DNA from: Mesostigma viride
Lineage: Eukaryota > Streptophyta > Mesostigmatophyceae > Mesostigmatales > Mesostigmataceae
Length of the DNA stretch: 64,000 nt
Direction: 5' to 3'
NCBI GenBank assembly: GCA_009746045.1
Contig: RPFO01001712.1
Span: forward strand, 1-64,000
This document shows, piece after piece, positions 1-64,000 of the stretch. Made by a program: the position numbers and the translations under genes. The notes below the pieces were generated by a model. The model did no database searches. It was not told where the DNA came from and worked only from the letters and a program-made list of their open reading frames with translations. Each line of letters starts with the position of its first letter. Positions within the stretch are counted from its first letter, which is position 1.

Positions 1-82
1 CACGAGCAACGAGCGGACATGGCTGACGGCGGAGCTCAGAACTTTTGCGTCTGAGCCCCAAATTTAGTCGGGCTACTTGCAT

Positions 83-109
83 CAGATGCGTCTTTTCAAG
101 ACGCATCTG
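83..109. other. Perfect 12-bp inverted repeat (hairpin)
   Basis: The arms CAGATGCGTCTT (83-94) and AAGACGCATCTG (98-109) pair perfectly around a 3-nt loop. There is no poly-T tail typical of a terminator. The role is unknown. Confidence 0.6.
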
Positions 110-575
110 CTAGTATAATCGGTTACGGCTGTAACGCAGTATTTTGCAAATGCCACCAAAACGCAGCCTTGACAAACAAATCGAGCTACTGTCGGCATTC
201 CCGTCGACAGCAGCATGTGCGACATCAACTCCTGCGGACGCCAACCCTCTCGTGCTGATCCCAGCTCTCCCCCCGGTCTGCCTCCCTCGACGCAACTAGG
301 CTTCGCGAGGGCTACCCCTCGTTCGTGCGCGTGTTTTGAGCGTCGTTATCGTCGTTCGTGGCGGGACGCGGCAGGACGTGGCGGGCGTGGCGGGTCGTGG
401 CAGGTCGTGGCAGGTCGGGTGTCGGCAGAGGCTGGAGAGGTTGGATGTTCTTCTCGCCCCCGTTTTTGAGAAGTCTATCCACGATCTTGGTCGAAACGGG
501 GTTCTCGTCGCGCGCCGTTTTTTTTGTCACGGAGAAGGCTATCCAACAACATTGCTCGATAATGGCTGGAGAGGG

Positions 576-887
576 CGTCTTAAATTTGTTCGATGGTCGG
601 GCGGGGTTTAAGAGGGGGGGAGTTTGGATAGTCTTCTTTTGGTAGTCTTCTTTTTGGGTATGAAAGGGAAGTATTTTATGGCATAAGGAAAATTTTCAGG
701 GGGGTATAGGGTATAGGGTATAGGGTGTAGGGTATAGGTGGAGTAATAGTTTGGCCGGGGGGTAAAAAGAAGGCTATCCAAGAGAAGGCTATCCACGACC
801 GACTGGCGAGAATGTCGGGAGGGGTCGTCTTAAATTTGTTCGATGGTCGAGCGGGGTTTGAGAGGGGGTGAGTTTGGATAGTCTTCT
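576..887. repeat. 62-bp direct repeat, two copies 250 bp apart
   Basis: Positions 576-637 and 826-887 match at about 59 of 62 bases. Each copy ends in the TTGGATAGTCTTCT element found elsewhere in this region, so the short element travels with a larger duplicated block. Confidence 0.65.
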
Positions 888-1066
888 CTTTTTTTTCCTG
901 GTGACGGATGGACGGGCCGGTGTTGGCGGGGGTTTTGTTGGATAGTCTTCTCTTTTTTGGTCGGTAGAAGGCTATCCAAGTCGGGGCCGTGTTGAGAGCG
1001 TTCGAGCGGTGCTGTGCGCGCGCGTTTTAAAATTATGTGCGCTTTTTTGTATACGTGTTTCGCGCG

Positions 1067-1902
1067 ATGGTATCGTCCGATCGTTGCGGTGCGTTGACGG
1101 GCAAGGGCGGCCGGTGCGGGTGGCAGACGTGGGGCGGCAGGAGCGCGTGCCCGCACCACGGAGGGGCGCGCCTAGGCGCAAGGGGCGGGGCGCGCCTGGG
1201 CGCGGGGGGCACAGGGTGGGGGCAAGGGGCGTCTGGCCGCGTGATCTGGCCAGGGCGGTGCAGAGGGTGCTCATGGCCGGTTTCCGCCCGGGAGAGGCGA
1301 ACGATGCTAATCTGGCTAGGGTTAGGAAGGAGGAAGCCTTCCAAAGAGCGGTTCGTGACGCCCGTGACGCGGCAGGCGCAGCGGACGAGGCGGAGAGGCG
1401 TGCGGCAGCCCGTGCCCGAGCCGTGGCTCATTCCCCTAACCCCGAAGCCACCCGTGCCATCGCCGCCGAGTTGGGCGCCGAGGCGGCCCGTCTCAGAGCG
1501 CACGCCACTACCCTCGCTAATGCCCTGGGTGCGGACCCCTCAACACATGCCGAGTTGTTCGCTATGGCTGCCGCGAGGGATGAGGAGGCGGATGAGGCCG
1601 CCGCCGCCGCTGCTCTCGAGGCCGCCTTAGCGGCCGCCCCCGCGCTCACCCACAAAGAGCGACTGGAGGCCGCCGAGGAGGCCGAGAGGCAGGCCTACCG
1701 GCTCGAGAGCGACGACGAGGACGACTACGTCCAGCACAGGGGGTACACGCGGGTGTTCACGCCGATATACACGCGGACGGAGACGCCGATGTACACGGGG
1801 GGGCGCGGGCATCCTGTCCGCTCGGGGGTGACTAGGCCTAGGAAGAGGAGCACTCCATCAGCCGGGGGGGCGCGTGCACGGGTAAAAAAACACCGCGTCT
1901 AG
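1067..1902 (+). CDS. Zinc-module protein with Ala/Glu-rich helical body (frameshifted)
   Basis: The ATG at 1067 opens a protein whose first 30 residues contain a C-x9-C ... C-x2-H module (CGALTGKGGRC, then CPHHG). This small zinc-knuckle-like unit recurs in at least six other genes of the window. The reading frame then shifts by one somewhere in the G-rich stretch at about 1190-1230. It continues in another frame as a long Ala/Glu/Arg-rich helical region and a basic tail ending at 1902. The two frames join naturally, so I treat them as one gene. The function is unknown; nucleic-acid or protein binding through the zinc unit is an inference. Confidence 0.55.
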
Positions 1903-1908
1903 TGGTAA

Positions 1909-2475
1909 ATGTCTCTGCCCGTGAAAGAAAAGGACGTCCAGGCGGCCTACAGCGCGAGGACGGGGGGCAGGCGCGAGGTGGTTTGTCAGGGGGGGAAGAT
2001 CGACATCCTGGACGACGAGAGGGGCAGGATCGTCGAGGTGAAGGAATGGGGCAACTGGATGTACGGCGTGGGGCAGCTCATATCGTACGGGAAGGAATAC
2101 CCCGGCCACAGCAAGGAGCTGCACCTGTTCAGGTCCAGGTGGTCCGCGAACGTAACGCTCGACAAGCTGAAACACATCCTGAGCGTGTGCAAGATCGCCG
2201 ATATAGCCGTGACACTGCACGAGAGCGTGGGGCTGTCGCTGCCGACCCCCCCCCTCCCCTGTGGAGACGCCTCCTGTGTCTCTCCGCCAAGGTCGCGCCC
2301 GACTAGTGGCGGATGCCAGCATTACACCGCCGAGTCGAGTGCCGTGCGCATTCGCGCTTCCTGCCCGTCACCGGGTGCGTGCACCACCGGCGGGTCCTCG
2401 CGTTCCAGACGTTGCAATGACGCCGGTGGACGCAGTGCTGGTTGGTGCACCCGTGCCCCGTGCACGCCCTCATGA
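1909..2475 (+). CDS. PD-(D/E)XK nuclease-like protein
   Basis: The protein starts at ATG 1909, seven bases after the previous stop. Residues 20-90 read as a restriction-endonuclease-like core: a GGKIDILD segment, then IVEVKEW (the E-x-K of the motif), then GVGQLISYGKEYP. This resembles small PD-(D/E)XK nucleases, although no search was possible. The sequence loses protein character after a run of nine C at about 2248. The last 75 codons overlap the neighbouring minus-strand gene, so the true end is probably near 2250-2300 after a one-base shift. It could act in DNA repair or in degrading competitor DNA; this is inference. Confidence 0.5.
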   Translation: MSLPVKEKDVQAAYSARTGGRREVVCQGGKIDILDDERGRIVEVKEWGNWMYGVGQLISYGKEYPGHSKELHLFRSRWSANVTLDKLKHILSVCKIADIAVTLHESVGLSLPTPPLPCGDASCVSPPRSRPTSGGCQHYTAESSAVRIRASCPSPGACTTGGSSRSRRCNDAGGRSAGWCTRAPCTPS

Positions 2476-3261
2476 TCTTGTCCGGGGTGGACTCCATCCA
2501 GACGGCGAGAGCGTCGGCGTCGTCCTCCACCTCCATGCCGAAAGTCTTGTAGTGTTTCACGAGATTCGCGTTTCTTTGGATTTCACCGCCCTTCTCCCGC
2601 AGCATGTCCTTCAAAGTCTGAGTGTCGTCGACGCCTTTAATTTCTTTGTCAAACTCGTGCGATGTTTCCGGGTGCTTGTCGATGAGCGCCCAAATATCGT
2701 CATATGAAAAATCTCTAGGGTTGGGTGGTACATACTTAGGAGCAGCTCTCCTCCCCACATGTCCTTCCGCGGATAAGTACACCCTACCGTTTACCGGGTC
2801 TTGCAACACTCTCCGATTCGCGTCGACGCCTCTCCAAAAATCTCTTTGCCTATGCCCTTCATCCCTGCCTTCTCCTCTTCCAGAGCAAGATCTGACATCT
2901 TGTTGCTCGGGGCAGTGTTTACATTAAACCAGGCGTAATACAAACCTCCGTTTCTTTTTTTCACTTCCAGTAATGCCAACTCACCGCTGTTTTTACGGAG
3001 CTCCGTCTTCGGATAATTATCGGGGTAATTTACCACCACGTTCCTCGTTGTTTTCCCCGGTTTTGAGGCGTAGGTAATATCGATTGGATAGTTGCTACCG
3101 TCCACCACTATGTTCCGTCCGGTGCTGTGGACTTCGGTGGGACTTTGCTGTACGTATTTACCAGGATTCTTCAGCCAATCACTTGTGTTGAGCCAATGGC
3201 CTCTCATCCCGTGCCCGTTTTTGTGACCGGTCGATTTCCTCACGCGCCCCATAATACTCAT
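2303..3261 (-). CDS. Tandem Cys/His-rich paralogue, copy 1 (one frameshift)
   Basis: First of three tandem copies of one family; copy 3 is the intact reference at about 304 residues. The N-terminal half carries the TGRNIVVDG and DVVVNYPDNYP-type segments. The C-terminus has a dense CTGHGCTNQHCVHRRHC cluster followed by C-x10-C ... C-x2-H. The frame breaks at the A run 2836-2840: one base is missing relative to copy 3 in the conserved GKEIFWRGVD segment. Apart from that break the two halves align end to end with the other copies. The function is not recognised; the Cys/His cluster suggests zinc binding. Confidence 0.6.
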
Positions 3262-3296
3262 AGCGCATATAAAAAATCCTCACGCCGAATAGCCTC

Positions 3297-4269
3297 CTAT
3301 CGACGCCGACGGACGCCAGCATTACACTGCTGCGTCGAGTGCCGCGCGCATCTGCGCCCCCTGCCCGTCACCGGGTGCGCGCACCACCGGCGGCTCCTGG
3401 CGTTCCAGACGTTGCAATGCCGGCGGTGGACGCAGTGCTGGTTGGTGCACCCGTGGCCCGTGCACGCCCTCATGATCTTGTCCGGGGTGGAGGCCATATC
3501 GACGGCGAGAGCGTTGGAGTCGTCCTCCACCTCCATGCCGAGCGTCTTGTAGTAGTTCACGAGATTCAAGTTTCTTTGGATATCACCGCCCCTATACCGC
3601 AGCATTTTCTTCAAGAATTTAGAGTCGTCGATCAAGCCGCGTTTTGCGGCTATATTAAGTTGTTTGTCAAAATCGATCGCTGTTTCCGGGTGCTTTTCGA
3701 TGAGCGTCCAAATATCGTCGTATGAAAAATCTTCAGGATTGGGTGGTTTATAAGGAACTCTTCTCCCCCCACATGTCCTTGCGCGGATAAGTACACGCGC
3801 CCGTGGACGGGGTCGTCCAGCAGCTTCCTGTTCGCGTCGACGCCTCTCCAAAACATCTCTTTGCCTATGCCCTTCATCCCTGCCTTCTCCCCTTCCAGAG
3901 CCACATCTGACGCACTGTTGTTCGGGGCAGTGTTTACATTAAAATAAGCGTAATACAAAGCATTGGGGTCTGTTTTTTTTTCACTTGCAGATATGCAAGG
4001 TTCTCGTTGTGTTCCTTGAGTTCCGTATTAGGATAATTATCGGGGAAATTTACCACCACGTCCCTCGATTTTTTCCCCGGTTTTCCCCGGGGCCTGTAGG
4101 TAAAATCGAGTGGATAGCTTTGACCGTCCAGCACTATGTTCCGTCCGGTGCTGTGGAATTCTTCTACAATGGCTGTTCGTCTTTCTCCCCTTTCCAGTTT
4201 TTGTCTGTGTTCACAAATCGGCCCCTCATCCTGTGCCCGTTTTTGTGACCGGTCGATTTCCTCACGCAC
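3297..4269 (-). CDS. Tandem Cys/His-rich paralogue, copy 2 (two frameshifts)
   Basis: Second copy of the family, with the same domain order as copies 1 and 3 and the same C-terminal Cys/His cluster. Two one-base shifts split it: one at the T9 run 3973-3981 and one at the C6 run 3765-3770. The promoter-proximal DNA (TAGCGCATAAAAAA, then CACGCCGAATA) is nearly the same as upstream of copy 1, so the whole gene unit including its leader was duplicated. Either this copy is decaying or the homopolymers were misread; the shifts in unrelated core genes favour misreading. Confidence 0.55.
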
Positions 4270-4322
4270 CCCATAATACTAATTAGCGCATAAAAAAACG
4301 CACGCCGAATATCCCCCTATTG

Positions 4323-5237
4323 TCATTTACGGACGCGAGCCTTACACTGCTGTGTCGAGTGCCGTGCGCATCGGCGTCTCCTGCCCGCCACCGGGTTGGT
4401 GCACCACCTGCGGCCCCTGGCGTTCCAGACGTTGCAATGCCGGCGGTGGACGCAGTGCTGGTTGGTGCACCCGTGGCCCGTGCACGCCCTCATGATCCTG
4501 TCCGGGGTGGAGGCCATATTGACCCAGGTCCCATCACGGTCATCCTCGACCTCCATGCCGAGCGTCTTGTAGTAGTCCACGAGCTTCATGTTGTTTTGGA
4601 TTTCGCCGCCCCTCTCCCACATCAAGGTGTAGGGGTCGCTGCCGGGGGGTAATTGTTCCATTTCTTCCTCCAGCATGCGCGCCGTGGCGGGGTACTTTTC
4701 GATGAGACTCCAGGGCTCGTCGTTCGTGGCGTTGTCGGGGTCGGGTGATACGTATTTCGCTTTTCTCCCCCCCGTGCTCGCGACCGCGGACAGCGACACC
4801 CTCCCGTGGATGGGGTCCTCCATGTGTCTCTTGTTGGCGTCGACGCCTCTCCAGAAGATTTCTTTGCCGAGACCGCTCATCGCGTCCTTTTCTCCCTGGC
4901 TCGCGTGATCCGACCTCCAGTTGCTATTGGCCGTGTTCACTTTAAACAGAGCGTAATACAACCCGTTGTCTTGGTTATTTACCACCAGGGATCCCAGATT
5001 GTCGGCGTAATCCCGGAGAGCGGTGTGCGGGTAGTTAACTGGGTAATTGACCACCACGTCCCTTGAAGGCAAGCCATCGACCACCCGCGGCCTGTACGTA
5101 AAATCCAGGGGGTAATTGCGTCCGTCGAGCACTATGGACCGCCCCGTGCCGTGTTTCTCGTGCTCGTTGTCGGGCCTCCCCCGTTTGGACCGGGTTATGG
5201 CCCTCATGTCGTGCCCGACTTTTTTTGCGCGCCCCAT
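4323..5237 (-). CDS. Tandem Cys/His-rich paralogue, copy 3 (intact)
   Basis: Intact 304-residue member of the tandem family. Recognisable blocks are a basic N-terminus; GTGRSIVLDGRNYPLDFTY at about 31-49; DVVVNYPVNYP at about 60-70; GKEIFWRGVDAN in the middle; and a C-terminal zinc-binding-type region with CTGHGCTNQHC, HRRHC and C-x10-C ... C-x2-H. The last part resembles the small zinc module found at the N-terminus of other proteins in this window. No known enzyme motif is visible. Tandem triplication with divergence is typical of NCLDV accessory families involved in host adaptation, but the role here is unknown. Confidence 0.65.
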   Translation of the reverse strand: MGRAKKVGHDMRAITRSKRGRPDNEHEKHGTGRSIVLDGRNYPLDFTYRPRVVDGLPSRDVVVNYPVNYPHTALRDYADNLGSLVVNNQDNGLYYALFKVNTANSNWRSDHASQGEKDAMSGLGKEIFWRGVDANKRHMEDPIHGRVSLSAVASTGGRKAKYVSPDPDNATNDEPWSLIEKYPATARMLEEEMEQLPPGSDPYTLMWERGGEIQNNMKLVDYYKTLGMEVEDDRDGTWVNMASTPDRIMRACTGHGCTNQHCVHRRHCNVWNARGRRWCTNPVAGRRRRCARHSTQQCKARVRK

Positions 5238-5295
5238 AGTACTCCTTATTACTGACGCATTTTTTTATCTTATGCTACCGGTATAGAACTTTACC

Positions 5296-8007
5296 ATGTC
5301 TACCGCTCTGGACCAGCTCAGCGACGTCCGTTACGCGCGCATGTACTCGACCGCTCTCCTGGGCGACCTAGACCCCGCCGCGAGGGTGAAGGACCTCGTC
5401 GTCAAGGCGCAGGACAGCATCGTCATCAAGCCCAACAACGGGTACGGCACCAGCGCGACCAACCGCCTCAAGATCGTGGGATCCACCGCCATAGACGGGG
5501 CGCTGTCCGTGGACAACGTTACCATCGACGGCAGCACCGTCAACTCGTCTTCCGGCAGCCTCGTGCTCTCGTCCGACGCCGGGTCGGTGCGCATGGCCGA
5601 CGTGGTCGCCTCCGCGGCCTCCCTCTCGCCGGCCTCCGACGTGAACCTGACCCTCTCGGGCGGTGCCACCAAGTCGGTGTTGGTGGAGGGCGTCAAGTTC
5701 ACCGACAACGCGGTCACCACCTCCAGCGGCACCCTTGCGATCAGCTCCGCCGGGTCCTCGGCCGCCGCGCTCCAGCTGGGCGGCGTCACGGTCACCGACG
5801 CCTCCGTGTCCTCCTCCACCGCCAACGGAAACCTGACCATGGCCAGCAACGGCACCGGCTCCGTGCTCCTGGACAACGTGAAGGTGAAGACCTCGGGCAT
5901 CAGCAACAACGTGGCCAACGCCGACCTGACCCTGTCGTCCAACGGCACCGGGTCGGTGGTGATGGACAGCGTGAAGGTGAAGACGGCGGGCATCACCACC
6001 AGCAGCGGCACGCTCTCGCTTACCTCCGCGGGGGCGGCTACCAACCAGGTGAACGTGGCCGGCATCACGGTGACGAACGCCAGCATCAGTGCCGCGTCGG
6101 CGAGCACCGTGACGGTGGCGAAGGACCTGACCCTGACCAGCACCGCGGGCGGCAGCGGCAAGGTGACGACCTCGGCGGGCAATCTGGAGCTGACCAGCAC
6201 GAGCGGCACGGTGGCCGTGACGGGGGCTCTGACGGGCTCCAGCACGATCACCAGCACCGGCAACATGGTGGTGGGAGGGGACCTGAAGGTTGCGGGCGTT
6301 ATCGACAGCACGAACGCGAGCGGGAACCTGGAGATCATGGACAAGACGATGAAGTTGGGCTACCAGCCCGGGTCCGCCACGGTCATGGATTTCCAGTTCG
6401 CCAACTCGTCGAACGCGATCTCGAACAGCATCGGACTCTCCACGTTCGCCGGCGCGACCGTCGGCGGGGGGGTGTTGAACATCGCCACCACCGCCTACTC
6501 GAGGGCGGGATTCTATTACCCGTCGGCGTACACCAACATTCCCTCCAGCGTACTCGCTTGGAGTACCGATAACATCTCCATTGAATTTCCCATCACCATC
6601 ACCAGCGCTTTGACGTCGGAGGCAGGGGCTATGGCCCAATTTCTGGGCATCGAACTCTACAACGCCGGAGGACAGCAATCCTTCTACCGGTTCACGGCCA
6701 ACAACGGCGCGCTGAGGATCGATAGGAGTATCAATGGGACCGATAACAACGTCACATCAGACAATGTGGGCTTGTTGAATTCCGCCGGTACCTACCTGTT
6801 CAGGGTTTCGTTCGCGTGGTCAGGCGGGGTGTGCACCGGCACTTACACGTTCTCCAAGAACGGCGGGGCCACTATCCCCGTCACGTGGGGTGGAAGTCCG
6901 ACACAAGTTGCCACGGCTTATATGATGCCGGCGGGCGCGTCGATCGTCAACAGTTCCATCGCGATCGGAACGTACTTCACCGGCTACAACCAGGCGTGGA
7001 CGGTCGACTACTTCAAGCTGACCAAGGGTGTGGCCTCGACCAACGCGGCCTCCGAAAACTCCGGCCTGTTTGTGGACGGCAGCGCCTCCTACTCGAACCG
7101 CGCCCTCACCTGGCACATGGGCGCCGGCGAGACCTCGCAGGACAAGGGCGACTACACCGGCTCGTACTGGCACGTGGAGGGCGGCCAGCTGCTGCTCTCT
7201 CGCACCATCCTGGCGGCCGACCGCGAGGCGCCCGCCACCAACGTCAATCTTGCCTCCCTGGCCAGCGGCTCCGACACGCTGCGGTGGGAGTTCTCCTCGT
7301 CCAAGGCCAGCACCGTCGGCAGCGCCACCTTCAGCGGCAGCGGCACCGTCGCGGACGGCGTGCTCAAGGAGTCCGGCTCCCAGTTCGACTCCGTGTCGCC
7401 CAACGTCACGGGCACGTTCTCTCTGATCATCAAGGTGCTGCCCCAGTTCGACCTGTCCACGCTGACCCTCCTGACCGACCTGATCGAGTACGGCTACCTT
7501 GCCGTGCAGATCTCGAGCGGCGGCTTCCTGACCTTCTCCGACGGCGTGAACGCGGCCATCGTCATGGACACCCCCGTGCACGCCGAGCCCTTCACCCTCT
7601 GCATCACCATGAGCGGGTCGCAGGTCAAGTTCTACCTGGACGGCGCCCTGGTGGCTTCCTCGGCCAACGGCGCGTTGGGCGCGAACCCGAATCTGGTGCT
7701 GTACGGCGGGTACGTCGGTAGCGTGTGGTACGACGACGTGCGCTTCGTGTCCGGCCAGGCGCTCACGGCGGCCAACACGATGCTGTACGGCTGGCGGGAG
7801 ATGTACGCGGCCAACCAGACGGTGACGTACGGTTTCCGCATCTCCAACAACGAGGGGCTGCAGCTGGTGAAGGTGCGCGGGTCGGGCGGCAGCAACGGAT
7901 GGGTCGGCACCAACCCCGCGCCCAACACGGTGACGTCCGGCAACAGCATGGGCGCCATCGGGGCAGCCACCGCGTCCGTCATCAGCGAGAGCCAGATGAC
8001 CTTCTAA
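5296..8007 (+). CDS. Fibre-like structural protein (beta-repeat stalk, LamG-like head)
   Basis: A 903-residue protein. After a short N-terminal region (about 1-55, containing KDLVVKAQDSIVIKPN), residues 60-350 are Ser/Thr/Gly/Val-rich repeats of the form VxVxDVxxxxAxxxxSSGTLxLxSxAG, which suggests a beta-solenoid or triple-stranded stalk. Two jelly-roll-like modules follow. The second (about 690-840) has the look of a LamG/concanavalin lectin domain: VKFYLDG, then LYGGYVGSVWYDDVRF. The C-terminus (about 850-903) is conserved with the paralogue at 14.9-17.3 kb. A virion fibre or attachment protein fits this layout. The ATG at 5296 follows an AT-rich leader. Confidence 0.6.
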   Translation: MSTALDQLSDVRYARMYSTALLGDLDPAARVKDLVVKAQDSIVIKPNNGYGTSATNRLKIVGSTAIDGALSVDNVTIDGSTVNSSSGSLVLSSDAGSVRMADVVASAASLSPASDVNLTLSGGATKSVLVEGVKFTDNAVTTSSGTLAISSAGSSAAALQLGGVTVTDASVSSSTANGNLTMASNGTGSVLLDNVKVKTSGISNNVANADLTLSSNGTGSVVMDSVKVKTAGITTSSGTLSLTSAGAATNQVNVAGITVTNASISAASASTVTVAKDLTLTSTAGGSGKVTTSAGNLELTSTSGTVAVTGALTGSSTITSTGNMVVGGDLKVAGVIDSTNASGNLEIMDKTMKLGYQPGSATVMDFQFANSSNAISNSIGLSTFAGATVGGGVLNIATTAYSRAGFYYPSAYTNIPSSVLAWSTDNISIEFPITITSALTSEAGAMAQFLGIELYNAGGQQSFYRFTANNGALRIDRSINGTDNNVTSDNVGLLNSAGTYLFRVSFAWSGGVCTGTYTFSKNGGATIPVTWGGSPTQVATAYMMPAGASIVNSSIAIGTYFTGYNQAWTVDYFKLTKGVASTNAASENSGLFVDGSASYSNRALTWHMGAGETSQDKGDYTGSYWHVEGGQLLLSRTILAADREAPATNVNLASLASGSDTLRWEFSSSKASTVGSATFSGSGTVADGVLKESGSQFDSVSPNVTGTFSLIIKVLPQFDLSTLTLLTDLIEYGYLAVQISSGGFLTFSDGVNAAIVMDTPVHAEPFTLCITMSGSQVKFYLDGALVASSANGALGANPNLVLYGGYVGSVWYDDVRFVSGQALTAANTMLYGWREMYAANQTVTYGFRISNNEGLQLVKVRGSGGSNGWVGTNPAPNTVTSGNSMGAIGAATASVISESQMTF

Positions 8008-8036
8008 GCTTTCTGTTTAACAGCATTTGTTTTGCA

Positions 8037-9098
8037 TCATCGTCGCAAACTCGCCTTGGATCTGTACGCCCCCGTGCCATGCGCGACCTTCTTCGGCACT
8101 TGTGTCGCGAGGGCGGGCGGCTGGGGGAGCTTCAGCAGGGCGAGACGGAGAGAGATATTGTACGGATCGTCCGGGTCCTTCTTCATTCCGGCCTCCATCT
8201 CAATGTGGGAGCGCTTGTTCGCCTTGGACCGCATCCCGTGACCCACCACCCAGGGGTCGATATTCTCCGGCGGCACCTGTGGGGCGCCGTCCGGGCGCCA
8301 GTATTCTAATCGCCCTCCTCGCACCCTCTCGTACGGCGGGTGCCTAATGCCCGCTCTAAGTCTGTTCGGGATTCGCATTCTTTGCTCGTTTGATAGGGGA
8401 TCCCGTGCCCAATTATAACGCTCGCGGGCAGTTGCCAGATCAGCCAGGGCCTTCATCAGTCTTACCCTGGACTCACTCCAATTAGGGTAATTGTTAAGAA
8501 CTTCCTCCTGGAGATTATGTACTCTACTGACCTGTCTGTCCAACTCCTCTCCTGCCTTTGCCAGGTCCGCTTCCCACTCGGCCTTGGCTTGGGCTTCGTA
8601 CTTTTCGATCAATTGATCTTTCATCTCCTTATGTTTATTTTTCCCCATGGCCGCCGCATAGTTCAAACGATCCAGGTCATTAAACTGGGGCAATGCGAGC
8701 ACGGATTTCTCCATATCGTCATATGTGGCGGCATTAATGTCGCGCCAGACAGGGACAGGTCCGCTGTTTGCCAGCAATTTTTTATGCTCGGTATCTCGGC
8801 CGAGATCGCCAGTGTTCTTCAGACTAAGCTCACTTAGCCCCTTTGTCAGCTCCGCCACCCCGGGCGCGTCCTCTTTCGGTTCCTTCAGGCTAAGCTCACC
8901 AAACCTCTCCGCAATATTGTCCACGTCGTACGCCCGCGTTCGATGCCTCGGTCGCCGCGGACGTCCGGGCGCGCTAGTGAATGCATGCGTGCTGTGCCCT
9001 CCGCGCGCTACCGGTTGCCCCTTGTGCAGGCGGCATCTCCCTCTCGTGACTTCTATGTTGCATGCCCCTCCACTCCTGGTATAAGCGCGACACTTCAT
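8037..9098 (-). CDS. Zinc-module N-terminus protein, function unknown
   Basis: A 353-residue protein. It opens with the recurring C-x9-C-x7-C-x2-H module (CRAYTRSGGAC ... CRLH). A duplicated short motif follows at about 65-95 (FGELSLKEP and LSELSLKNT). Next come a helical Glu/Lys-rich middle and a basic C-terminus. It ends about 30 bases from the convergent fibre gene. Its ATG at 9098 overlaps the stop of the upstream membrane-protein gene, which suggests co-transcription. The role is unknown. Confidence 0.6.
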   Translation of the reverse strand: MKCRAYTRSGGACNIEVTRGRCRLHKGQPVARGGHSTHAFTSAPGRPRRPRHRTRAYDVDNIAERFGELSLKEPKEDAPGVAELTKGLSELSLKNTGDLGRDTEHKKLLANSGPVPVWRDINAATYDDMEKSVLALPQFNDLDRLNYAAAMGKNKHKEMKDQLIEKYEAQAKAEWEADLAKAGEELDRQVSRVHNLQEEVLNNYPNWSESRVRLMKALADLATARERYNWARDPLSNEQRMRIPNRLRAGIRHPPYERVRGGRLEYWRPDGAPQVPPENIDPWVVGHGMRSKANKRSHIEMEAGMKKDPDDPYNISLRLALLKLPQPPALATQVPKKVAHGTGAYRSKASLRR

Positions 9099-9337
9099 CG
9101 TATCTTACTCTTCAAGGACAGAATAAATTTTATAACGGGCGTGTTCTGGCCTAGCGCGTAGTGCAGGCCCTCGCCTATCACCACCAATGCGGCGAACCAG
9201 CCCGCTATCTCGGACGCCCTCAAGCGGCGTCCACCCGCGTAATAAGCGAACGCGGCACCGGCCGCCAGTGTGGCGAGCCAGTCGAATAGAGCACTGCCAA
9301 ACACGCGAAAGGAGCGCAGGTAGGCTATCACGGACAT
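9095..9337 (-). CDS. Small two-TM membrane protein
   Basis: An 80-residue protein with two hydrophobic segments, at about 18-36 (LATLAAGAAFAYYAG) and 42-62 (IAGWFAALVVIGEGLHYAL), and a basic tail. It overlaps the following gene by four bases (ATGA-type overlap). It resembles the many short membrane proteins of large DNA viruses and could sit in the virion inner membrane. No specific family is recognised. Confidence 0.6.
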   Translation of the reverse strand: MSVIAYLRSFRVFGSALFDWLATLAAGAAFAYYAGGRRLRASEIAGWFAALVVIGEGLHYALGQNTPVIKFILSLKSKIR

Positions 9338-9354
9338 TGTAGTATGTATATAAT

Positions 9355-11742
9355 TTAATATATTCTATCCCTGGGCGGGTGCCTCTGGTCTATTGCCTCC
9401 CTAGCGAGCTTGAGGGCCTCGAGGTCTTCCTCGGTCATCTTGTTTTGGTCAATTTTTACAGTGAGTCGACCGCTCCTCGTGGGTCGACCACTCTTCTTCT
9501 TCTTCTTCTCCTCTTCTTTCCTCTTGCGCCATCTTTCCTTCGATGTGATGACGCCTTCATATTCCTTTAACTTCACCCCGGCTGGCACCACCACAGATTC
9601 ATAGGCGGCCTGTCGTTTCGCCATATCTCTCTTGATATCTTCCAACACATCCATGTATTTCCTATGCTGATGTAGCAACCAGCGCCATTGCTGGTCTGTA
9701 TACTTTGGTGGTTTTTTACCCTTACCCTTAAACTCGAAGGTCAGGTATGGCCCTTGTCTATCCACGCCCATCACGTTCTCCTCCATGAACTCCTTCGACA
9801 ATCCGGGTCCGGGGTTGAAGTCCGGGTCCGGGCCTTGTGGAGCGCCCTCGTCTGCTTCAGAACTTCCGCTTTCGGAGAGTATGTCAACCTCGAGGGCTCG
9901 AGGTCGTTTGAGGAGATCGATCAGTTTTTGTTTCTGAACAAAGCGCTGGTACTCTGCCAACGTGTACCCCCCCTCGCACAAGCCAGAATTGAACCTCCTC
10001 GAAAGTCCCTTTATGTCCTTTTCCTTGGCCAGCTCTCTGCACGTTTTCCTTTTATTCAAGGACACCGGGTGGGGGGGGGGGGGCTTGCGCACGGCCATCC
10101 CGTCCGCTACCGGCGTCGCCACCTTTGCGCGGGGCTGCTCGCCTACCATACCGGCACCGGGTGTTATCCACGATCTAGGTATCAACGGCTCGTAATGGTC
10201 GCGATGGAAAAATATGTACACTGGCTCATCTTCCGACCTCCACGACCCATGTTCCCTCTCCGCCCTCTCGACATCCTGCCTCCCCCCCCCGGGCAGCAAC
10301 ATGTGCCTCAGCACGTATTTCCCGTCACGTGTGGGAGTCGCGGTAAAGGTGTGGATGTCCGTTTTGGCGTGATACGCGAATAGAGCCATCATGCTATCAT
10401 CCGCCCATACCTTACGTTTCAAGTCTAGCATGTTTGTCATCTCCTCACGCAACTGCGCGTCATTTTTACGATTAAAACGGTCGACGTTCATAATCCCCAG
10501 CTTCTCCCGGTTTTTTAGATAGTGCCGTAACTTTCTCGACAGACTGCGTTTCAAACGCTCAGTAGTTTCGAGAATGTCGTCCTGATGGATAGGGGTATTC
10601 GTTTGGAACGCCCTGCTGACAACAAACGAGTACCAAAAGCAATTGCCGTCGCCTTTAACACCGCGTTTGAACGCGATACCGTATTTGTTATATCGAGGCT
10701 TGTCAAACACTACGGGGACGTCCACCTCGGGCATTATCTCGGGATAGTACACTATTGCGGTCGGCGAGGGCACCTTGGTCTTTACGACAACGTCCTGTTC
10801 CTGGGGCAAATCTGCGGCGGGCGGGGGCGGGCGGGGAAACGGGGGCGGAGACGGAGCGATGTCCTCTGCTTGCACACTTTCGCCATCGGAGAGGGCGAAC
10901 GACACCATCGAGACGGCGTCGTCGTCCTCCTTCCTCGCCTTCTTGGCGCGAGGGGCTTGTGGAGGACCGCCCCTCTTCGCATTTTTCTTGGCGGGGATGC
11001 GCGCCATCCCGACCTGTTTCATCCACGCCCGCAGGTCCTTGAGAGTCGCTGGCGGCGACTGGTGCTTGTCGGCGTACCCGGTCCGTGTTGCGTACTCGGC
11101 GAGTCTGGCGGCCATCGCGGCGGGGTCTGCGGGCGCCCTTCGCTTGGGGATGCGCACTAGCGGGTGGTCCGCTCCGTATTCCGCTATCATCTTTTCTCGT
11201 TCGGGGATACACTCGTTGACGGCCCACCTGGTCTTCAGGGCACGGGGCTTGAGCTGGTCACACCGCTTCTTCGGGCGCGGCTTCTTCTCGCGTGGCGCCT
11301 TCGCGGGGGCCGCCGCCGGCACGGGCGCTCGAACCGGCACCACGACCGGCACGGGCGCTCGAACCGGCACCACGACCGGCACCGGCGCTCGAACCGGCAC
11401 CACCGCCGGCACGGGCGCTCGAACCGGTACCACCACCGGCACCGGCGCTCGAACCGGCACCACCACCGGCACCGGCGCTGCAGGCCCTCGTACCCCCCCC
11501 GCCGCTTCTGTTTCGACAGGGGTTAAGGGGTAGGCTAGGACGGCCTCCGCGCGCGCCGGCCCTGGGGCCCTCGACCGTGCGGGTGTCCCTAGCCTGTCCT
11601 TGGCGGGCATCCTCTTCCGCGGCTGCACCTTTCCGTGCCTCTCCGCCATCTCCATGGTGTAATGATCGCACAGGCCGACTTTCCACTTCTTCCTCAGCGT
11701 GGCCAGCGAAAAGTGCTGGCAATCTTGTGGCCTGTAACTCAT
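9355..11742 (-). CDS. OTU-type cysteine protease (deubiquitinase-like)
   Basis: A 795-residue protein. The OTU core lies at about 365-520: the nucleophile loop GVKGDGNCFWYSF (D-G-N-C) and the downstream histidine in HRDHYEPLIP. The N-terminal third is low-complexity, with tandem VPVVVPVRAP decapeptides at about 90-140. A second block at about 220-255 (TGYADKHQ, LRAWMKQVGMARIP) is also present in the next gene upstream (11822-12352). The C-terminus is basic and coiled. OTU proteases remove ubiquitin from host or viral proteins. The same core recurs at 61.5-63.9 kb. The ATG at 11742 is the first in frame. Confidence 0.75.
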   Translation of the reverse strand: MSYRPQDCQHFSLATLRKKWKVGLCDHYTMEMAERHGKVQPRKRMPAKDRLGTPARSRAPGPARAEAVLAYPLTPVETEAAGGVRGPAAPVPVVVPVRAPVPVVVPVRAPVPAVVPVRAPVPVVVPVRAPVPVVVPVRAPVPAAAPAKAPREKKPRPKKRCDQLKPRALKTRWAVNECIPEREKMIAEYGADHPLVRIPKRRAPADPAAMAARLAEYATRTGYADKHQSPPATLKDLRAWMKQVGMARIPAKKNAKRGGPPQAPRAKKARKEDDDAVSMVSFALSDGESVQAEDIAPSPPPFPRPPPPAADLPQEQDVVVKTKVPSPTAIVYYPEIMPEVDVPVVFDKPRYNKYGIAFKRGVKGDGNCFWYSFVVSRAFQTNTPIHQDDILETTERLKRSLSRKLRHYLKNREKLGIMNVDRFNRKNDAQLREEMTNMLDLKRKVWADDSMMALFAYHAKTDIHTFTATPTRDGKYVLRHMLLPGGGRQDVERAEREHGSWRSEDEPVYIFFHRDHYEPLIPRSWITPGAGMVGEQPRAKVATPVADGMAVRKPPPPHPVSLNKRKTCRELAKEKDIKGLSRRFNSGLCEGGYTLAEYQRFVQKQKLIDLLKRPRALEVDILSESGSSEADEGAPQGPDPDFNPGPGLSKEFMEENVMGVDRQGPYLTFEFKGKGKKPPKYTDQQWRWLLHQHRKYMDVLEDIKRDMAKRQAAYESVVVPAGVKLKEYEGVITSKERWRKRKEEEKKKKKSGRPTRSGRLTVKIDQNKMTEEDLEALKLAREAIDQRHPPRDRIY
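11318..11480 (-). repeat. 30-bp coding minisatellite in the OTU gene
   Basis: Five full copies and one partial copy of a 30-bp unit encode the decapeptide VPVVVPVRAP. Differences between units are mostly single G/C changes. This is a proline-rich spacer likely to vary in copy number. Confidence 0.75.
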
Positions 11743-11821
11743 GGTGCGGGAGCTTTACTAGATATCACACATCTTTTTTTGTAATACAAAGTCCGTTTTG
11801 AGTTTTCTATAGCCCAGAGCC

Positions 11822-12352
11822 TCAGACTCGCCCCCACATAATGTTAGGCCTCGTGGCACGGTCTTCGACATTCCACCTCTTGAACATGGAGTTCCGCACA
11901 CGTTTACACTGGCCCAGACCCCATCGGCGTACGAGCGCTCGGCTTGGTGGATACTTCTCTCCCAGTTTCATGCACGACGCGCGGTTCCTGGTCGGCCTCT
12001 TCCTCGGCATCTTAGTCTTTTTACACTGACCCATGTCCCTACGCCTTTGCAGTGCCTTCCGACCAGCGGGGCACGGAGGCGGCATGCGTTTCATGCCTTT
12101 CGTGGCCATCCACTCCCTCAGGTGCTTCATTCGAAGCCCCCTCTGATTGGAAGGGACGGGAAAGCCGGTCCTGTCTGCAAAAGATATTACCCTCGCGATG
12201 CGCGCCTCGGCCGACTGGTATGGCCTGGCCGGTTTCCAATCCACCGGTACGGGCCTGGTGAGCCAGGCGGGTTTGGCGGTTTTTTTTCTCCTCACGGGCA
12301 ATGCCATCGGGAACTCGTCGATCGTCGGCGCTGTCTGCCTTGTTCGCACCAT
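11822..12352 (-). CDS. Basic protein sharing a domain with the OTU protein
   Basis: 176 residues, strongly basic. Residues 50-95 (FADRTGFPVP ... LREWMATKGMKRMP) match the 220-255 block of the neighbouring OTU protein, and the C-terminal C-K-x2-K spacing (GQCKKTK, GQCKRVR) is repeated. It may be a domain split off from or fused into the OTU gene. The ATG at 12352 was chosen because the conserved element TACCTAAGCGCGCA (12373-12386) lies 21 bases upstream. Confidence 0.55.
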   Translation of the reverse strand: MVRTRQTAPTIDEFPMALPVRRKKTAKPAWLTRPVPVDWKPARPYQSAEARIARVISFADRTGFPVPSNQRGLRMKHLREWMATKGMKRMPPPCPAGRKALQRRRDMGQCKKTKMPRKRPTRNRASCMKLGEKYPPSRALVRRWGLGQCKRVRNSMFKRWNVEDRATRPNIMWGRV

Positions 12353-12372
12353 TTTGCTGCCTGTATGTATCG

Positions 12373-12386
12373 TACCTAAGCGCGCA
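12373..12386 (-). promoter_or_regulatory. Candidate promoter element TGCGCGCTTAGGTA
   Basis: This 14-mer occurs twice in the window, both times on the coding strand 11-21 bases upstream of an ATG (here for the gene starting at 12352, and at 23630-23643 for the gene starting at 23619). An exact 14-base match in the same position is unlikely by chance. Confidence 0.45.
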
Positions 12387-12645
12387 GATTTTTTTTTGAC
12401 TTCGCGTCCTTTGGGGCGTAGGCCCTCCATGAAGTGTGCTCACCGCCACCCTCCAATTCTCTTATGAACGCGTCAGTGTCCGCGATCATCTTATTGAAGC
12501 TGGCATCTTCAGCTGCCTGTTTTTTACCGATATTCCGTTCCTCGCGGAGATCTGCCTGGTACTTTTGACGTTGCGCGGGGGTCATTTTTTTGTACAGATT
12601 CTTGTCACCTGCTTTCATCAGCCTCGCTCTTGTGGAGTGATGCAT
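12376..12645 (-). CDS. Small charged helical protein
   Basis: 89 residues, Lys/Glu/Ala-rich and predicted helical, with no recognisable domain. The ATG at 12645 is the first in frame. Its 3' end reaches the leader of the next gene, overlapping the candidate promoter element there. Confidence 0.45.
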   Translation of the reverse strand: MHHSTRARLMKAGDKNLYKKMTPAQRQKYQADLREERNIGKKQAAEDASFNKMIADTDAFIRELEGGGEHTSWRAYAPKDAKSKKNLRA

Positions 12646-12806
12646 TCTTTTGTTTAGTATTACACAGGAAAATTAATCACATGTGCGCATGTGCGTCACT
12701 TGGGTTGCAATAATGCTCCTTCTTCCGTCGCTCTCGCTCCAACGTGCGCGCCACCTCGTACGTGGACGGATGCAGTCTAAATCCACATGTCCTCTCCGAC
12801 GGGGCA

Positions 12807-14030
12807 TTATTTGGCACACATGCCAACCCTCCTGCTGACCCCCGTGACCCACACTGTGCGGCGGCCGCTGGGGTCGTCGGCCATGCGCACGTTGCCCGTG
12901 ATCTGCCCGCCGTACGGCCCCAGGAGGTCCGCTACGAGCCCGGACGTCACGCGCTTGGTGAACGTGGACTTGTGTCCCAGGAAATCTACAAAGAACATCC
13001 TGCGAAACTCGGACAGGGGGACGAAACCTTCCGGCTTCAGCACGACCAGGTCGCTGTGGGTGAGGAACAGCCGCATCATGCTGGCCAGGTTGCTAATGTC
13101 CAGCGCTGGTTCTCCGTCGTTGTCGTGGCGGTCCGCGTCCGCCCCGATGTCGCTCTCTTCCTCCTGGGCCGATCTCCATCCGAGCCTGGCCGTGAGCGCG
13201 TCGGCGTGAGGGTCGTCTTTTGGCCTCCACTTGTGGGAGGACCCTTGCGCCTTGCTGAAGGAGCCCGTTATCTTTTCCCTGATCTCCCTTATCCACGTGT
13301 TCATCCACACGGGCGCCGCCCCGCCCTCCTTGAGGATGTGCGAGCGGACTTGGCGGAGTCCCTTGAGATCGGCCAACTCGATTTCGGGGAACCCGTGACA
13401 CTCCTCGAGGAACGCCTCCTCCGCGTCGGTGATATCCGTGAAGAGGCCGTGTTCGGCGGCGTACTTGACCATCCATTGTCGCATGTCCTTCTTGCTGTTC
13501 GCCGCATCCCTCCCGGCAAAGTACTTGTCCCCGTCGAACCAGACGGGAAAGGGCGGGAGCTCGCGACCGGGTCTGGGCAGGGGCGACACGATGGCCACGT
13601 TTTGCAGCCAGTGCCAGTTGTTCGGGGCCTCCGTGACGTACGCCGGGGCTGACACGCGCGCGAGGATGCCCCCCTTGGCGGACAGGATCGACACCCACAT
13701 GCGCGCCTCTTCGGTCTTTCCGCCGGCGTCCACCGCGGCCAGCACGTCCATGTCGTAAGGGGGGTGTCCCTTCATATCCAGGAACGAGTCGAAGGCGGGC
13801 GACAGTCCGGTCTTTACGAACGGCCAGTCCACCATGTGGGAGGAGGGGGCCAGACAGGTCCCCACGAACTCGCACACGAGCCTCGCCAGCGTCTTGCGGT
13901 CGACGTCCAGTTTGGGTCGCGGAAGTGCCGCGACCTCGCACCATCCCGCACCAGGTGCACCACTCAGGGTCGGTCGCCGCGGCTCCGTGTCCATTTCGTC
14001 CTTTATGACGATGGGCGAACGGGAGGACAT
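12807..14030 (-). CDS. Hypothetical protein, 407 aa
   Basis: 407 residues with even composition and clear coding character, but no family I can name. The middle holds WFDGDKYFAGRDAANSKKDM. The C-terminal 90 residues (FVPLSEFRRMFFVDFLGHKS ... VWVTGV) look like a winged-helix-type DNA-binding tail. An acidic patch (EEESDIGADAD) separates the halves. A nucleic-acid-related role is inference only. Confidence 0.5.
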   Translation of the reverse strand: MSSRSPIVIKDEMDTEPRRPTLSGAPGAGWCEVAALPRPKLDVDRKTLARLVCEFVGTCLAPSSHMVDWPFVKTGLSPAFDSFLDMKGHPPYDMDVLAAVDAGGKTEEARMWVSILSAKGGILARVSAPAYVTEAPNNWHWLQNVAIVSPLPRPGRELPPFPVWFDGDKYFAGRDAANSKKDMRQWMVKYAAEHGLFTDITDAEEAFLEECHGFPEIELADLKGLRQVRSHILKEGGAAPVWMNTWIREIREKITGSFSKAQGSSHKWRPKDDPHADALTARLGWRSAQEEESDIGADADRHDNDGEPALDISNLASMMRLFLTHSDLVVLKPEGFVPLSEFRRMFFVDFLGHKSTFTKRVTSGLVADLLGPYGGQITGNVRMADDPSGRRTVWVTGVSRRVGMCAK

Positions 14031-14120
14031 GGTATGCTCGTGATATTGGGTGAGAAATGATTATGGCCCGTTTATACGCACCCCGACTATATGCAAGGTC
14101 GTACTGGTGGTGGCTGAGGT

Positions 14121-14629
14121 CTACCTGGGGGCGGGGAATCCTTCGCGGAGGAGCATCCGCTTGTGTTTATCGTTGTATTTCTTCCTCATCTCGAAATCGT
14201 TGTGCAAGAACCACGACTCGATCTGGTGCTCCAAGTCCGGCCGCTGTTGTAGCAGTCGGTCTCTGTTCGCCTGGTTCCGTCGTCTTTCTTCGCCCGCCCT
14301 TTCTTCGTCGGCAGTGATGAGACGTTTCAGCTCTGGCGCTTGACGGGCCAGCTCACGAGCGTCGTTGTCGTTCCATGCGGAGGTATTGGATCCGCTGTTG
14401 ATCTGTTCCGTGACGCGTTCGGCCGCCATCATCTCTTCGTACCTGTCATCATCGTGCCATCGGGGGGGAAATGGATGGGAGGATCTTCTTCTCGGATCGC
14501 GCGCATGGGGTGCCTCTTTGCGTGTACCGCGCGGGCATGCACGCCACACAGAGAGCCGAACAAGGGCTTAAATCGGCACCGAGGGCCGCGTGTCGTCCTG
14601 GCCGTGCACCTGCCTGATCGTTTCTTCAT
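14121..14629 (-). CDS. Zinc-module protein with helical tail (frameshifted)
   Basis: The ATG at 14629 opens the recurring module CTARTTRGPRC ... CGVH. The frame then breaks at the G7 run 14462-14468 (plus-strand view). It resumes one base over as a Glu/Arg-rich helical region ending at 14121. Both halves have coding character and join sensibly around DGTMM/WHDDDRYEE, so one gene of about 168 residues with a one-base shift is the simplest reading. Confidence 0.5.
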
Positions 14630-14672
14630 AACGGGCACATATAACATTTTGCACGCATTTTTATTTGTAATT

Positions 14673-14745
14673 GTGCTGGGCGGGTCTCGATCCCGCGACC
14701 TTCAACTCATAAGGTTGACGCCCTGACCAACTGGGCTACCAGCAC
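14673..14745 (-). tRNA. tRNA-Ile (anticodon UAU)
   Basis: The 73-nt reverse strand folds as a full cloverleaf: acceptor GTGCTGG/CCAGCAC, D stem GCCC/GGGC, anticodon stem TCAAC/GTTGA with loop CTTATGA (anticodon TAT), T stem GCGGG/CCCGC. No intron and no encoded CCA. The T loop is ATCGAGA, with A in place of the usual T54, as seen in eukaryotic initiator tRNAs. It would read the AUA codon. Confidence 0.9.
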
Positions 14746-14888
14746 GATGGTTTATTATTATAAATCATAATCATTACACGATAAGCGCGACGGACAATTC
14801 ATTCAGCCACACATGCAAACATACCAACAAGTGCATTGTGTTAAGGGGTGAGTGCTACATAGAAACCTACATCACACTATCCAACACT

Positions 14889-17278
14889 CTAGTTGAGCGA
14901 CTCCGACACCACGTCCAGCGTGGTCGTGCCGATGGCGCCCATGCTGTTGCTGGAGGTGATCGTGTTCGGGGCCGGCTTCATGAGGGCGCGGCTGTGAGAG
15001 CCAGACCCTCGCACCTTGACGAGCTGCATGCTCTCGTCGCTGCCGATGCGGAATCCGTACGTGACGACCTGATCCGCGGCGTACATCTCCTTCCAACCGT
15101 ACAGCTGGGTGTTAGCGGCGGTGATGGCGGCGGCGTTCACGCGGACATCGTCGTACCAGATGGCATACCCGGCCTGGTTCTTGCCCGGTCCCAGGGTCAG
15201 CGTGGGGGAGGCGCCGACGTCCACGGAGGTGGCAATGACGGCGACCGAGGCGCCGTTCAAGTACACCATGGTCGAAGTGCCGTCACGGACCAGAGCCAGC
15301 GTGAAGGACTCTGTGCTCAGAATGCTATAGGTGCTCTCAGCGCTCGCGGTGCCGTCAGACACGGTGACGTGACCGGCGTTGGTGACCGTGACGGTGGTGG
15401 TGGCGCCGGCACCCGCGTACGACAGCAGAACGAGACCGTTGGCGACGGAGCTGGAAAGGTCGGCCTTGGGAGTGATCTTGGTGATGATGCTGAAGGTGCC
15501 GGTGGGCATCGACGACGCGCACGACCCGCTCTGGCTTCCGGAATCGTTGACCTTCAGCACACCATTGGAGACGGCCGCGCCACCGTTGAGGGTCACTACC
15601 TTGGCACCCACCTCGGACGTGGTGCCGGAGGTGAACTCCCAGCGCGTGTCATCGGCACCGGAAGCGAGGGTCGACAGCAGGACGTTGGTGCCGGGGGCGT
15701 ACCGGTCGGCCTGGGCGATGGTGCGGGAGAACAGCAGCTGCCCGCCCTCGAAATGCCAGTACGAACCGGTGTTGTCGCCCTTGTCCTGGGATGCCTCGCC
15801 CGCACCCATGTGCCAGGTCATGGCACGGGAGCCGTAGCTCGCGTTGCCGGCCATGAAGACACCGCCGGCGTCGGACTTGGTGTTGTCGGTGGCCCCGTTT
15901 CCGAGGTCAGGGTCTTGTCCTCAATGCGGAGGTTGGTCTCGGTGGTGGTGACGCTGTTGAGTGGGCCATCTACCTGCAGCTCGCCGGTGATCTTGATGAT
16001 GCCGGACGTGGAGGTCAGCTGCAGGTCGCCGGCCGAGGTGGTGATCTTGCCACTGCCACCGGCGGTGGAGGTGAGCACGAGGTCCTTCTTGAGGTCGACG
16101 GAGACGGCGGCGTCCAGGGAGATGACATTGTTGGCGGTGGAGAGGGCGCTGTCGGTGAAGGTGACATCCTCGACGGACACGGTGCCGGCCGCGGACGTGA
16201 TTGAGAGGCTGTTGGCGCTGGTGCTGACGGTGTTGTCGGTGACCTTGACGTTCTCGAGGATGACGGACTTGGTGGCGCCGGCCGTGATGGAGATGTCAAC
16301 ATCGGTGGACGGGGCGAGGGCCGCGTCGGTGAACACGACATCCTCGACCTGCACGGTGCCGGCGGCGGACGCCAGAGTGAGGGCACCGGAAGAGGTGCTG
16401 ACGGCATTGTCGGCGACGGTCACGTTCTCGAGGACGACGGAAGAGCCGGTGCCGGCAGTGATAGACAGGTCACCACTGGCGACGGTCAGGGCCGCGTCAG
16501 TGAACACGACATCCTCGACCTGCACGGTGCCAGCGGCGGACGTGAGGGAGAGACCATTGGCGGACGTGCTGACGGTGTTGTCAGTGACGGTCACGTTCTC
16601 GAGGACCACGGAGGAGGTGGCACCGGCGGTGATCGAGATGTTGGCATCCGAGGAGGCGGTGAGGGCGGAGTCGGTGAAGATGACGTTCTCCACCTGCACG
16701 GTGCCGGCGGCGGACGCCAGCGTAAGGGCGCCGGCGGAGGTGTCGACCGCTCCATCAGTGAACGTGACGTTCTCGACCTGCACAGTCCCCGACTGGGCGG
16801 CGAGGGTGAGGGTGCCGGACGACGTGCTGACGGCGTTGTCGGTGACGGTGACGCCCTCCACGACGACGGAGGAGGTGGCACCCGCGGAGAGCACGAGACT
16901 GGTGTCAGTGGCGGGCGCCATCTGGTTGTTGGTGAACACCACATCCTCGACGCGCACGCTCTGGGCCGCGGCGAGGGACAGCACGTTGTTGGCGGTGGAG
17001 ATGTCGCTTCCGTCAATCTGCACTGCCTCAATCTGGGCTGCCCCGGAGAAGTCCAGCGCGCCGACCGTCAGGGTCCCGGAGATGTTGGTGTTGCCGAGGA
17101 CGGTGACGAGCTTGGAGACACTGGATCCCTGTCCGGCATTGGGCTTGATGACGATCTTGTCCTGCGCCTGGATGGTGAGGTCCTTGACACTCGCGCCGGT
17201 CGCGGTGTCTCCCAGGATCTCGTTCGCGAGCACACGGCGCAACTTCGAGGCTCCGAGGTTTTCGCAGAGGGTGGCCAT
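14889..17278 (-). CDS. Fibre-like structural protein, second paralogue (frameshifted)
   Basis: An inverted relative of the gene at 5296-8007. Residues 1-60 match the same N-terminal block (VKDLTIQAQDKIVIKPN). Then come about a dozen 30-residue repeats of the type VQVEDVVFTDxALxxSxxxLSITAG. The LamG-like head and the conserved end (GWKEMYAADQVVTYGFRI) follow. One base is lost at about 15900-15915, between the stalk and the head (DKTLT versus the DLGNGATDN frame), which splits the protein. The head lacks one of the two lectin-like modules of the first copy. A role as an alternative fibre is inferred. Confidence 0.6.
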
Positions 17279-17314
17279 GGAGAACGTGTATAGTATAGTT
17301 TTAGCTTTTTTTTT

Positions 17315-17821
17315 TCAACCGAAGCGAAAAATCGGATCACCTGCGTCTGGAGGCGAGCTCCAGCAAGATGGCAAACGTGTCCCCCCGAGGTCCAGAAGCT
17401 CCCTCGTGGGCGACGGTATCGCGTAGATCTCCACGGTGACGGTGGGCACGCTTACGAGGTGTGGCGTGAAGGCGGCGGAGTCGTCCATGGGCGATTGTGG
17501 CTGGTAGATCTCCACGCCGTTTGGGACGACGAAGAAGTGTGCCTTGCCGCCGAAGTAGTGCTTCTTGTTGGCCATCGCGGTGGGGATGGCGGTCTGCACT
17601 TTCTCCACCTCGCGGTCTCCCAGTTTGAGTCTGACCGCGCTCGTCGTCGTGGCGGTGGCGGGGATCTGGGCGTACACGACCCTGCATGTCTCCACGTTCA
17701 GCACCGGCGCCGGCAGCGTGAACGTGGTCTCCCCCGGCCTGTTGGTGCCGGTGATGAGAACGCGGTGGGTCATCTGGCCGGGCGCGAGCGAAAGGGGATT
17801 GGTCGCTTGAAGGTTGGACAT
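17315..17821 (-). CDS. Putative structural protein
   Basis: 168 residues, beta-rich and without charged low complexity (MTHRVLITGTNRPGETTFTL ... HYFGGKAHFFVVPNGVEIY). It lies immediately upstream of the second fibre gene on the same strand, 37 bases from its ATG. It could therefore be a fibre partner or base protein. The last 15 residues lose protein character and may reflect a late frameshift. Confidence 0.45.
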   Translation of the reverse strand: MSNLQATNPLSLAPGQMTHRVLITGTNRPGETTFTLPAPVLNVETCRVVYAQIPATATTTSAVRLKLGDREVEKVQTAIPTAMANKKHYFGGKAHFFVVPNGVEIYQPQSPMDDSAAFTPHLVSVPTVTVEIYAIPSPTRELLDLGGTRLPSCWSSPPDAGDPIFRFG

Positions 17822-17843
17822 ATCTACTACCAGTACGGAGAGG

Positions 17844-18107
17844 TTAATTTAACACGAGCCGGGAGCAGACCTCGGTCGTGAACCAGTCCGAAAAAGAGAT
17901 GTGGTCCGTCGGGGGGCACTCGAGTTTGTCCAGCTCGCCCACCGCCTTGTCGACCGCCTCCCTCACGACAGACCCCGGTAGATGCGTGATACGGTGGATG
18001 AACTTGTTGACCTCCTCTCGCTGGCTGTCCGTGATCTCTCCGCATATCATGGAGTCGGCCATCATCCCCTTGATAAAAACGTACACCAATTCTCGAATCA
18101 TCTTCAT
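17844..18107 (-). CDS. Small helical protein
   Basis: 87 residues, helical, no known motif. The ATG at 18107 is one base away from the divergent ATG at 18109, so the two genes share a start region. Confidence 0.45.
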   Translation of the reverse strand: MKMIRELVYVFIKGMMADSMICGEITDSQREEVNKFIHRITHLPGSVVREAVDKAVGELDKLECPPTDHISFSDWFTTEVCSRLVLN

Positions 18108-18108
18108 A

Positions 18109-18486
18109 ATGGCGAAGAGAGATTATGTGGAGCGGTACGCGCACCTCGATTTCAAATCGGTGCCCCCACCGATGACGGCTAGGACGTGCGCGTGGCTGTC
18201 TCGCGTGTCCGGGGTTCCGCTCGACCGATTTAAACCTCACATCATAGTTGACAACCGCGTCATGGGCAATCAGTGCACGTCATCGCGCGCACTATCTACG
18301 GACCCGTTCGCCATGTGTACGGTGCGGCAGGGGGGGATTTACCCCCTCCCTCCCGACCACCCGTTTGCAGACGGTGCGCCTCTAACGGCGGAGGAAAAAA
18401 ATGGGAGTGGAAAGTATACGGACGCAGCGGAATCATGTCGACGCCCCTATCATTCGCTTCAGAGCCCAATCAAAACCGAGTGGTGA
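18109..18486 (+). CDS. Hypothetical protein
   Basis: 125 residues. The first 80 have good coding character (DYVERYAHLDFKSVPPP ... RLSRV). The end overlaps the next gene by 52 bases and is less convincing. No family is recognised. Confidence 0.4.
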   Translation: MAKRDYVERYAHLDFKSVPPPMTARTCAWLSRVSGVPLDRFKPHIIVDNRVMGNQCTSSRALSTDPFAMCTVRQGGIYPLPPDHPFADGAPLTAEEKNGSGKYTDAAESCRRPYHSLQSPIKTEW

Positions 18487-18707
18487 TCCTCAACGACGCC
18501 TCCGCGTACCCGGGCGTGCCGACCGCCGACTCCACCTTCGACCCGTGGCTTAACGCCGGGTCGTACCATCGCGAGTTCTACGCCGTCCCCTCCGCCGTCG
18601 CCCCTAGCGGCTCCGGCACCGGCGTGGGGAACATGAAGTCCATTCTGGAGAGCATTTACTCGGACGACAACACGTCCAAGATCTTCCGCCGCACACCCAA
18701 GTATTGA
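18435..18707 (+). CDS. Hypothetical 90-aa protein
   Basis: 90 residues from ATG 18435, with a Ser/Gly/Thr-rich middle and the C-terminal motif SIYSDDNTSKIFRRTPKY. It looks like a short virion or accessory protein. No family is recognised. Confidence 0.45.
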   Translation: MSTPLSFASEPNQNRVVILNDASAYPGVPTADSTFDPWLNAGSYHREFYAVPSAVAPSGSGTGVGNMKSILESIYSDDNTSKIFRRTPKY

Positions 18708-18747
18708 GCGTCGTCAAAAAATGTTCACAGGCATATCATAACGAGGC

Positions 18748-19192
18748 ATGTCTTGTACGGCATGGACCAAAACCGGAAACCGTTGCAGGAACAGAGCCAC
18801 CTTACAGGGTACTGTAAATTGCACGGGGCGGCGGGCGGGGGGGCGCCCATAGGGAGGAGGCACGGGGTGAGATCGTTCACATCGGACAGGGTGGGTGATC
18901 ACGCGAGGAGGTACATGAAGATGGTGGAGCCTCTCGTGAAGAAATACAGCGGGCACGGGGGCGGGACAGACGGTCACAATTCAGAGAGATGTTGCTGGAC
19001 CAGTACGCGGCCCTGCAGACCCTGTCGACGCGACTGAAGCAGACGGGGGATGAGGTTTTAAGGAGACAGCCCGTCCGCCAAATGATAAAACGAGGCCAGC
19101 GCACGCCTGCCAGGAACCTGACCCACGCGGTGTCCGCCTCTCGCGTCCGGCCGCAATCGAGTGGGGCGCCGATGGGGTGGCTGGTCGGGTAG
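18748..19192 (+). CDS. Zinc-module protein (two apparent frameshifts)
   Basis: The ATG at 18748 begins MSCTAWTKTGNRC, the first half of the recurring C-x9-C module. The matching second half (GYCKLHG) lies one frame over from about 18805. A further shift at about 18960 leads into a helical C-terminus with LLDQYAALQTLSTRLKQ, ending at 19192. Taken together this is one gene of about 147 residues with two one-base breaks. Confidence 0.45.
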
Positions 19193-19332
19193 ATAATTAT
19201 GCTTATAATACAAAGGCGATAACGATGACTCTTTTCCCCCGTTCCCAGCACGCGTGCATCATCGGGGCCGACGATGCGTTCGAAGGCCCCGAGTACGAAT
19301 CGACCGCCAGTTCTCGCGCGAAGGAGGACGCA

Positions 19333-20029
19333 TCATCGGGGGCACCCGTTCCTCCTGAAGAGGTCTTCGTACAGCACCAGGCCGTCCTCGAACCTCTTCG
19401 AATTGTTGCAGCCGTAGCAAAGTAGCTTGGTGTTGCCGCCGCAGTAACTCCTGTTCAGCGGGTCGATCTTGTCCAGGGATAGAGTGTCCTCCTTCGCCTT
19501 CCCGCGCAACACAAAGGGTTTGGCGCACAGCTCGCAGTACGGCGCGCGCAAGAACCTGTCGTACAGTTTCCTCACTTGCTCGGTGCCGAGACACGGCGCG
19601 ACTCCGTCTTTAGCCATGCGCGCGTTGGCGTTCCTGGCGGACTTTGTTATGTACCTCCACACGGCATGTCTGCTCCGGGGGGGGCAGGATAGCAGGGGAG
19701 CGGTAGGGGCGAAAGGGGCGATGCGGCTTGCTCAGTCCGCACGCTTCTGCTCTCGACCTCGCCTCCATCCACTTTTTGCGCACGTCGGCTAGCGGCATGT
19801 CGGCGCACTCGAGGCAGGTCCACACGCCCGGCGTGCTGAAAACCGCGGGCATAGGTGCCCCGGTATCAAACCGTATCCCCCTGCCGCACCGGGTGCACCT
19901 CCCCGACCAGCGTCTGGTCGCTTCCAGTATAGGGAAAGGCCTCGCCTTTTTGCCCTGTTTCGCGTGCAAGTATCTCATTCGCGCGTTGTATTGCCTCACA
20001 ATCGTGTCGATTCTGTCACTTATCAGCAT
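19333..20029 (-). CDS. HNH-endonuclease-like protein with zinc ribbons (frameshifted)
   Basis: One gene in two frames, broken at the G8 run 19677-19684. The N-terminal half has a zinc-ribbon pattern (CTRCGRG ... CLEC). The C-terminal half reads YCELCAKPF ... LSLDKIDP ... NTKLLCYGCNNSK, which resembles the Cys-paired HNH fold of group-I-intron and phage endonucleases, although the first H of the core is replaced (LDKID). With seven instead of eight C the halves join into about 231 residues. It might be a homing nuclease or a repair nuclease. Confidence 0.5.
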
Positions 20030-20092
20030 GTGGCTTCAACTTCCAACAGTTAATAAACATTTATTTCTCTTTCATACAGTGTATATTCGACC

Positions 20093-20570
20093 ATGTCTTT
20101 GTCAGGTGCGGTGTCAAAGCTCAGAGCCCTAACCGCGTTTAAACCCGCGCCCCTTCGTACGCCTAGCAACAAGCCCCTCGGTAAGGGCGTGACACCCGCG
20201 CCGGTACAGGGGGAGTCCATGATGTCCAGTCTAGCCAAGAGCGCGGCCGGGGCCGCCGTCGGCTTCGGCGTGTTCGAAGGCCTCGGCCTTGTTCGGCGGG
20301 AATAAGAGCGCGCCGAGCAGCGCCATCCCCGGGCCGGGGTCGAGCGACCCGCAACAACAACAACAACAACAAGGAGGGGAGGGTAAAACGGGGCTGATCA
20401 TATTCCTCTTGTTCCTCGCCGTCGTCGGCGCGCTCGTTTATTATTTGGTACGCAGCAAGAACGGGGGGGTGAGCTTCCGCATCCCCCGGCCGTCGTTTGC
20501 GGCGATGTCTACGGCGCCAACCGCCCCGCCCCCCCCGTCACTCCCCGCTACTCCTCTAGCCGCGCAATAA
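20093..20570 (+). CDS. Single-TM protein, copy 1 (frameshifted)
   Basis: The ATG at 20093 leads to a segment SAAGAAVGFGVFEGLG. The frame breaks at about 20288 (two bases short compared with copy 2). It resumes with Gln-rich and then hydrophobic sequence (LIIFLLFLAVVGALVYYLV) and a basic juxtamembrane part. The order is therefore linker, amphipathic Gly/Ala segment, poly-Gln, one TM helix, Pro-rich tail. A virion membrane protein is plausible. Confidence 0.5.
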
Positions 20571-20622
20571 TCGCACGGAACAAGCGCTAAGTCTATTTTC
20601 TTTCGTACAGTGTATACCGATC

Positions 20623-21250
20623 ATGTCTTTTCTGGCCGGCGCGATGGCGAGGATGATACCCATGATGGCGAGGATGAGGTCTGTCTCCATGGGTAGCAGG
20701 ATGCTAAGGCCGGTGGCGCGCCGAGACTGGGCGGTCCAAAACCCGCGTCGGCACCTAAGCCCGCCGCCACGCCAGCCAAGGGGGGGCTCCCGCATCGGCA
20801 CAAACGCCTAAGCCCGCTACCACGCCGGCCAAGAGTGCCTCTTCCGCGTCGGCACAAAAGCCCGCCAACACGTCTGATCCAAAAGAGGAATCGTTCCTTT
20901 CCAGCATGTTCAAGAGCGCGGCAGGGGCCGCGGTGGGCTTCGGCGTGTTCGAAGGCCTCGGGGCCTTGTTCGGCGGGAAGAAGAGCCCTCCTTCTCCGAG
21001 CAGTGCCATTCCCGGTCCGGGGTCCAGCGACCCACAACAACTACAACAACAGCAACAACAACAAGGGGCGGGGGAGCGCGGGGCTGATTATAACCATGTT
21101 CCTCGCCGTCGTCGGCGCGCTCGTGTATTATTTGGTACGCAGCAAGCAGGGGGGGTGAGCCTACGAATCCCCAAGCCTTCGTTCTCAGCATCTATGGTTC
21201 CGACCCCCCGCCTGTCCCGTCACTCCCGGCGACCCCGCTCGCCGGCATAG
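20623..21250 (+). CDS. Single-TM protein, copy 2 (frameshifted)
   Basis: Tandem paralogue of the preceding gene, with a similar leader (TTTCTTTCGTACAGTGTATA before the ATG). It repeats the SAAGAAVGFGVFEGLG segment, the poly-Gln run and the TM helix (MFLAVVGALVYYLV), but in different frames. Breaks lie near the G7 run at about 20780 and the G-rich stretch at 21065-21075. The N-terminal third has diverged into a Lys/Pro/Ala-rich linker. Confidence 0.45.
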
Positions 21251-21270
21251 CGGACATCGCCCCCGCATGA

Positions 21271-24200
21271 TCAGCGCACGGGGCAGGCGCCGCTGAGACA
21301 GTCGGCGTCGAGGTTGTCCGTCTCCGCGTGGACGATGCCGACGTAGTCGACGGGGAGAATGCGCGAGGTGTACTTTTTGAAATCGGACTCGGACACCACT
21401 TCCTGGGGCAGGTAGCTGTATCCCAGGTCCGCCGCGTTCTTGGTGGGGTCCACTCGCAGCAGGAAGGAGACGCCCACGTAGGAGTCCCAATTGTTCTCCA
21501 GCCAGTGCAGGATCGAGGGGATCTCTGTGGGGTCGTAGGACACGGTGCAGGACACGTTCTGTTCGCAGTAGTTCTCCATGAGGCTCTTGTACCTCTCCAG
21601 CTGTTCGATGGCCGTCTCGGTGTTGACTTCCACCTCCTCCGTCGAGCCGTCCTTGCGAGTGACCGTCATCTTGGTGAAGGGCACCGTGCAGAACTCGACG
21701 GGGAAGGTGACGAGCACCGAGTCGGACTCAAACGGTTTGTCGACGACCTTGTAGTTGGCCTTCTTGAACCGCTCGACCAGCGGGTCGTGCTTGGAGTAGG
21801 TGATGTTGTTGAAGATGTACCTCCCGAGGGGCTTGTGGACGCCCTCGGGCACCTCCCCCCACTGCCTGGTGCTCATGATCTTGGACAGGGTGCCGCTGGG
21901 CTTGATGCACGTGACGTTCTTTGGCAGGGGCTTTCCGAGCTCCCTGGCCATCTGGTAGGCGGAGGACACTGCCACGTTCTTCATTCTGCGGAAGTCGTAG
22001 GGGTGCAGGTCGGGCCTGGCCACGATTCCGGTCAGGCCCACGCCGCACAGGTGTAGGAACTCGTTGTTGAGGTGCCAGGCCTCTTGCAGTATCTCATCCC
22101 TCAAGTCCACCAACGTCTGGCGATAGTTCATGCGACTGGCCAGGACGAGCGCGCGCTCCAGCCCGGCCTTGTTGCCCTCCTGGAACGCGGTGAGGTTGAC
22201 TTCGGTGAGGTTGCAGAAGGACTTGTTGCCGAGGAGGATCTCACTGCAGTGAAAGAAATGGGTGGGTGGGGGGCAACGTCGCGCGTGTCAGATGATTCCT
22301 GGCGCAATATTAAAAAATATACATGTACTACTACTAGGCATCCAATCACACATGAAGTGCAAGGGCGTTACTCTTTCCAACCGCAAGTGTCGGCGCGATG
22401 TCAGACAGGGACGCAAGTTTTGTTCTTTGCACACGAGCCACGCAACAGGGGCGTATCGCACCCGGTACGTGAGGCGTCACCGCATGCGTTCGGGTGACAC
22501 CATAGTAAAGTGGCAACTAGACAGAGCCATCCAAGGGCTTAGCCAAAACGACCAGTCCGCTATCCTTCAGGCGCTGGGGATGAAGGGCCAGGTCCGCAAA
22601 CGCGATACGATCGACTACAACTTTGACAGGAAGAAACTGGACACGGGGGTGAGGGATTACATGGACACTCGACGCTAGAACAGGACACTGGACTCATATA
22701 TAGAAAACGCGAGGGCGGCGCGTGGCCGTCGGACGGCGCTTTGGCTTCGAGGCGAGACGTCTATAACCAACACGCCTTTGCCTGTGCCTCTGTGCGTGCC
22801 CCGTGGTCGCCGTGACGTACTGCAGCTGCGGGCCCGTCCTATCCATAACCGTAAACCTCGCTCGCGACCCCGGACCGCGTCCTCCGTCGTCATCATCACC
22901 GCCCTCGTCCCCCCCCCTCCGTTGTCTATGTCATCGTCGTCGTCGTATTCGTCCGGGTTCGAGCGGCGACCCCTGCGCTTCTTTGGTCTGGCCTTCGCCC
23001 TCGCCTTCCTGCGCTCTTCCTTCGCCTTCCAAACCCGGTCATCTGTGGTGTCGCGACCCGCGTCGTATTCTACTTCCGAATCTTCGCCATCGTTGCTTTC
23101 GTTATAGAAATTGGCGGCCTTCTTAGTAGTGGCCCGCGAAGGTCTGCTAGACTTGTCCAGGGCCGTCCACAATTCTCTCGCCCGGTTATTGAACTCCTTT
23201 ATCAGAGCATTGGTAAGCGCCGTCCTCCCAACCCCGACCGACTTGAGGACGGAGTACAGGAAGCGCATCACCCGGAAGACGAGTACGCCACCGTCCCCCC
23301 GCCCCCCTATGTTCACCCCAACCGCTTGCACCCCAGGCTTCCTCACAACAACTTCACCACGCGTCGTCAAAAAGACGGAAGCGAGAGAGCCGTCCGCGTG
23401 TAATGCGATGTCAATCCCTCGGAAGGGGAACAGAGGGGATCCGCTATTTCCGAACCCGCCCGGGTTGGGTGTCGGGTGCAAGGCGAAGAGGAGGAACTTT
23501 AACGATTCGAATAGCGATATGAGCTCGCGACCGCGCTTCTTTTTTGTCACTGTCGCGGGCGCGGGCCTTTTTGCGTGCGGTCTCTTTGCAGTCACTTTTT
23601 GACTCTTACCGGGAGGCATAAGACGAGTATACCTAAGCGCGCACATAAAATTATAGGAGTACGTGCACAGGTAAGATGCAGAGTGGGCGTACCAACAGGG
23701 ATTAACTCCTTTGCACCATGGCGCGCGCTTGATGGCGACTCCCAGGTTGAAGAGGCCCGGCTCGGATCCGCCGGAGTCGAGCATGATGGCGAAGATCTCC
23801 TCCAGCTGTTTCTTCGAAGGCCGCTTGCGGAAGATGAGGCTGTTGTTGGACTGCTGGCGGTGTGCGTGCGACACCCACCACTCCTTCTTGGCGGCTGCGA
23901 ACTCCTTCCACTCGGGGTCGCCGTAGTCCATGAGCGCGATCTCGGCGGACCGGCGACTGCTCAACATCGTGCCCAGGTGGTTCACGATGTCTAAGATGTC
24001 CATCTTGGTGAGCAGCTGGTCGGCGCGCATGGACAGGATCTTGGCGATGGCCAGGAACGCCCTGGAGATGTTCTCGTCACCCGAGCTCTGTGTGGTGATA
24101 AATGACAGACGGGGCATGTGGAATGGACGTGCATGCGGCACCACTCCTGTCAGGCAAACAGTGTTGTTTAGACGTTGGTACAGTCTTCCCGCGTGTCCGG

Positions 24201-26806
24201 TGGTGCGTCACACCACAGCTGAAATTGTCCGTCAAAAGGTAAGGATGTCCGCGCTCGTCCACTACCTGACGCCCGCGGACGGGGCGAAGGAGGACGCCAG
24301 GTTTGCAGGCAAGATCAGGGTGACGGACGATGGCAGAATTTCTGTGTATGATGCAATGGCAGCTATCGGGATTTCACCACCCAAGGTTTACTGGTCGCGT
24401 ATTGGGAAGGACCACCCCGAAGTGGTAACTGGTTGTTACCACTTCCGATTTCCCGGCCAGGGCCAGCGAGACACCCCTGTCACTGACCGCCAAGGGATGA
24501 CCAAGATCATAATGCTGCTACCCGGCAAGATTGCGGCCAAGTTCAGGGACCAGGTGTCGGTCCTCCTCGAGCGCTACCTTAATGCTGACCGCTCTTTGGC
24601 TGAGGACATTCTGAAGAGGGCGGATGCCAATGACGGCACCATCACCAACCTGGATGAGCACCCTCGCATACAGAGCTCCTGGGCGGCCAAGGAGCTCGGC
24701 GCGTCCATCAAAGGGTACACGGACGCGCACAAGGGCACCGGAAACATATACCCGATCGTCCACAACACTAACAACCTGGCGGTGACGGGGAAGACGGCGG
24801 GCGAGCTAAGGGCGCGATTCGGTGCCAAGGGGTCCTCTCGCGATCTCCACACCAGGCTTCAGAGTGCGGCCATGAGCTACATCCAGATGGCGGAGGCTGA
24901 CAAGATAAACAGGACCGGCGAGCACCCGGTCATCGTGGCCAAGAGGAGCAGGGAGTTTTACGAGCCCGTATTCAAGGCCGACGGGTTGCACGACGTGTTC
25001 GCAGACAGCGAGTGCGTGAGGGATAACGCGAAGGTCATGAGACTGAATCAGAGCGCTAACAAGGCGGTTTCCGCCACAACGCGCCCAAAATGGTCACTTT
25101 CGAGTGCGTAGTTCAGTGGCTTTAAGCCCCCGTGCCCGTTTGCAGCCCGCTTTGCGCATCTTTTTATCCCTCGCCCTGTACTTGATAAGGAGGTCCCTCG
25201 GGAGCAGATAGAGCCCGTACTGCCGCACTTGGCCGAACCGCACGCAGGTCCGAGCGTTCCCCCACTGCTTCCCTGAGGGGCGCCTGCCTATCCCGCAGTA
25301 GTTCCTGGCCCGCACAATCTCTTCGTCCTTCGATAGTTTCAACGGCATGTGATTATTCTTACCCATTGCAGATAAAGTTTATGAGGGAATGGACCAGTCA
25401 CTTACTACCCAGCCGTATCCTCGCAGACGCTCCCCGGGGGGTCTTATTTCGGCGAAGTCGAGGACGAGGTGGTCGGCCGGGTACTTGCCGGCGAGCAGTT
25501 TGCCCGCCGCCTTGGCCCACGCGACCGCCGAATCGCCCACGCTGATTCGCCAGGTCTTGGACATCGGCTCCCATGTCTCCTGGTTGGACTCCCTCCCCCC
25601 ACTCGCGACCCTCGTAGACCGGATGACGGAGATGTCAGGGATGGCCTGCGCGAACCCGTTCAGAGTGCCGGTCACTGGCACGAACCCGACCCTGCAGCAG
25701 ACGCGTGATGTGCGTTCGATCGGGTGTTTTTGTGTGCCGTTAGTAACGAGGATGGACGCACCGAAAGAGGATTGGAGGGCGAGTATGGACGCGAGACATA
25801 AGAATGAAGTCATGTCAGCTGACGAGCTCGCCGACGAGTGTCTAATAAAGGTGTATTTCGCAAACAAGATTCGCCAAGCTCGCTTCAAAAACCTGGAGGT
25901 CGATCAGGACTTATTGGAATACGCGATCCGCACCAAGTCTGTACTGGGACGAGCCTACCGCCGCCGTTCAGACTTCATTCGTATGGGTCCGGTCGTCGTC
26001 GGATGCGATCACGGATGCTTTCATGGCGACAACTCTCACGGTCAAGGGGCCAATACGTGTGGCGCCAATTGTACCGATGATGCATACACCGGCAAAGACA
26101 GAAACAAGGATATCCTGATGACGTGCAAGCGGCAGATAGATAACAGCGATGTCGTGATCGCGACCATCAACAAGGAGGCGGACTGTCACGGAACCTTGAT
26201 GGAGATCGGGTATGCTCACGGACGCGGCATCCCCGTGCTGGTCATGTTCGATCCAGAAATGAGCGAGGAGGCGAGACGAGAATTTTGGTTTGCGGCTCAA
26301 ATGTCACAGTCTCGGCCTCTCCCGTACCACCACCGGTACATTTTTCGTCACGTGAAAGAGCTGTCGCCGTTCTTGGATTACAAGCAATACCGGAATTACA
26401 TCAAATCCCTCCTCAAATATAGATGTGACTCACCCGCACCCCTGGAGTAGAAGCCACAGGACGTCCACCACGTCGTAGACGGTCTCCACCTCGGTGAAGC
26501 TGCAGTTGAACATGCACGACTCCCTCCGCCGGCTCAGCTCGGTCCCCCCAGGAACAGCGTGCGGCCGGCGGGGGCGATCCTCCTGTTGAGGATGTGGTGG
26601 TGCAGCTCGGAGAGCTCGTCCATCTCGATGGAGTTCAGAGGCTGCCCTTTCGCCCTGACCCACAGCCACTTTTGGTGGCCCACGACCCTGTCGACCACGT
26701 TTTCCCACGTCTCGAGCCGTCCGCTGCCGTCGATGGGGCGATGGTACGTCCTCAGTTCGATCGCCATGGCCCTGTCGGTGGGCGTGGTGACGGCGGAGTC
26801 CGTCAT
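21271..26806 (-). CDS. nrdJ: Class II (B12-dependent) ribonucleotide reductase, four exons
   Basis: The exons, in coding order, are 26806-26434, 25691-25406, 24087-23693 and 22243-21271. They sum to 2027 nt. Adding the one base missing from the G6 run (minus strand) at 26549-26544 gives exactly 676 codons including the stop. Landmarks are GCGVGF across the exon 1/2 junction; RPPGERLRGYGW; SRRSAEIAL; SNNSL; NPC (active-site Cys) at the exon 3/4 junction followed by C-EIL; KPSGT; and the terminal C-x4-C pair (CLSGACP). These are features of the single-chain adenosylcobalamin enzyme, which reduces ribonucleotides to deoxyribonucleotides. The start at 26806 is the first ATG after an in-frame TAG. 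The window also encodes an adenosyltransferase for its cofactor (39314-39964). Confidence 0.85.
22352..22678 (+). CDS. Zinc-module protein nested in reductase intron 3
   Basis: 108 residues from ATG 22352. It starts with the recurring module CKGVTLSNRKC-x8-C-x2-H (ending CSLH), followed by a basic helical body with KRDTIDYNFDRKKLD. It lies antisense inside intron 3 of the reductase gene. The module is short and basic, so nucleic-acid binding is possible. Confidence 0.6.
   Translation: MKCKGVTLSNRKCRRDVRQGRKFCSLHTSHATGAYRTRYVRRHRMRSGDTIVKWQLDRAIQGLSQNDQSAILQALGMKGQVRKRDTIDYNFDRKKLDTGVRDYMDTRR
22675..23619 (-). CDS. Basic/acidic-tailed protein nested in reductase intron 3
   Basis: 314 residues from ATG 23619. 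A basic N-terminus (KSQKVTAKRPHAKRPAP) is followed by a globular part with LTTRGEVVVRKPGVQAVGVN, then a helical part (TALTNALIKEFNNRARELW). The tail alternates acidic and basic runs. It sits wholly inside intron 3, in the same orientation as the reductase, and has its own candidate promoter element at 23630-23643. No family is recognised. An intron-encoded maturase or nuclease motif is not visible. Confidence 0.5.
   Translation of the reverse strand: MPPGKSQKVTAKRPHAKRPAPATVTKKKRGRELISLFESLKFLLFALHPTPNPGGFGNSGSPLFPFRGIDIALHADGSLASVFLTTRGEVVVRKPGVQAVGVNIGGRGDGGVLVFRVMRFLYSVLKSVGVGRTALTNALIKEFNNRARELWTALDKSSRPSRATTKKAANFYNESNDGEDSEVEYDAGRDTTDDRVWKAKEERRKARAKARPKKRRGRRSNPDEYDDDDDIDNGGGGTRAVMMTTEDAVRGRERGLRLWIGRARSCSTSRRPRGTHRGTGKGVLVIDVSPRSQSAVRRPRAALAFSIYESSVLF
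23630..23643 (-). promoter_or_regulatory. Candidate promoter element TGCGCGCTTAGGTA
   Basis: Second exact copy of the 14-mer described at 12373-12386, here 11 bases upstream of the ATG at 23619. It suggests that the intron-nested gene is transcribed on its own. Confidence 0.45.
24245..25111 (+). CDS. Bro/KilA-N-like DNA-binding protein nested in intron 2
   Basis: 288 residues. The N-terminal 110 (IRVTDDGRISVYDAMAAIG ... TPVTDRQGMTKIIMLLPGKI, then FRDQVSVLLERYLNADRSL) follow the pattern of Bro-N/KilA-N-type domains common in large DNA viruses. The rest is helical, with an ELRARFGAKGSS segment. It lies antisense to the reductase within intron 2, and its end overlaps the convergent small gene by 18 bases. 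Start: ATG 24245, with no earlier ATG of similar coding quality. A transcription-related role is inferred. Confidence 0.5.
   Translation: MSALVHYLTPADGAKEDARFAGKIRVTDDGRISVYDAMAAIGISPPKVYWSRIGKDHPEVVTGCYHFRFPGQGQRDTPVTDRQGMTKIIMLLPGKIAAKFRDQVSVLLERYLNADRSLAEDILKRADANDGTITNLDEHPRIQSSWAAKELGASIKGYTDAHKGTGNIYPIVHNTNNLAVTGKTAGELRARFGAKGSSRDLHTRLQSAAMSYIQMAEADKINRTGEHPVIVAKRSREFYEPVFKADGLHDVFADSECVRDNAKVMRLNQSANKAVSATTRPKWSLSSA
25094..25366 (-). CDS. Basic YCG-motif protein nested in intron 2
   Basis: 90 residues with a single motif, YCGIGRRPSGKQWG ... CVRFGQVRQYGL, and a very basic tail. The same pattern (FCG ... RP-G ... C-V-R ... Q-x-R-x-(Y/W)G) occurs at the start of the interrupted OTU-SET gene at 63.9 kb, in two units. 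It recalls a short giant-virus motif of unknown function. It is located inside reductase intron 2, in sense orientation. Confidence 0.5.
   Translation of the reverse strand: MGKNNHMPLKLSKDEEIVRARNYCGIGRRPSGKQWGNARTCVRFGQVRQYGLYLLPRDLLIKYRARDKKMRKAGCKRARGLKATELRTRK
25692..26433 (-). other. Reductase intron 1 (spliceosomal type)
   Basis: The donor is GG|GTGAGT at 26433. The acceptor is CTGCAG|G ending at 25692. A perfect TACTAAC branch-point sequence lies at 25745-25739, about 46 bases before the acceptor. Joining gives GGG TGC GGG GTC GGG TTC, restoring the reductase motif GCGVGF. The intron holds a gene on the opposite strand (25752-26450). Confidence 0.85.
25752..26450 (+). CDS. Nucleoside 2-deoxyribosyltransferase-like protein nested in intron 1
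   Basis: 232 residues. The diagnostic part is in the C-terminal half: IDNSDVVIATINKEADCHGT (acidic strand end), LMEIGYAHGRGIPVLVMFD (catalytic-Glu region EIGYA). This matches the nucleoside 2-deoxyribosyltransferase / SLOG-like Rossmann fold. The middle has an unusual His/Cys-rich insert (CDHGCFHGDNSHGQG). The gene fills intron 1 on the opposite strand; its last 17 bases lie antisense to reductase exon 1. Base exchange between deoxynucleosides would fit next to a reductase, but a signalling SLOG role is possible. Confidence 0.6.
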   Translation: MDAPKEDWRASMDARHKNEVMSADELADECLIKVYFANKIRQARFKNLEVDQDLLEYAIRTKSVLGRAYRRRSDFIRMGPVVVGCDHGCFHGDNSHGQGANTCGANCTDDAYTGKDRNKDILMTCKRQIDNSDVVIATINKEADCHGTLMEIGYAHGRGIPVLVMFDPEMSEEARREFWFAAQMSQSRPLPYHHRYIFRHVKELSPFLDYKQYRNYIKSLLKYRCDSPAPLE

Positions 26807-26903
26807 GTGTCCAGCCGCGTTGTATATCTAGTTACGCAGATTATTGTCGGTCGGTAAGCACACACGAGCGCTAAATATTTTCTAGAGATGTAAGTATAAC
26901 TCC

Positions 26904-27157
26904 ATGGTTCACGTCAACGTCGGTCCCATCGCCATCTGCGCCGTCTCCGCCTTCATCCTCTTCCACACGTCCACGAGCATCTGCGCTCTCCGCAAGGACG
27001 GGTTCAAGTCGTGCAAGACCTCCCCCCCGATTGGAAGTGTTTCTGGACGAAGTGGGGCGTCATGATCCTGGGTCTCGGCGCGGCGAGTATGCTGTTGTGG
27101 AAGGCTCACATCGAGGACGCGAAACTGCGGGGGGGTTTCCGTGATGTCCTCATGTAG
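26904..27157 (+). CDS. Small two-TM protein (frameshifted)
   Basis: The ATG at 26904 opens MVHVNVGPIAICAVSAFIL (a hydrophobic segment). The frame breaks at the C7 run 27022-27028. It resumes as DWKCFWTKWGVMILGLGAAS with a second hydrophobic stretch, ending at TAG 27157. Too short for either half to stand out, but the two join into about 84 residues of a typical viral membrane protein. Confidence 0.45.
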
Positions 27158-27187
27158 AAAAATGCCGCAGTACTAACTATATACGAG

Positions 27188-27544
27188 ATGGACTACGCCC
27201 ACAAGCCCTGGATCCCGGCGCTGGTCACGGCAATACCGCAAATGGCGCTACTCGGGATCGCGATTTTCCTCCTCGTGCGCGTACGATCGTCCGTGTCAGA
27301 CTCCATCGCGTCCTTGTGGTGTACGTTCACGTTGCGTCCAGGCGAACAGGAGTGCAAGGAGAAGACGTCGGCTAACGTCAAGGACATGTTCGGAGGCACG
27401 GTCGGCGTGGTTGCAGCCGGTGCGGTCGGTGCGTTCGGTCTTTCTAAACTGATGCAAAGGCGCAACCGCCCCGTGGTCGTCGAAGGGCCTCAGCGACCCT
27501 ACTCGACGTCGCCGTGGAGACCACGCGGACGGGGCAAGTTTTGA
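27188..27544 (+). CDS. Small membrane protein
   Basis: 118 residues with a TM segment at about 10-30 (ALVTAIPQMALLGIAIFLLV), a second weakly hydrophobic Gly/Ala/Val stretch at about 68-85, and a basic Pro/Arg-rich tail. It lies 30 bases after the previous small membrane-protein gene on the same strand. Confidence 0.55.
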   Translation: MDYAHKPWIPALVTAIPQMALLGIAIFLLVRVRSSVSDSIASLWCTFTLRPGEQECKEKTSANVKDMFGGTVGVVAAGAVGAFGLSKLMQRRNRPVVVEGPQRPYSTSPWRPRGRGKF

Positions 27545-27559
27545 CTCACGTAAATTGAT

Positions 27560-27874
27560 TCAGTCCTTTTTATTAATAAATTTACGTTTCACTCCACCCA
27601 GAAGTGTCTTTAATACAATTTGCAATGTTTTGTACAGCATCACCCATAGTATGACCGTTTTAAGGAGAACGTGCACGCTCTCGAACCGGTCATCTATAAC
27701 TTCGTCGCAATAATCGGGCCGCTCTTTCCACAACTCGGACGATGTGGACGTCATTTGAGCGCATATGTCGTGTTTTTCCATGTTCATCCAGAAACCCATA
27801 TCCCCGAAGTGTGGACCCTTCAAAAACAGGTCCTTAAGTGGTTTTTTCACCACGGCCTCGTACACGAAGGCCAT
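27560..27874 (-). CDS. Small membrane-associated protein
   Basis: 104 residues from ATG 27874. The C-terminal half is hydrophobic (VHVLLKTVILWVMLYKTLQI) followed by a basic end, which suggests one TM or amphipathic helix. No family is recognised. It is convergent with the 27188-27544 gene. Confidence 0.5.
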   Translation of the reverse strand: MAFVYEAVVKKPLKDLFLKGPHFGDMGFWMNMEKHDICAQMTSTSSELWKERPDYCDEVIDDRFESVHVLLKTVILWVMLYKTLQIVLKTLLGGVKRKFINKKD

Positions 27875-27914
27875 GAACACCCTATGCGATATACAATCGA
27901 TTTTTAAACGCGCG

Positions 27915-28466
27915 TCACTCGAACTTCACAACGAACCGCTGTCGGACCTGCTTCACTTGCGGCCTCACGATGACCGCGAGGTCCGAGGCCTTGCACCGGT
28001 TGCGGCACTTCACTATCTTCCCGGCTCGGATGCGGACGTTTAGGACCTTGTCTTTGCACTTGGGCAGGTCGGACCTGATCAGCTCGTGGTGGCGCCTGGC
28101 GTATTCGATGACGCCGTTCAGGATTGCCCACCGAAAGAAGTTCATTTGGCCGGGGGTGGTGGTGATCTCCCTCTCCCCCTCGGCGAGCTTGGTCTTCCTC
28201 CTCCTGGCGAAGGGGTCGAACATGCGCTTGGAGTAGAAGTCCAGCTGCTCGCGGTAGGACATGTACAGGTTGAACGGGATGGAGCTGCCCTGGACGCAGT
28301 ACTCGACCCTGTGCGTCTTCGCGTAGTTGGTGACCAGCCACTCGATCACGCGGAGGGACAGGCCGGACGACTTCTTCTTCCCTTCTGGGTTGGCGAACTC
28401 GTACAGCGTCTCGAAGTTGTCCTTGCTTCCGTAGAAACGCTGCAGAGATCGCTCCAGAAGGTCCAT
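27915..28466 (-). CDS. Conserved giant-virus-type hypothetical protein
   Basis: 183 residues. Segments LRVIEWLVTNYAKTHRVEY, PFNLYMSYREQLDFYSKRMF, DPFARRRK and TTPGQMNFFRWAILNGVIEY recall a protein I associate with mimivirus-like and other NCLDV genomes, whose function is unknown. The ATG at 28466 was chosen because a TATATAG element lies about 30 bases upstream and no earlier in-frame ATG exists. It could extend upstream only with a non-ATG start. Confidence 0.55.
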   Translation of the reverse strand: MDLLERSLQRFYGSKDNFETLYEFANPEGKKKSSGLSLRVIEWLVTNYAKTHRVEYCVQGSSIPFNLYMSYREQLDFYSKRMFDPFARRRKTKLAEGEREITTTPGQMNFFRWAILNGVIEYARRHHELIRSDLPKCKDKVLNVRIRAGKIVKCRNRCKASDLAVIVRPQVKQVRQRFVVKFE

Positions 28467-28614
28467 AGCGTCCGATGCGTGCCCAGTCTCGCTATATACG
28501 AGAGATAAATATTTGGCGAGCGTCCACCTCGTCCCGGTGTCCTGGCGCAGGACGCGGTCATGCGGGATGCGCGTCAAGCTAGGAGATTATCTGGTTTTAT
28601 AGTACTATGAACGC

Positions 28615-29004
28615 ATGCTGACCGTACCGCTGCTCCGAGAGATGCTCGTGAAGACGGAGCTGGCTGTCATGCACGCGCTGAACGTGCTCCGACGAGGGGG
28701 GGCGAGTACGGAGGAGGAGAGCGCGCTCGTGAGGGACCTGCCGGACAACCTGAAGAAGTGGAAGTGGCTCAAGCAGCAGATCGCGCACGCGGCTCCGGTG
28801 CACGGGACGGGGGACAACGGAGGCATCGAAAGCGAGGGCGCGGTGCCAGTCAAGCCGGCTAGGATAAAGACCGCGGCCAATAAAGGGGGGGGGGAGATGG
28901 CGAGGATAGTGGTAGCACTGTCGGGAACACTGATCCAAACAAGGGAGGGGAAGGGGGGGCGACAACGGGGGTGGTCACGTATGGCCAGATTATCGTCAAG
29001 ATGA
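28615..29004 (+). CDS. Small helical protein
   Basis: 129 residues from ATG 28615. The first 60 form a clear helical domain (LLREMLVKTELAVMHALNVL ... NLKKWKWLKQQIAHA). The C-terminal part becomes Gly-rich and basic after the G8 run near 28887 and may be out of frame. No family is recognised. Confidence 0.45.
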   Translation: MLTVPLLREMLVKTELAVMHALNVLRRGGASTEEESALVRDLPDNLKKWKWLKQQIAHAAPVHGTGDNGGIESEGAVPVKPARIKTAANKGGGEMARIVVALSGTLIQTREGKGGRQRGWSRMARLSSR

Positions 29005-29011
29005 CGGGGAA

Positions 29012-30952
29012 ATGGAGGCAATGAACGAAAAGGAAGCGGAAATTTACAAATTCATGAGTGAAAATGTGAAAGAAAGCGCACAAAAAGCCAAGAAGTTCGT
29101 GGAGACCTTTATCCATTCAAGCGACCCAATACTCAGAGCGCGGGCCGAGGCCACAAAGAAAACCCTTAACGACTGGTTTGTCAACGAGGACAGCGTGAAA
29201 GCGAGTTTGGAATTAGATGACGCGAGAATAAGGCAACTAGGTGATAACAGCGGCGTGTTCGACGCGTTTCGGAACAAATACGGAGACAATTGGTTTCCTG
29301 TAGCACGCACGAGGCACTTGTTTGGTCGCGGTTTTGGGTATGAAAATAACGTGGCAACGGGACTTGATAAAAACAGTGGAGAAGACATAGAGGCACGGCT
29401 TACACCCCAAGCGCGGGTGCTCAAAGAGTTAATTGACAAGTTGGAGCGACAGGGAGAGCTTTATGGGGGCAATATTTCGCGGTTCAAGGGGGATATTCAT
29501 CGAGAAGATCCAAAGATAATGTCGGCGATAAACAGGTTGGATTCTCTGTCTGACCGACATGAATCCGAGATCGCAGTGAACGATAAAACGATGCAAGAGC
29601 ACGAAAGATTCATAAGAGACCAATACACAAGGTTGAGCAAACTTAAGGAAGCGTCTGGTCAAGAAGGTTTGAGTCCAGACATGATAGACAAAATGACAAG
29701 TGAACAAATGAAGAGCGTGGAAGAGGATGTCCAAAAAGCGTTCCTTAAGCAGCTTGAAAAAGAAGCCCGCGAAGCCCTGGAAAAGAATAATGCAGATGAA
29801 CAGTTAAAGAAGTTTAGGGAAAAACAGTGGCCGGGTGTCCAGGCCAGTGTGCAACTGAAAATGGACTCGGAAGCCGAGATGAGAAGAAAAATTAGCAATC
29901 CTGTGTTTTTTGGTACGGCGAATGATCCCAAACAAGTTATAAGGGCGCACAAGGCATATGCCAAATATAGAGAAGACGGTGGAGATTTGGTTATAGTTCC
30001 ATCATCAAGTAAAATAGTGGATGCTAACAAAGCAGGCGATATATCATATAAGTATGAAGATGGAGATATGGAGGTGTTCGAAAACAAATTGAAGAGTCTT
30101 TATCCTCCTTCAGAATGGCAACGAGTGGGGTATGCGACCTTAAAAAAACGCAACAACGATGTGCAAGGCGTCATATTCAAACGAAAGTTGCTGGACGATT
30201 ATGAATACATCCCGATATTTTTCGACAATGATTTTGATCGCAAGCCAGACGGAAAACTCGTGTTCAGAGACAATAAAGTGATCAACCCACTGCGCAATTT
30301 ACATAATGAAGAGTACGAGATGATGAACCCGGTAGAGCTCTTGATTGGCGGGTTAGACAACCCTAGTGACGTGTTAAAAGCGTATGGTCAAGGCCTAGAA
30401 TATACCTTCACACCTTCCGATCTGAACTTGGAAGATGCACAGATGTCTGGTGTAATTCACAACCCTTACACAATGTTCCTAAAAACAAAAATCGATGCAC
30501 TGTTTCCTCAGAACGCTTGGAAACACGCGGGTTATGTTATCGACAGACGAGATGGACACGAAAACGCATTAATCGGCGCGGCTTTTAAGCGACGCGTGTC
30601 GGTAAAGGGGCAGCGTGATTACGAATACGTTGACGTGAATGATCTTGTGAACAACACAGACATCGAACGTGGATCAAACGGCAAACTAACAGCGCCTCGT
30701 AAACACCACATTACACTGGAAGATCGACATTTGGGTGAACCGATTCGGGTCGATGGGTCGACTGGGATTACAGCGCCTAAGCCACCACCAAAACAGGGTC
30801 CAGGCCATCACCAAAACAGTAAACCACGGGGGTCTCCAGGCGGTGCCCCGCCAGTTGCTGACGTCGATCCTTCGAATCCCATACTAGCACCTTGGGAGAG
30901 TGATCTTATTGACTGGCTTGGATTACCTCCACAACAAGATTCATTACTTTAG
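29012..30952 (+). CDS. Large hypothetical protein of lower GC content
   Basis: 646 residues, highly charged. The N-terminal 290 are helical (Lys/Glu/Gln-rich). The rest is globular with two similar blocks (LKSLYPPSEWQRVGYATLKK and IDALFPQNAWKHAGYVIDRR, each followed by an AFKRR/IFKRK segment and a Tyr/Asp patch), so it contains an internal duplication of about 130-170 residues. The tail is Pro/Gly-rich. The DNA is visibly more AT-rich than the neighbours, which may mark acquired DNA. The function is unknown. Confidence 0.6.
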   Translation: MEAMNEKEAEIYKFMSENVKESAQKAKKFVETFIHSSDPILRARAEATKKTLNDWFVNEDSVKASLELDDARIRQLGDNSGVFDAFRNKYGDNWFPVARTRHLFGRGFGYENNVATGLDKNSGEDIEARLTPQARVLKELIDKLERQGELYGGNISRFKGDIHREDPKIMSAINRLDSLSDRHESEIAVNDKTMQEHERFIRDQYTRLSKLKEASGQEGLSPDMIDKMTSEQMKSVEEDVQKAFLKQLEKEAREALEKNNADEQLKKFREKQWPGVQASVQLKMDSEAEMRRKISNPVFFGTANDPKQVIRAHKAYAKYREDGGDLVIVPSSSKIVDANKAGDISYKYEDGDMEVFENKLKSLYPPSEWQRVGYATLKKRNNDVQGVIFKRKLLDDYEYIPIFFDNDFDRKPDGKLVFRDNKVINPLRNLHNEEYEMMNPVELLIGGLDNPSDVLKAYGQGLEYTFTPSDLNLEDAQMSGVIHNPYTMFLKTKIDALFPQNAWKHAGYVIDRRDGHENALIGAAFKRRVSVKGQRDYEYVDVNDLVNNTDIERGSNGKLTAPRKHHITLEDRHLGEPIRVDGSTGITAPKPPPKQGPGHHQNSKPRGSPGGAPPVADVDPSNPILAPWESDLIDWLGLPPQQDSLL

Positions 30953-30997
30953 ATCTTCGACCGGGCAAAAAGAAATGACACATCTATTAAAAAAAAC

Positions 30998-33900
30998 ATG
31001 GAGGAATTGACATTTGCCGCTTATCTAAATCCAACTGACGTGGTGGACGCAAATCCTACACAAAACGGTATTAACCAGATTACGGCGCCTCTAAACCCCC
31101 GTAATTTCAGGCCTCGCTTGCCTCTTTTGCCACCGTCGAACAAACTGCCGAAACAGTCAGTCGTCCAAGGGTATGCAGATATCACGAACGACACGGACCT
31201 GACCGAGAAAAGAGTGAGAAGCATCACACGGGAACAAGTCAGTCGGATGACGAAGGAACAAAAATACAGGGTGTACAATTGGATAATGTCCCGTGCCCGT
31301 GCCCGTGCCATGGCCGCGACGCGCGTCCCAGTGGACACGTCACCGAACAAACAGGCGAAACAGGCAGCGGGGTCCACAGTCGTCCAGGTGGGGCATGCAG
31401 ATATCACTGACAGGCCTCGCTTGCCTTTTGTGCCACCGTCGAACGAACAGCCGAAACAGTCAGTCGTCCAAGGGTATGCAGATATCACGAACGACACGGA
31501 ACTGACCGAGGATAGAGTGAGAAGCATCACACGGGAACAAGCCAGTCGGATGACGGAGGAACAAAAATACAGGGTGTACGATTTTATAATGTCTCGGGCC
31601 CGCGCTAGGGCGGGTGTCAAGACCGCACCCAGCCAGGTGAGCCGGGATCAACGGGATCAGGCCTTCGCGGACGTTATGGTCAAGAAGGCACAGGATAAGG
31701 CGAAAGAGCTCGAGGGTATGCTGGCCAAGAGTGAGAAGGAACGGAAGGATGGCGAGGAGCGTTTGGGCATGACTCGACATGCATTGGACAAGAAGGGGGA
31801 GGAGTTGACGAAAGTGCAGGAGAGGATTGCCGCGCTGGAAGCCGACCACTCCGCGCAGACGAAAGCGACAAGGAAGGAGATAACAGCGCTGCGATCGAAG
31901 GAGATAGACTTGAAAGGTGTCATAGAGAGATTGGAAAAGCGACACGCCGATATAACGAAAGAGCTGCAGAAAGTGACTGCCGCCAAGGAGGCCGCCGAGC
32001 TCGGTCTTCGCGAGGCCAACGATAGGATTCGAGAACTTTCATCCGAGTTATCTGGCGCGCGCGACAGTCTCGCGGAGGAGCAGAGGCGTTCCGCTGAGAC
32101 GGCCGGGCGTTTGCAGGAGCAGTTGGCAGCAATAAGGGCTCAGGAGGAGGTGGTGCAAAGGGGATTGGATAGAGTGCGACAGCTGGAGAAGACCGCGGAC
32201 CTGCGGGGCGCGGAGGAGGCCCGGTTGCGAGCGGAACTCGACGAGAATAAGGGGCAATTGGGGAAGGCGACAACGGCGGCAAATGAATCGCATCAGAAAT
32301 TCCTAGATGCGGATAATGAGCTGAAAAAGGCGATCGAGGACGGAAAGAAACATGAAGAACAGTTCAAGAGGCAGGTGCAAGAAATCAAGAAAGAAGAGGG
32401 GCAGTCCGCGGCAGACAAAGACAAAAAGCTGAAGGAAATAACAGAGGCTCACGAACAACTCAAAGCGGAATTGGACAGTAAAAAGGAAGAGTTAACAAAT
32501 GCGAGACGGACATTGGCAGTGAGTTATGCACGCGCAGGGGCCGCAAAAATGCACTCCCTTAGTCTTGTACAGAAGCTGGACAAAGCCCGTGAGGCGGCTG
32601 CTGCGGACCGCGTAAAGCACGCGGAGGAGTTGAAGAGTGCGAGGTCCGAGCTAGCCGCCGCCGAGGAATCGGTGCGGACATTGACAGCCGAGCAGAGGAG
32701 GCTGGCGGGACAGCTGCAAGACACTTTGGCGGGGAAGCAACGGGCGGAGAAGGAGGCCGCCGCCGAGAAGACGCGTTCTGCTGCGACGGAGAAGCGATTG
32801 CAGTCCGAGTTGGACGTCAAGGACAAGGAGTTGCAGGCGCAAGAGGCGGTGTTGAAAATGGAATTGGAAAGAGTGAAAGAGCTGGAAAAGACCTCGGCAC
32901 TGCATGACGCGAAGGAGGCCGAGTTGCAAGAGGCCCTGCGTGAAAAAAATGCCCAGTTGGACGAGGCAAAAAAGGCGAAGGAGGCCACCGACACAAAACT
33001 AACGGATGCAGAAAAAGAACTTAACAAGTTGAAAGATCAAATTCATAAAGACCGAGCGGCGGGTAAGACGACCGAGATCAAACACGAGCGCCTGCTGGCA
33101 CAGAAAGAGCAAGAGGTTGCTGCCAAGAGGGAGGAGTCGGAGTTATTGAAGAAACAAGCCGAAGCCGCGCAGGACGCAGCGGAAAAATTGGCTGCAGAGC
33201 TGGACAGCGTGACCTCCGCGTACGAGGCGGAGCTGAAGAAAGCCAAAGACAGGGTGAGCGGCGCTGAGAAATCTGTTGCCGCACTAAAGGCCGCACAGAC
33301 AGAATTGAACGGTCAGCTTAAAGCGGCGCAAGCGGGACAGAAGAAGGCGGAGGGGGAGACCGCTGCAGAGAAGGCGCGTTCTGCAGACATGGAGAAGCAA
33401 TTGAAGTCGGAGTTGCAGGCGCAAGAGGCGGTGTTGCAAAGGGAATTGAAAAGAGTGAAAGAGCTGGAAAAGACCTCGGCACTGCATGACGCGAAGGAGG
33501 TCGAGTTGCAAGAGGCCCTGCGTGAAAAAAATGCCCAGCTGGATAAGGCAACGGAGGAGAAGCAGGCGAGTGAAGTGAAACTCAGAGAGGCGGAGGAGGA
33601 GTTGCAGAAAGCCACTGCGAAGGGGGTGGAGCAGGCGGAACAGTTTGAAACGGAAGCAAAGGCAATCAAGAGTAAGATGGAAGAGATAAAACAGGCCTCC
33701 GCAAAAGAACTGGAAGAGACGAAAGAGGCCTCCGCAAAAGAACTGGAAGAGACGAAAGAGGCCTCCGCAAAAGAACTGGACGAGTTGATGAATCAACTTT
33801 TTGCCGTCGAAAACGCGGCTAGGCAAGCCCGGGACACCAACAAAAGGCTGCTGGCAGAGAAAGAACGCGATGTCGATGCTGTGAAGAAGCAGTTGGATAT

Positions 33901-34969
33901 AGTAAAGCAACAAGCCAATGACGCGCAGGATGCGGCGGAAGAATTGGTTGCAGAGCTGGAACGCGTGCATGACGCGTACGAGGCAGAGCTTGAAAAAAAC
34001 GCAAAGGAGCTGGAAGGCGCCAAAGGTAATCTGAGGGCCGCCGAGCAAGCCGTCGCCACACTCAAGAACGAGCAGAAGGCATTGAACGATGAGCTTAAAT
34101 CGGCGCAAGCGGGACAGAAGAGGGCGGAGGAGGAGAGCGCCGGCCTTACCTCGCAATTGCGCACCAAGGAGACCGAATTGGACAGTGCCCACAAGGCCAG
34201 GGATGCCAAAGAGAAAGAATTGGCAAATGCCCAGGCCAATCTCAAGGAGCAGAGGCGCCTCAACACGGAAGCGGAGGCCAAGCTGAAAAAACAAGAGACG
34301 GAGTTGGCGCAACAGAAAGAAGAGAGTACTAAAACTGCAGAGGAGCTCAAGGCGCAGAATACGAAGGCGGAGGAGCTGAGAGGGCAGATCAAAGCGGGGA
34401 AGGAACGCGAGCAGACGCTGGAGGGTGAAGTGAGACGTAAGGAGGAGGAGGCCAAGAGGACGGAGGAGAAGCTGAAAACGGCGCAGACAAAGCTCGACAC
34501 GGCGCGGGATGAGCTGGCGAACGTGCAAGCGGGTTTGAGGAAAAAAGAGGCGGAGGTCGCTGCGAAAGACACTCAGTTGGCTGCTTCGAAGGCCGAGGTG
34601 TCTTCCTTGAACACGAAGATCGCAGAGGCCGCTGTCAAGGAGAAGGAGAACGAGGAAGCCGTGAAAGACAAACAGAAGGAGGTGGACGATGCGAATAAAG
34701 AGAAGGAAAGGCTCGTGAGAGAGGCAGACGACCTGCGCAACGAGGCAAAGGGCGCTGCCGACAAGGCGGACGGTCTGCAGCGGGATATACAGGCTAAAGA
34801 GATCGAGAACAAGGGGCTTCAGAAGGTGAAGGTGAAAAGGCCGTCGAGGAAAAAGAGTCACTCAGGAAACTTGGAGATAACTGAAAAAACTCCTGAGGGA
34901 AACTGTCTACCGGAGAAGAAATTGCCAAAAGAAACGGCCAAACAGATGGCGAAACTGTCAAAGGTTTGA
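30998..34969 (+). CDS. Giant coiled-coil protein
   Basis: 1323 residues. A duplicated N-terminal module of about 80 residues (LPPSNKLPKQSVVQGYADIT ... EEQKYRVYDFIMSRARARA) is followed by over 1000 residues of heptad-rich Glu/Lys/Ala/Gln/Leu sequence. The coil is itself made of repeats (for example VKELEKTSALHDAKE, AREKNAQLD, TLKNEQKALNDELKSAQAGQ). It looks like a myosin-tail-like or SMC-like rod without a motor or ATPase head, so a scaffold or virion filament is possible. Coding quality breaks down at about 34850, where several frame changes lead to the next coiled-coil gene. Confidence 0.65.
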   Translation: MEELTFAAYLNPTDVVDANPTQNGINQITAPLNPRNFRPRLPLLPPSNKLPKQSVVQGYADITNDTDLTEKRVRSITREQVSRMTKEQKYRVYNWIMSRARARAMAATRVPVDTSPNKQAKQAAGSTVVQVGHADITDRPRLPFVPPSNEQPKQSVVQGYADITNDTELTEDRVRSITREQASRMTEEQKYRVYDFIMSRARARAGVKTAPSQVSRDQRDQAFADVMVKKAQDKAKELEGMLAKSEKERKDGEERLGMTRHALDKKGEELTKVQERIAALEADHSAQTKATRKEITALRSKEIDLKGVIERLEKRHADITKELQKVTAAKEAAELGLREANDRIRELSSELSGARDSLAEEQRRSAETAGRLQEQLAAIRAQEEVVQRGLDRVRQLEKTADLRGAEEARLRAELDENKGQLGKATTAANESHQKFLDADNELKKAIEDGKKHEEQFKRQVQEIKKEEGQSAADKDKKLKEITEAHEQLKAELDSKKEELTNARRTLAVSYARAGAAKMHSLSLVQKLDKAREAAAADRVKHAEELKSARSELAAAEESVRTLTAEQRRLAGQLQDTLAGKQRAEKEAAAEKTRSAATEKRLQSELDVKDKELQAQEAVLKMELERVKELEKTSALHDAKEAELQEALREKNAQLDEAKKAKEATDTKLTDAEKELNKLKDQIHKDRAAGKTTEIKHERLLAQKEQEVAAKREESELLKKQAEAAQDAAEKLAAELDSVTSAYEAELKKAKDRVSGAEKSVAALKAAQTELNGQLKAAQAGQKKAEGETAAEKARSADMEKQLKSELQAQEAVLQRELKRVKELEKTSALHDAKEVELQEALREKNAQLDKATEEKQASEVKLREAEEELQKATAKGVEQAEQFETEAKAIKSKMEEIKQASAKELEETKEASAKELEETKEASAKELDELMNQLFAVENAARQARDTNKRLLAEKERDVDAVKKQLDIVKQQANDAQDAAEELVAELERVHDAYEAELEKNAKELEGAKGNLRAAEQAVATLKNEQKALNDELKSAQAGQKRAEEESAGLTSQLRTKETELDSAHKARDAKEKELANAQANLKEQRRLNTEAEAKLKKQETELAQQKEESTKTAEELKAQNTKAEELRGQIKAGKEREQTLEGEVRRKEEEAKRTEEKLKTAQTKLDTARDELANVQAGLRKKEAEVAAKDTQLAASKAEVSSLNTKIAEAAVKEKENEEAVKDKQKEVDDANKEKERLVREADDLRNEAKGAADKADGLQRDIQAKEIENKGLQKVKVKRPSRKKSHSGNLEITEKTPEGNCLPEKKLPKETAKQMAKLSKV
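33686..33789 (+). repeat. 33-bp coding repeat in the coiled-coil gene
   Basis: Three near-perfect tandem copies of an 11-residue unit (KEASAKELEET). It is not a multiple of seven residues, so each unit shifts the heptad register. Confidence 0.7.
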
Positions 34970-35057
34970 AAGCCGCTAAGAACAGAACAGAATGAAACTG
35001 AAGAAAACGGGTGACGGCCAACTACCTTGGAGTTGGTCGAAGGTTTGAAAACGGAGA

Positions 35058-36938
35058 GTGCAAAAGAGGCCGAGACTGCAGAAGAACATTGCCCCTGAAG
35101 AAACAAACCCAAACAGATGGCGAAAAAATCAAAGGTTTGAGTATCTCGAGGCTACCTTGGCAAGTTGGAAAAAAAGGAAGGTCGTTGCTACCTTGGAAGT
35201 TGGTCGGAAAGTCGTTGACGAAGTCCGCGGAGAGTTGCAAACGTCACAAGCCGCCGCCGCCAAATTGACTACCGAGTTGAAGGCGGCACAAACGGTTATA
35301 GCGGGCCATGACGCGGCGATCGCTCGCAAGGATGCCGAGATACTTGCTCGCGACGTGCGAATCAATCAACTCAATGCCCTGTTGGTATTGGCACAGCAGA
35401 CCATCGATGGCGAACGCGCACAAGCGGCCGCTTCATTAGCGGTATTGAACAGTCAGTTGGACGCGAAGAATGCGGAGATCGCAAACGCGGTCATCATCGT
35501 CACTCAACTGAAAGTCGAACTCGACAAAGCACAGGGTGAGGTGAAGAGACTGGATGAGGTCGCCAGGGCCCGCGCGGGCGAGGTCGACAGCCTGAGACAA
35601 GCCAATCAGATCTTGGGAGAACAGTTGAATGCGGCACAAACGCAACTGACAGAGTCCCAAGCGCGGGTCGCACAGCTCGAACAAGAGGGCGTGATGGCGG
35701 CAGGCGAGATCACCCGTTTGCGAGGTGTTGAATCGGCTCAAAACACGCAAATCTCGATTCTCCAGGATGAGGTCAGATCTGGCGCACAAGCGCTGAGGGA
35801 CAAGGAGGGTCAGTTGCAAAAACAGATAGGTGATAACCAACAACTGCAATTGGATATCGACGCGGCCAATAAAACGGTGGGCGAGAAGGAGAACGAGATA
35901 GCCGACCTTACAACAACCCTCCGGGCATGGATGGAGGGCTATGCCGAATTACAGACGAAGGAGGCAGCCACGCAGGACCTGCTCGACCAGGCGACACAGG
36001 AGAAGGACCGGCTCGACAGGGAGGTGAAGAGCAAGGAGGCGTCCCTCGTTCAGGCGCAACAAGATAAGAATGTTCTCGAGGGCCGCGTGTCCACACTCGT
36101 GCAGGAACATGCGGTCAAAGAACAACAGCTGAATGACAAATACCAAAAGGTTGTCGACGCCGCCCGTGCCGAACTGGATAAGAAGGTGGGGGAACTGACG
36201 GGAAAGGACGCTGAGATCGCCAATATCAGAAAAGTTCACTCGGCCCAAGAGAAGGCGACGAAGGCTGCGTACGATGCCGAGTACAACAGAATGAAGGCCT
36301 CCCTCGAGCAATCGGTGTTAGATCTCGGTGCACAACTGGCGTTAAAAGACGGAGAGATAACAAATTCCAAACAAGCTCTCGACAGCGCAAACAAAAATTT
36401 GTTGGTGGCGAGAGCCGAAGTGCATGGGCTACGAGAGTTAATAAGAAACCTGAAGAGTGAAAGGGACACGGCACAGGATGCGTTGGGCGAGGCCACTGTC
36501 AAAGGCGCGCAGAAGGACGCGGAGATACGACGTTTGACCGAGGAAAGACAATTGTTGGGTAGTCGCGTTGGCCAGTTGGCGTTAGAGAAGGATCAACTGA
36601 ATAGGGAAAAACTCGCGCTGGAAGGGGAACTAACAGTAAATAAGGATGAACTGAAACGGACGCGCGAGAGAGAGGAATGGCTGAAGAGAGATCTATTGAC
36701 AATTGACGACAGATACAAGAGACAGATCGACAAATTAAATGGAGAGATCCTTCTCATCACCGGTCAGAGGGATAATTATTACGGCGATGGGGTCAGGGTC
36801 CAGGGGGAGCGTGACGCCATACAGGCGGAATTTGACAAACTGAGAAGGATATTGATTTCCATGAGGAATCTGTCTCATCAAATCGGAGACGAGAATGTTC
36901 GAAATTGGATCAACGACATTACGCGCACTGTCACGTAA
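35058..36938 (+). CDS. Second coiled-coil segment, probably once fused to the first
   Basis: About 600 residues of further heptad-rich coil (ELKAAQTVIAGHDAAIARKD ... GEITNSKQALDSANKNLLVA), with a basic C-terminus ending DENVRNWINDITRTVT. The frame has no ATG near its beginning. The DNA between 34850 and 35210 shows repeated phrases (CAAACAGATGGCGAAA; CTACCTTGG...GTTGGTCG) read in several frames. I infer one original gene of nearly 2000 codons (30998-36938) broken in this repeat region. Confidence 0.5.
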   Translation: MQKRPRLQKNIAPEETNPNRWRKNQRFEYLEATLASWKKRKVVATLEVGRKVVDEVRGELQTSQAAAAKLTTELKAAQTVIAGHDAAIARKDAEILARDVRINQLNALLVLAQQTIDGERAQAAASLAVLNSQLDAKNAEIANAVIIVTQLKVELDKAQGEVKRLDEVARARAGEVDSLRQANQILGEQLNAAQTQLTESQARVAQLEQEGVMAAGEITRLRGVESAQNTQISILQDEVRSGAQALRDKEGQLQKQIGDNQQLQLDIDAANKTVGEKENEIADLTTTLRAWMEGYAELQTKEAATQDLLDQATQEKDRLDREVKSKEASLVQAQQDKNVLEGRVSTLVQEHAVKEQQLNDKYQKVVDAARAELDKKVGELTGKDAEIANIRKVHSAQEKATKAAYDAEYNRMKASLEQSVLDLGAQLALKDGEITNSKQALDSANKNLLVARAEVHGLRELIRNLKSERDTAQDALGEATVKGAQKDAEIRRLTEERQLLGSRVGQLALEKDQLNREKLALEGELTVNKDELKRTREREEWLKRDLLTIDDRYKRQIDKLNGEILLITGQRDNYYGDGVRVQGERDAIQAEFDKLRRILISMRNLSHQIGDENVRNWINDITRTVT

Positions 36939-37001
36939 CACGCGTGTCCGCGCCTCCGTCGTTCCCAAAAAAATGCCACCGTGGTGTTATACGCGCTACC
37001 G

Positions 37002-37870
37002 ATGGCGGACACGTGCCACTTCGGGCTGTGGACGATGCGGCCAGCCAGCCGCCGCGAGGAGGGGGACGTCCTCAAGGCGGTGGCGGCTGCGTGCAGGACC
37101 ACGCACACCCCCGACCTTTCGTGCAGTACGCGGACAGCGTTAGCGGTGTTGTGAGGGAGCTCGGGCCGGGCGGCTATTGGATATGCGACTTCACGCCCGG
37201 CGTGCACTGCCTGCTCGCTCTCGTGCGCATCCGCGGCGGCCGAACGGTGTGCTCTCTTATCCACTGGGACAAGGGGGTGTACGTCGTGCGCATGCCGCCA
37301 TTCAAGACCAAACTGTTCAAGGGCACAGTGCTGCAGGGCGTGCTGGCTCGCGACGGGCTGAAGACCTCGTTTGTGGTGCACGACTGTCTCGCATTCGCCC
37401 GCAAGAGCCAGTTGTCTCGCCCCTTCGAAGCGCGCATGGAGATGGCGAGGGACGTGGTGGGCATGAACTTTCCTAGTCACTCGTCCTATTTGTCCAACGT
37501 GTTCCTGCGCTGTGTTGCATTCATGCCTAGTAACAGCGACCAGTCTTTCTTAAAGAGTCAAAATGTGTTGTTTATTCCCAATTCATCAACGGTCAGCGAT
37601 CAATACAAACACGGCAACGTTCCCATCGCACTCGTTAGCAGGCCAGAACTGTTCACAGATTTCGAGAGTCTGTGCCCCCTCATGTTCCCCTACGTGCCCT
37701 ACTCGTTTGGCGGTGTAATCACTTCCGCTTCCACGCCCCAGCGCACCTCCTCCGAGGGGCTGAGATTTTCTGGGCCAGGTTTAACGCCGACACCATTGTC
37801 TGATTGCTTTGCGCCTCCGCCACGTCCAGCGGCGGGAGGAACAGCACTCGGTGCGCGGACTCGGGGATAG
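37002..37870 (+). CDS. Nucleotidyltransferase-like protein with degenerate capping-enzyme motifs
   Basis: From ATG 37002, with a one-base shift near the C5 run at about 37112. The order of segments follows mRNA guanylyltransferases: FTPGVHCLLALV where motif I (K-x-D-G) would be, VYVVRM, GTVLQGVL (motif III), FVVHDCLAF (motif IIIa) and VLFIPN (motif IV). The catalytic Lys of motif I and the acidic residue of motif III are missing. It may be an inactive or structural relative. The 3' end overlaps the convergent primase gene by 150 bases, so the true end may be earlier. Confidence 0.35.
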
Positions 37871-39199
37871 GCGCGGGGTCAGACGCGTACCCCGCGCACC
37901 CGTCGTCGAAACACCGCTGTGAGATGCCTTGGAAAGAGATCGAGAACCAGACGTTGTTGCTCGCGTGCTCCCTACCCACGTTCAGACACTCCCTGTGATG
38001 GGTCCACGCAGAGTACACGGCGTGCACCCCTTGCCCCCGCTGATACACCCTGGACACTCCCGTGGGGGCCATGGAACGTACCGCCTTCTCCACAGCCGCG
38101 TATAGTGGGGACGAGGACGGCACCCCCTCGTCACTATGCAGCCCAAAGCGTACCGCCTCCTTCTCGGCGCCCTCGGTCTTCAGCTTCTTAAACTTCTTGC
38201 GCCTCTTTGTCTTCATCTCCGACGAGGTGACGCAGTTGTCCTCGTCGTACCATGCCGGCATGGCCACGCTCACGATGATCGCGGGGTCGGCGCCGTCGAA
38301 GGCGCGCACAGAAGTCATTTGCAGGAACTTCACCGGGTCCTTCCTGATCTCGTCGGGTGTGTACTCGTGCGTGACCACTCCGTTGGCGTCCATCTCCCCC
38401 CACGGTTGGTACGAGCGACTCTCGTGCACCTTCCCGTAGCGACAGGACCCGTTCGGGCACACCCTGTTCTTCTTGGCCCAACACAGATCGCACCTGCAGT
38501 ACTCCTCTTCCCCCCACTGTCTCTTGCACGGCCCGTGCTCCTTCTCGAGAGCCCTCGCCGCCTTGCAGCAGTCGGGACACCTCACGCATTTCCAGCTCCA
38601 CAACATGCGCAGGCCGTTGTCCAGGAGGACTGACGGGTCGACCACCTCCGTCCACGTGTTGTTTTCCGGCCTGGGCCCCAACTCGGTGTGCAGTTTCTCC
38701 ACGATGATGGAACGCAGCAGGATCGCGTTGAAGACGTCCATTGGCACGGACGGGAAGTGCACGTGGAAACCGGTCTTGAAGGCTCCAGTGCTGGTCTTCT
38801 TCAAGGGAGCCCTGCATATCACCATGGATGTATCTGTGGAAGAGGGCAGACACTCCCCCATCACACTTTGCATGAGAGGAAGCCACACCTTTACGACATC
38901 ATCCCCGAGATCCCTTGAATCCACGCAATCCAGGTCGAAAAAGAGAGGAAAGATGCCAGTTTTTGGCTTTTGCTCGACAATGAAGTTGGGAGTGTTCCTC
39001 ATGCCATCATAGGCCACTCTTTTGTAAAAGTCCAACAGGTCCTCCCGGTCCACAAACATCTTCCCCCCCTGAATCCATCCAAAAACAAGTGGGTGTACTC
39101 CTCATCCTTGTCCACAATCAGCTCCATTTGCACCACCCAGTTGGTGGCTCTGGAAAAGCCCGGACGCTGCCACTTCTCTCTGGGCGCTGACGTGGTCAT
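37719..39199 (-). CDS. Primase-like protein with C-terminal zinc motif (frameshifted)
   Basis: About 490 residues from ATG 39199. A one-base shift at the C7 run 39064-39070 separates the first 47 residues. The core has LFFDLDCVD (D-x-D type catalytic strand), KTGFHVHFP (the H of the primase signature), a Cys-rich insert (CVRCPDCCKAAR ... CRCDLCWAKK ... CPNGSCRYG), and a C-terminal CFDDGCAGYASDP zinc motif. This is the layout of the archaeo-eukaryotic/herpes-UL52-like viral primases. In most NCLDVs this part is fused to the D5 helicase; here the helicase is 7 kb away. Confidence 0.6.
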
Positions 39200-39313
39200 T
39201 TACTCGCAAGCACCCAAAAAAGCTACCCCGTTTGCGAATCAGGCGCTCCAGAGAAGCGGGGAAGGTCGCATCCGTGCGATTACTGGTCGCACAAGTTCTC
39301 AGCACGTGTTATC

Positions 39314-39964
39314 ATGCGGATATACACGAAAACCGGGGACACGGGGCTCACGTCCGCCATAGGAGGTGGTGCGAAGCTCCCGAAAAGCGACTCTCTCTTT
39401 GCTGCCCTGGGGGCTTTGGATGAGCTCAATTCATCCGTCGGAGTGGCGGTGAGTCAGGCGGATCTCGTGGATCCACGGTCGTCAGAACTCGTGGATCTCT
39501 TGCAATACCTCCAGTGCAGGATCTTGGATGCAGGCACATCTCTGGCTGCACCTGTGGAGAGATCTGGTGACAAGGCAGAACAGAGATCTGGTGATGTGGA
39601 CAAGCAGATCCCAGACACAGTCACACCTGTGACATCACCCATCCCAATATCAGATCCCCTGCTTAAGTTCACTTGTGCTGACGAGGCGGTTCAGATCTTG
39701 GAATCTCGCATCGACAGTTACGACCAGAATCTGCCAGTGCTGAGGAACTTTGTGCTTCCTGGGGGGAACGGTATGCTGTCATCCCAGCTGCACGTGTGCA
39801 GAACCGTGTGCCGGAGGGCAGAACGAGATGTCGTGGCATGCGGACGAGCGGACAATGGCCTGCTAGTCTTTATGAACCGTCTGTCCGACTTCTTCTTCGT
39901 GGCGGCGCGGGCGTATCAAGACAAACAGCCAGTAGTTTATTCCAAAAGGATGAATGTTGTTTAA
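39314..39964 (+). CDS. Cob(I)alamin adenosyltransferase (PduO/MMAB type)
   Basis: 216 residues with all the family landmarks: RIYTKTGDTGLTSAIGGG at the N-terminus (ATP-binding), DELNSSVG at about 37-44, FVLPGG, LHVCRTVCRRAERDVV and FMNRLSDFFFVAARAY. The enzyme transfers the adenosyl group of ATP to cob(I)alamin to make adenosylcobalamin, the cofactor of the class II reductase encoded 13 kb upstream. A stretch of about 35 residues at about 80-115 is extra compared with the family and is built from DNA carrying AGATCT repeats like those at 40.8-41.0 kb. Confidence 0.85.
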   Translation: MRIYTKTGDTGLTSAIGGGAKLPKSDSLFAALGALDELNSSVGVAVSQADLVDPRSSELVDLLQYLQCRILDAGTSLAAPVERSGDKAEQRSGDVDKQIPDTVTPVTSPIPISDPLLKFTCADEAVQILESRIDSYDQNLPVLRNFVLPGGNGMLSSQLHVCRTVCRRAERDVVACGRADNGLLVFMNRLSDFFFVAARAYQDKQPVVYSKRMNVV

Positions 39965-39985
39965 TATCTATTATTTGATTCATAC

Positions 39986-40816
39986 ATGGCCAATAGACTC
40001 GAAACACATCCATTGTCGTCTCATCTGGCCTCTTTGAATGCGGCGAAAGACAACATTGACACGGAGGCAACTCCAGCCGCGTCTCCCAAGTATGACATGC
40101 TAAAACCCACATTCAACCTGCAAAACGCCCACGACGTGAACATATACAAGTACATAATCCGCGACGACAGCAGCAGCAGTTCCTCTGACCAATCTGCTAA
40201 AGAGCACTTTTGGACGCGTGACATGGAGGAGCTAGTGTACGGGTGGGGGCAAAAGGGCGTGGGGTTCCGCAACATGCACGAAATGGCGGCATCTCACAAC
40301 ACCATATGGTTTCACGCGATCGGCATCCCAGCCATCATCCTATCAACCGTGGCTGGAACGAGCTCTCTATCCAAACTGAACGATTGCAACACCCCCACTA
40401 TGGCATTGGCGATCGGGATCGTGAGCATGACGGTGTCCGCGCTCACGAGCGTGCAAAACTTCATGCAGTTTTCCAAGCGCGCGGAGCGCCACAAGCAAGC
40501 GGCTCACAAATTTGCCGCGTTCTTCAGAGAGATCGACTCGGAGCTTACCAAACCAAGGGGGCACAGGCAGAATCCGTTTGAGTTCATCCAAATATGCAGG
40601 CTCACGCTCGACAATATGGTGTCGCGCGGGCCGGCCATCCCTGGGTACATAGTAAAAAGGTATATGAACATGGTATCCAAGAAGGGTGACAAAAGAAAGG
40701 AAAGGGCGTCTATGGATGGGGCAAGTCTTCATGAGCCTCATGAACGTGTGAATGTGCTGGTGCGCAAAGATCCCGAGGCGCCCATTCCCGTCCGCATCAT
40801 GGAGAGCAAGTTGTGA
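39986..40816 (+). CDS. SLATT-type two-TM membrane protein
   Basis: 276 residues, starting 22 bases after the adenosyltransferase stop. After a polar N-terminus (about 1-75, with a Ser run), the core reads WFHAIGIPAIILSTVAGTSS, then MALAIGIVSMTVSALTSVQN, then FSKRAERHKQAAHKFAAFFR and IDSEL. Two TM helices followed by an H-x6-F-x3-FREI helix are the hallmark of SLATT domains, which act as membrane effectors in bacterial nucleotide-signalling conflict systems and are found in some giant viruses. No SMODS/cyclase partner is adjacent. Confidence 0.65.
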   Translation: MANRLETHPLSSHLASLNAAKDNIDTEATPAASPKYDMLKPTFNLQNAHDVNIYKYIIRDDSSSSSSDQSAKEHFWTRDMEELVYGWGQKGVGFRNMHEMAASHNTIWFHAIGIPAIILSTVAGTSSLSKLNDCNTPTMALAIGIVSMTVSALTSVQNFMQFSKRAERHKQAAHKFAAFFREIDSELTKPRGHRQNPFEFIQICRLTLDNMVSRGPAIPGYIVKRYMNMVSKKGDKRKERASMDGASLHEPHERVNVLVRKDPEAPIPVRIMESKL

Positions 40817-40827
40817 CATCTAGGTAT

Positions 40828-41020
40828 CGAGATGCTGACTGGGAGATCTCTGCAGGTCCATATCTGGAGATCTCTATGCGCTGACTGGGAGATCTCTGCA
40901 GGTCCAGATCTTGAGATCTCGATTTGCTGACTGGGAGATCTCTGCAGTGCCAGATCTGGAGATCTTGCTGTGCTGACTGGGAGATCTCTGTAGGTCCAGA
41001 TCTGGAGATCTCGCCACAAC
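40828..41020. repeat. AGATCT-rich tandem repeat
   Basis: Four imperfect copies of a roughly 48-bp unit containing CTGACTGGGAGATCTCTGCAG and a second CCAGATCTGGAGATCT part. I count 11 copies of the 6-bp palindrome AGATCT in about 190 bases. No coding sense is visible; it lies between the SLATT gene and the next gene. Confidence 0.8.
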
Positions 41021-41097
41021 CGAACCCTCCGAACGCGTTATATCGGAGGGATGAGTGTGGACCCGTGCATTTCCCACGACACGACACCACAGAAGCC

Positions 41098-41615
41098 ATG
41101 GCTGGCTGTATCATCCGCTCCGTGATGATGGAGACTTCGCCCGAAACCGCCATGTTTACGGCGAGAGACTACCGATTCATCCACGAAAAACTGGCCTTGA
41201 ACGCCGGGGAGTGCGGCAACAACAAGCGTGTGAGGCCCTTCCAGCTGCCCTCCATCATCCGCAAGAGAAAGAAGCGGGGGACCCCCCCGTAACCAGGGTC
41301 CACAATGACACAAACAGGAACGTGATTGCGTCCGCACTCACCGAGCCCGACGACACCGACCCAGCCCCCCTTTCAGACAGCCTGGTGGGCGCTCCAGAGA
41401 TGGGGGAGTACAGCCAGATGACATGGCGCGCGTTCGGAGACCTGTTAAATGGGATGGACTGCAGAGAGCTGTCCCGCATGTCTGAGCGGTCCGAGTACCA
41501 CGCTGTGGCGGTGTCCCTGGCCATGGGTCTGCAGGGGGTGCAGTACTGCTTCTCCGGATGCCACCGGTGCAATCGCAGCCCCCGGTCGATGAAATACACG
41601 GGGCTGGCCGACTGA
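41098..41615 (+). CDS. Hypothetical protein (frameshifted)
   Basis: The ATG at 41098 opens MAGCIIRSVMMETSPETAMF. The frame breaks at the C7 run 41282-41288 and resumes as TRVHNDTNRNVIASAL. The C-terminal half has WRAFGDLLNGMDCRELSRM and a Cys pair CFSGCHRC. Joined, it makes about 171 residues. No family is recognised. Confidence 0.5.
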
Positions 41616-41687
41616 GTCGTTCACCATCCCGCCGCGGCAGCTCTTGTTTATGGTCAAATTTTAATTATCCGTGAATACTGTAGCAGG

Positions 41688-41879
41688 ATGCTGTTATTGC
41701 ACGCCATTCCCACCTACATCATTGTTTCATACATCCTCATAAAGTCCAAGCCTCGATGCATGTTCGAAGCTAACGGAAGCCCCATCAAGTTTGGACTGGG
41801 TCCCAGTCAAACCCTTATGCCGTTTTGGCTGTTTTCTCTGCTCATCAGTCTGTACGTCCCGGTTATGATGTTGAGGTGA
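41688..41879 (+). CDS. Very small two-TM protein
   Basis: 63 residues with hydrophobic segments at both ends (LLLHAIPTYIIVSYILI and LMPFWLFSLLISLYVPVMML) joined by a short polar loop. Typical of small virion membrane proteins. Confidence 0.5.
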   Translation: MLLLHAIPTYIIVSYILIKSKPRCMFEANGSPIKFGLGPSQTLMPFWLFSLLISLYVPVMMLR

Positions 41880-41948
41880 CGCGCTTAGACGCCTCAATGA
41901 ATTATCGTGGCATTAGTAAACACGAGTTGTCTCCGCCGAACGGATGCA

Positions 41949-42185
41949 ATGGGATCCCCTCCGGACAGCTGTCCCACCGAGGGCTGCGACGGCTGCGAAT
42001 GGTGCTGTGGGCGCCCATTCCAGGAGCTGCCCGACCATTTCCAGAGCATGTACAGGGAGGAGATCCTGAACCTGTACCTCTCCATGAAAGAGCAATGCGA
42101 GTCGTGCGGGTATCCTCTGTTACAAAACGTGACATTAGACGCGTTTGAGGACTTTGTGGTCGCGAACTCGAGGATGTACAAGTAA
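41949..42185 (+). CDS. Small Cys-rich protein
   Basis: 78 residues from ATG 41949. It begins with a dense Cys cluster (CPTEGCDGCEWCC) and continues as a helical part with CESCGYP. The 5' end is uncertain: another ATG at 41898 in a different frame gives MNYRGISKHELSPPNGCNGI, which would join by one frame change. It may bind zinc through the Cys pairs. No family is recognised. Confidence 0.45.
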   Translation: MGSPPDSCPTEGCDGCEWCCGRPFQELPDHFQSMYREEILNLYLSMKEQCESCGYPLLQNVTLDAFEDFVVANSRMYK

Positions 42186-42192
42186 ACCGTAA

Positions 42193-43074
42193 CTAATCTG
42201 TAATAAAACTGAATTGCTCCATATTGCTCAAATCAACATCATTCACACACTCATTCATTTGCAACACGGGTACCTCGTCAGAAGGTGCTCGCGGCAATTT
42301 ACATGCATCTGGCTTGTCAATGAAGGCATAGTCCGTGTCGATTGTTACTTCCACCATCCGTTTCCTTTTCCCCACCGCACGCTTCTCATCGTCGTCGTCT
42401 CCGGACGAGGACGACGCGGAGAACAGCCCTTTTGTCTTCAGGTACTCCAGCCCGCCGTTGTCCATGGCGTGCACCCAATCGTCCCTGAACTTTTGCATCA
42501 GGGGCAGCTTCTGTCGAAACCAGTTCCTGTCCCGCTTTATTTCCAGGATGTCGAACTCCATCTCGGCCCACGTGGACGCGGGGCGGAACTGAACAAAGTG
42601 GCACATGTCCAGGTTGAGTACCTCCATCAGCACCTGGACCTGCGGCACGTAATAAGAGGGTATCTCGTGCTTGATTTCTCTCTTCAGAGGGCACTTGATC
42701 TCGACCAGCACGCCGTCCGCTGTCACGCGGTCAGGGCTGCCACCGAGCCACGAGTGCAGCGGGTGGGCGATGAGGCCAAACTCGAAGCATTTCCTCCCCG
42801 TGCGCCTTATGTACTCGGTGGCGGCGATGTCCTCGTTCAGGTTGCCGTGCCTCGTAGCGACGTTCCCCTGAAACACGCACCTGTTGTCCCCGAGCTTCTT
42901 CCTGAGGAGCTTCGTTGTCGACTCGTACGGATTGTCTCCTATCGCGGCTGCCACGTCGGACGCGGTCAACATACGGTTCCGTATGGCGTACCACTCCGGC
43001 GACTTTTGAGGCGCCGTTTTCATCTTCAGCAACTCCCCCACAGCGGGGTGCAGCTCGCATCCCGTCTCCTCCAT
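42193..43074 (-). CDS. YqaJ-type viral exonuclease/recombinase
   Basis: 293 residues. It has the full pattern of the lambda-exonuclease/YqaJ superfamily: SPEWYAIRNRMLTASDVAAA at about 24-43, GDNPYES, RHGNLNEDIAATEY (Glu of the active site), GGSPDRV (catalytic Asp), VLVEIKCP (E-x-K). These nucleases resect double-stranded DNA for single-strand-annealing recombination. The C-terminal 80 residues are acidic and not part of the core. It lies beside the resolvase gene, which forms a recombination pair with it. Confidence 0.8.
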   Translation of the reverse strand: MEETGCELHPAVGELLKMKTAPQKSPEWYAIRNRMLTASDVAAAIGDNPYESTTKLLRKKLGDNRCVFQGNVATRHGNLNEDIAATEYIRRTGRKCFEFGLIAHPLHSWLGGSPDRVTADGVLVEIKCPLKREIKHEIPSYYVPQVQVLMEVLNLDMCHFVQFRPASTWAEMEFDILEIKRDRNWFRQKLPLMQKFRDDWVHAMDNGGLEYLKTKGLFSASSSSGDDDDEKRAVGKRKRMVEVTIDTDYAFIDKPDACKLPRAPSDEVPVLQMNECVNDVDLSNMEQFSFITD

Positions 43075-43125
43075 GGTCGGCGCTATAGTATCGCCCCATT
43101 ATTTTTGCAGCTGGGTTAACGCACT

Positions 43126-43737
43126 TCACACATCAACAACGACCGGTTGCGCGGTGCCAGACGTTTTTACCCAGTGTTCGTAGAGGGCGACGAGGGCGTG
43201 CAGCAGCGCATCTGCGGCGTCGTCCTTCTTGGGCAGGGAGTGGAAGTACTTCATGTACACGGGGTACTTCTCCAGTATCTGCAGCGTCTGGTCGATGGCC
43301 ACCCTCTTGTTCCTGCGATACGAGTTCTGGATAGAGCACACGATCTCGGGGCCTGAATAAACCTTCAATTTCTTCAGCGGGGAGGAGAATTGAATTGCCA
43401 TGGGCCTCAACAATGGCGAGCAAGAGGGGGCGTGGATGATGTGGGTCTCGAAGAACACCTGGATCGCGTGACTCATCACCTTCATCTTCACGCTTGTCTT
43501 CGTCTGCCTCTCGATAACGACCTTGTCGGCGCACCCGAGCACGTCGATGCGTTTGTACAGCTGCACGGGCAGGTTCCTGCACGCCTCGTCCAGCGTGCGC
43601 GCGTTGAGGTCGATCACTTCCCACCCAAGGATCTCGAACGGCACGCCGCTCGCGTGCTCGTTGCCGGGGCCGTCGCTCAATTTGATCACGCAATAGGCCA
43701 GGTTGGTGATGCCGACGTCGAAACTCAGAACGATCAT
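43126..43737 (-). CDS. Holliday junction resolvase (poxvirus A22/RuvC type)
   Basis: 203 residues from ATG 43737. The RNase-H-fold catalytic acids are visible: SFDVGITNLAYC (first Asp), VVIERQ (Glu), and the C-terminal KKDDAADALLHAL (paired Asp). The intervening RYRR-like basic part (YRRNKRVAIDQ) also fits. NCLDV enzymes of this type resolve branched replication intermediates before packaging. It is divergent from the next gene across a 29-base AT-rich spacer. Confidence 0.8.
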   Translation of the reverse strand: MIVLSFDVGITNLAYCVIKLSDGPGNEHASGVPFEILGWEVIDLNARTLDEACRNLPVQLYKRIDVLGCADKVVIERQTKTSVKMKVMSHAIQVFFETHIIHAPSCSPLLRPMAIQFSSPLKKLKVYSGPEIVCSIQNSYRRNKRVAIDQTLQILEKYPVYMKYFHSLPKKDDAADALLHALVALYEHWVKTSGTAQPVVVDV

Positions 43738-43766
43738 CCTCAATTATATATACACGCTACTATAAT
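43738..43766. promoter_or_regulatory. Bidirectional AT-rich promoter spacer
   Basis: Only 29 bases separate two divergent ATGs. The spacer contains ATTATATATA and CTATAAT, the only TATA-like sequences available to both genes. Confidence 0.45.
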
Positions 43767-44282
43767 ATGTATCCCGTTCAGAGCGTACCAACCGACAACT
43801 TTTCCGGTTTTTACGGAGGCACGTGCCTCACGGTCTCCAGGCCAGGGGACAAAGCGTTTGCGGCGGACATGCACCCGGTGTACCACTCTGTCCTCGCCAC
43901 GGACAACCTTGCGCGCATCCAGGACAGTGTCCGTGTGTCATGGGGGGTGGAAGTTCCAGAACAAGAGGTGGCGCAGATGGTGCGAGCAGTTTACAACATG
44001 CGAGGGGACGCGTCCTACATGGAGAGAGTGCTGGTGCAGAACAACAATTATGGCGGGATCTGGAGTGTTGTGGGCTCCATAAACAGGGACGTGGCGAACA
44101 GACTCGGCAAACAAAACAGCGTGTATTCTAACCTGCCAGACTACGAGCGCTACGCCCGCGTGTTCCTCGGCGACGAACAGCCCGACAACTCGGTGATCCC
44201 CCATCCGTTCTACACGTCTGTTCAGCGCAGTAGGTTCACAGACAACCTCGACGGCTCCAACATCCTCGGGGAGTTCGCTTAA
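43767..44282 (+). CDS. Hypothetical, possibly structural protein
   Basis: 171 residues with good coding character and no low complexity (MYPVQSVPTDNFSGFYGGTC ... HPVYHSVLATDNLARIQDSV ... VLVQNNNYGGIWSVVG). No family is recognised. Its Asn/Tyr/Gly-rich composition resembles viral structural proteins. Confidence 0.5.
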   Translation: MYPVQSVPTDNFSGFYGGTCLTVSRPGDKAFAADMHPVYHSVLATDNLARIQDSVRVSWGVEVPEQEVAQMVRAVYNMRGDASYMERVLVQNNNYGGIWSVVGSINRDVANRLGKQNSVYSNLPDYERYARVFLGDEQPDNSVIPHPFYTSVQRSRFTDNLDGSNILGEFA

Positions 44283-44325
44283 ATCGTCTCCCAAGTTTTG
44301 TCATGTACTATGTATCAACTGAGAC

Positions 44326-44981
44326 ATGGAGGCGCGCGGCAAGTTTGTCAACATGGGCGTAGGCGCTCCCATTCTCTTGACGGAGGAGGAACACGCCTCC
44401 TTCCAGGCCACCGGCGCCATGCCCGCCTGGGCGGGTGGGGACGCGACGCCCAGCGCCCCACCCGCTCCTGTCCCAGTTTCCGACGCGTTTGATTCCGCGC
44501 TGGACAAGCCTGTGCCCCCCCCGCTGCGAGCAAACCAACGCAAGAGGCAAAGGCCGACCCCCCTCACCTGCACGTCCCCGGACAGCACTACGCGGTCGTG
44601 AGCGTCGTCGTGCCCCCCCAGAGCAATCACATGGCTCTCAAGCTGCGAGGCGTCTTTGACACCACAGACAAGGCGTCCGCACACGCAAAGGAGCTCATGA
44701 ACCACGACCCCAACTTTGACATCTTCGTGGTCGCCATGTACAACTGGCTGGTGCTCCCGCTGCCAGACGACATCAGGGGGGACATCAAGCACGAGTACGT
44801 GGACGAACGGATGGCGAAGATCATGGAGAATTACAAGGAGGAGCGAGAGAGGGTGAGGAGTTTCAACGAAAAGCGCATGCAGGACACGAGACAGGCCGGG
44901 GAGGCGGGGGAGCTCGGCGACATTCAAGAGGACGTCGCCGTCAAGACCGAGATCTGTCTCGGCGAGGCCGAAAGCGCGTAG
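44326..44981 (+). CDS. DUF5832-like conserved NCLDV protein (frameshifted)
   Basis: The N-terminal half (ATG 44326) is Pro/Ala-rich. A one-base shift at the C6 run 44558-44563 leads to the conserved part: GQHYAVVSVVVPP, LKLRGVFDTTDKASAHAKEL, DPNFDIFVVAMYNWLVLPLP. This pattern (G-x-F-x-T-x2-EA-x2-HAK-x-L ... DP-x-FDV-x-V) is, as I recall it, that of a small protein family common in NCLDVs (DUF5832); the function is unknown. It ends with a charged helix. Total about 218 residues when joined. Confidence 0.6.
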
Positions 44982-44987
44982 GCCAGA

Positions 44988-45206
44988 TCAACCCACGAAC
45001 ATCGGCCCCATGGCCCCGCCCGCGTCCGACGCCGCCGAACTAAACGAGCCGCCCTGTGGGCGAGAAGGAGAACGGCGCCAAACCAGATAGACACCTACGG
45101 CCACGGCTACCAACGCTACAACCGTAACCGCGCTCACACCCGGTTGCGCGTTGCGCTGTCGCCCATTGTTTGGCTCATTGTTTGGTATGGAATGCGGATT
45201 GATCAT
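44988..45206 (-). CDS. Small single-TM protein
   Basis: 72 residues: a polar Asn-rich N-terminus, a TM helix at about 24-43 (VSAVTVVALVAVAVGVYLVW), an RR basic stop and a Ser/Gly-rich tail. It is convergent with the previous gene, six bases away. Confidence 0.55.
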   Translation of the reverse strand: MINPHSIPNNEPNNGRQRNAQPGVSAVTVVALVAVAVGVYLVWRRSPSRPQGGSFSSAASDAGGAMGPMFVG

Positions 45207-45254
45207 GGCTCGTATACTTGTATATTCAATAATAAAATGAGTGAACCCGACGCA

Positions 45255-45764
45255 TTAACATCTGCACAACTCCTCTCCAGGTTGTAGATTCGATGTCGAG
45301 TAGTACGGCCTCCCGCACCCCCTGCACATGACCATGTACTGCCTGGGCGACTCCTGGCAAAAGCACTCCACCCACGTGTCGCACGGTAGGTGGACGGCCA
45401 GATTAAACTCGTCCGGCGTGATCGATTGCACCTTCGTCGGATTTTCGCCGTCGTCAAACGTCTTTATAATCAGCACGTCACCGCTGATGGGGCGTGACAG
45501 CACCTTGCTCGCCAAGGTGTTTTTCCCCTTGTCCGGGTTGGCAAAGTACACGCCCACGGAGACGGGCGTCTTAATGGACAGCGGCTTGAAGATGTCGTAC
45601 AGCTCGGGCCTGCCCCCCAGTTTGTTTGCGATCTCTTCGTAGCTCCACGCAACTTTCATGGAGTGGAAGGTCACGCAATCCAGCGACTGCTGAGGGATGA
45701 CCACGCAATTGGGGCCGTTTAAGGTGTCATCATTGTTATCGCTCCTACTTATTATATCCCACAT
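45255..45764 (-). CDS. Hypothetical protein with C-terminal zinc ribbon
   Basis: 169 residues from ATG 45764. The end, MVMCRGCGRPYYSTSNLQ ... CRC, is a treble-clef-like Cys pattern. The middle has PVSVGVYFANPDKGKNTLAS. The start codon overlaps the divergent ATG at 45763 inside one CATG. A longer form, reading another 32 codons upstream, is possible. Confidence 0.5.
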   Translation of the reverse strand: MWDIISRSDNNDDTLNGPNCVVIPQQSLDCVTFHSMKVAWSYEEIANKLGGRPELYDIFKPLSIKTPVSVGVYFANPDKGKNTLASKVLSRPISGDVLIIKTFDDGENPTKVQSITPDEFNLAVHLPCDTWVECFCQESPRQYMVMCRGCGRPYYSTSNLQPGEELCRC

Positions 45765-46128
45765 GTCTCGTCCCAGAGCCCCGTTCACGGCGAGCCGTGC
45801 GTACTCAATGTCTAGAGAATCCGAACGAGGCAGCCGCGCGGTCGAGGACAGGCTCCTCAACGCGGCGGAGACTATAATTGAGTCCAGCGCTCGCCAGGGA
45901 CGACAGTTCGCCTTCTACACGGTCCCTGTCTACCAGTTCGGACTGCCCATGTACTCGCCCACGGAGATAGTGAAGCACGTGGGCAAACGGCTGTTCAGGA
46001 GGGGGTTCAGGATAAAGCAGGTGGGGAAATGCGCCCTGTATATCGAGTGGGGGCCAGAGAAGAAGGCGGAAAGCAAGACGAGCAATACCACAACGTCCTC
46101 CTCGGACGCCGTGCGCAGATTGGGATAG
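45763..46128 (+). CDS. Hypothetical protein, 121 aa
   Basis: 121 residues. Basic Ser/Arg-rich N-terminus, then a compact domain (FAFYTVPVYQFGLPMYSPTE, KHVGKRLFRRGFRIKQVGKC, LYIEWG) and a Thr/Ser tail. The compact domain pattern is reminiscent of short conserved NCLDV proteins, but I cannot name it. Confidence 0.5.
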   Translation: MSRPRAPFTASRAYSMSRESERGSRAVEDRLLNAAETIIESSARQGRQFAFYTVPVYQFGLPMYSPTEIVKHVGKRLFRRGFRIKQVGKCALYIEWGPEKKAESKTSNTTTSSSDAVRRLG

Positions 46129-46542
46129 CGCTCAGCCACAACCGCGGACGCTGTGGACTACCCACAAAACAATGAGACCGAGCATGAGTTCGCCAATTGT
46201 TTCTTCATTAAAAATAAGTAAGTCAATTCCCATTTCATCCAGAACATTCCTCAACGACAGAATTCCTACCGCATCACTAGCTGTCTTCAACGCCCGGGGT
46301 GGGCACCGGGGTTGTTGGGGAGTACGGATCGCACGGCCAACGAATTAGCCGACCACGCTGGATGCGCCCTAAATACAGATGTCATGACAGGCAGCGCTTT
46401 ACCATATCCCCTGCATTTTATTTGAATGCTACCTATAGACAATGGACGCCCCCATGGGATGTGTGCGCGCGCACACGCGGTTCATGCAGAGTGGAGCCCG
46501 GCACACCGTGTTCGTGCACGTCGCATCTACTGCGCGCAACGT
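46129..46542. other. Intergenic, nothing recognised
   Basis: 414 bases without a convincing gene on either strand. It includes an AT-rich stretch at about 46195-46240 and CG-rich alternation near 46470. No hairpin or repeat stands out. Confidence 0.4.
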
Positions 46543-48751
46543 CTAGCTGGGCATGCTGTCGTTGAAGGCAGCGTTCATGTCGGGGTTCTCCATGTCGAAG
46601 TCCACGCCGTAGACGTAGAAGCCCCTCTTACGGTGCATGGAGTTGCGTGGGTAGGTCTTTGTGACCTTCTCGAAGACCACGCGGATGCGGAACTCGGAGA
46701 ACACGTGCTTGTAGTAGTCATCGTCGAGCGTCGCCTTGAGACGCCTGTCGCGCCCCATCAGCCACTCCTGGTACTTGCGCTGGAAGATCTCCCACGGCAC
46801 GTAGAGCTCGTCGCCCCTCTCCACCCACGACACGGTGGTCAGGAAGGTCATGAGGGGTTGGTGGACTGCTGGGACTCGTTCCTCCACGCGTGGAACTCGG
46901 GGGGAGGATCTCGTGCACCTCCCTCGCGCCCAGCTTCTGCGTGAACGCGCGGAAGGCGCGGTTGCCCTTGACGATGATCAGGCCCATGTCACGCTCGATC
47001 TTCTTGTCCATCATGGTGTCCTGCCCCTGCGGCTTCTTGTCGAACGGGAAGATGATGAGCCGGCGAAACACGGCGCCAGCGTTGTCGCCCTTCCAGAAGG
47101 CACGGTTGCCGGCAGCCAGGAAAGGCGCCTTCCACACGGCCGACACCGCGTCCTTGTGCTTGCGCGCCATGTTAAGGCGCTCCCCGCTGACCAGCGAGAG
47201 GAACTCGGACTGGGAGAGCGAGAACGACTCGTTCAGCTCGTAGCTGTATATGGCGAACTTGTCCAGGTGCTGCGACAGGCCGAACACCGACTCGATGTTG
47301 TTGGACACCACGCCCGCGTCTTCGCCGTACAGCAACTCGACGATCTTCACGAGCGTGGACTTGCCCGAGCCGGCTATTCCCTTGAAGTACGCCATGACGT
47401 CGTTGCCGGACAGCTCCTTGGTGTCGTACAGCATCCTGCCCACGCACAGCGCCCAGTAGGCGTTGACAACGAGGGGTCCGAACTCCTGGTCGTCCAGGAT
47501 CTTGTGCACCGGCTCGACCGCGATGTCCTGCCACCCCCCCGTCTCGTAGTCACCCTTGAACTGGTCGTCCTCGAACAGGTCCAGCGGCAGGGTGATGTCG
47601 GGGAAGTACCTGCACGCGCCCACATCGTCCGACAGGTCCTCGGCCGGGTACGGATAGAAACAGTCGTCGTCCGCCTTGTATATCCCGTTATTGAACGCGA
47701 ATACGTGGCGGTCGCGCGGTCGGACGGGGAAGTCGCACGTGGACGAGCAGCTGATGACCTCGATGACCTTCTTGCGCGTGCCGGCCTCGCGCGTGGCCAT
47801 CCTCCACAGGACGGGTTCCTGCATGTCCGTCTCCTTCGCCACCCACTCGGTGACGGTGGTGAATCGCTCCCAGTAGTGCGTGTCGTGCCCTTCGGCGGTC
47901 TTGACGCGCCTGTAGACCCCCTCGTCCCCATCCGGACCTCTGCGCACCCCTGCCACATACCACTTGTTGGTGAGGATCACGAGCAGCTTCTGGAAATCGT
48001 TGATCTCTCCGCAGCCGCCGCTGAGCCGCACCATCATCTTCACGAGCTGCTCGCGCACCTTCGGAGATACGCGTGTCTCCATGATGCTGCAGATGCCCTC
48101 CCTCATGGTGAAAATGCGGGCACTTGCGTTGTACATCACCTCCATCATGGAGAAGTCCTGCACCTCCTCCATCCTGGCCACGACGGCGTGCAGCCTCGAA
48201 ATAGCGGCCGTCATGCGCTTGTTGAGACGCTCGTAGACCCCCTCCACGTCCTGGCAGTGGTATGCGGTGTCCAGGCACTCGGACAGCTTAAATCTGAGGT
48301 CATCCTCCTCCTCCATGGCTTCGGGGGCGGGGTTGTAAAGTCCAAAAACGTCACTCAAAATGTCCGCGGGGTGCGCATCCACCACTCCAGTCTTCACCAT
48401 GCGTGCAAAATCGAGGCAGCGCGCAGTGTCGTATCTCGCGACCTCCGTGATGAACCCTACCACGCTCTCTTCGTCTGCCAGGAGCCCCCTGAACTCCCGC
48501 ATTGAAAAGGCGGGCTGGTCGGGTGCATCGGACGCCTGCCCCCCGCGCTGTGAGTTTTCATGGGGAATGCTGGAATGCCCAGGGGATCCTGGCTGAGAGT
48601 GGTATCTCCGCCATTTTCGGACTCTTCGCCGACCCTCCTTCGTTTGTTTCCATTGTCTGAATCCATAAATCGGACAGCCCCTGAGCGTGTGTTGCATGCA
48701 CTTGTGGATGGGTGGGGGTGTGTCTTGTCTCATTCTCCATTCATTCTCCAT
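46543..48751 (-). CDS. D5-type SF3 replicative helicase (frameshifted near 3' end)
   Basis: About 735 residues from ATG 48751 (first ATG in frame). The SF3 core lies at about 460-600: Walker A GIAGSGKST, the downstream FAIYSYELNESF (Walker B region), and AAGNRAFWKGDNAGAVFRR (motif C, sensor N and arginine). Upstream is a D5-N-like region with HVFAFNNGIY. The frame breaks at the G6 run 46899-46904, and possibly again at about 46857; after it the conserved tail continues (LMTFLTTVSW ... VYGVDFDMEN). This is the viral replicative helicase. The primase is encoded separately at 37719-39199. Confidence 0.8.
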
Positions 48752-49155
48752 ACATATACAACACAAATTTCTGCAGATCTAGTCGAACAACCGGCGACAG
48801 GGCCTTGCTGACGTGTCACCCGCAGATCTCGACCAAGATCTCTGGGTGTGTGGCTGAAGATCCGCGGGAAGATCTCAGATCTTACACGTCACCCCCTGAA
48901 AAGATCTTGCTGACTCGCCATATGCGTCAGAGATCTCTGTCCAGTTACAGATCTCTGACTCATCGTACGGCCAGCTGAGATCTCGCCAAGATCTGTGTGA
49001 CTAGACAACTGGCATGGATCTAGATCTCTTGCGGCGTCATCCGTCGGTTACGCCACACATGCACTTTCAAAAAAGGGGCAAGGGTAAAAGGCATTGTCAC
49101 AGTCAAAAAAGACACACAATCCGCCATAGCCCCCTCCCAGTCGCCTGTTTTTCTC
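48752..49155. repeat. AGATCT-rich intergenic cluster
   Basis: The 404 bases upstream of both the helicase and the KilA-N gene hold no ORF I trust. I count 11 AGATCT palindromes between 48775 and 49030, irregularly spaced, often as GAGATCTC or AAGATCT. Unlike the 40.8-kb cluster these are not in tandem units. Confidence 0.75.
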
Positions 49156-50135
49156 ATGGATTCCGAGATAAGGGTCCATTTCGAGGAGTGCTTTTTGCTG
49201 CAGTACGATGATGGTCTGTATTATTATTACAGGCTGAACCCTGAACTGGATGGCAAGGGCTTCCAGGTGGACACGCGTGCTACCGTGCGGGTCCGCAAGT
49301 CGGATCTAAAGTTTAACGGCCCCGAGCTCATGCACTCTCTTTCTAACGGCACCAAGCCCTTCAAGGACTTTTTGGGAGACGAACGCGTGCTCCGTTACAT
49401 AAGAAAGGTGGGGGGGAGCGGGGACCCCAACGCTTTTTACAACGTTAACATCAACGGCACAACACACAAGGTGTCCAGAAATGTTATGGATGTGTGTGAC
49501 TGCCTGGGAATCTCCACACCTCCAGTGTGGATACACGCTCTGCTGGCCCAGAAGCTCGGTGAATGGGTGGAGCCGATGTGCCTGGTGTTCGCCATGAATT
49601 TGGTGGAGAAGATCGCGTGCGATAACAAGCAGAAGGTGCTCGACGACCCTCTCGGATCCCTTGCTTACCAGAACGGTTTCGAGAAGACAGAAGACAAGGC
49701 TGTTGTGGAGGCGTCCGACGGCACCACCTATCGCCTGCCAACGGGGCGGGTGGGAGCGCGCGCAAGAGGGCGGCCAAGGAGGCATTCCAGGCACACACGG
49801 GCGAGTCGGTCAGCAACAAGGTGCAGTGCACTGACCTGGAAAGTGTGCGCGCGGAGCTGCAGATGAACGAGATGAGACGCATGTCGGACATCAACATCAG
49901 GCAGATGGAGCGCACGGCATTGTACCACCTGACATGCGTGGAGAGCGAGACGCGCCTCAAGCGTTTCAGGCACATGCTGGACATGATCAGGGTGTTCTAC
50001 GAGTCCGAGGACAGCCCCGGTCCCATTTGCATGGATGATGACGAGGCAGCCCGCTGCAACGTCCTTTTCAAGAACGTGTTCTTTGAGGCATTCTCCGCGG
50101 GGGAGACCTTCGTGGCAAGTTCTCAGATGCACTGA
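49156..50135 (+). CDS. KilA-N-like protein (frameshifted)
   Basis: About 326 residues. Residues 95-155 (FYNVNINGTTHKVSRNVMDV ... VWIHALLAQKLGEWVEPMCL) resemble the second half of a KilA-N DNA-binding domain (W-x-H-x-x-LA-x2-L-x2-W). The frame changes near 49750-49770; the C-terminal part then reads AAKEAFQAHTGESVSNKVQC and a coiled helix, ending at 50135. KilA-N proteins are frequent in NCLDVs and probably regulate transcription. The start at 49156 lies just after the AGATCT cluster. Confidence 0.5.
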
Positions 50136-50191
50136 ACAGTTCAGATCTCGGTAATAATTTTAACATTGTTGTGTATTGTATAATACCAATC

Positions 50192-50512
50192 ATGGACTCA
50201 ATGGTTGCTCAAGACGCACTGTCCTCAGCCACATCCATATTCTCAACACTCGTCCCGTTCGTCCTTCTCACAGACTTCCCGACGGACGTCCCACTCGTAA
50301 AGTCTATCATTGTGTTTGCGGGCGCTTACAGAGCCGTACCTAAAATCGATGTATCTATCTTGATAACGGGGTTGTACTTCCTCGCGCAGGCCATTTTGCC
50401 AGACATTAAGAACAAACTAGTTCCCGCGGTGAACACTAACACAGGGGCGGCAGGACAGCCGGGAGCATCACATGGCAACGTTCAGCGACCTCCCGCCCGA
50501 GCTGGTAGATAA
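50192..50512 (+). CDS. Small membrane protein
   Basis: 106 residues from ATG 50192 with two hydrophobic segments (IFSTLVPFVLLTDFP and VSILITGLYFLAQAILP). The last 14 codons overlap the F-box gene start by 41 bases. No family is recognised. Confidence 0.55.
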   Translation: MDSMVAQDALSSATSIFSTLVPFVLLTDFPTDVPLVKSIIVFAGAYRAVPKIDVSILITGLYFLAQAILPDIKNKLVPAVNTNTGAAGQPGASHGNVQRPPARAGR

Positions 50513-51427
50513 GATATTCAGTTCCTTGCCCGCTGCGGACGTGTGCAGGTCCCGGGTGTCCAACGAGACCAACCAGGTGTTCAAGGATTACTTCTCAGGG
50601 GTTCACTTTTTGACACAGGTGCCAAACGACCCGCGATTCGACGTACCGGACGACGGCGTGATGTCCGTGCTCGGACAGGTAACCAGTTACCTGAAGGTGT
50701 ATGGGATCAAGAGCGTCTTGCAGTGCATGCGCAAGGTGGAAAACAGGTATTACACCATCCAGGGGATGGAGGAGACGTACATCCGGTACGTGCTAGAGGC
50801 GGTCAACCACCTGTTCCCTCGTACGCCTACGGGTGAGCGCATCACGATCGGCACCGCGCACGACGTTTACTCCATCCCCGCCAGCCTCGAGGATGCCGGT
50901 CATCGGCGAGTGTCCAGGGAGGCGGCGGATGGTCTCAAGAAACTGCAGGAGGTGTTGTGGGGGGGCGTCAGAGAACCGCGTGGGTACGCGGCCGGCACGC
51001 GTTCGTACATAACTCCCGACGATCACAAGCAGTACGCCCACATGAACGCGTGGCTGCCGTCCCTCGACGGCGGCGGCAAGCGCGTGTGTTTTGCATCGAC
51101 AGCATGCACAGGATGTGGGGCGTCGTCCCGTCTCGGTCGTTCATTTGCCTCAAGGACATCGCGGTGATGGTGGACAGGCGGGGTGAGGCGTACGTGACCC
51201 AGGCATGGAACGACGCGTTCGACCTGGAGCTGACGTACTTCAACACCGACCCGATTCTCGCCATGTCGCGGTGGACGCCCGCCAACCGTTGTTTGTTCTG
51301 CAATCGCTGGCTGAATAGGCCATTTGACTGGTTCAGGCGAAGCGGCAGCGGGTGTCGCAGCAGGTACGCGAGGGGCATCGACCGTTTCAGCAACACCAGA
51401 CCAGCCTTGGTGGAGGTCGACATTTGA
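50472..51427 (+). CDS. F-box protein (frameshifted)
   Basis: About 318 residues. The N-terminal 40 are an F-box: FSDLPPELVDKIFSSLPAAD followed by VCRSRVSNETNQVF. F-box proteins recruit substrates to SCF ubiquitin ligases. The rest has no ankyrin or LRR repeats that I can see. One base is off at about 51075 (GGGKR to VFCIDSMHRM); the C-terminal half then continues with a Cys pair (CLFCNRW). Together with the OTU and RING/TRAF genes it indicates manipulation of host ubiquitin. Confidence 0.65.
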
Positions 51428-51455
51428 CTCGTGCGGTCGAAGGACGCGTAAATAT

Positions 51456-52163
51456 ATGTGTGCCTACAGTGTGGTAATGTATCGTTTCATGAAAACGGGG
51501 GTGGTGGGGCCTTACCCAACCTACGACATCAGCGAGACGGCAAAGGGCACGGTCGACGCGCTCATCTGCAACCTGCTTTCAGTCGCTTGCGAACGAGCGG
51601 GGCAGTTCGTATTGCACAATGCCGATCAGGTGCGCGACAAACACGTGGTCGGCATCCTCCACGCGGCCTTGCTGGCGGAGACCATCACGTACATGGAGCG
51701 CCCGTCGCTGGAGGACGAGGTGGCGGCGGTCAAACAGATTATTGACATGGGTGACCTGATGGAGGAAGACGAGTTTGACGAGGAGGAGGAGGAGTCCAGC
51801 GACGAAGAGGAGGAAGAGGAAGAAGAGGGGGATGGAACGGAGGAAGAGGATGGAGAGGAAGGCGAGGAAGGCGAGGAAGAAGAGGAAGGCGAGGAAGAAG
51901 AGGGCGATGGGATGGAGGAGGACGACGGCATAGAGACGGACGCGCACGGCCTCCCCATGCCCACTTGCAAGTGCTCGCCGTGTGCCGACATGGTGACGGC
52001 GCACGTGCGGTGGGAGTTGTGGGAGCCGTCCGACCCGTTGCTGATAAACCTAAAAAGGAGCATACCTAAAATTGGAGCCACCGCGTTCGTTTCTATACTC
52101 GACAGCTCTTCCGAGGAGGAGGAGGAATCTGACGAGGATGATGAGGACAATGTTGAATGTTAA
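51456..52163 (+). CDS. Histone-fold (H2B-like) protein with acidic tail
   Basis: 235 residues. Residues 1-95 align with the H2B fold: YSVVMYRFMK (H2B YS-x-Y-I-Y-K-V-L-K), YDISETAKGTVDALICNLLS (GIS-x-K-x-M-x-I-x-NSFV-x-D), VACERAGQFVLHNADQV (EA-x-x-LA-x-YN), VVGILHAALLAE (REIQTAVRLLLPGEL). The positions of the three helices and the short loops agree. Residues 105-165 and the C-terminus are Asp/Glu runs, unlike the basic tails of true histones. It could package viral DNA, act as a histone chaperone or mimic H2B. The start ATG 51456 gives the best fold alignment. Confidence 0.55.
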   Translation: MCAYSVVMYRFMKTGVVGPYPTYDISETAKGTVDALICNLLSVACERAGQFVLHNADQVRDKHVVGILHAALLAETITYMERPSLEDEVAAVKQIIDMGDLMEEDEFDEEEEESSDEEEEEEEEGDGTEEEDGEEGEEGEEEEEGEEEEGDGMEEDDGIETDAHGLPMPTCKCSPCADMVTAHVRWELWEPSDPLLINLKRSIPKIGATAFVSILDSSSEEEEESDEDDEDNVEC

Positions 52164-52173
52164 ACACTCTTAA

Positions 52174-52917
52174 TTAATCATTTATCGATAAAGTGCACGT
52201 CTCGCTTTCGGCGCACCCGCACTGACACGGGAGCGGGAAAAACGATTTGCCCTGTTCGCACAGGTTCCATCGCAGCATGTTGTTATCATTGCACGTGGTC
52301 CACATGCCCATTTTCTTGCGCACGTTGTTTATTAGGTTGATGCACGGGTACACACCGAAGGGGCACGTCTCCTCGTGCTCCTTTATGGCCGCGAGGGGCG
52401 ACGTGATCCTGCATCCGTCGTTCTCTAGAAAGTATTTGCACGGGAAGTAGCGGCACTCGCTCTTGTGGACGCCGACGTCCTTACGGTACACCATCTCCGT
52501 GCACCCGTACGCGCGGTTGGGACAGGCCAGCTTCTTGAATCCGCACGTGGCCGCGTGGGTGCGCAGATTGGCGTGCGTGCCCGTCGCAGGACACCCGTTA
52601 GGGGAGTAATGGCATTTCCTCAGGAGATCGCACGTCATGGAGCCGACCTTCACGTTGGGGCGGAACAGGTAGCGGTGCCAGGCCCCCCTGCACAGTATGC
52701 ACCTGCCCGACACGGACGCGGACGGCCCCCCCCTGTCCTTCTGTTTCGCTATGAGCTGCTTCATGCACGGGGATCTGCACACCATGGCCTCGCACTTGCC
52801 CTCCTGCACCCGCGTGTTGCACTCTATAACGACGGGGTCGATCAGGGCGTTCAGACAGATCGAGCAGTTAAGGTCCTCGGGACTGACCACGATCTTCTGC
52901 CCGTCCACCAAGTCCAT
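52174..52917 (-). CDS. RING/TRAF-type zinc-finger protein (E3 ligase-like)
   Basis: 247 residues. Residues 17-77 form a RING-like finger (CSICLNALIDPVVIEC ... CMKQLI ... CILCRGAW). TRAF-type fingers follow: CHYSPNGCPATGTHANLRTH, CGFKKLACPNRAYGC, HKSECRYFPCKYF and HEETCPFGVYPC. This architecture is that of TRAF-like and SIAH-like E3 ubiquitin ligases. The start codon overlaps that of the divergent gene at 52916. The 3' end has a Cys-rich CQCGCAESETC. Confidence 0.7.
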   Translation of the reverse strand: MDLVDGQKIVVSPEDLNCSICLNALIDPVVIECNTRVQEGKCEAMVCRSPCMKQLIAKQKDRGGPSASVSGRCILCRGAWHRYLFRPNVKVGSMTCDLLRKCHYSPNGCPATGTHANLRTHAATCGFKKLACPNRAYGCTEMVYRKDVGVHKSECRYFPCKYFLENDGCRITSPLAAIKEHEETCPFGVYPCINLINNVRKKMGMWTTCNDNNMLRWNLCEQGKSFFPLPCQCGCAESETCTLSIND

Positions 52918-53050
52918 GGCGTCCGCGGAGTCCGCGCCCCAGGACGAAATGTACCTGATCCCCTATTGGGGTGGCGTGATCAACGCGTATGGGAGCTTCC
53001 TGGACCACCCGGAACTAGGTGCCGAGCTATTCGCGCGAGACGTCAGGTGA
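52916..53050 (+). CDS. Micro-protein of 44 aa
   Basis: 44 residues from ATG 52916: an acidic start and a well-formed amphipathic part (YLIPYWGGVINAYGSFLDHP). Its ATG overlaps the ATG of the divergent RING gene within CCATGG. Short, but with good coding character. Confidence 0.4.
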   Translation: MASAESAPQDEMYLIPYWGGVINAYGSFLDHPELGAELFARDVR

Positions 53051-53518
53051 GGACTGCTCTTCGCCACCGTCCGCGTCGTCCCGAATCTCCCCCTCTTCCA
53101 ATGGCTCTTGTCGAGCCCGGCGTCCGGTGTCCGCCTTCTGCTTCTGCCTCCTCAGTCTGGCCACCTCCTCGCCCACCTCCACGTTGCTTATGTACTCCCA
53201 GCACTCGTGCGCTCTCTCCTCGCCCCCATCGCCCTCGAAGTAGGAAGCCAGACGCTGCAGGTAGTCCGCCTTCTTGGGCGCCGTCCTCTTCCTCGCCCTC
53301 TTAACCACGAGCCTGTCCTGCGTCCCCGAGATGTTGCAGGCGTCCACGCCGGCGGAGACCATGCTCTGGATGATGGTCCCCTCCAGATCGGTCCTGCGCT
53401 TCCTGAGAGGCAGCAGCTCCTTGCTGGCCCTTTTCATCGCGTCGTCGATCTCGATGTACTCTGACGTCATGGTCCGCATGTTGCGCCTCCAATCTTCCAC
53501 CACGAGTGCCGTGTCCAT
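53027..53518 (-). CDS. Conserved-type helical protein (DUF5760-like)
   Basis: 163 residues. The core (AMKRASKELLPLRKRRTDLE, GTIIQSMVSAGVDACNISGT, DRLVVKRARKRTAPKKADYL, then RLASYF) follows a pattern I recall for a short viral family, helix + beta hairpin + Lys-rich strand + helix, found in mimiviruses and phycodnaviruses. The C-terminus is acidic. The function is unknown; the family name is tentative. Confidence 0.5.
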   Translation of the reverse strand: MDTALVVEDWRRNMRTMTSEYIEIDDAMKRASKELLPLRKRRTDLEGTIIQSMVSAGVDACNISGTQDRLVVKRARKRTAPKKADYLQRLASYFEGDGGEERAHECWEYISNVEVGEEVARLRRQKQKADTGRRARQEPLEEGEIRDDADGGEEQSSPDVSRE

Positions 53519-53591
53519 CGTGCAGGTCGGGGGTCATCCTACTGGACAGCGGCGACCTTTATTTGCCCGCTATAAACGCACCGCCGCGCGG

Positions 53592-54242
53592 TCAGACGCC
53601 GAACACGTTGGCCGATCCGGGGGCACCCCACACGTTACCGCTCGCAGTGCCCCCCGTCTCTCCCCAGATGCCCATCGAGGAGGCCGGGGCCACGGCGGGG
53701 AAGCCGTAGATGCCCCCTCCGCTCATGTCGACGGCCTGCGTGGGCAGGGTGTAGCGCGGGTCCATAAGCAGAGTGCCGTCCGTGAGCATCTGTCCGAAGG
53801 CGCCCCGGGTCGCGAGCCCTATCGTGCCCCAGTTACTGGTGCCGACGGGCGCGGGGATGTACGGCCGCAGCATCTGGATGTCCTGCACGGGGAAGTCCTT
53901 GGCATTGGACGTGATGAAGCCGACGCCCACCTTGTGGTCGTCCAGAGTGGCCCCCACGACGTCCGCCGGCTGCGGCAGTCTCTCGGCTCCGAACGCCATC
54001 TGCGAGTCGAAGGTGCTTCCGTAGTCGAGACCCATTCCCCTGGCCTTCGTGTCGATGTTGAACACGTCATAGGCGCTGGACGGGATGATGACCGACTCGG
54101 TCCCCAGGGTGTCCGCCATGGAGGATGTCAGGCTCTGGAACGCCTCGTCTCCGCAGATGGTGTCGTACACTTCCGGCCTGGACGTGACCCCGATGTACTC
54201 GTCGCTCCTGTTCATTACGGGATTGCAGCGTGAAGACATCAT
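53592..54242 (-). CDS. Putative structural protein
   Basis: 216 residues from ATG 54242, rich in Gly, Ser, Thr, Pro and Asp, poor in Lys. Beta-type segments (VGVGFITSNAKDFPVQDIQM, SNWGTIGLATRGAFGQML) and a Gly/Ala-rich tail suggest a virion protein. No family is recognised. Confidence 0.5.
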   Translation of the reverse strand: MMSSRCNPVMNRSDEYIGVTSRPEVYDTICGDEAFQSLTSSMADTLGTESVIIPSSAYDVFNIDTKARGMGLDYGSTFDSQMAFGAERLPQPADVVGATLDDHKVGVGFITSNAKDFPVQDIQMLRPYIPAPVGTSNWGTIGLATRGAFGQMLTDGTLLMDPRYTLPTQAVDMSGGGIYGFPAVAPASSMGIWGETGGTASGNVWGAPGSANVFGV

Positions 54243-54275
54243 GGTGGCTTGTTTGGAATACAATACCCAGAGAAA

Positions 54276-55029
54276 TTAAAATGCCTGTTTCTCTCGCCAC
54301 CGTTTGTACTCGTCAAACGCGTCCTTCAGCTCCTTGATGTCTCCTTTGTCAAAACCGTCCACTAGCGTGGCCGCGCGTACGTTTCGCATGTCCACTTCAT
54401 CCAGCAGCAGCACGCCGGGGGGCACACACGCGCGCCTGGACCGATCGGCGCACGGTTCGCGCGTCCGTATGCGCTTGTTGGAGGCCACGATCTGTTGGAG
54501 CGCTTCCACCAGGATCAACAACGCGTCTCCCCTTTCCTTAGTCATGAAAATGTCGAGCCTGTCTTGCGCACCGGGAAGTCCTTTAGCTGCTTGCTGAAAC
54601 AGGCTCATCCGCTTGCCATATCCCTTGTCGTTCTTCAGCGATGGGAAGGTACCGTCCTTCCTCACTTTGCTGCCGTCGTACGTCCACCTGATCTCCTCTC
54701 GCGGGTAGATGGGGTTGAGCACTCTGAGCCCGGGTTTGCCGCGTGGGAAGGTCGCGTTCGGCAGGACCTGCCTCCCCGTGTCGGGATCGATAGCCCCGCG
54801 CGGATCGTTTGTCATGTGAACGTAGGTCCACGGGAATATCACGCCGACGCCGCGGGGGTCGTAGGTCTCTCCGTCCTTGGTGCCAGACGTGGCGGCGCCG
54901 TGACCGCCGTCCACGAGCCGCGGCACCGGTCGCGAGCCCCCCATGCCGTCGTTGTATCGGTGACTCAGCAGCTTGTCGTCGTCGCCGATCACCGTGAGAA
55001 CCGCGTGACGCAGATTGGTGAGCGGGTAC
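54276..55029 (-). pseudogene. C-terminal half of interrupted SET-domain gene
   Basis: This open frame has no start of its own; it begins exactly at the retrotransposon insertion. Its first part completes a SET domain begun at 61.5 kb: WTYVHMTNDPRG (in place of the usual FINHSC-PN), NATFPRGKPGLRVLNPIYPR and EEIRWTYDGS (E-E-x2-x-x-Y-G type end). A charged C-terminus follows (GVLLLDEVDMRNVRAA). SET proteins methylate lysines, often on histones. The gene is disrupted in this sequence unless the element is absent in other copies. Confidence 0.65.
55025..55029. other. Target-site duplication (left), GGTAC
   Basis: GGTAC immediately precedes the left LTR and is repeated at 61460-61464 after the right LTR. 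A 5-bp duplication is the norm for copia-type integrases. Confidence 0.9.
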
Positions 55030-55511
55030 AGTTGCAAATAAATGGAATGCGATGTAAATCAGAAAGCATGAAATGAACGTTGTGTTTATTGTTCTCATAC
55101 GTTATTGTCGTTGCTGCATAATTCGTCTTCGTTGCGCATATATTCTATTGCGCTTGGCACCTTCATCAGTCTTGCTGAATATCCTACGTGGACATGCATT
55201 CCGTGTAGTTCAGTGCATGCCGCGTGTTAGATACTTCTAGAATCCTCTAGGAGGTACCAAGGCAGATGCGCATACATAATAGGCCGATAGTCGGCTCAGT
55301 CCTATTGACAGTACTACACCGGTCCTTGACCAGCCGGTGACGTGGAGGCCTGGGAGACGCCCACATATTCTACGTGGCGTTATCCCATTGGCGAGTACTA
55401 GTGAAGTACAGCCATTGGCCCAATACTACAATAAAGTATATTGTAGTAATCTGTACAAGATCCTCTATCTCTGAGGACCCATGTGGACCCTAGATGGGTC
55501 TCCAACCAACT
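55030..55511 (-). repeat. 3' LTR of the retrotransposon
   Basis: 482 bp, identical to 60979-61459 except for one extra A. It contains a TATTCTATTGCG stretch and AT-rich parts that may hold the promoter. Confidence 0.92.
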
Positions 55512-55779
55512 CCAGCCATTCTTTCCCTTGTGAAAGTGATAAGGCTTAGATGTATTCATTGATGTTCGGCCGCACCTGGCCAGTTCACTTTCACATATGT
55601 GGGCAATGGGGACTCACTTGGGTCTTATGGAGTTTGCATCTCATCATTGCATGGTTGGTGTAACCTGCTGTAGGGAAAACCCAAATCTGAAGGAAAACCT
55701 CTTCTCCAGAGAGGACAAAACCTCCAGGGGGATAAAAACCTACAGGAGGAGCATTAGGCTCAGGCTCCCAGATTACTCC
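55512..55779 (-). other. Retrotransposon 3' untranslated region
   Basis: 268 bases between the pol stop and the 3' LTR. It includes a purine-rich tract near the LTR edge. No ORF. Confidence 0.7.
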
Positions 55780-58700
55780 TCATGACAAGGGTTTCCCAGC
55801 CATCATGGACCGCAGCAACTGGTACCCATTAAGGGCCAGTCGTGGAAGCTTGGTCATAGCATCAGCAGGATTTGAGTGTCCTGGCAGATGTATGGTTATA
55901 CAGTGGCTGGACAACTCCTTTGCCACAAGGTAGTCCGAGTCAGTAGTAGTGGCCCTCTCATTCTTGATAAAAGAGACCACGGGCTTATTATCACAATAAA
56001 CCCTGACATCAATCACGGGTTGAGGTCTTATCTGACTCAGACACCATAAGAGTAGCTCTCTTATGTATATGGCATCGCGAATGCACATGGCGTATGCCCT
56101 GCACTCAGCGGTGTCAATGCCAGCAAACCGCCTCCTCTGAAGGTTACTGGACCAGTATACCAACGAGGGCTGTTTGCCTTCATTCCTGATGGTGATCAGG
56201 CATCCGGCTCTGGCACCAATCTTGTTGGCAGATCTAGGCTCTTGGCTAGCATCTGTGTAGGCGTCTATGATGATGCGCCCATGCCAGTCTACACCGGACA
56301 ACACCAAGTCAGGAGATTCATTGAGGCAGCTCTCCAGGCGCCTCCTTCCTTCTCCTACAACAACAGAGTCTGGCATCCTACTCTGTACTGCCAGGTCAGG
56401 GTTAGTTGTGGCAGCCAGCCAACCCAGTTGACCTTTAACCGTAGGGGCATTCTCCTCAGTTACTCTCTTGGGCAACTGAGTTATTACTTTTTCTTTATAC
56501 CCCTTCGCCGATTGCAGCTTAAGATGCCATCCTTTGTCATCCTGGAAAAGGGTACAGCCAATGCCACAGTAAGGTACCTGGCTGTTTTTACTAAACCATG
56601 CTCTGGTACCAATAGGGGACTTGTCATTGAGCCTTTTATAGGTCTCATTCAACCATCCCTTGGGACCAATGCGTTGCATATCATCTCCATGTAAGGTAGC
56701 CCAGGTGGGTTGTCCTTTGGATTGCCCCACAAAGAGACAATAAGCAAGATGAGATTGTTGCATCTGACATCTCTCCTGGATGGCAGGAGCAATGGTTTCA
56801 TACCAGATGACTGGACTGCTGACCAGTCCTTCCCAGCCCACTTTAGGCTGCATGTAGGGATGACCTACTTCAGCTATCCAGCATGCTGGGGTCTTAACAC
56901 AACAGGGTCTTTGAGCTTGCCAAGTGGCTCTGGCCACCTGAGGATCACCATGCAAAAAGGCCCTGGTGAAGTCATCAATTTCTGCTCCATAATCCAAGCC
57001 ATAGTCCAAAGCACCAAGGTACAGACTAAGAATAAGCCTGAGAACAGGATGTGACAGGCCAGGAGTGTACAGCTCCTCCTTATCAAAGTCTGTAGTACCA
57101 TGGAACTGGGTCACGACTGGACGTGCGTTTGGTATGGGAGGCTCACCAAGCTTGCTCTTCATCTTGCATACAAAACGCAACTGAAGCATTTGAGCATTGG
57201 GTGGAGGTTCTGAAATGCCTTCAAAAACATCCAGCGTTTGCCACTCCTGGAGCGCACGCGCCAATGCTACTCGCCAGGCCTCAAGGCCAGCGAAAGTGTG
57301 ACAATCCAGGTCTACATCATCAAAGGACATGGGGCTATGAGCAGCAAATGACCTTTTTGTGAGACCAAGAGAAGTCACACTGAGCTGGGCGGGTTCTACC
57401 AGCTCAGAAGCTGGGGGTATATCCCTTCCCCATTCTGCTCCTTTTATTGAACCGACACAGGCGGTCTTCCAATTTGCCTTCTGGAACATTTCAAGAGGCA
57501 AGAGACATCTGAATGATTCCAGAGGAATTGGGTCACAATGGGTTTTTAGGAGACTCTTTGTGTTATTGGGGCCATCAACAATGGTAACACCGGGAGTCAC
57601 CAAGAATGGCTGGCCAATGAGAGTGGGTCCCTTATAGCCATCAACAACACAAAGTGTCAAAGACTCACCCAAGAATGGGATAGTGATATTCCCAAGAACT
57701 TGATGATCAGTGTTACCCGCAAAGTCTTGGACAATAGTCCATGGACTGGGTTCAAGGGAATACTTATCCAGCAAAGCATTAAAGGGCGAGGTGACAGAGA
57801 CCTCTGCTTTGGTATCCACATCAAAGCCATCAAGGTCCATGCCCTTCTCTAGAAGAGAAGTTATTTTGGCAATCTTTAGTGAGGGCTTGAGCTTCTTTAC
57901 AATATCCCGAAGCTCTTGAGGATTGCCTCTCTTGCCGAGCTGAGTGTTCAACCTGGACAACCCCTCCTCAGCTTGTCTTCCTTGGGCTGGAATCCCATCA
58001 GTCTCCAAGGGCAATGGCTTATTACCAGGGTAATTGGATCCAAGCTTTGGCTGTTCAGACTGAAATATGTTATCCACCTGCCCAGGGGTCTCAAGCCCAT
58101 GTTCCAACGGCCGGAGCTTCCGGTGCTGATCAGACACCCTATTATCCAACAAGTCAGCTTCATCCATATCATCCTGTGATATCCCAGTCAATGTCTTAGG
58201 CTGAGCTTGCTGAGTAGTAGGCTCCAGTTGATGGGAGGCCGCCCTTTCTGGTAGTTGGAGTCCAGCCTGTTCACTGGCCAAAGGTGGACAGGAAAGATTG
58301 GGAGATCCAAGTGCCTCTTCAGGGGCCATAATTTCCAGGGGATTTTCTTGAACGTTCATTGGATCTCTCTTCAATCTATTCCAAGCCAGATGATAAGTGG
58401 TCCCATTCCAGACCACATCAGCAGTTTTCATCTCCAGGTCAACTGAGGTTATGGTCCCTGGACCCTGCCAATAACCACGTTTACCAGGAGCATTTTCTTT
58501 GTGGAAGATCACCTGGTCTCCCACCTCAAATTTTAATGATTCTCCTCTCTGTTTATCCTTTTCACAGAGATGAGCATACTGTGCCCACCTCTGCTTACTC
58601 CATGCCTGCATGATGTCATCAGGGTAGAGGCCACCTGCTAGTCCACGAGGTGAGACCAGCCGTGGAACACCACGCACCTTGATAGTATGAAAACGGTTGT

Positions 58701-59709
58701 TCATGGTGTTTTCCACTTTTGCAGCACCCAAACACCTGACAGCAAAAGTTGGTTTAAACATCTCAGGATAGTCCCCGGATATTACCAACTTCTTAAGCTC
58801 CTGTATATATCTGTCAACCTTGCCTTGGGCTTGGTGATCTTCACGACCCACAATCCTTAGGAAAGGCAGATCAGAGTATTTGGTCAGGCAGTTAAACTGC
58901 AAGTCCATCTGCAGCTTATGAATAACTGCAAACTTCTGCAGAATAACAAGAACTGCGGCATGGAGAGTATTCTCATCCCCTGCTGCCATAGGTTCAATTC
59001 CAATGTAGCCTGACCATTCATCCACAGCCACCAAGTAAGGCAATTGCCTGTAATTGGTGAAGTAGAGGATATCAGCTTGTAGATTACCCCTACCATCTGC
59101 AGGATGCTTTGCATGACGTTTGGAAGGCTTGTTAGCACACAATTGGCACACACAATGTTCTCTGACATCTTGATAAGCCTGCCAGAGAGCCTTGTTATTA
59201 ATGGCTTGAACAAGCCTAATGGCATTGTTTCCATGGCCACAGGCATCATGCAAACTCTTAGCCAGAGTCCTAAGATTAATACAATCATTAGGCTCAGGCT
59301 CTTCAGGACATGGACGGGCATCCACGTTCCTGGCAGAGCAAGAGTCCAAGTTTTTATTATCAATATAACAAGGATTATTGCTCTGAGGAGCTTGACTGTT
59401 AACAATATCAATGGGTGCTTGGCTACAAACAGGAGCTGCACCACATGTATTGTTCACAGATACGTTGCTCACCTGGGCAACACCATGTGGCATCTGTCTA
59501 CAACCAGGAGCAGATCCACATGTATTATTTACAGGAAGAGTTCCCTCTGGGGTACTCTTTTTATTCCAGGCATGGATAGGAATGCCACAAACAGGGGCAC
59601 TTTTACTGCTGCTCACTGGGGCAGCTTTACGGTCAGTAGGGGTTACTGCTGGAGCCCCTACCACCTGGCAGGCCTCATCTGCCATGAGTCCACTCTCATC
59701 AGCATCCAT
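55780..59709 (-). CDS. Retrotransposon Pol (integrase, reverse transcriptase, RNase H)
   Basis: 1309 residues, uninterrupted. The H-H-C-C integrase zinc finger is at about 154-191. The integrase core is at about 207-310 (QADILYF, VAVDEWSGYIGI, and GREDHQAQGKVDRYIQELK, where Asp replaces the usual Glu). A GPY/F-like module lies at about 394-449 (GDQVIFHK ... GYWQGPGTITSV). A protease-like beta region lies at about 655-715 without a D-S/T-G triad. The copia reverse transcriptase is at about 830-1100 (DDFTRAFLHGD and HGDDM). RNase H is at about 1148-1260 (DAYTDAS, TAECRAY, YCDNKP), with the copia-style end ADAMTKLP. The frame is open upstream through the gag stop, in the -1 frame. Confidence 0.88.
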   Translation of the reverse strand: MDADESGLMADEACQVVGAPAVTPTDRKAAPVSSSKSAPVCGIPIHAWNKKSTPEGTLPVNNTCGSAPGCRQMPHGVAQVSNVSVNNTCGAAPVCSQAPIDIVNSQAPQSNNPCYIDNKNLDSCSARNVDARPCPEEPEPNDCINLRTLAKSLHDACGHGNNAIRLVQAINNKALWQAYQDVREHCVCQLCANKPSKRHAKHPADGRGNLQADILYFTNYRQLPYLVAVDEWSGYIGIEPMAAGDENTLHAAVLVILQKFAVIHKLQMDLQFNCLTKYSDLPFLRIVGREDHQAQGKVDRYIQELKKLVISGDYPEMFKPTFAVRCLGAAKVENTMNNRFHTIKVRGVPRLVSPRGLAGGLYPDDIMQAWSKQRWAQYAHLCEKDKQRGESLKFEVGDQVIFHKENAPGKRGYWQGPGTITSVDLEMKTADVVWNGTTYHLAWNRLKRDPMNVQENPLEIMAPEEALGSPNLSCPPLASEQAGLQLPERAASHQLEPTTQQAQPKTLTGISQDDMDEADLLDNRVSDQHRKLRPLEHGLETPGQVDNIFQSEQPKLGSNYPGNKPLPLETDGIPAQGRQAEEGLSRLNTQLGKRGNPQELRDIVKKLKPSLKIAKITSLLEKGMDLDGFDVDTKAEVSVTSPFNALLDKYSLEPSPWTIVQDFAGNTDHQVLGNITIPFLGESLTLCVVDGYKGPTLIGQPFLVTPGVTIVDGPNNTKSLLKTHCDPIPLESFRCLLPLEMFQKANWKTACVGSIKGAEWGRDIPPASELVEPAQLSVTSLGLTKRSFAAHSPMSFDDVDLDCHTFAGLEAWRVALARALQEWQTLDVFEGISEPPPNAQMLQLRFVCKMKSKLGEPPIPNARPVVTQFHGTTDFDKEELYTPGLSHPVLRLILSLYLGALDYGLDYGAEIDDFTRAFLHGDPQVARATWQAQRPCCVKTPACWIAEVGHPYMQPKVGWEGLVSSPVIWYETIAPAIQERCQMQQSHLAYCLFVGQSKGQPTWATLHGDDMQRIGPKGWLNETYKRLNDKSPIGTRAWFSKNSQVPYCGIGCTLFQDDKGWHLKLQSAKGYKEKVITQLPKRVTEENAPTVKGQLGWLAATTNPDLAVQSRMPDSVVVGEGRRRLESCLNESPDLVLSGVDWHGRIIIDAYTDASQEPRSANKIGARAGCLITIRNEGKQPSLVYWSSNLQRRRFAGIDTAECRAYAMCIRDAIYIRELLLWCLSQIRPQPVIDVRVYCDNKPVVSFIKNERATTTDSDYLVAKELSSHCITIHLPGHSNPADAMTKLPRLALNGYQLLRSMMAGKPLS

Positions 59710-59747
59710 AAGGACGCTGTAGGGGTTATATAAACAGAGAGGATCAT

Positions 59748-60965
59748 CTAGTTTTTCTGCTGCTGCTTCCTCTTGCGGCCACGAGAGGTATTGCCACCCC
59801 GCGGCTGAGAAGCATCACCACCACGCGGCTGAGAAGCGTCGCCACCACGAAGGGCACCGCTCTTGACGGCTTGGGAGATCTGCTGCAGCAGCTTGAGGAC
59901 CTCCATCTGGGTATCCTTGGGTCCAGCGCCCGCCTTGCTCCTGCAGGCAGACGCATCATGTCCAGAATTGCCACAAGACTTGCACTTGCGAAAGTAGCAA
60001 TCCTTAGCCAGATGGTTAGTCCTATTACAGAAAGTGCAGGGAGGGAAGGACTCAGAATTAGCGACAACCTTACCCTTACATGCGCGGCGTGTGTGCCCGG
60101 GCTGCCCGCAGTTGTAGCAGAAGATTTCCCGTTGCTGCTCCATCACCATGGCGACACGAGGCACCTCCGCGGCACCTCCTTCTCTGGAAACACGGGTTTG
60201 ATTCGTCAGGAGCTCCTTGAGGTGAGCTCTGCATCGGTGAGTGTCGCACAGGTAACCGCGGCAGTTGGCGACCAAATTCCGCTTCTCGGATTCGGACAGA
60301 GCACAGTTTTGGATCCATCGGAGATTCACCGCCTCGTCAGGCCACCGGAGCCCCTGCTTCTCCAGCATGTCGTAGTAAGAGTTGAGGTGCTCGATGATGG
60401 TCTGCCCGGGCTTCGGCTTTGCATCTACAAATTCCTCGATCTCGTCGCAGGTTTTGGCAGTGATAGAACGAAGAAAAGTCTCCCTCGCTCGGCGCAGAAA
60501 CTCGAACGGCGACCACCGCAGACGCTGTGCTCTATCCAGCAGCGAAATCCACTCTGGGTGGTTTTTCTCGCGGTCTCCCAGCGGGGTTCCACGAAGAAAC
60601 TCCAGCCAGTCCGGAATGATGTCTCGGTTGCCCGCGAGCCTGCGGAAAAACGGCCCAAGAGAGCTTACAAAGCGATCCCGGTCTGCTTGAATAGCACCAG
60701 GCACCAGCGGGGCTGGAACCCATTTCTTGATTGCCGACAGCAGCTTCGCCTCTTGAAGCAAGGTCTCCCGCCGAAGCACTTTATCACGCGCACGCTGGTT
60801 GTCACTACTAGTACTTCCCTGCCCGCAGCCCTCCTCCCGGGGCTGGTCGGACATATTCTTATTGTCATCCCTGTGCTCGCCTGGGCCAGGGTCGACAGAA
60901 AATTGAGCCGGTCCGTGCTCACCAGGGCCAGACCTCTGCTCTGAAAGATTGTCGTCCGAAGACAT
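59748..60965 (-). CDS. Retrotransposon Gag
   Basis: 405 residues from ATG 60965, only 13 bases inside the 5' LTR. The capsid-like helical region (WLEFLRGTPLGDREKNHPEW ... FVDAKPKPGQTIIEHLNSYY) is followed by three CCHC zinc knuckles: CYNCGQPGHTRRAC, CTFCNRTNHLAKDC and CKSCGNSGHDASAC. The C-terminus has GGDASQPR repeats. It ends CAG AAA AAC TAG, a plausible -1 slip site leading into pol. Confidence 0.9.
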   Translation of the reverse strand: MSSDDNLSEQRSGPGEHGPAQFSVDPGPGEHRDDNKNMSDQPREEGCGQGSTSSDNQRARDKVLRRETLLQEAKLLSAIKKWVPAPLVPGAIQADRDRFVSSLGPFFRRLAGNRDIIPDWLEFLRGTPLGDREKNHPEWISLLDRAQRLRWSPFEFLRRARETFLRSITAKTCDEIEEFVDAKPKPGQTIIEHLNSYYDMLEKQGLRWPDEAVNLRWIQNCALSESEKRNLVANCRGYLCDTHRCRAHLKELLTNQTRVSREGGAAEVPRVAMVMEQQREIFCYNCGQPGHTRRACKGKVVANSESFPPCTFCNRTNHLAKDCYFRKCKSCGNSGHDASACRSKAGAGPKDTQMEVLKLLQQISQAVKSGALRGGDASQPRGGDASQPRGGNTSRGRKRKQQQKN

Positions 60966-60978
60966 TGCAATGAATACA

Positions 60979-61459
60979 AGTTGCAAATAAATGGAATGCG
61001 ATGTAAATCAGAAGCATGAAATGAACGTTGTGTTTATTGTTCTCATACGTTATTGTCGTTGCTGCATAATTCGTCTTCGTTGCGCATATATTCTATTGCG
61101 CTTGGCACCTTCATCAGTCTTGCTGAATATCCTACGTGGACATGCATTCCGTGTAGTTCAGTGCATGCCGCGTGTTAGATACTTCTAGAATCCTCTAGGA
61201 GGTACCAAGGCAGATGCGCATACATAATAGGCCGATAGTCGGCTCAGTCCTATTGACAGTACTACACCGGTCCTTGACCAGCCGGTGACGTGGAGGCCTG
61301 GGAGACGCCCACATATTCTACGTGGCGTTATCCCATTGGCGAGTACTAGTGAAGTACAGCCATTGGCCCAATACTACAATAAAGTATATTGTAGTAATCT
61401 GTACAAGATCCTCTATCTCTGAGGACCCATGTGGACCCTAGATGGGTCTCCAACCAACT
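60979..61459 (-). repeat. 5' LTR of the retrotransposon
   Basis: 481 bp, one base shorter than the 3' LTR and otherwise identical by eye. Followed outside by the second GGTAC. Confidence 0.92.
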
Positions 61460-61464
61460 GGTAC

Positions 61465-63923
61465 CTCTCCGGGTGCTTGTCGCTGTGATCGCCCAGGATG
61501 CGCCCCGTGTACAACCCGATCGTCTTGCCGGCCGGCAAGAACTGGTCCGCGTACACCCCCAGCGCCTTTATGCTCATACCCCGCAGCATCCTACTCTTGG
61601 CCACCAGGAGCCAGTCCACGAACTCCTTCATGCTGTCGAACCTGACCTGCACCTTGAGCCCGCCCGGTATCTTTATGTATCGCACGTCCACGATTTCCGC
61701 GTCGAACGGCGTCCACCGGTAGTTTACGGGGATGTGGTGGTTGGCTTCCATGGCCGCGAATTCTATCATGGACTGGTCCGCCTCCGCCCTCGTGGTGTTG
61801 GGATGGCTCGGCCCCGTGGATCGGTTGGTAAGCGAAAGCCCCGCGCGCTTGCGTTTCCTTTTCACCGGCGCGCGGGTTTCTGTTAACACCTCGGCGGGTC
61901 GTCCAGGGATGGAATCGATGGGATCGCCCGGCCCGTCGTAGTTAATTATTTCGTCCTCCACGGCCTTTCTAAAGGCGTCGTCTGCCATCTGCGCCGGAGT
62001 CAAATACCCCCGGCCACGTGTACCGGGGACGGGGCTCCTGCTATGGGTGCAGGGGGGGCACAGGAGCAGGGGGCGCAGGGGGCACAGGGGGCACAGGAGG
62101 CACTGACGGCGGAGGAGGCGCAGGAGGCACTGACGGCGCAGGAGGCGCAGGGGCACACGCGCAGGGGGCACAGGAGGCGCAGGGGGCACAGGAGGCACTG
62201 CCGGCGCAGGAGGCGTAGGGGGCACACGCGCAGGTGGCACAGGAGGCACTGACGGCGCAGGGGGCACAGGAGGCACTGACGGCGCAGGAGGCACTGTCGG
62301 CGAAGGAGGGGGTGGCGTGATCGCAGGACCGGTATTTTGGTCTTCCCCGCCCACCCCCCGCGAATGGATTCCTCCAGCCGATCCACCGCCTTCTCCAGTG
62401 GCGTGGTCCGCGTTTTTTTCAACTCCGCACCTTCGTCGCGCGTCGTGTCGGTCGCGCCTGGGTCGGGAACGGGTGCGCGTTTGGTCCACGACTCCGGTAT
62501 CAGCGTCTCGTAGTGCCCGTCACTGTGAAAAATGTAGACAGGCTCGTTCTCAGACCTCCACGGTCTGTTGTCCTTCTGTGCCTGCTCGACGTCCTGCTGC
62601 GAGCCCCCGTACATGAACATGTGCGTAAACCTGTATTTACCCGGTTGTCCTTTCACCCCCTTCGCGGCGAGGACGTGGATGTCCGTTTTCGTGTGATATG
62701 CGACCATGGCCATCATTCTATCCGTCGCCTCTACCTTGTCTCCTAACTCATGTTGCATATCAGTCAGTATTTTCTGGTTGACTTCGCCCGCATCCTCTAA
62801 GCTTGAATAGGAGTTTACGTCTTTGATACCCAGCTTTTCCCTGTTCACCACGTACTCTTTCAGTTTATCCCCTATTTCCTTTTTCAGGTCCGCAGTTCTA
62901 CTCTCCAACGTAGCCTGATCCACTGTCTCGCCTTCTTTAAAAGCCTTGCCGACAAAGAACGAGTACCAAAAGCAATTGCCGTCCCCCTTGACCCCGCGTT
63001 TGAATGCGATATTGTCCGTGTTCGTATTGCGGTCAAGGAACTTGACAGGCGCGTCCAGGGATTCCCTTTCATGGGGAGGGTAAGTCGGTTCAGGCCAGGA
63101 GGTGCCTGTCTGAATGATAGGCAGATCTTTGCCTTTAAATCCCGTAAGCGCGGTCTCGCCTGCCTGTTCACCGCCTTCCGGGGAGTGGGGGGAGAGCGCG
63201 CAGGTGGGGATGAAGGGGGGGTCGAGTTGTCCGCCACATCCGAGGCGACTTTGGCTAACATTTCGAGCGACGCGAGCGAATCCTCTTCGGGCACTTCGGG
63301 CACTTCTACCATAGAGGCTTGGGTCAATTGGCTATATAGAGCATCCCTGTATTTCACCGGCACCTCTTCAATGCCCGCTCGTGCCTCCTCGATCAGATCA
63401 TCGCGAGCGTGTTCATCGCCTAACGAATAGTCTCTCACTCTTTGGATAAGTTTATTCGCGCGTTGTAAGAGTGCGTCGATACGTGCGGCGACACGAACCG
63501 GGCTGTCCGGCACCGGTGATGGGGGTGGGGAGGCAGGGACGTCGGGGACCGCATCAACTTTGATCGGACGCGGATAAAGCTCTCCATACCCGTGCGCTTC
63601 TGTTGGACCGGCAAGGAATCCGCGCGGTTAGAGTGCACCCACGCGGGGTCCAGGGGGGTCACGAGCCCCCAATAACGCGCCTGTCTCTTCCTAACACACT
63701 GCCCAAACGACCCGTATTTCGCACCCGGTCTCCCCTTTACTCCGCAAAAGGCCTCCGCGTCAACGACATCCTGATTCACGACCCTGTCACCGAGGCCGTC
63801 GGGGTACACGCTCAGCGGTTGTTTGATACCAAACAGACGGATCTGGGATTTGCATTGGGTGGCGCTCCCTCTCACTCTGTTGTACGGCACGTCACCTGAA
63901 CCGCAAAAGTACTTGGGAGGCAT
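61465..63923 (-). pseudogene. N-terminal part of interrupted OTU / SET gene
   Basis: From ATG 63923: two YCG-type units (FCGSGDVPYNRVRG-x-C, FCGVKGRPGAKYGS-x-C), a helical region, then an OTU core (IAFKRGVKGDGNCFWYSFFV; histidine in DGHYETLIPESW) related to the 9355-11742 protein. A proline-rich linker (PPVPPAP-type repeats, 62040-62330) and the first half of a SET domain follow (ALGVYADQFLPAGKTIGLYT). Reading needs three or four one-base corrections (about 63530, 63090, and within the linker). The frame is cut at 61465 by the retrotransposon and resumes at 55029. A separate SET gene starting at ATG 61988 is an alternative to a fusion. Confidence 0.6.
62040..62330 (-). repeat. Proline-rich coding repeat
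   Basis: Degenerate tandem units built from GGAGGCACTGACGGCGCAGGAGGCGCAGG-type DNA (plus strand), coding for PPVPPAP-type repeats on the minus strand. Indels here move the reading frame between the OTU and SET parts. Confidence 0.7.
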
Positions 63924-64000
63924 GACATTTCACAAGGGGGCACACATAATTTATTACAAATAATAATGCCTTAACAGATCGCGGGTGGTCACCGGCTCGT

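What the first reader, a model, noticed from the sequence alone, without database searches (positions are those of the whole stretch)
21271..26806. Ribonucleotide reductase gene split by three introns that each carry other genes
Four exons reconstruct a full class II reductase. All splice phases agree, and after one homopolymer correction the total is exactly 676 codons. The donors are GTGAGT, GTAAGT and GTACGC, and the acceptors are CTGCAG or CACACAG. The introns (742, 1318 and 1449 nt) hold five genes: a deoxyribosyltransferase-like gene, a Bro/KilA-N-like gene, a YCG-motif gene, a zinc-module gene and one unknown. Introns used as housing for several independent genes on both strands are, as far as I know, not described for giant viruses. 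This may be a way to couple or to shield accessory genes within an essential one.
Basis: partly seen in the sequence, partly recalled or inferred. Interest (0 to 1): 0.88.

Follow-up and report, generated by a model that had tools for sequence, protein, structure and literature searches.

The report
Swappable gene-carrying introns in endogenous virus
A virus-derived reductase gene, present in many copies in one 440-megabase nuclear genome that is probably algal, is interrupted at three fixed, highly conserved sites by introns that carry other genes, and the sites are empty or filled differently from copy to copy, as if the introns move.

Summary
On the minus strand, 26806-21271, four exon blocks encode an AdoCbl-dependent RTPR. 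Searched apart, they abut on TIGR02505; the gaps are 742, 1318 and 1449 nt, GT-AG at the exact register. Two nested genes are supported by homology, three are likely. But the window is contig C1528 of a 440-Mb, 2243-contig genome: virus-like DNA in a eukaryotic assembly, probably Mesostigma viride or kin (inference). That genome holds at least 125 exon-4 matches. In 11 copies the same three sites are empty (12 of 33) or hold GT-AG introns (21 of 33) of 119-1449 nt whose sequences and cargo differ between subfamilies. Near-identical copies carry different introns at site 3, and exon mismatches cluster there: 16 of 25 and 8 of 9 within 60 nt, as conversion tracts would give. One 566-nt intron is 100% identical in two exon backgrounds. 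So these look like spliceosomal-type introns exchanged like homing cassettes, with genes as cargo. No endonuclease was recognised; splicing is untested. Mirusvirus 'shintrons' (PMC12768974) are the closest published kind.

The parts
26434..26806 (-). RTPR exon 1 (alpha domain; ends in GCG), with a 1-nt frameshift between its two parts
   Evidence: TIGR02505 2-90 and 101-126; PF17975
25692..26433 (-). intron 1, 742 nt, GTGAGT...CTGCAG, TACTAAC at 25745-25739; site GCG|VGF beside a conserved Cys
   Evidence: 99.9% identical in copy C727; site empty in C446b, C137, C648, C1535, C2045
25752..26450 (+). nested gene: nucleoside 2-deoxyribosyltransferase-like, 232 aa, antisense; stop codon lies in exon 1
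   Evidence: PF05014 E 1.1e-8
25406..25691 (-). RTPR exon 2
   Evidence: TIGR02505 128-230
24088..25405 (-). intron 2, 1318 nt, GTAAGT...CACACAG; site GYGWV|SSGDE
   Evidence: 1219 nt with a different KilA-like version in C727; empty in C446b, C73, C1535, C2045
25094..25366 (-). nested ORF, 90 aa ('YCG'), sense to the RTPR
   Evidence: ORF and codon score only
24245..25111 (+). nested gene: KilA-N/DdrC-like, 288 aa, antisense
   Evidence: NF033622 E 9.8e-8 (below its cut-off); eight Mesvir1 gene models at 35-66%; 135 places in own genome
23693..24087 (-). RTPR exon 3 (ends NPC + 2 nt)
   Evidence: TIGR02505 231-377
22244..23692 (-). intron 3, 1449 nt, GTACGC...CTGCAG, pyrimidine-rich 3' end; 2 nt after the NPC cysteine codon
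   Evidence: 9 of 27 readable copies carry this intron family, 6 carry an unrelated one in near-identical genes
22675..23619 (-). nested ORF, 314 aa, sense; coding character lost after the G tract near 22910
22352..22678 (+). nested ORF with Cys/His zinc-type module, 108 aa, antisense
   Evidence: weak zinc-finger match E 0.067, below cut-off
21271..22243 (-). RTPR exon 4 (barrel, C terminus CPVR)
   Evidence: TIGR02505 379-724, E 1.2e-88; 125 matching places in own genome
39314..39964 (+). ATP:cob(I)alamin adenosyltransferase, makes the RTPR cofactor
   Evidence: PF01923 E 7.1e-44; TIGR00636 over its cut-off; best PDB match 2idx

Best explanation
The window is part of an integrated, virus-like element family in a eukaryotic nuclear genome. 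Its B12-dependent reductase gene has three fixed insertion sites in highly conserved motifs: GCG|VGF, YGW(V)|SSGDE and NPC|xEI, two of them beside cysteines of the active site. Each site can be empty or hold a spliceosomal-type GT-AG intron. The introns move between related reductase copies by gene conversion that starts at the site and drags some exon flank along. This is homing-like: conversion-type flanks are shown, an endonuclease trigger is inferred. The genes inside the introns are cargo that changes freely and is probably expressed from its own promoters; removal by the host spliceosome makes the insertions tolerable. Shown: exact registers, empty and occupied sites, unrelated introns at one site, mismatch clustering at the site in two pairs, one identical intron in two exon backgrounds. 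Inferred: splicing, the trigger, nested-gene expression, the direction of transfer.
For: Exact junctions. No group I or II match in the region. States at sites 1/2/3 in nt: window 742/1318/1449; C727 742/1219/822; C446b 0/0/610; C154 119/134/657; C47 120/1436/649; C73 135/0/129; C137 0/632/0; C648 0/632/566; C667 174/728/227; C1535 and C2045 0/0/0. All 21 occupied sites have GT-AG in register. In 30 stretches around the best exon-4 places, exon 3 is in reach in 27; all 27 are interrupted at the same site-3 junction, by 7 unrelated intron families, 26 with GT-AG and one GC-AG (overlaps with the first set). Mismatch clustering: C137 (empty) versus C648 (566 nt) 16 of 25 exon 3+4 mismatches within 60 nt of site 3, p 1.2e-11; window versus C727 8 of 9, p 3e-8. 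The C648 intron is 100% identical in C2152, whose exons 2 and 4 belong to another identity class (72% and 77% to the window, against 67% and 76%). C47 intron 2 matches the 134-nt C154 intron at both ends but holds a KilA-like gene. Site conservation over +-4 columns: top 2.7, 0.5 and 5.6% of positions, random triple p 0.00015 (0 of 50,000), at most 0.0132 for +-2 to +-12, 0.06 at +-1.
Against: No transcript was seen. No endonuclease family was recognised among the five nested ORFs here or among 7 of the 24 ORFs of 75 aa or more listed from introns of other copies. Ordinary recombination between copies would give the same flanks without homing, and the direction (gain or loss) is not fixed. The clustering test rests on two pairs; window and C727 also differ at 2 exon-2 positions that are not in its count. 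Introns differ between subfamilies, so repeated independent gain is not excluded. Exon 1 is frameshifted here and in C727, so this copy may be dead. The p values treat mismatches as independent.
Confidence: 0.62

Rival explanations
1. Ordinary spliceosomal introns of a gene shared with the alga, exchanged only by general recombination between virus copies; the genes were later inserted into non-coding intron DNA.
For: Short introns at the same sites with no ORF of 75 aa or more (119-174 nt; 138 nt in C1790, ORFs not listed there). C47 intron 2 looks like the 134-nt C154 intron with a gene inserted. The Mesvir1 gene model P0014 jumps from inside exon 1 to exactly the site-3 acceptor.
Against: Seven unrelated introns at one nucleotide position, and empty sites beside occupied ones in near-identical copies, are more than passive inheritance predicts; sites are biased to conserved motifs.
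Confidence: 0.3
2. Decayed element: the gaps are insertions into dead genes and are not spliced.
For: 1-nt frameshift in exon 1 here and in C727; frame switches at homopolymers of 6 or more in 11 of 42 testable cases against 94 of 1626 (5.8%) at random positions.
Against: GT-AG in register at 21 of 21 occupied sites in 11 copies, no codon lost; chance in the window alone about 4.5e-7. Exon GC3 0.83-0.93 and conserved protein. An intact cofactor enzyme lies in the same window.
Confidence: 0.1
3. Self-splicing group I/II introns or inteins.
For: Other RTPRs have such inserts near site 3: L065 a group I match (35 bits, below the gathering score of 50), L092 a 170-nt insert after NP (no Rfam match), P0041 a LAGLIDADG-bearing insert read as an intein ending at C|AEI. 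[quoted passage not shown]
Against: No Rfam match in the region, GT-AG ends in register, an in-frame stop right after donor 1, pyrimidine-rich end of intron 3.
Confidence: 0.03

Closest known systems
Spliceosomal homing introns (shintrons) of mirusviruses, Medvedeva et al. 2025, PMC12768974 (abstract, section 9 and passages read)
   Same: Large eukaryotic DNA virus genes with GT-AG introns that hold protein genes; no group I/II signature; target-gene preference; homing proposed.
   Different: There 334 of more than 2,000 intron genes encode endonucleases and 64% of shintrons are in virion genes; here the target is a class II reductase, no endonuclease is recognised, and empty and occupied copies with conversion-type flanks can be compared within one genome. 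Mirusvirus membership of this element is not established.
Faustovirus E12 capsid gene introns, PMC6247863 (passages read)
   Same: Viral gene broken by introns of up to 3,256 bp, two with ORFs.
   Different: Group I introns or non-canonical splice sites there, GIY-YIG endonucleases; canonical GT-AG here.
Group I introns and inteins in RNR genes (RNRdb, PMC2795772, passages read)
   Same: Insertions in RNR genes; three seen here in RTPRs near site 3 (L065, L092, P0041).
   Different: Different splicing chemistry.
Introners (definition as given in PMC12768974, passages read)
   Same: Intron gain by mobile DNA.
   Different: Introners are groups of similar introns in one genome; here many different sequences share one site, and no intron matches an intron at another site among the 21 compared.

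Membership tests
Adenosylcobalamin-dependent ribonucleoside-triphosphate reductase (TIGR02505) | Full-length match in collinear order | tested here: met
   Five pieces searched apart cover 2-724 of 724 with gaps only at the frameshift and the split codons; no joined protein was scored against the 340-bit cut-off
Adenosylcobalamin-dependent ribonucleoside-triphosphate reductase (TIGR02505) | Cys motifs GCG, NPC, SFCN, C-terminal CPVR | tested here: met
   Read; catalytic roles recalled; numbering 408/410 leans on a sub-threshold stretch of the alignment to 1l1l
Spliceosomal intron | GT-AG at the exact coding register, branch point and pyrimidine tract | tested here: met
   Register. Branch-type TACTAAC only in intron 1, and no commoner in the window than chance; long pyrimidine tract seen in intron 3
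Spliceosomal intron | Removed from RNA | not testable with these tools
   No transcript data
Spliceosomal homing intron (shintron) | Encodes a homing endonuclease | tested here: not met
   No endonuclease family for the five nested ORFs or for the seven other intron ORFs tested
Spliceosomal homing intron (shintron) | Mobile between intron-free and intron-bearing alleles | tested here: inconclusive
   Empty/occupied alleles, conversion-type flanks in two pairs, identical intron in two backgrounds; direction and trigger unknown
Group I / group II intron | Covariance-model match | tested here: not met
Introner | Similar introns at different sites in one genome | tested here: not met
   21 introns, matches only at the same site
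Mirusviricota or Nucleocytoviricota | Hallmark capsid, terminase or portal genes | tested here: inconclusive
   C962R/UL52-type primase, D5-type helicase, weak capping enzyme; no capsid or terminase family matched among the ORFs scanned

The most novel reading that the evidence does not exclude
Direct genomic evidence that spliceosomal introns home: in one nuclear genome about a hundred integrated copies of a viral reductase gene show three fixed sites in active-site motifs that are empty or filled by interchangeable, unrelated, gene-carrying GT-AG introns, with co-converted exon flanks, so that introns serve the virus family as docking sites for a changing gene pool.
Probability: 0.4. Interest if true: 0.92.

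Novelty: new variant of a known kind. Interest (0 to 1): 0.8.

Why it matters
How spliceosomal introns are gained is a long-standing question, and homing of such introns has been proposed for mirusviruses from the endonucleases they encode and their target preference. Here one genome offers many near-identical copies with and without the intron, so gain, loss, conversion tracts and cargo exchange can be measured directly. The RTPR with its cofactor enzyme also points to a B12-dependent viral nucleotide pathway in a eukaryote.

Tried and rejected
Donor avoidance: GTRAGT is under-represented (19 against 47 expected), but under a second-order model GTAAGT and GTGAGT rank at only 8-9%: dropped. 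Repeats at intron ends: nothing convincing. Paralogues of the nested genes within the window: none. Related viral contigs for the helicase, the DUF7197 protein and the 90-aa ORF: none; one relative of the deoxyribosyltransferase-like gene, 37%, in a viral contig with no other match to the window. Site-3 acceptor pattern in viral contigs: 0. Pure sequencing error as the cause of the exon-1 frameshift: weakened, because copy C727 has the same spacing. Structure prediction of the KilA-like protein: machine busy at every try. An HNH-like look of the 209-aa ORF in C667 intron 2 is by eye and recalled; Pfam gave nothing. In one search the exon-3 comparison printed None for all 30 and was not used; and one search do that comparison for the fetched copies.

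Full report
WHAT IS THERE. The minus strand 26806-21271 encodes an adenosylcobalamin-dependent ribonucleoside-triphosphate reductase (RTPR) in four blocks. Each block was searched on its own against NCBIfam TIGR02505: profile positions 2-90 and 101-126 (exon 1, two reading frames), 128-230 (exon 2), 231-377 (exon 3) and 379-724 (exon 4, E 1.2e-88) of 724. In 126 viral-contig RTPR loci the same blocks lie within 12 nt of each other at sites 1, 2 and 3 in 121, 123 and 124 of 126 cases; 5 and 3 gave no match for the upstream block, and two (L065, L092) have inserts at or near site 3. So the window's 742, 1318 and 1449 nt are extra DNA at exact positions. Only one of 31 shifts per junction gives GT-AG, and it is the one that keeps the coding register. 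Residue frequencies in 122 uninterrupted RTPRs leave me 3, 2 and 2 acceptable shifts, hence a chance of about 4.5e-7 from the dinucleotide frequencies. Intron 1 has TACTAAC about 47 nt before its end, though that heptamer is no commoner in the window than chance; intron 3 ends in a long pyrimidine tract. No Rfam family, group I or II included, matches the region at gathering scores; below them only two unrelated chance-level matches appear.

THE NESTED GENES. Intron 1 holds a nucleoside 2-deoxyribosyltransferase-like gene (PF05014, E 1.1e-8). Intron 2 holds a KilA-N/DdrC-like gene (NF033622 E 9.8e-8, below that model's cut-off; eight of 12 database hits are Mesvir1 gene models, 35-66%; Mesvir1 read as Mesostigma viride, recalled) and a 90-aa ORF. 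Intron 3 holds a 314-aa ORF and a 108-aa zinc-type ORF. The last three rest on ORF and codon score: 5 to 7 of 41 shadow ORFs score as high, so they are likely, not proven. Exons have GC3 0.83-0.93, nested genes 0.64-0.76; GC3 of other window ORFs varies as widely.

WHERE IT IS. The window is contig C1528 of an assembly of 439,911,974 bases in 2243 contigs: eukaryotic size, not a virus. The best database hit of exon 4 is a Mesvir1 gene model, P0014, at 81%. Window, P0014, P0027 and P0015 form one clade (95/93; the first three 100/97), beside a clade with the Chlamydiae loci (100/98; the fork joining the two is weak, 85/59) (47 rows, of the viral loci a random 15). So the host is probably M. viride or kin (inference). 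The neighbourhood looks viral: a C962R/UL52-type primase and a D5-type helicase, a DUF7197 protein and a weak HNH match, a weak capping enzyme. No capsid or terminase family matched among the ORFs scanned, so the virus group is open.

MANY COPIES, VARIABLE INTRONS. Exon 4 has 125 places in this genome, exon 2 136, the KilA-like gene 135; these are matches, some partial, and the tool calls them lower bounds. I took 104 full-length exon-4 places; 87 pair with one of the 90 exon-2 places that I took. 12 of 87 have only exon 3 between them, so no intron at sites 2 and 3, and 47 different spacings occur; 21 of 104 have an open frame of 450 aa or more, which runs back past site 3. In the ten copies fetched plus the window, sites 1, 2 and 3 are occupied in 6, 7 and 8 of 11. 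All 21 occupied sites have GT-AG in register; at site 3, C73 and C667 are shifted by one nucleotide. Intron sequences match only at the same site and only within a subfamily, apart from the KilA-like part that C47 shares with the window and C727. In 30 stretches around exon 4, exon 3 is in reach in 27; all 27 are interrupted at the same junction, by 7 unrelated families, 26 GT-AG and one GC-AG. These 30 are the best-scoring places, not a random sample. Within the 99-100% identical group two unrelated site-3 introns occur: the window type (with the 314-aa and zinc ORFs) and the C727 type.

EVIDENCE FOR EXCHANGE. C137 (site 3 empty) and C648 (566-nt intron) share 99% of a 632-nt intron 2 and all 285 nt of exon 2. 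Of their 25 exon 3+4 mismatches, 16 lie within 60 nt of site 3 (p 1.2e-11 if mismatches were independent and uniform). The window and C727 differ at 9 exon 3+4 positions, 8 within 60 nt of site 3, all on the exon-3 side (p 3e-8); they also differ at 2 exon-2 positions. The flank difference of C137/C648 (16 in 93 nt) comes near that between subfamilies (18-27), while the distal one is 7 in 360. The 566-nt intron occurs at six places, 100% by the table; one, C2152, has exons 2 and 4 of another class (72/77% to the window against 67/76% for C648; the two were not compared with each other). This is what gene conversion started at the site would leave. It does not tell gain from loss, and ordinary recombination could do it. 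I could not read the C2152 flanks.

WHY THESE SITES. The sites rank in the top 2.7, 0.5 and 5.6% of positions for conservation over +-4 columns in 73 RTPRs; a random triple does as well with p 0.00015 (0 of 50,000). The result depends on window size: p 0.06 at +-1, at most 0.0132 from +-2 to +-12. Site 3 lies 2 nt after the codon equivalent to Cys408 of the 1l1l enzyme (E410 aligns to the first residue of exon 4, in a sub-threshold stretch; catalytic roles recalled). Other RTPRs have inserts at the same spot: P0041, with a LAGLIDADG domain, read as an intein, and L092 with 170 nt after NP; in L065 a sub-gathering group I match follows the SFC motif 10 codons further on. This fits insertion guided by conserved DNA, as in homing.

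AGAINST. No RNA evidence. No endonuclease found in the ORFs tested. Exon 1 has a 1-nt frameshift; C727 has the same spacing (20 nt), the other nine fetched copies 21, so it is probably real and this copy may be inactive, or the assembly errs alike at both places; homopolymer frame switches are frequent in the window (11 of 42 against 94 of 1626).

KNOWN OR NEW. Searches for print: in one open-licence library. Medvedeva et al. 2025 (PMC12768974; abstract, section 9, passages) describe more than 2,000 genes in mirusvirus spliceosomal introns and propose homing. So nested genes in viral introns are known. One search (giant virus, spliceosomal introns, ribonucleotide reductase) listed 3 papers, of which I read passages of one; none of the titles is about such a reductase gene. 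RNRdb lists one class II sequence from a eukaryotic virus (passages). Cobalamin adenosyltransferase with giant virus: 0 papers.

COFACTOR. The window carries an intact ATP:cob(I)alamin adenosyltransferase ORF at 39314-39964 (PF01923 E 7.1e-44; TIGR00636 133 bits against a cut-off of 108), the enzyme that makes the cofactor an RTPR needs. This supports a working B12-dependent pathway in the element's active ancestor.

Noticed in passing
window 39314-39964 +: Intact ATP:cob(I)alamin adenosyltransferase ORF, best solved match 2idx; makes the cofactor of the class II reductase in the same element.
   Followed up: partly
G000: At least 125 reductase exon-4 and 135 KilA-like matches: a very large, subfamily-structured spread of a virus-like element in one nuclear genome.
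   Followed up: partly
L065 7220-7963; L092 around 7023-7193: RTPR genes of viral contigs interrupted near the same codons: a sub-gathering group I match with an ORF in L065, a 170-nt insert without Rfam match in L092.
   Followed up: partly
window 39986-40813 +: SLATT_4-type two-transmembrane domain protein (71.8 bits, cut-off 55), a domain known from bacterial defence settings (recalled), next to the cobalamin enzyme.
   Followed up: no
window 19336-19617 -: Small HNH-like endonuclease ORF outside the introns, weak match below cut-off (E 0.013).
   Followed up: no
L214 intron 2 compared with L213 intron 2: The 1436-nt intron of C47 matches the 134-nt intron of C154 at both ends and holds a KilA-like gene and a 142-aa ORF: cargo apparently inserted into, or lost from, an existing intron.
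   Followed up: partly
window, 114 homopolymers of 6 or more: Coding frame switches at 11 of 42 testable homopolymer sides against 94 of 1626 at random positions: decay or assembly errors.
   Followed up: partly
The nearest prokaryote RTPRs found are those of Chlamydiae (12 of 15 loci, 67-71%), which may point to old gene exchange between chlamydiae and this eukaryotic/viral lineage.
   Followed up: partly
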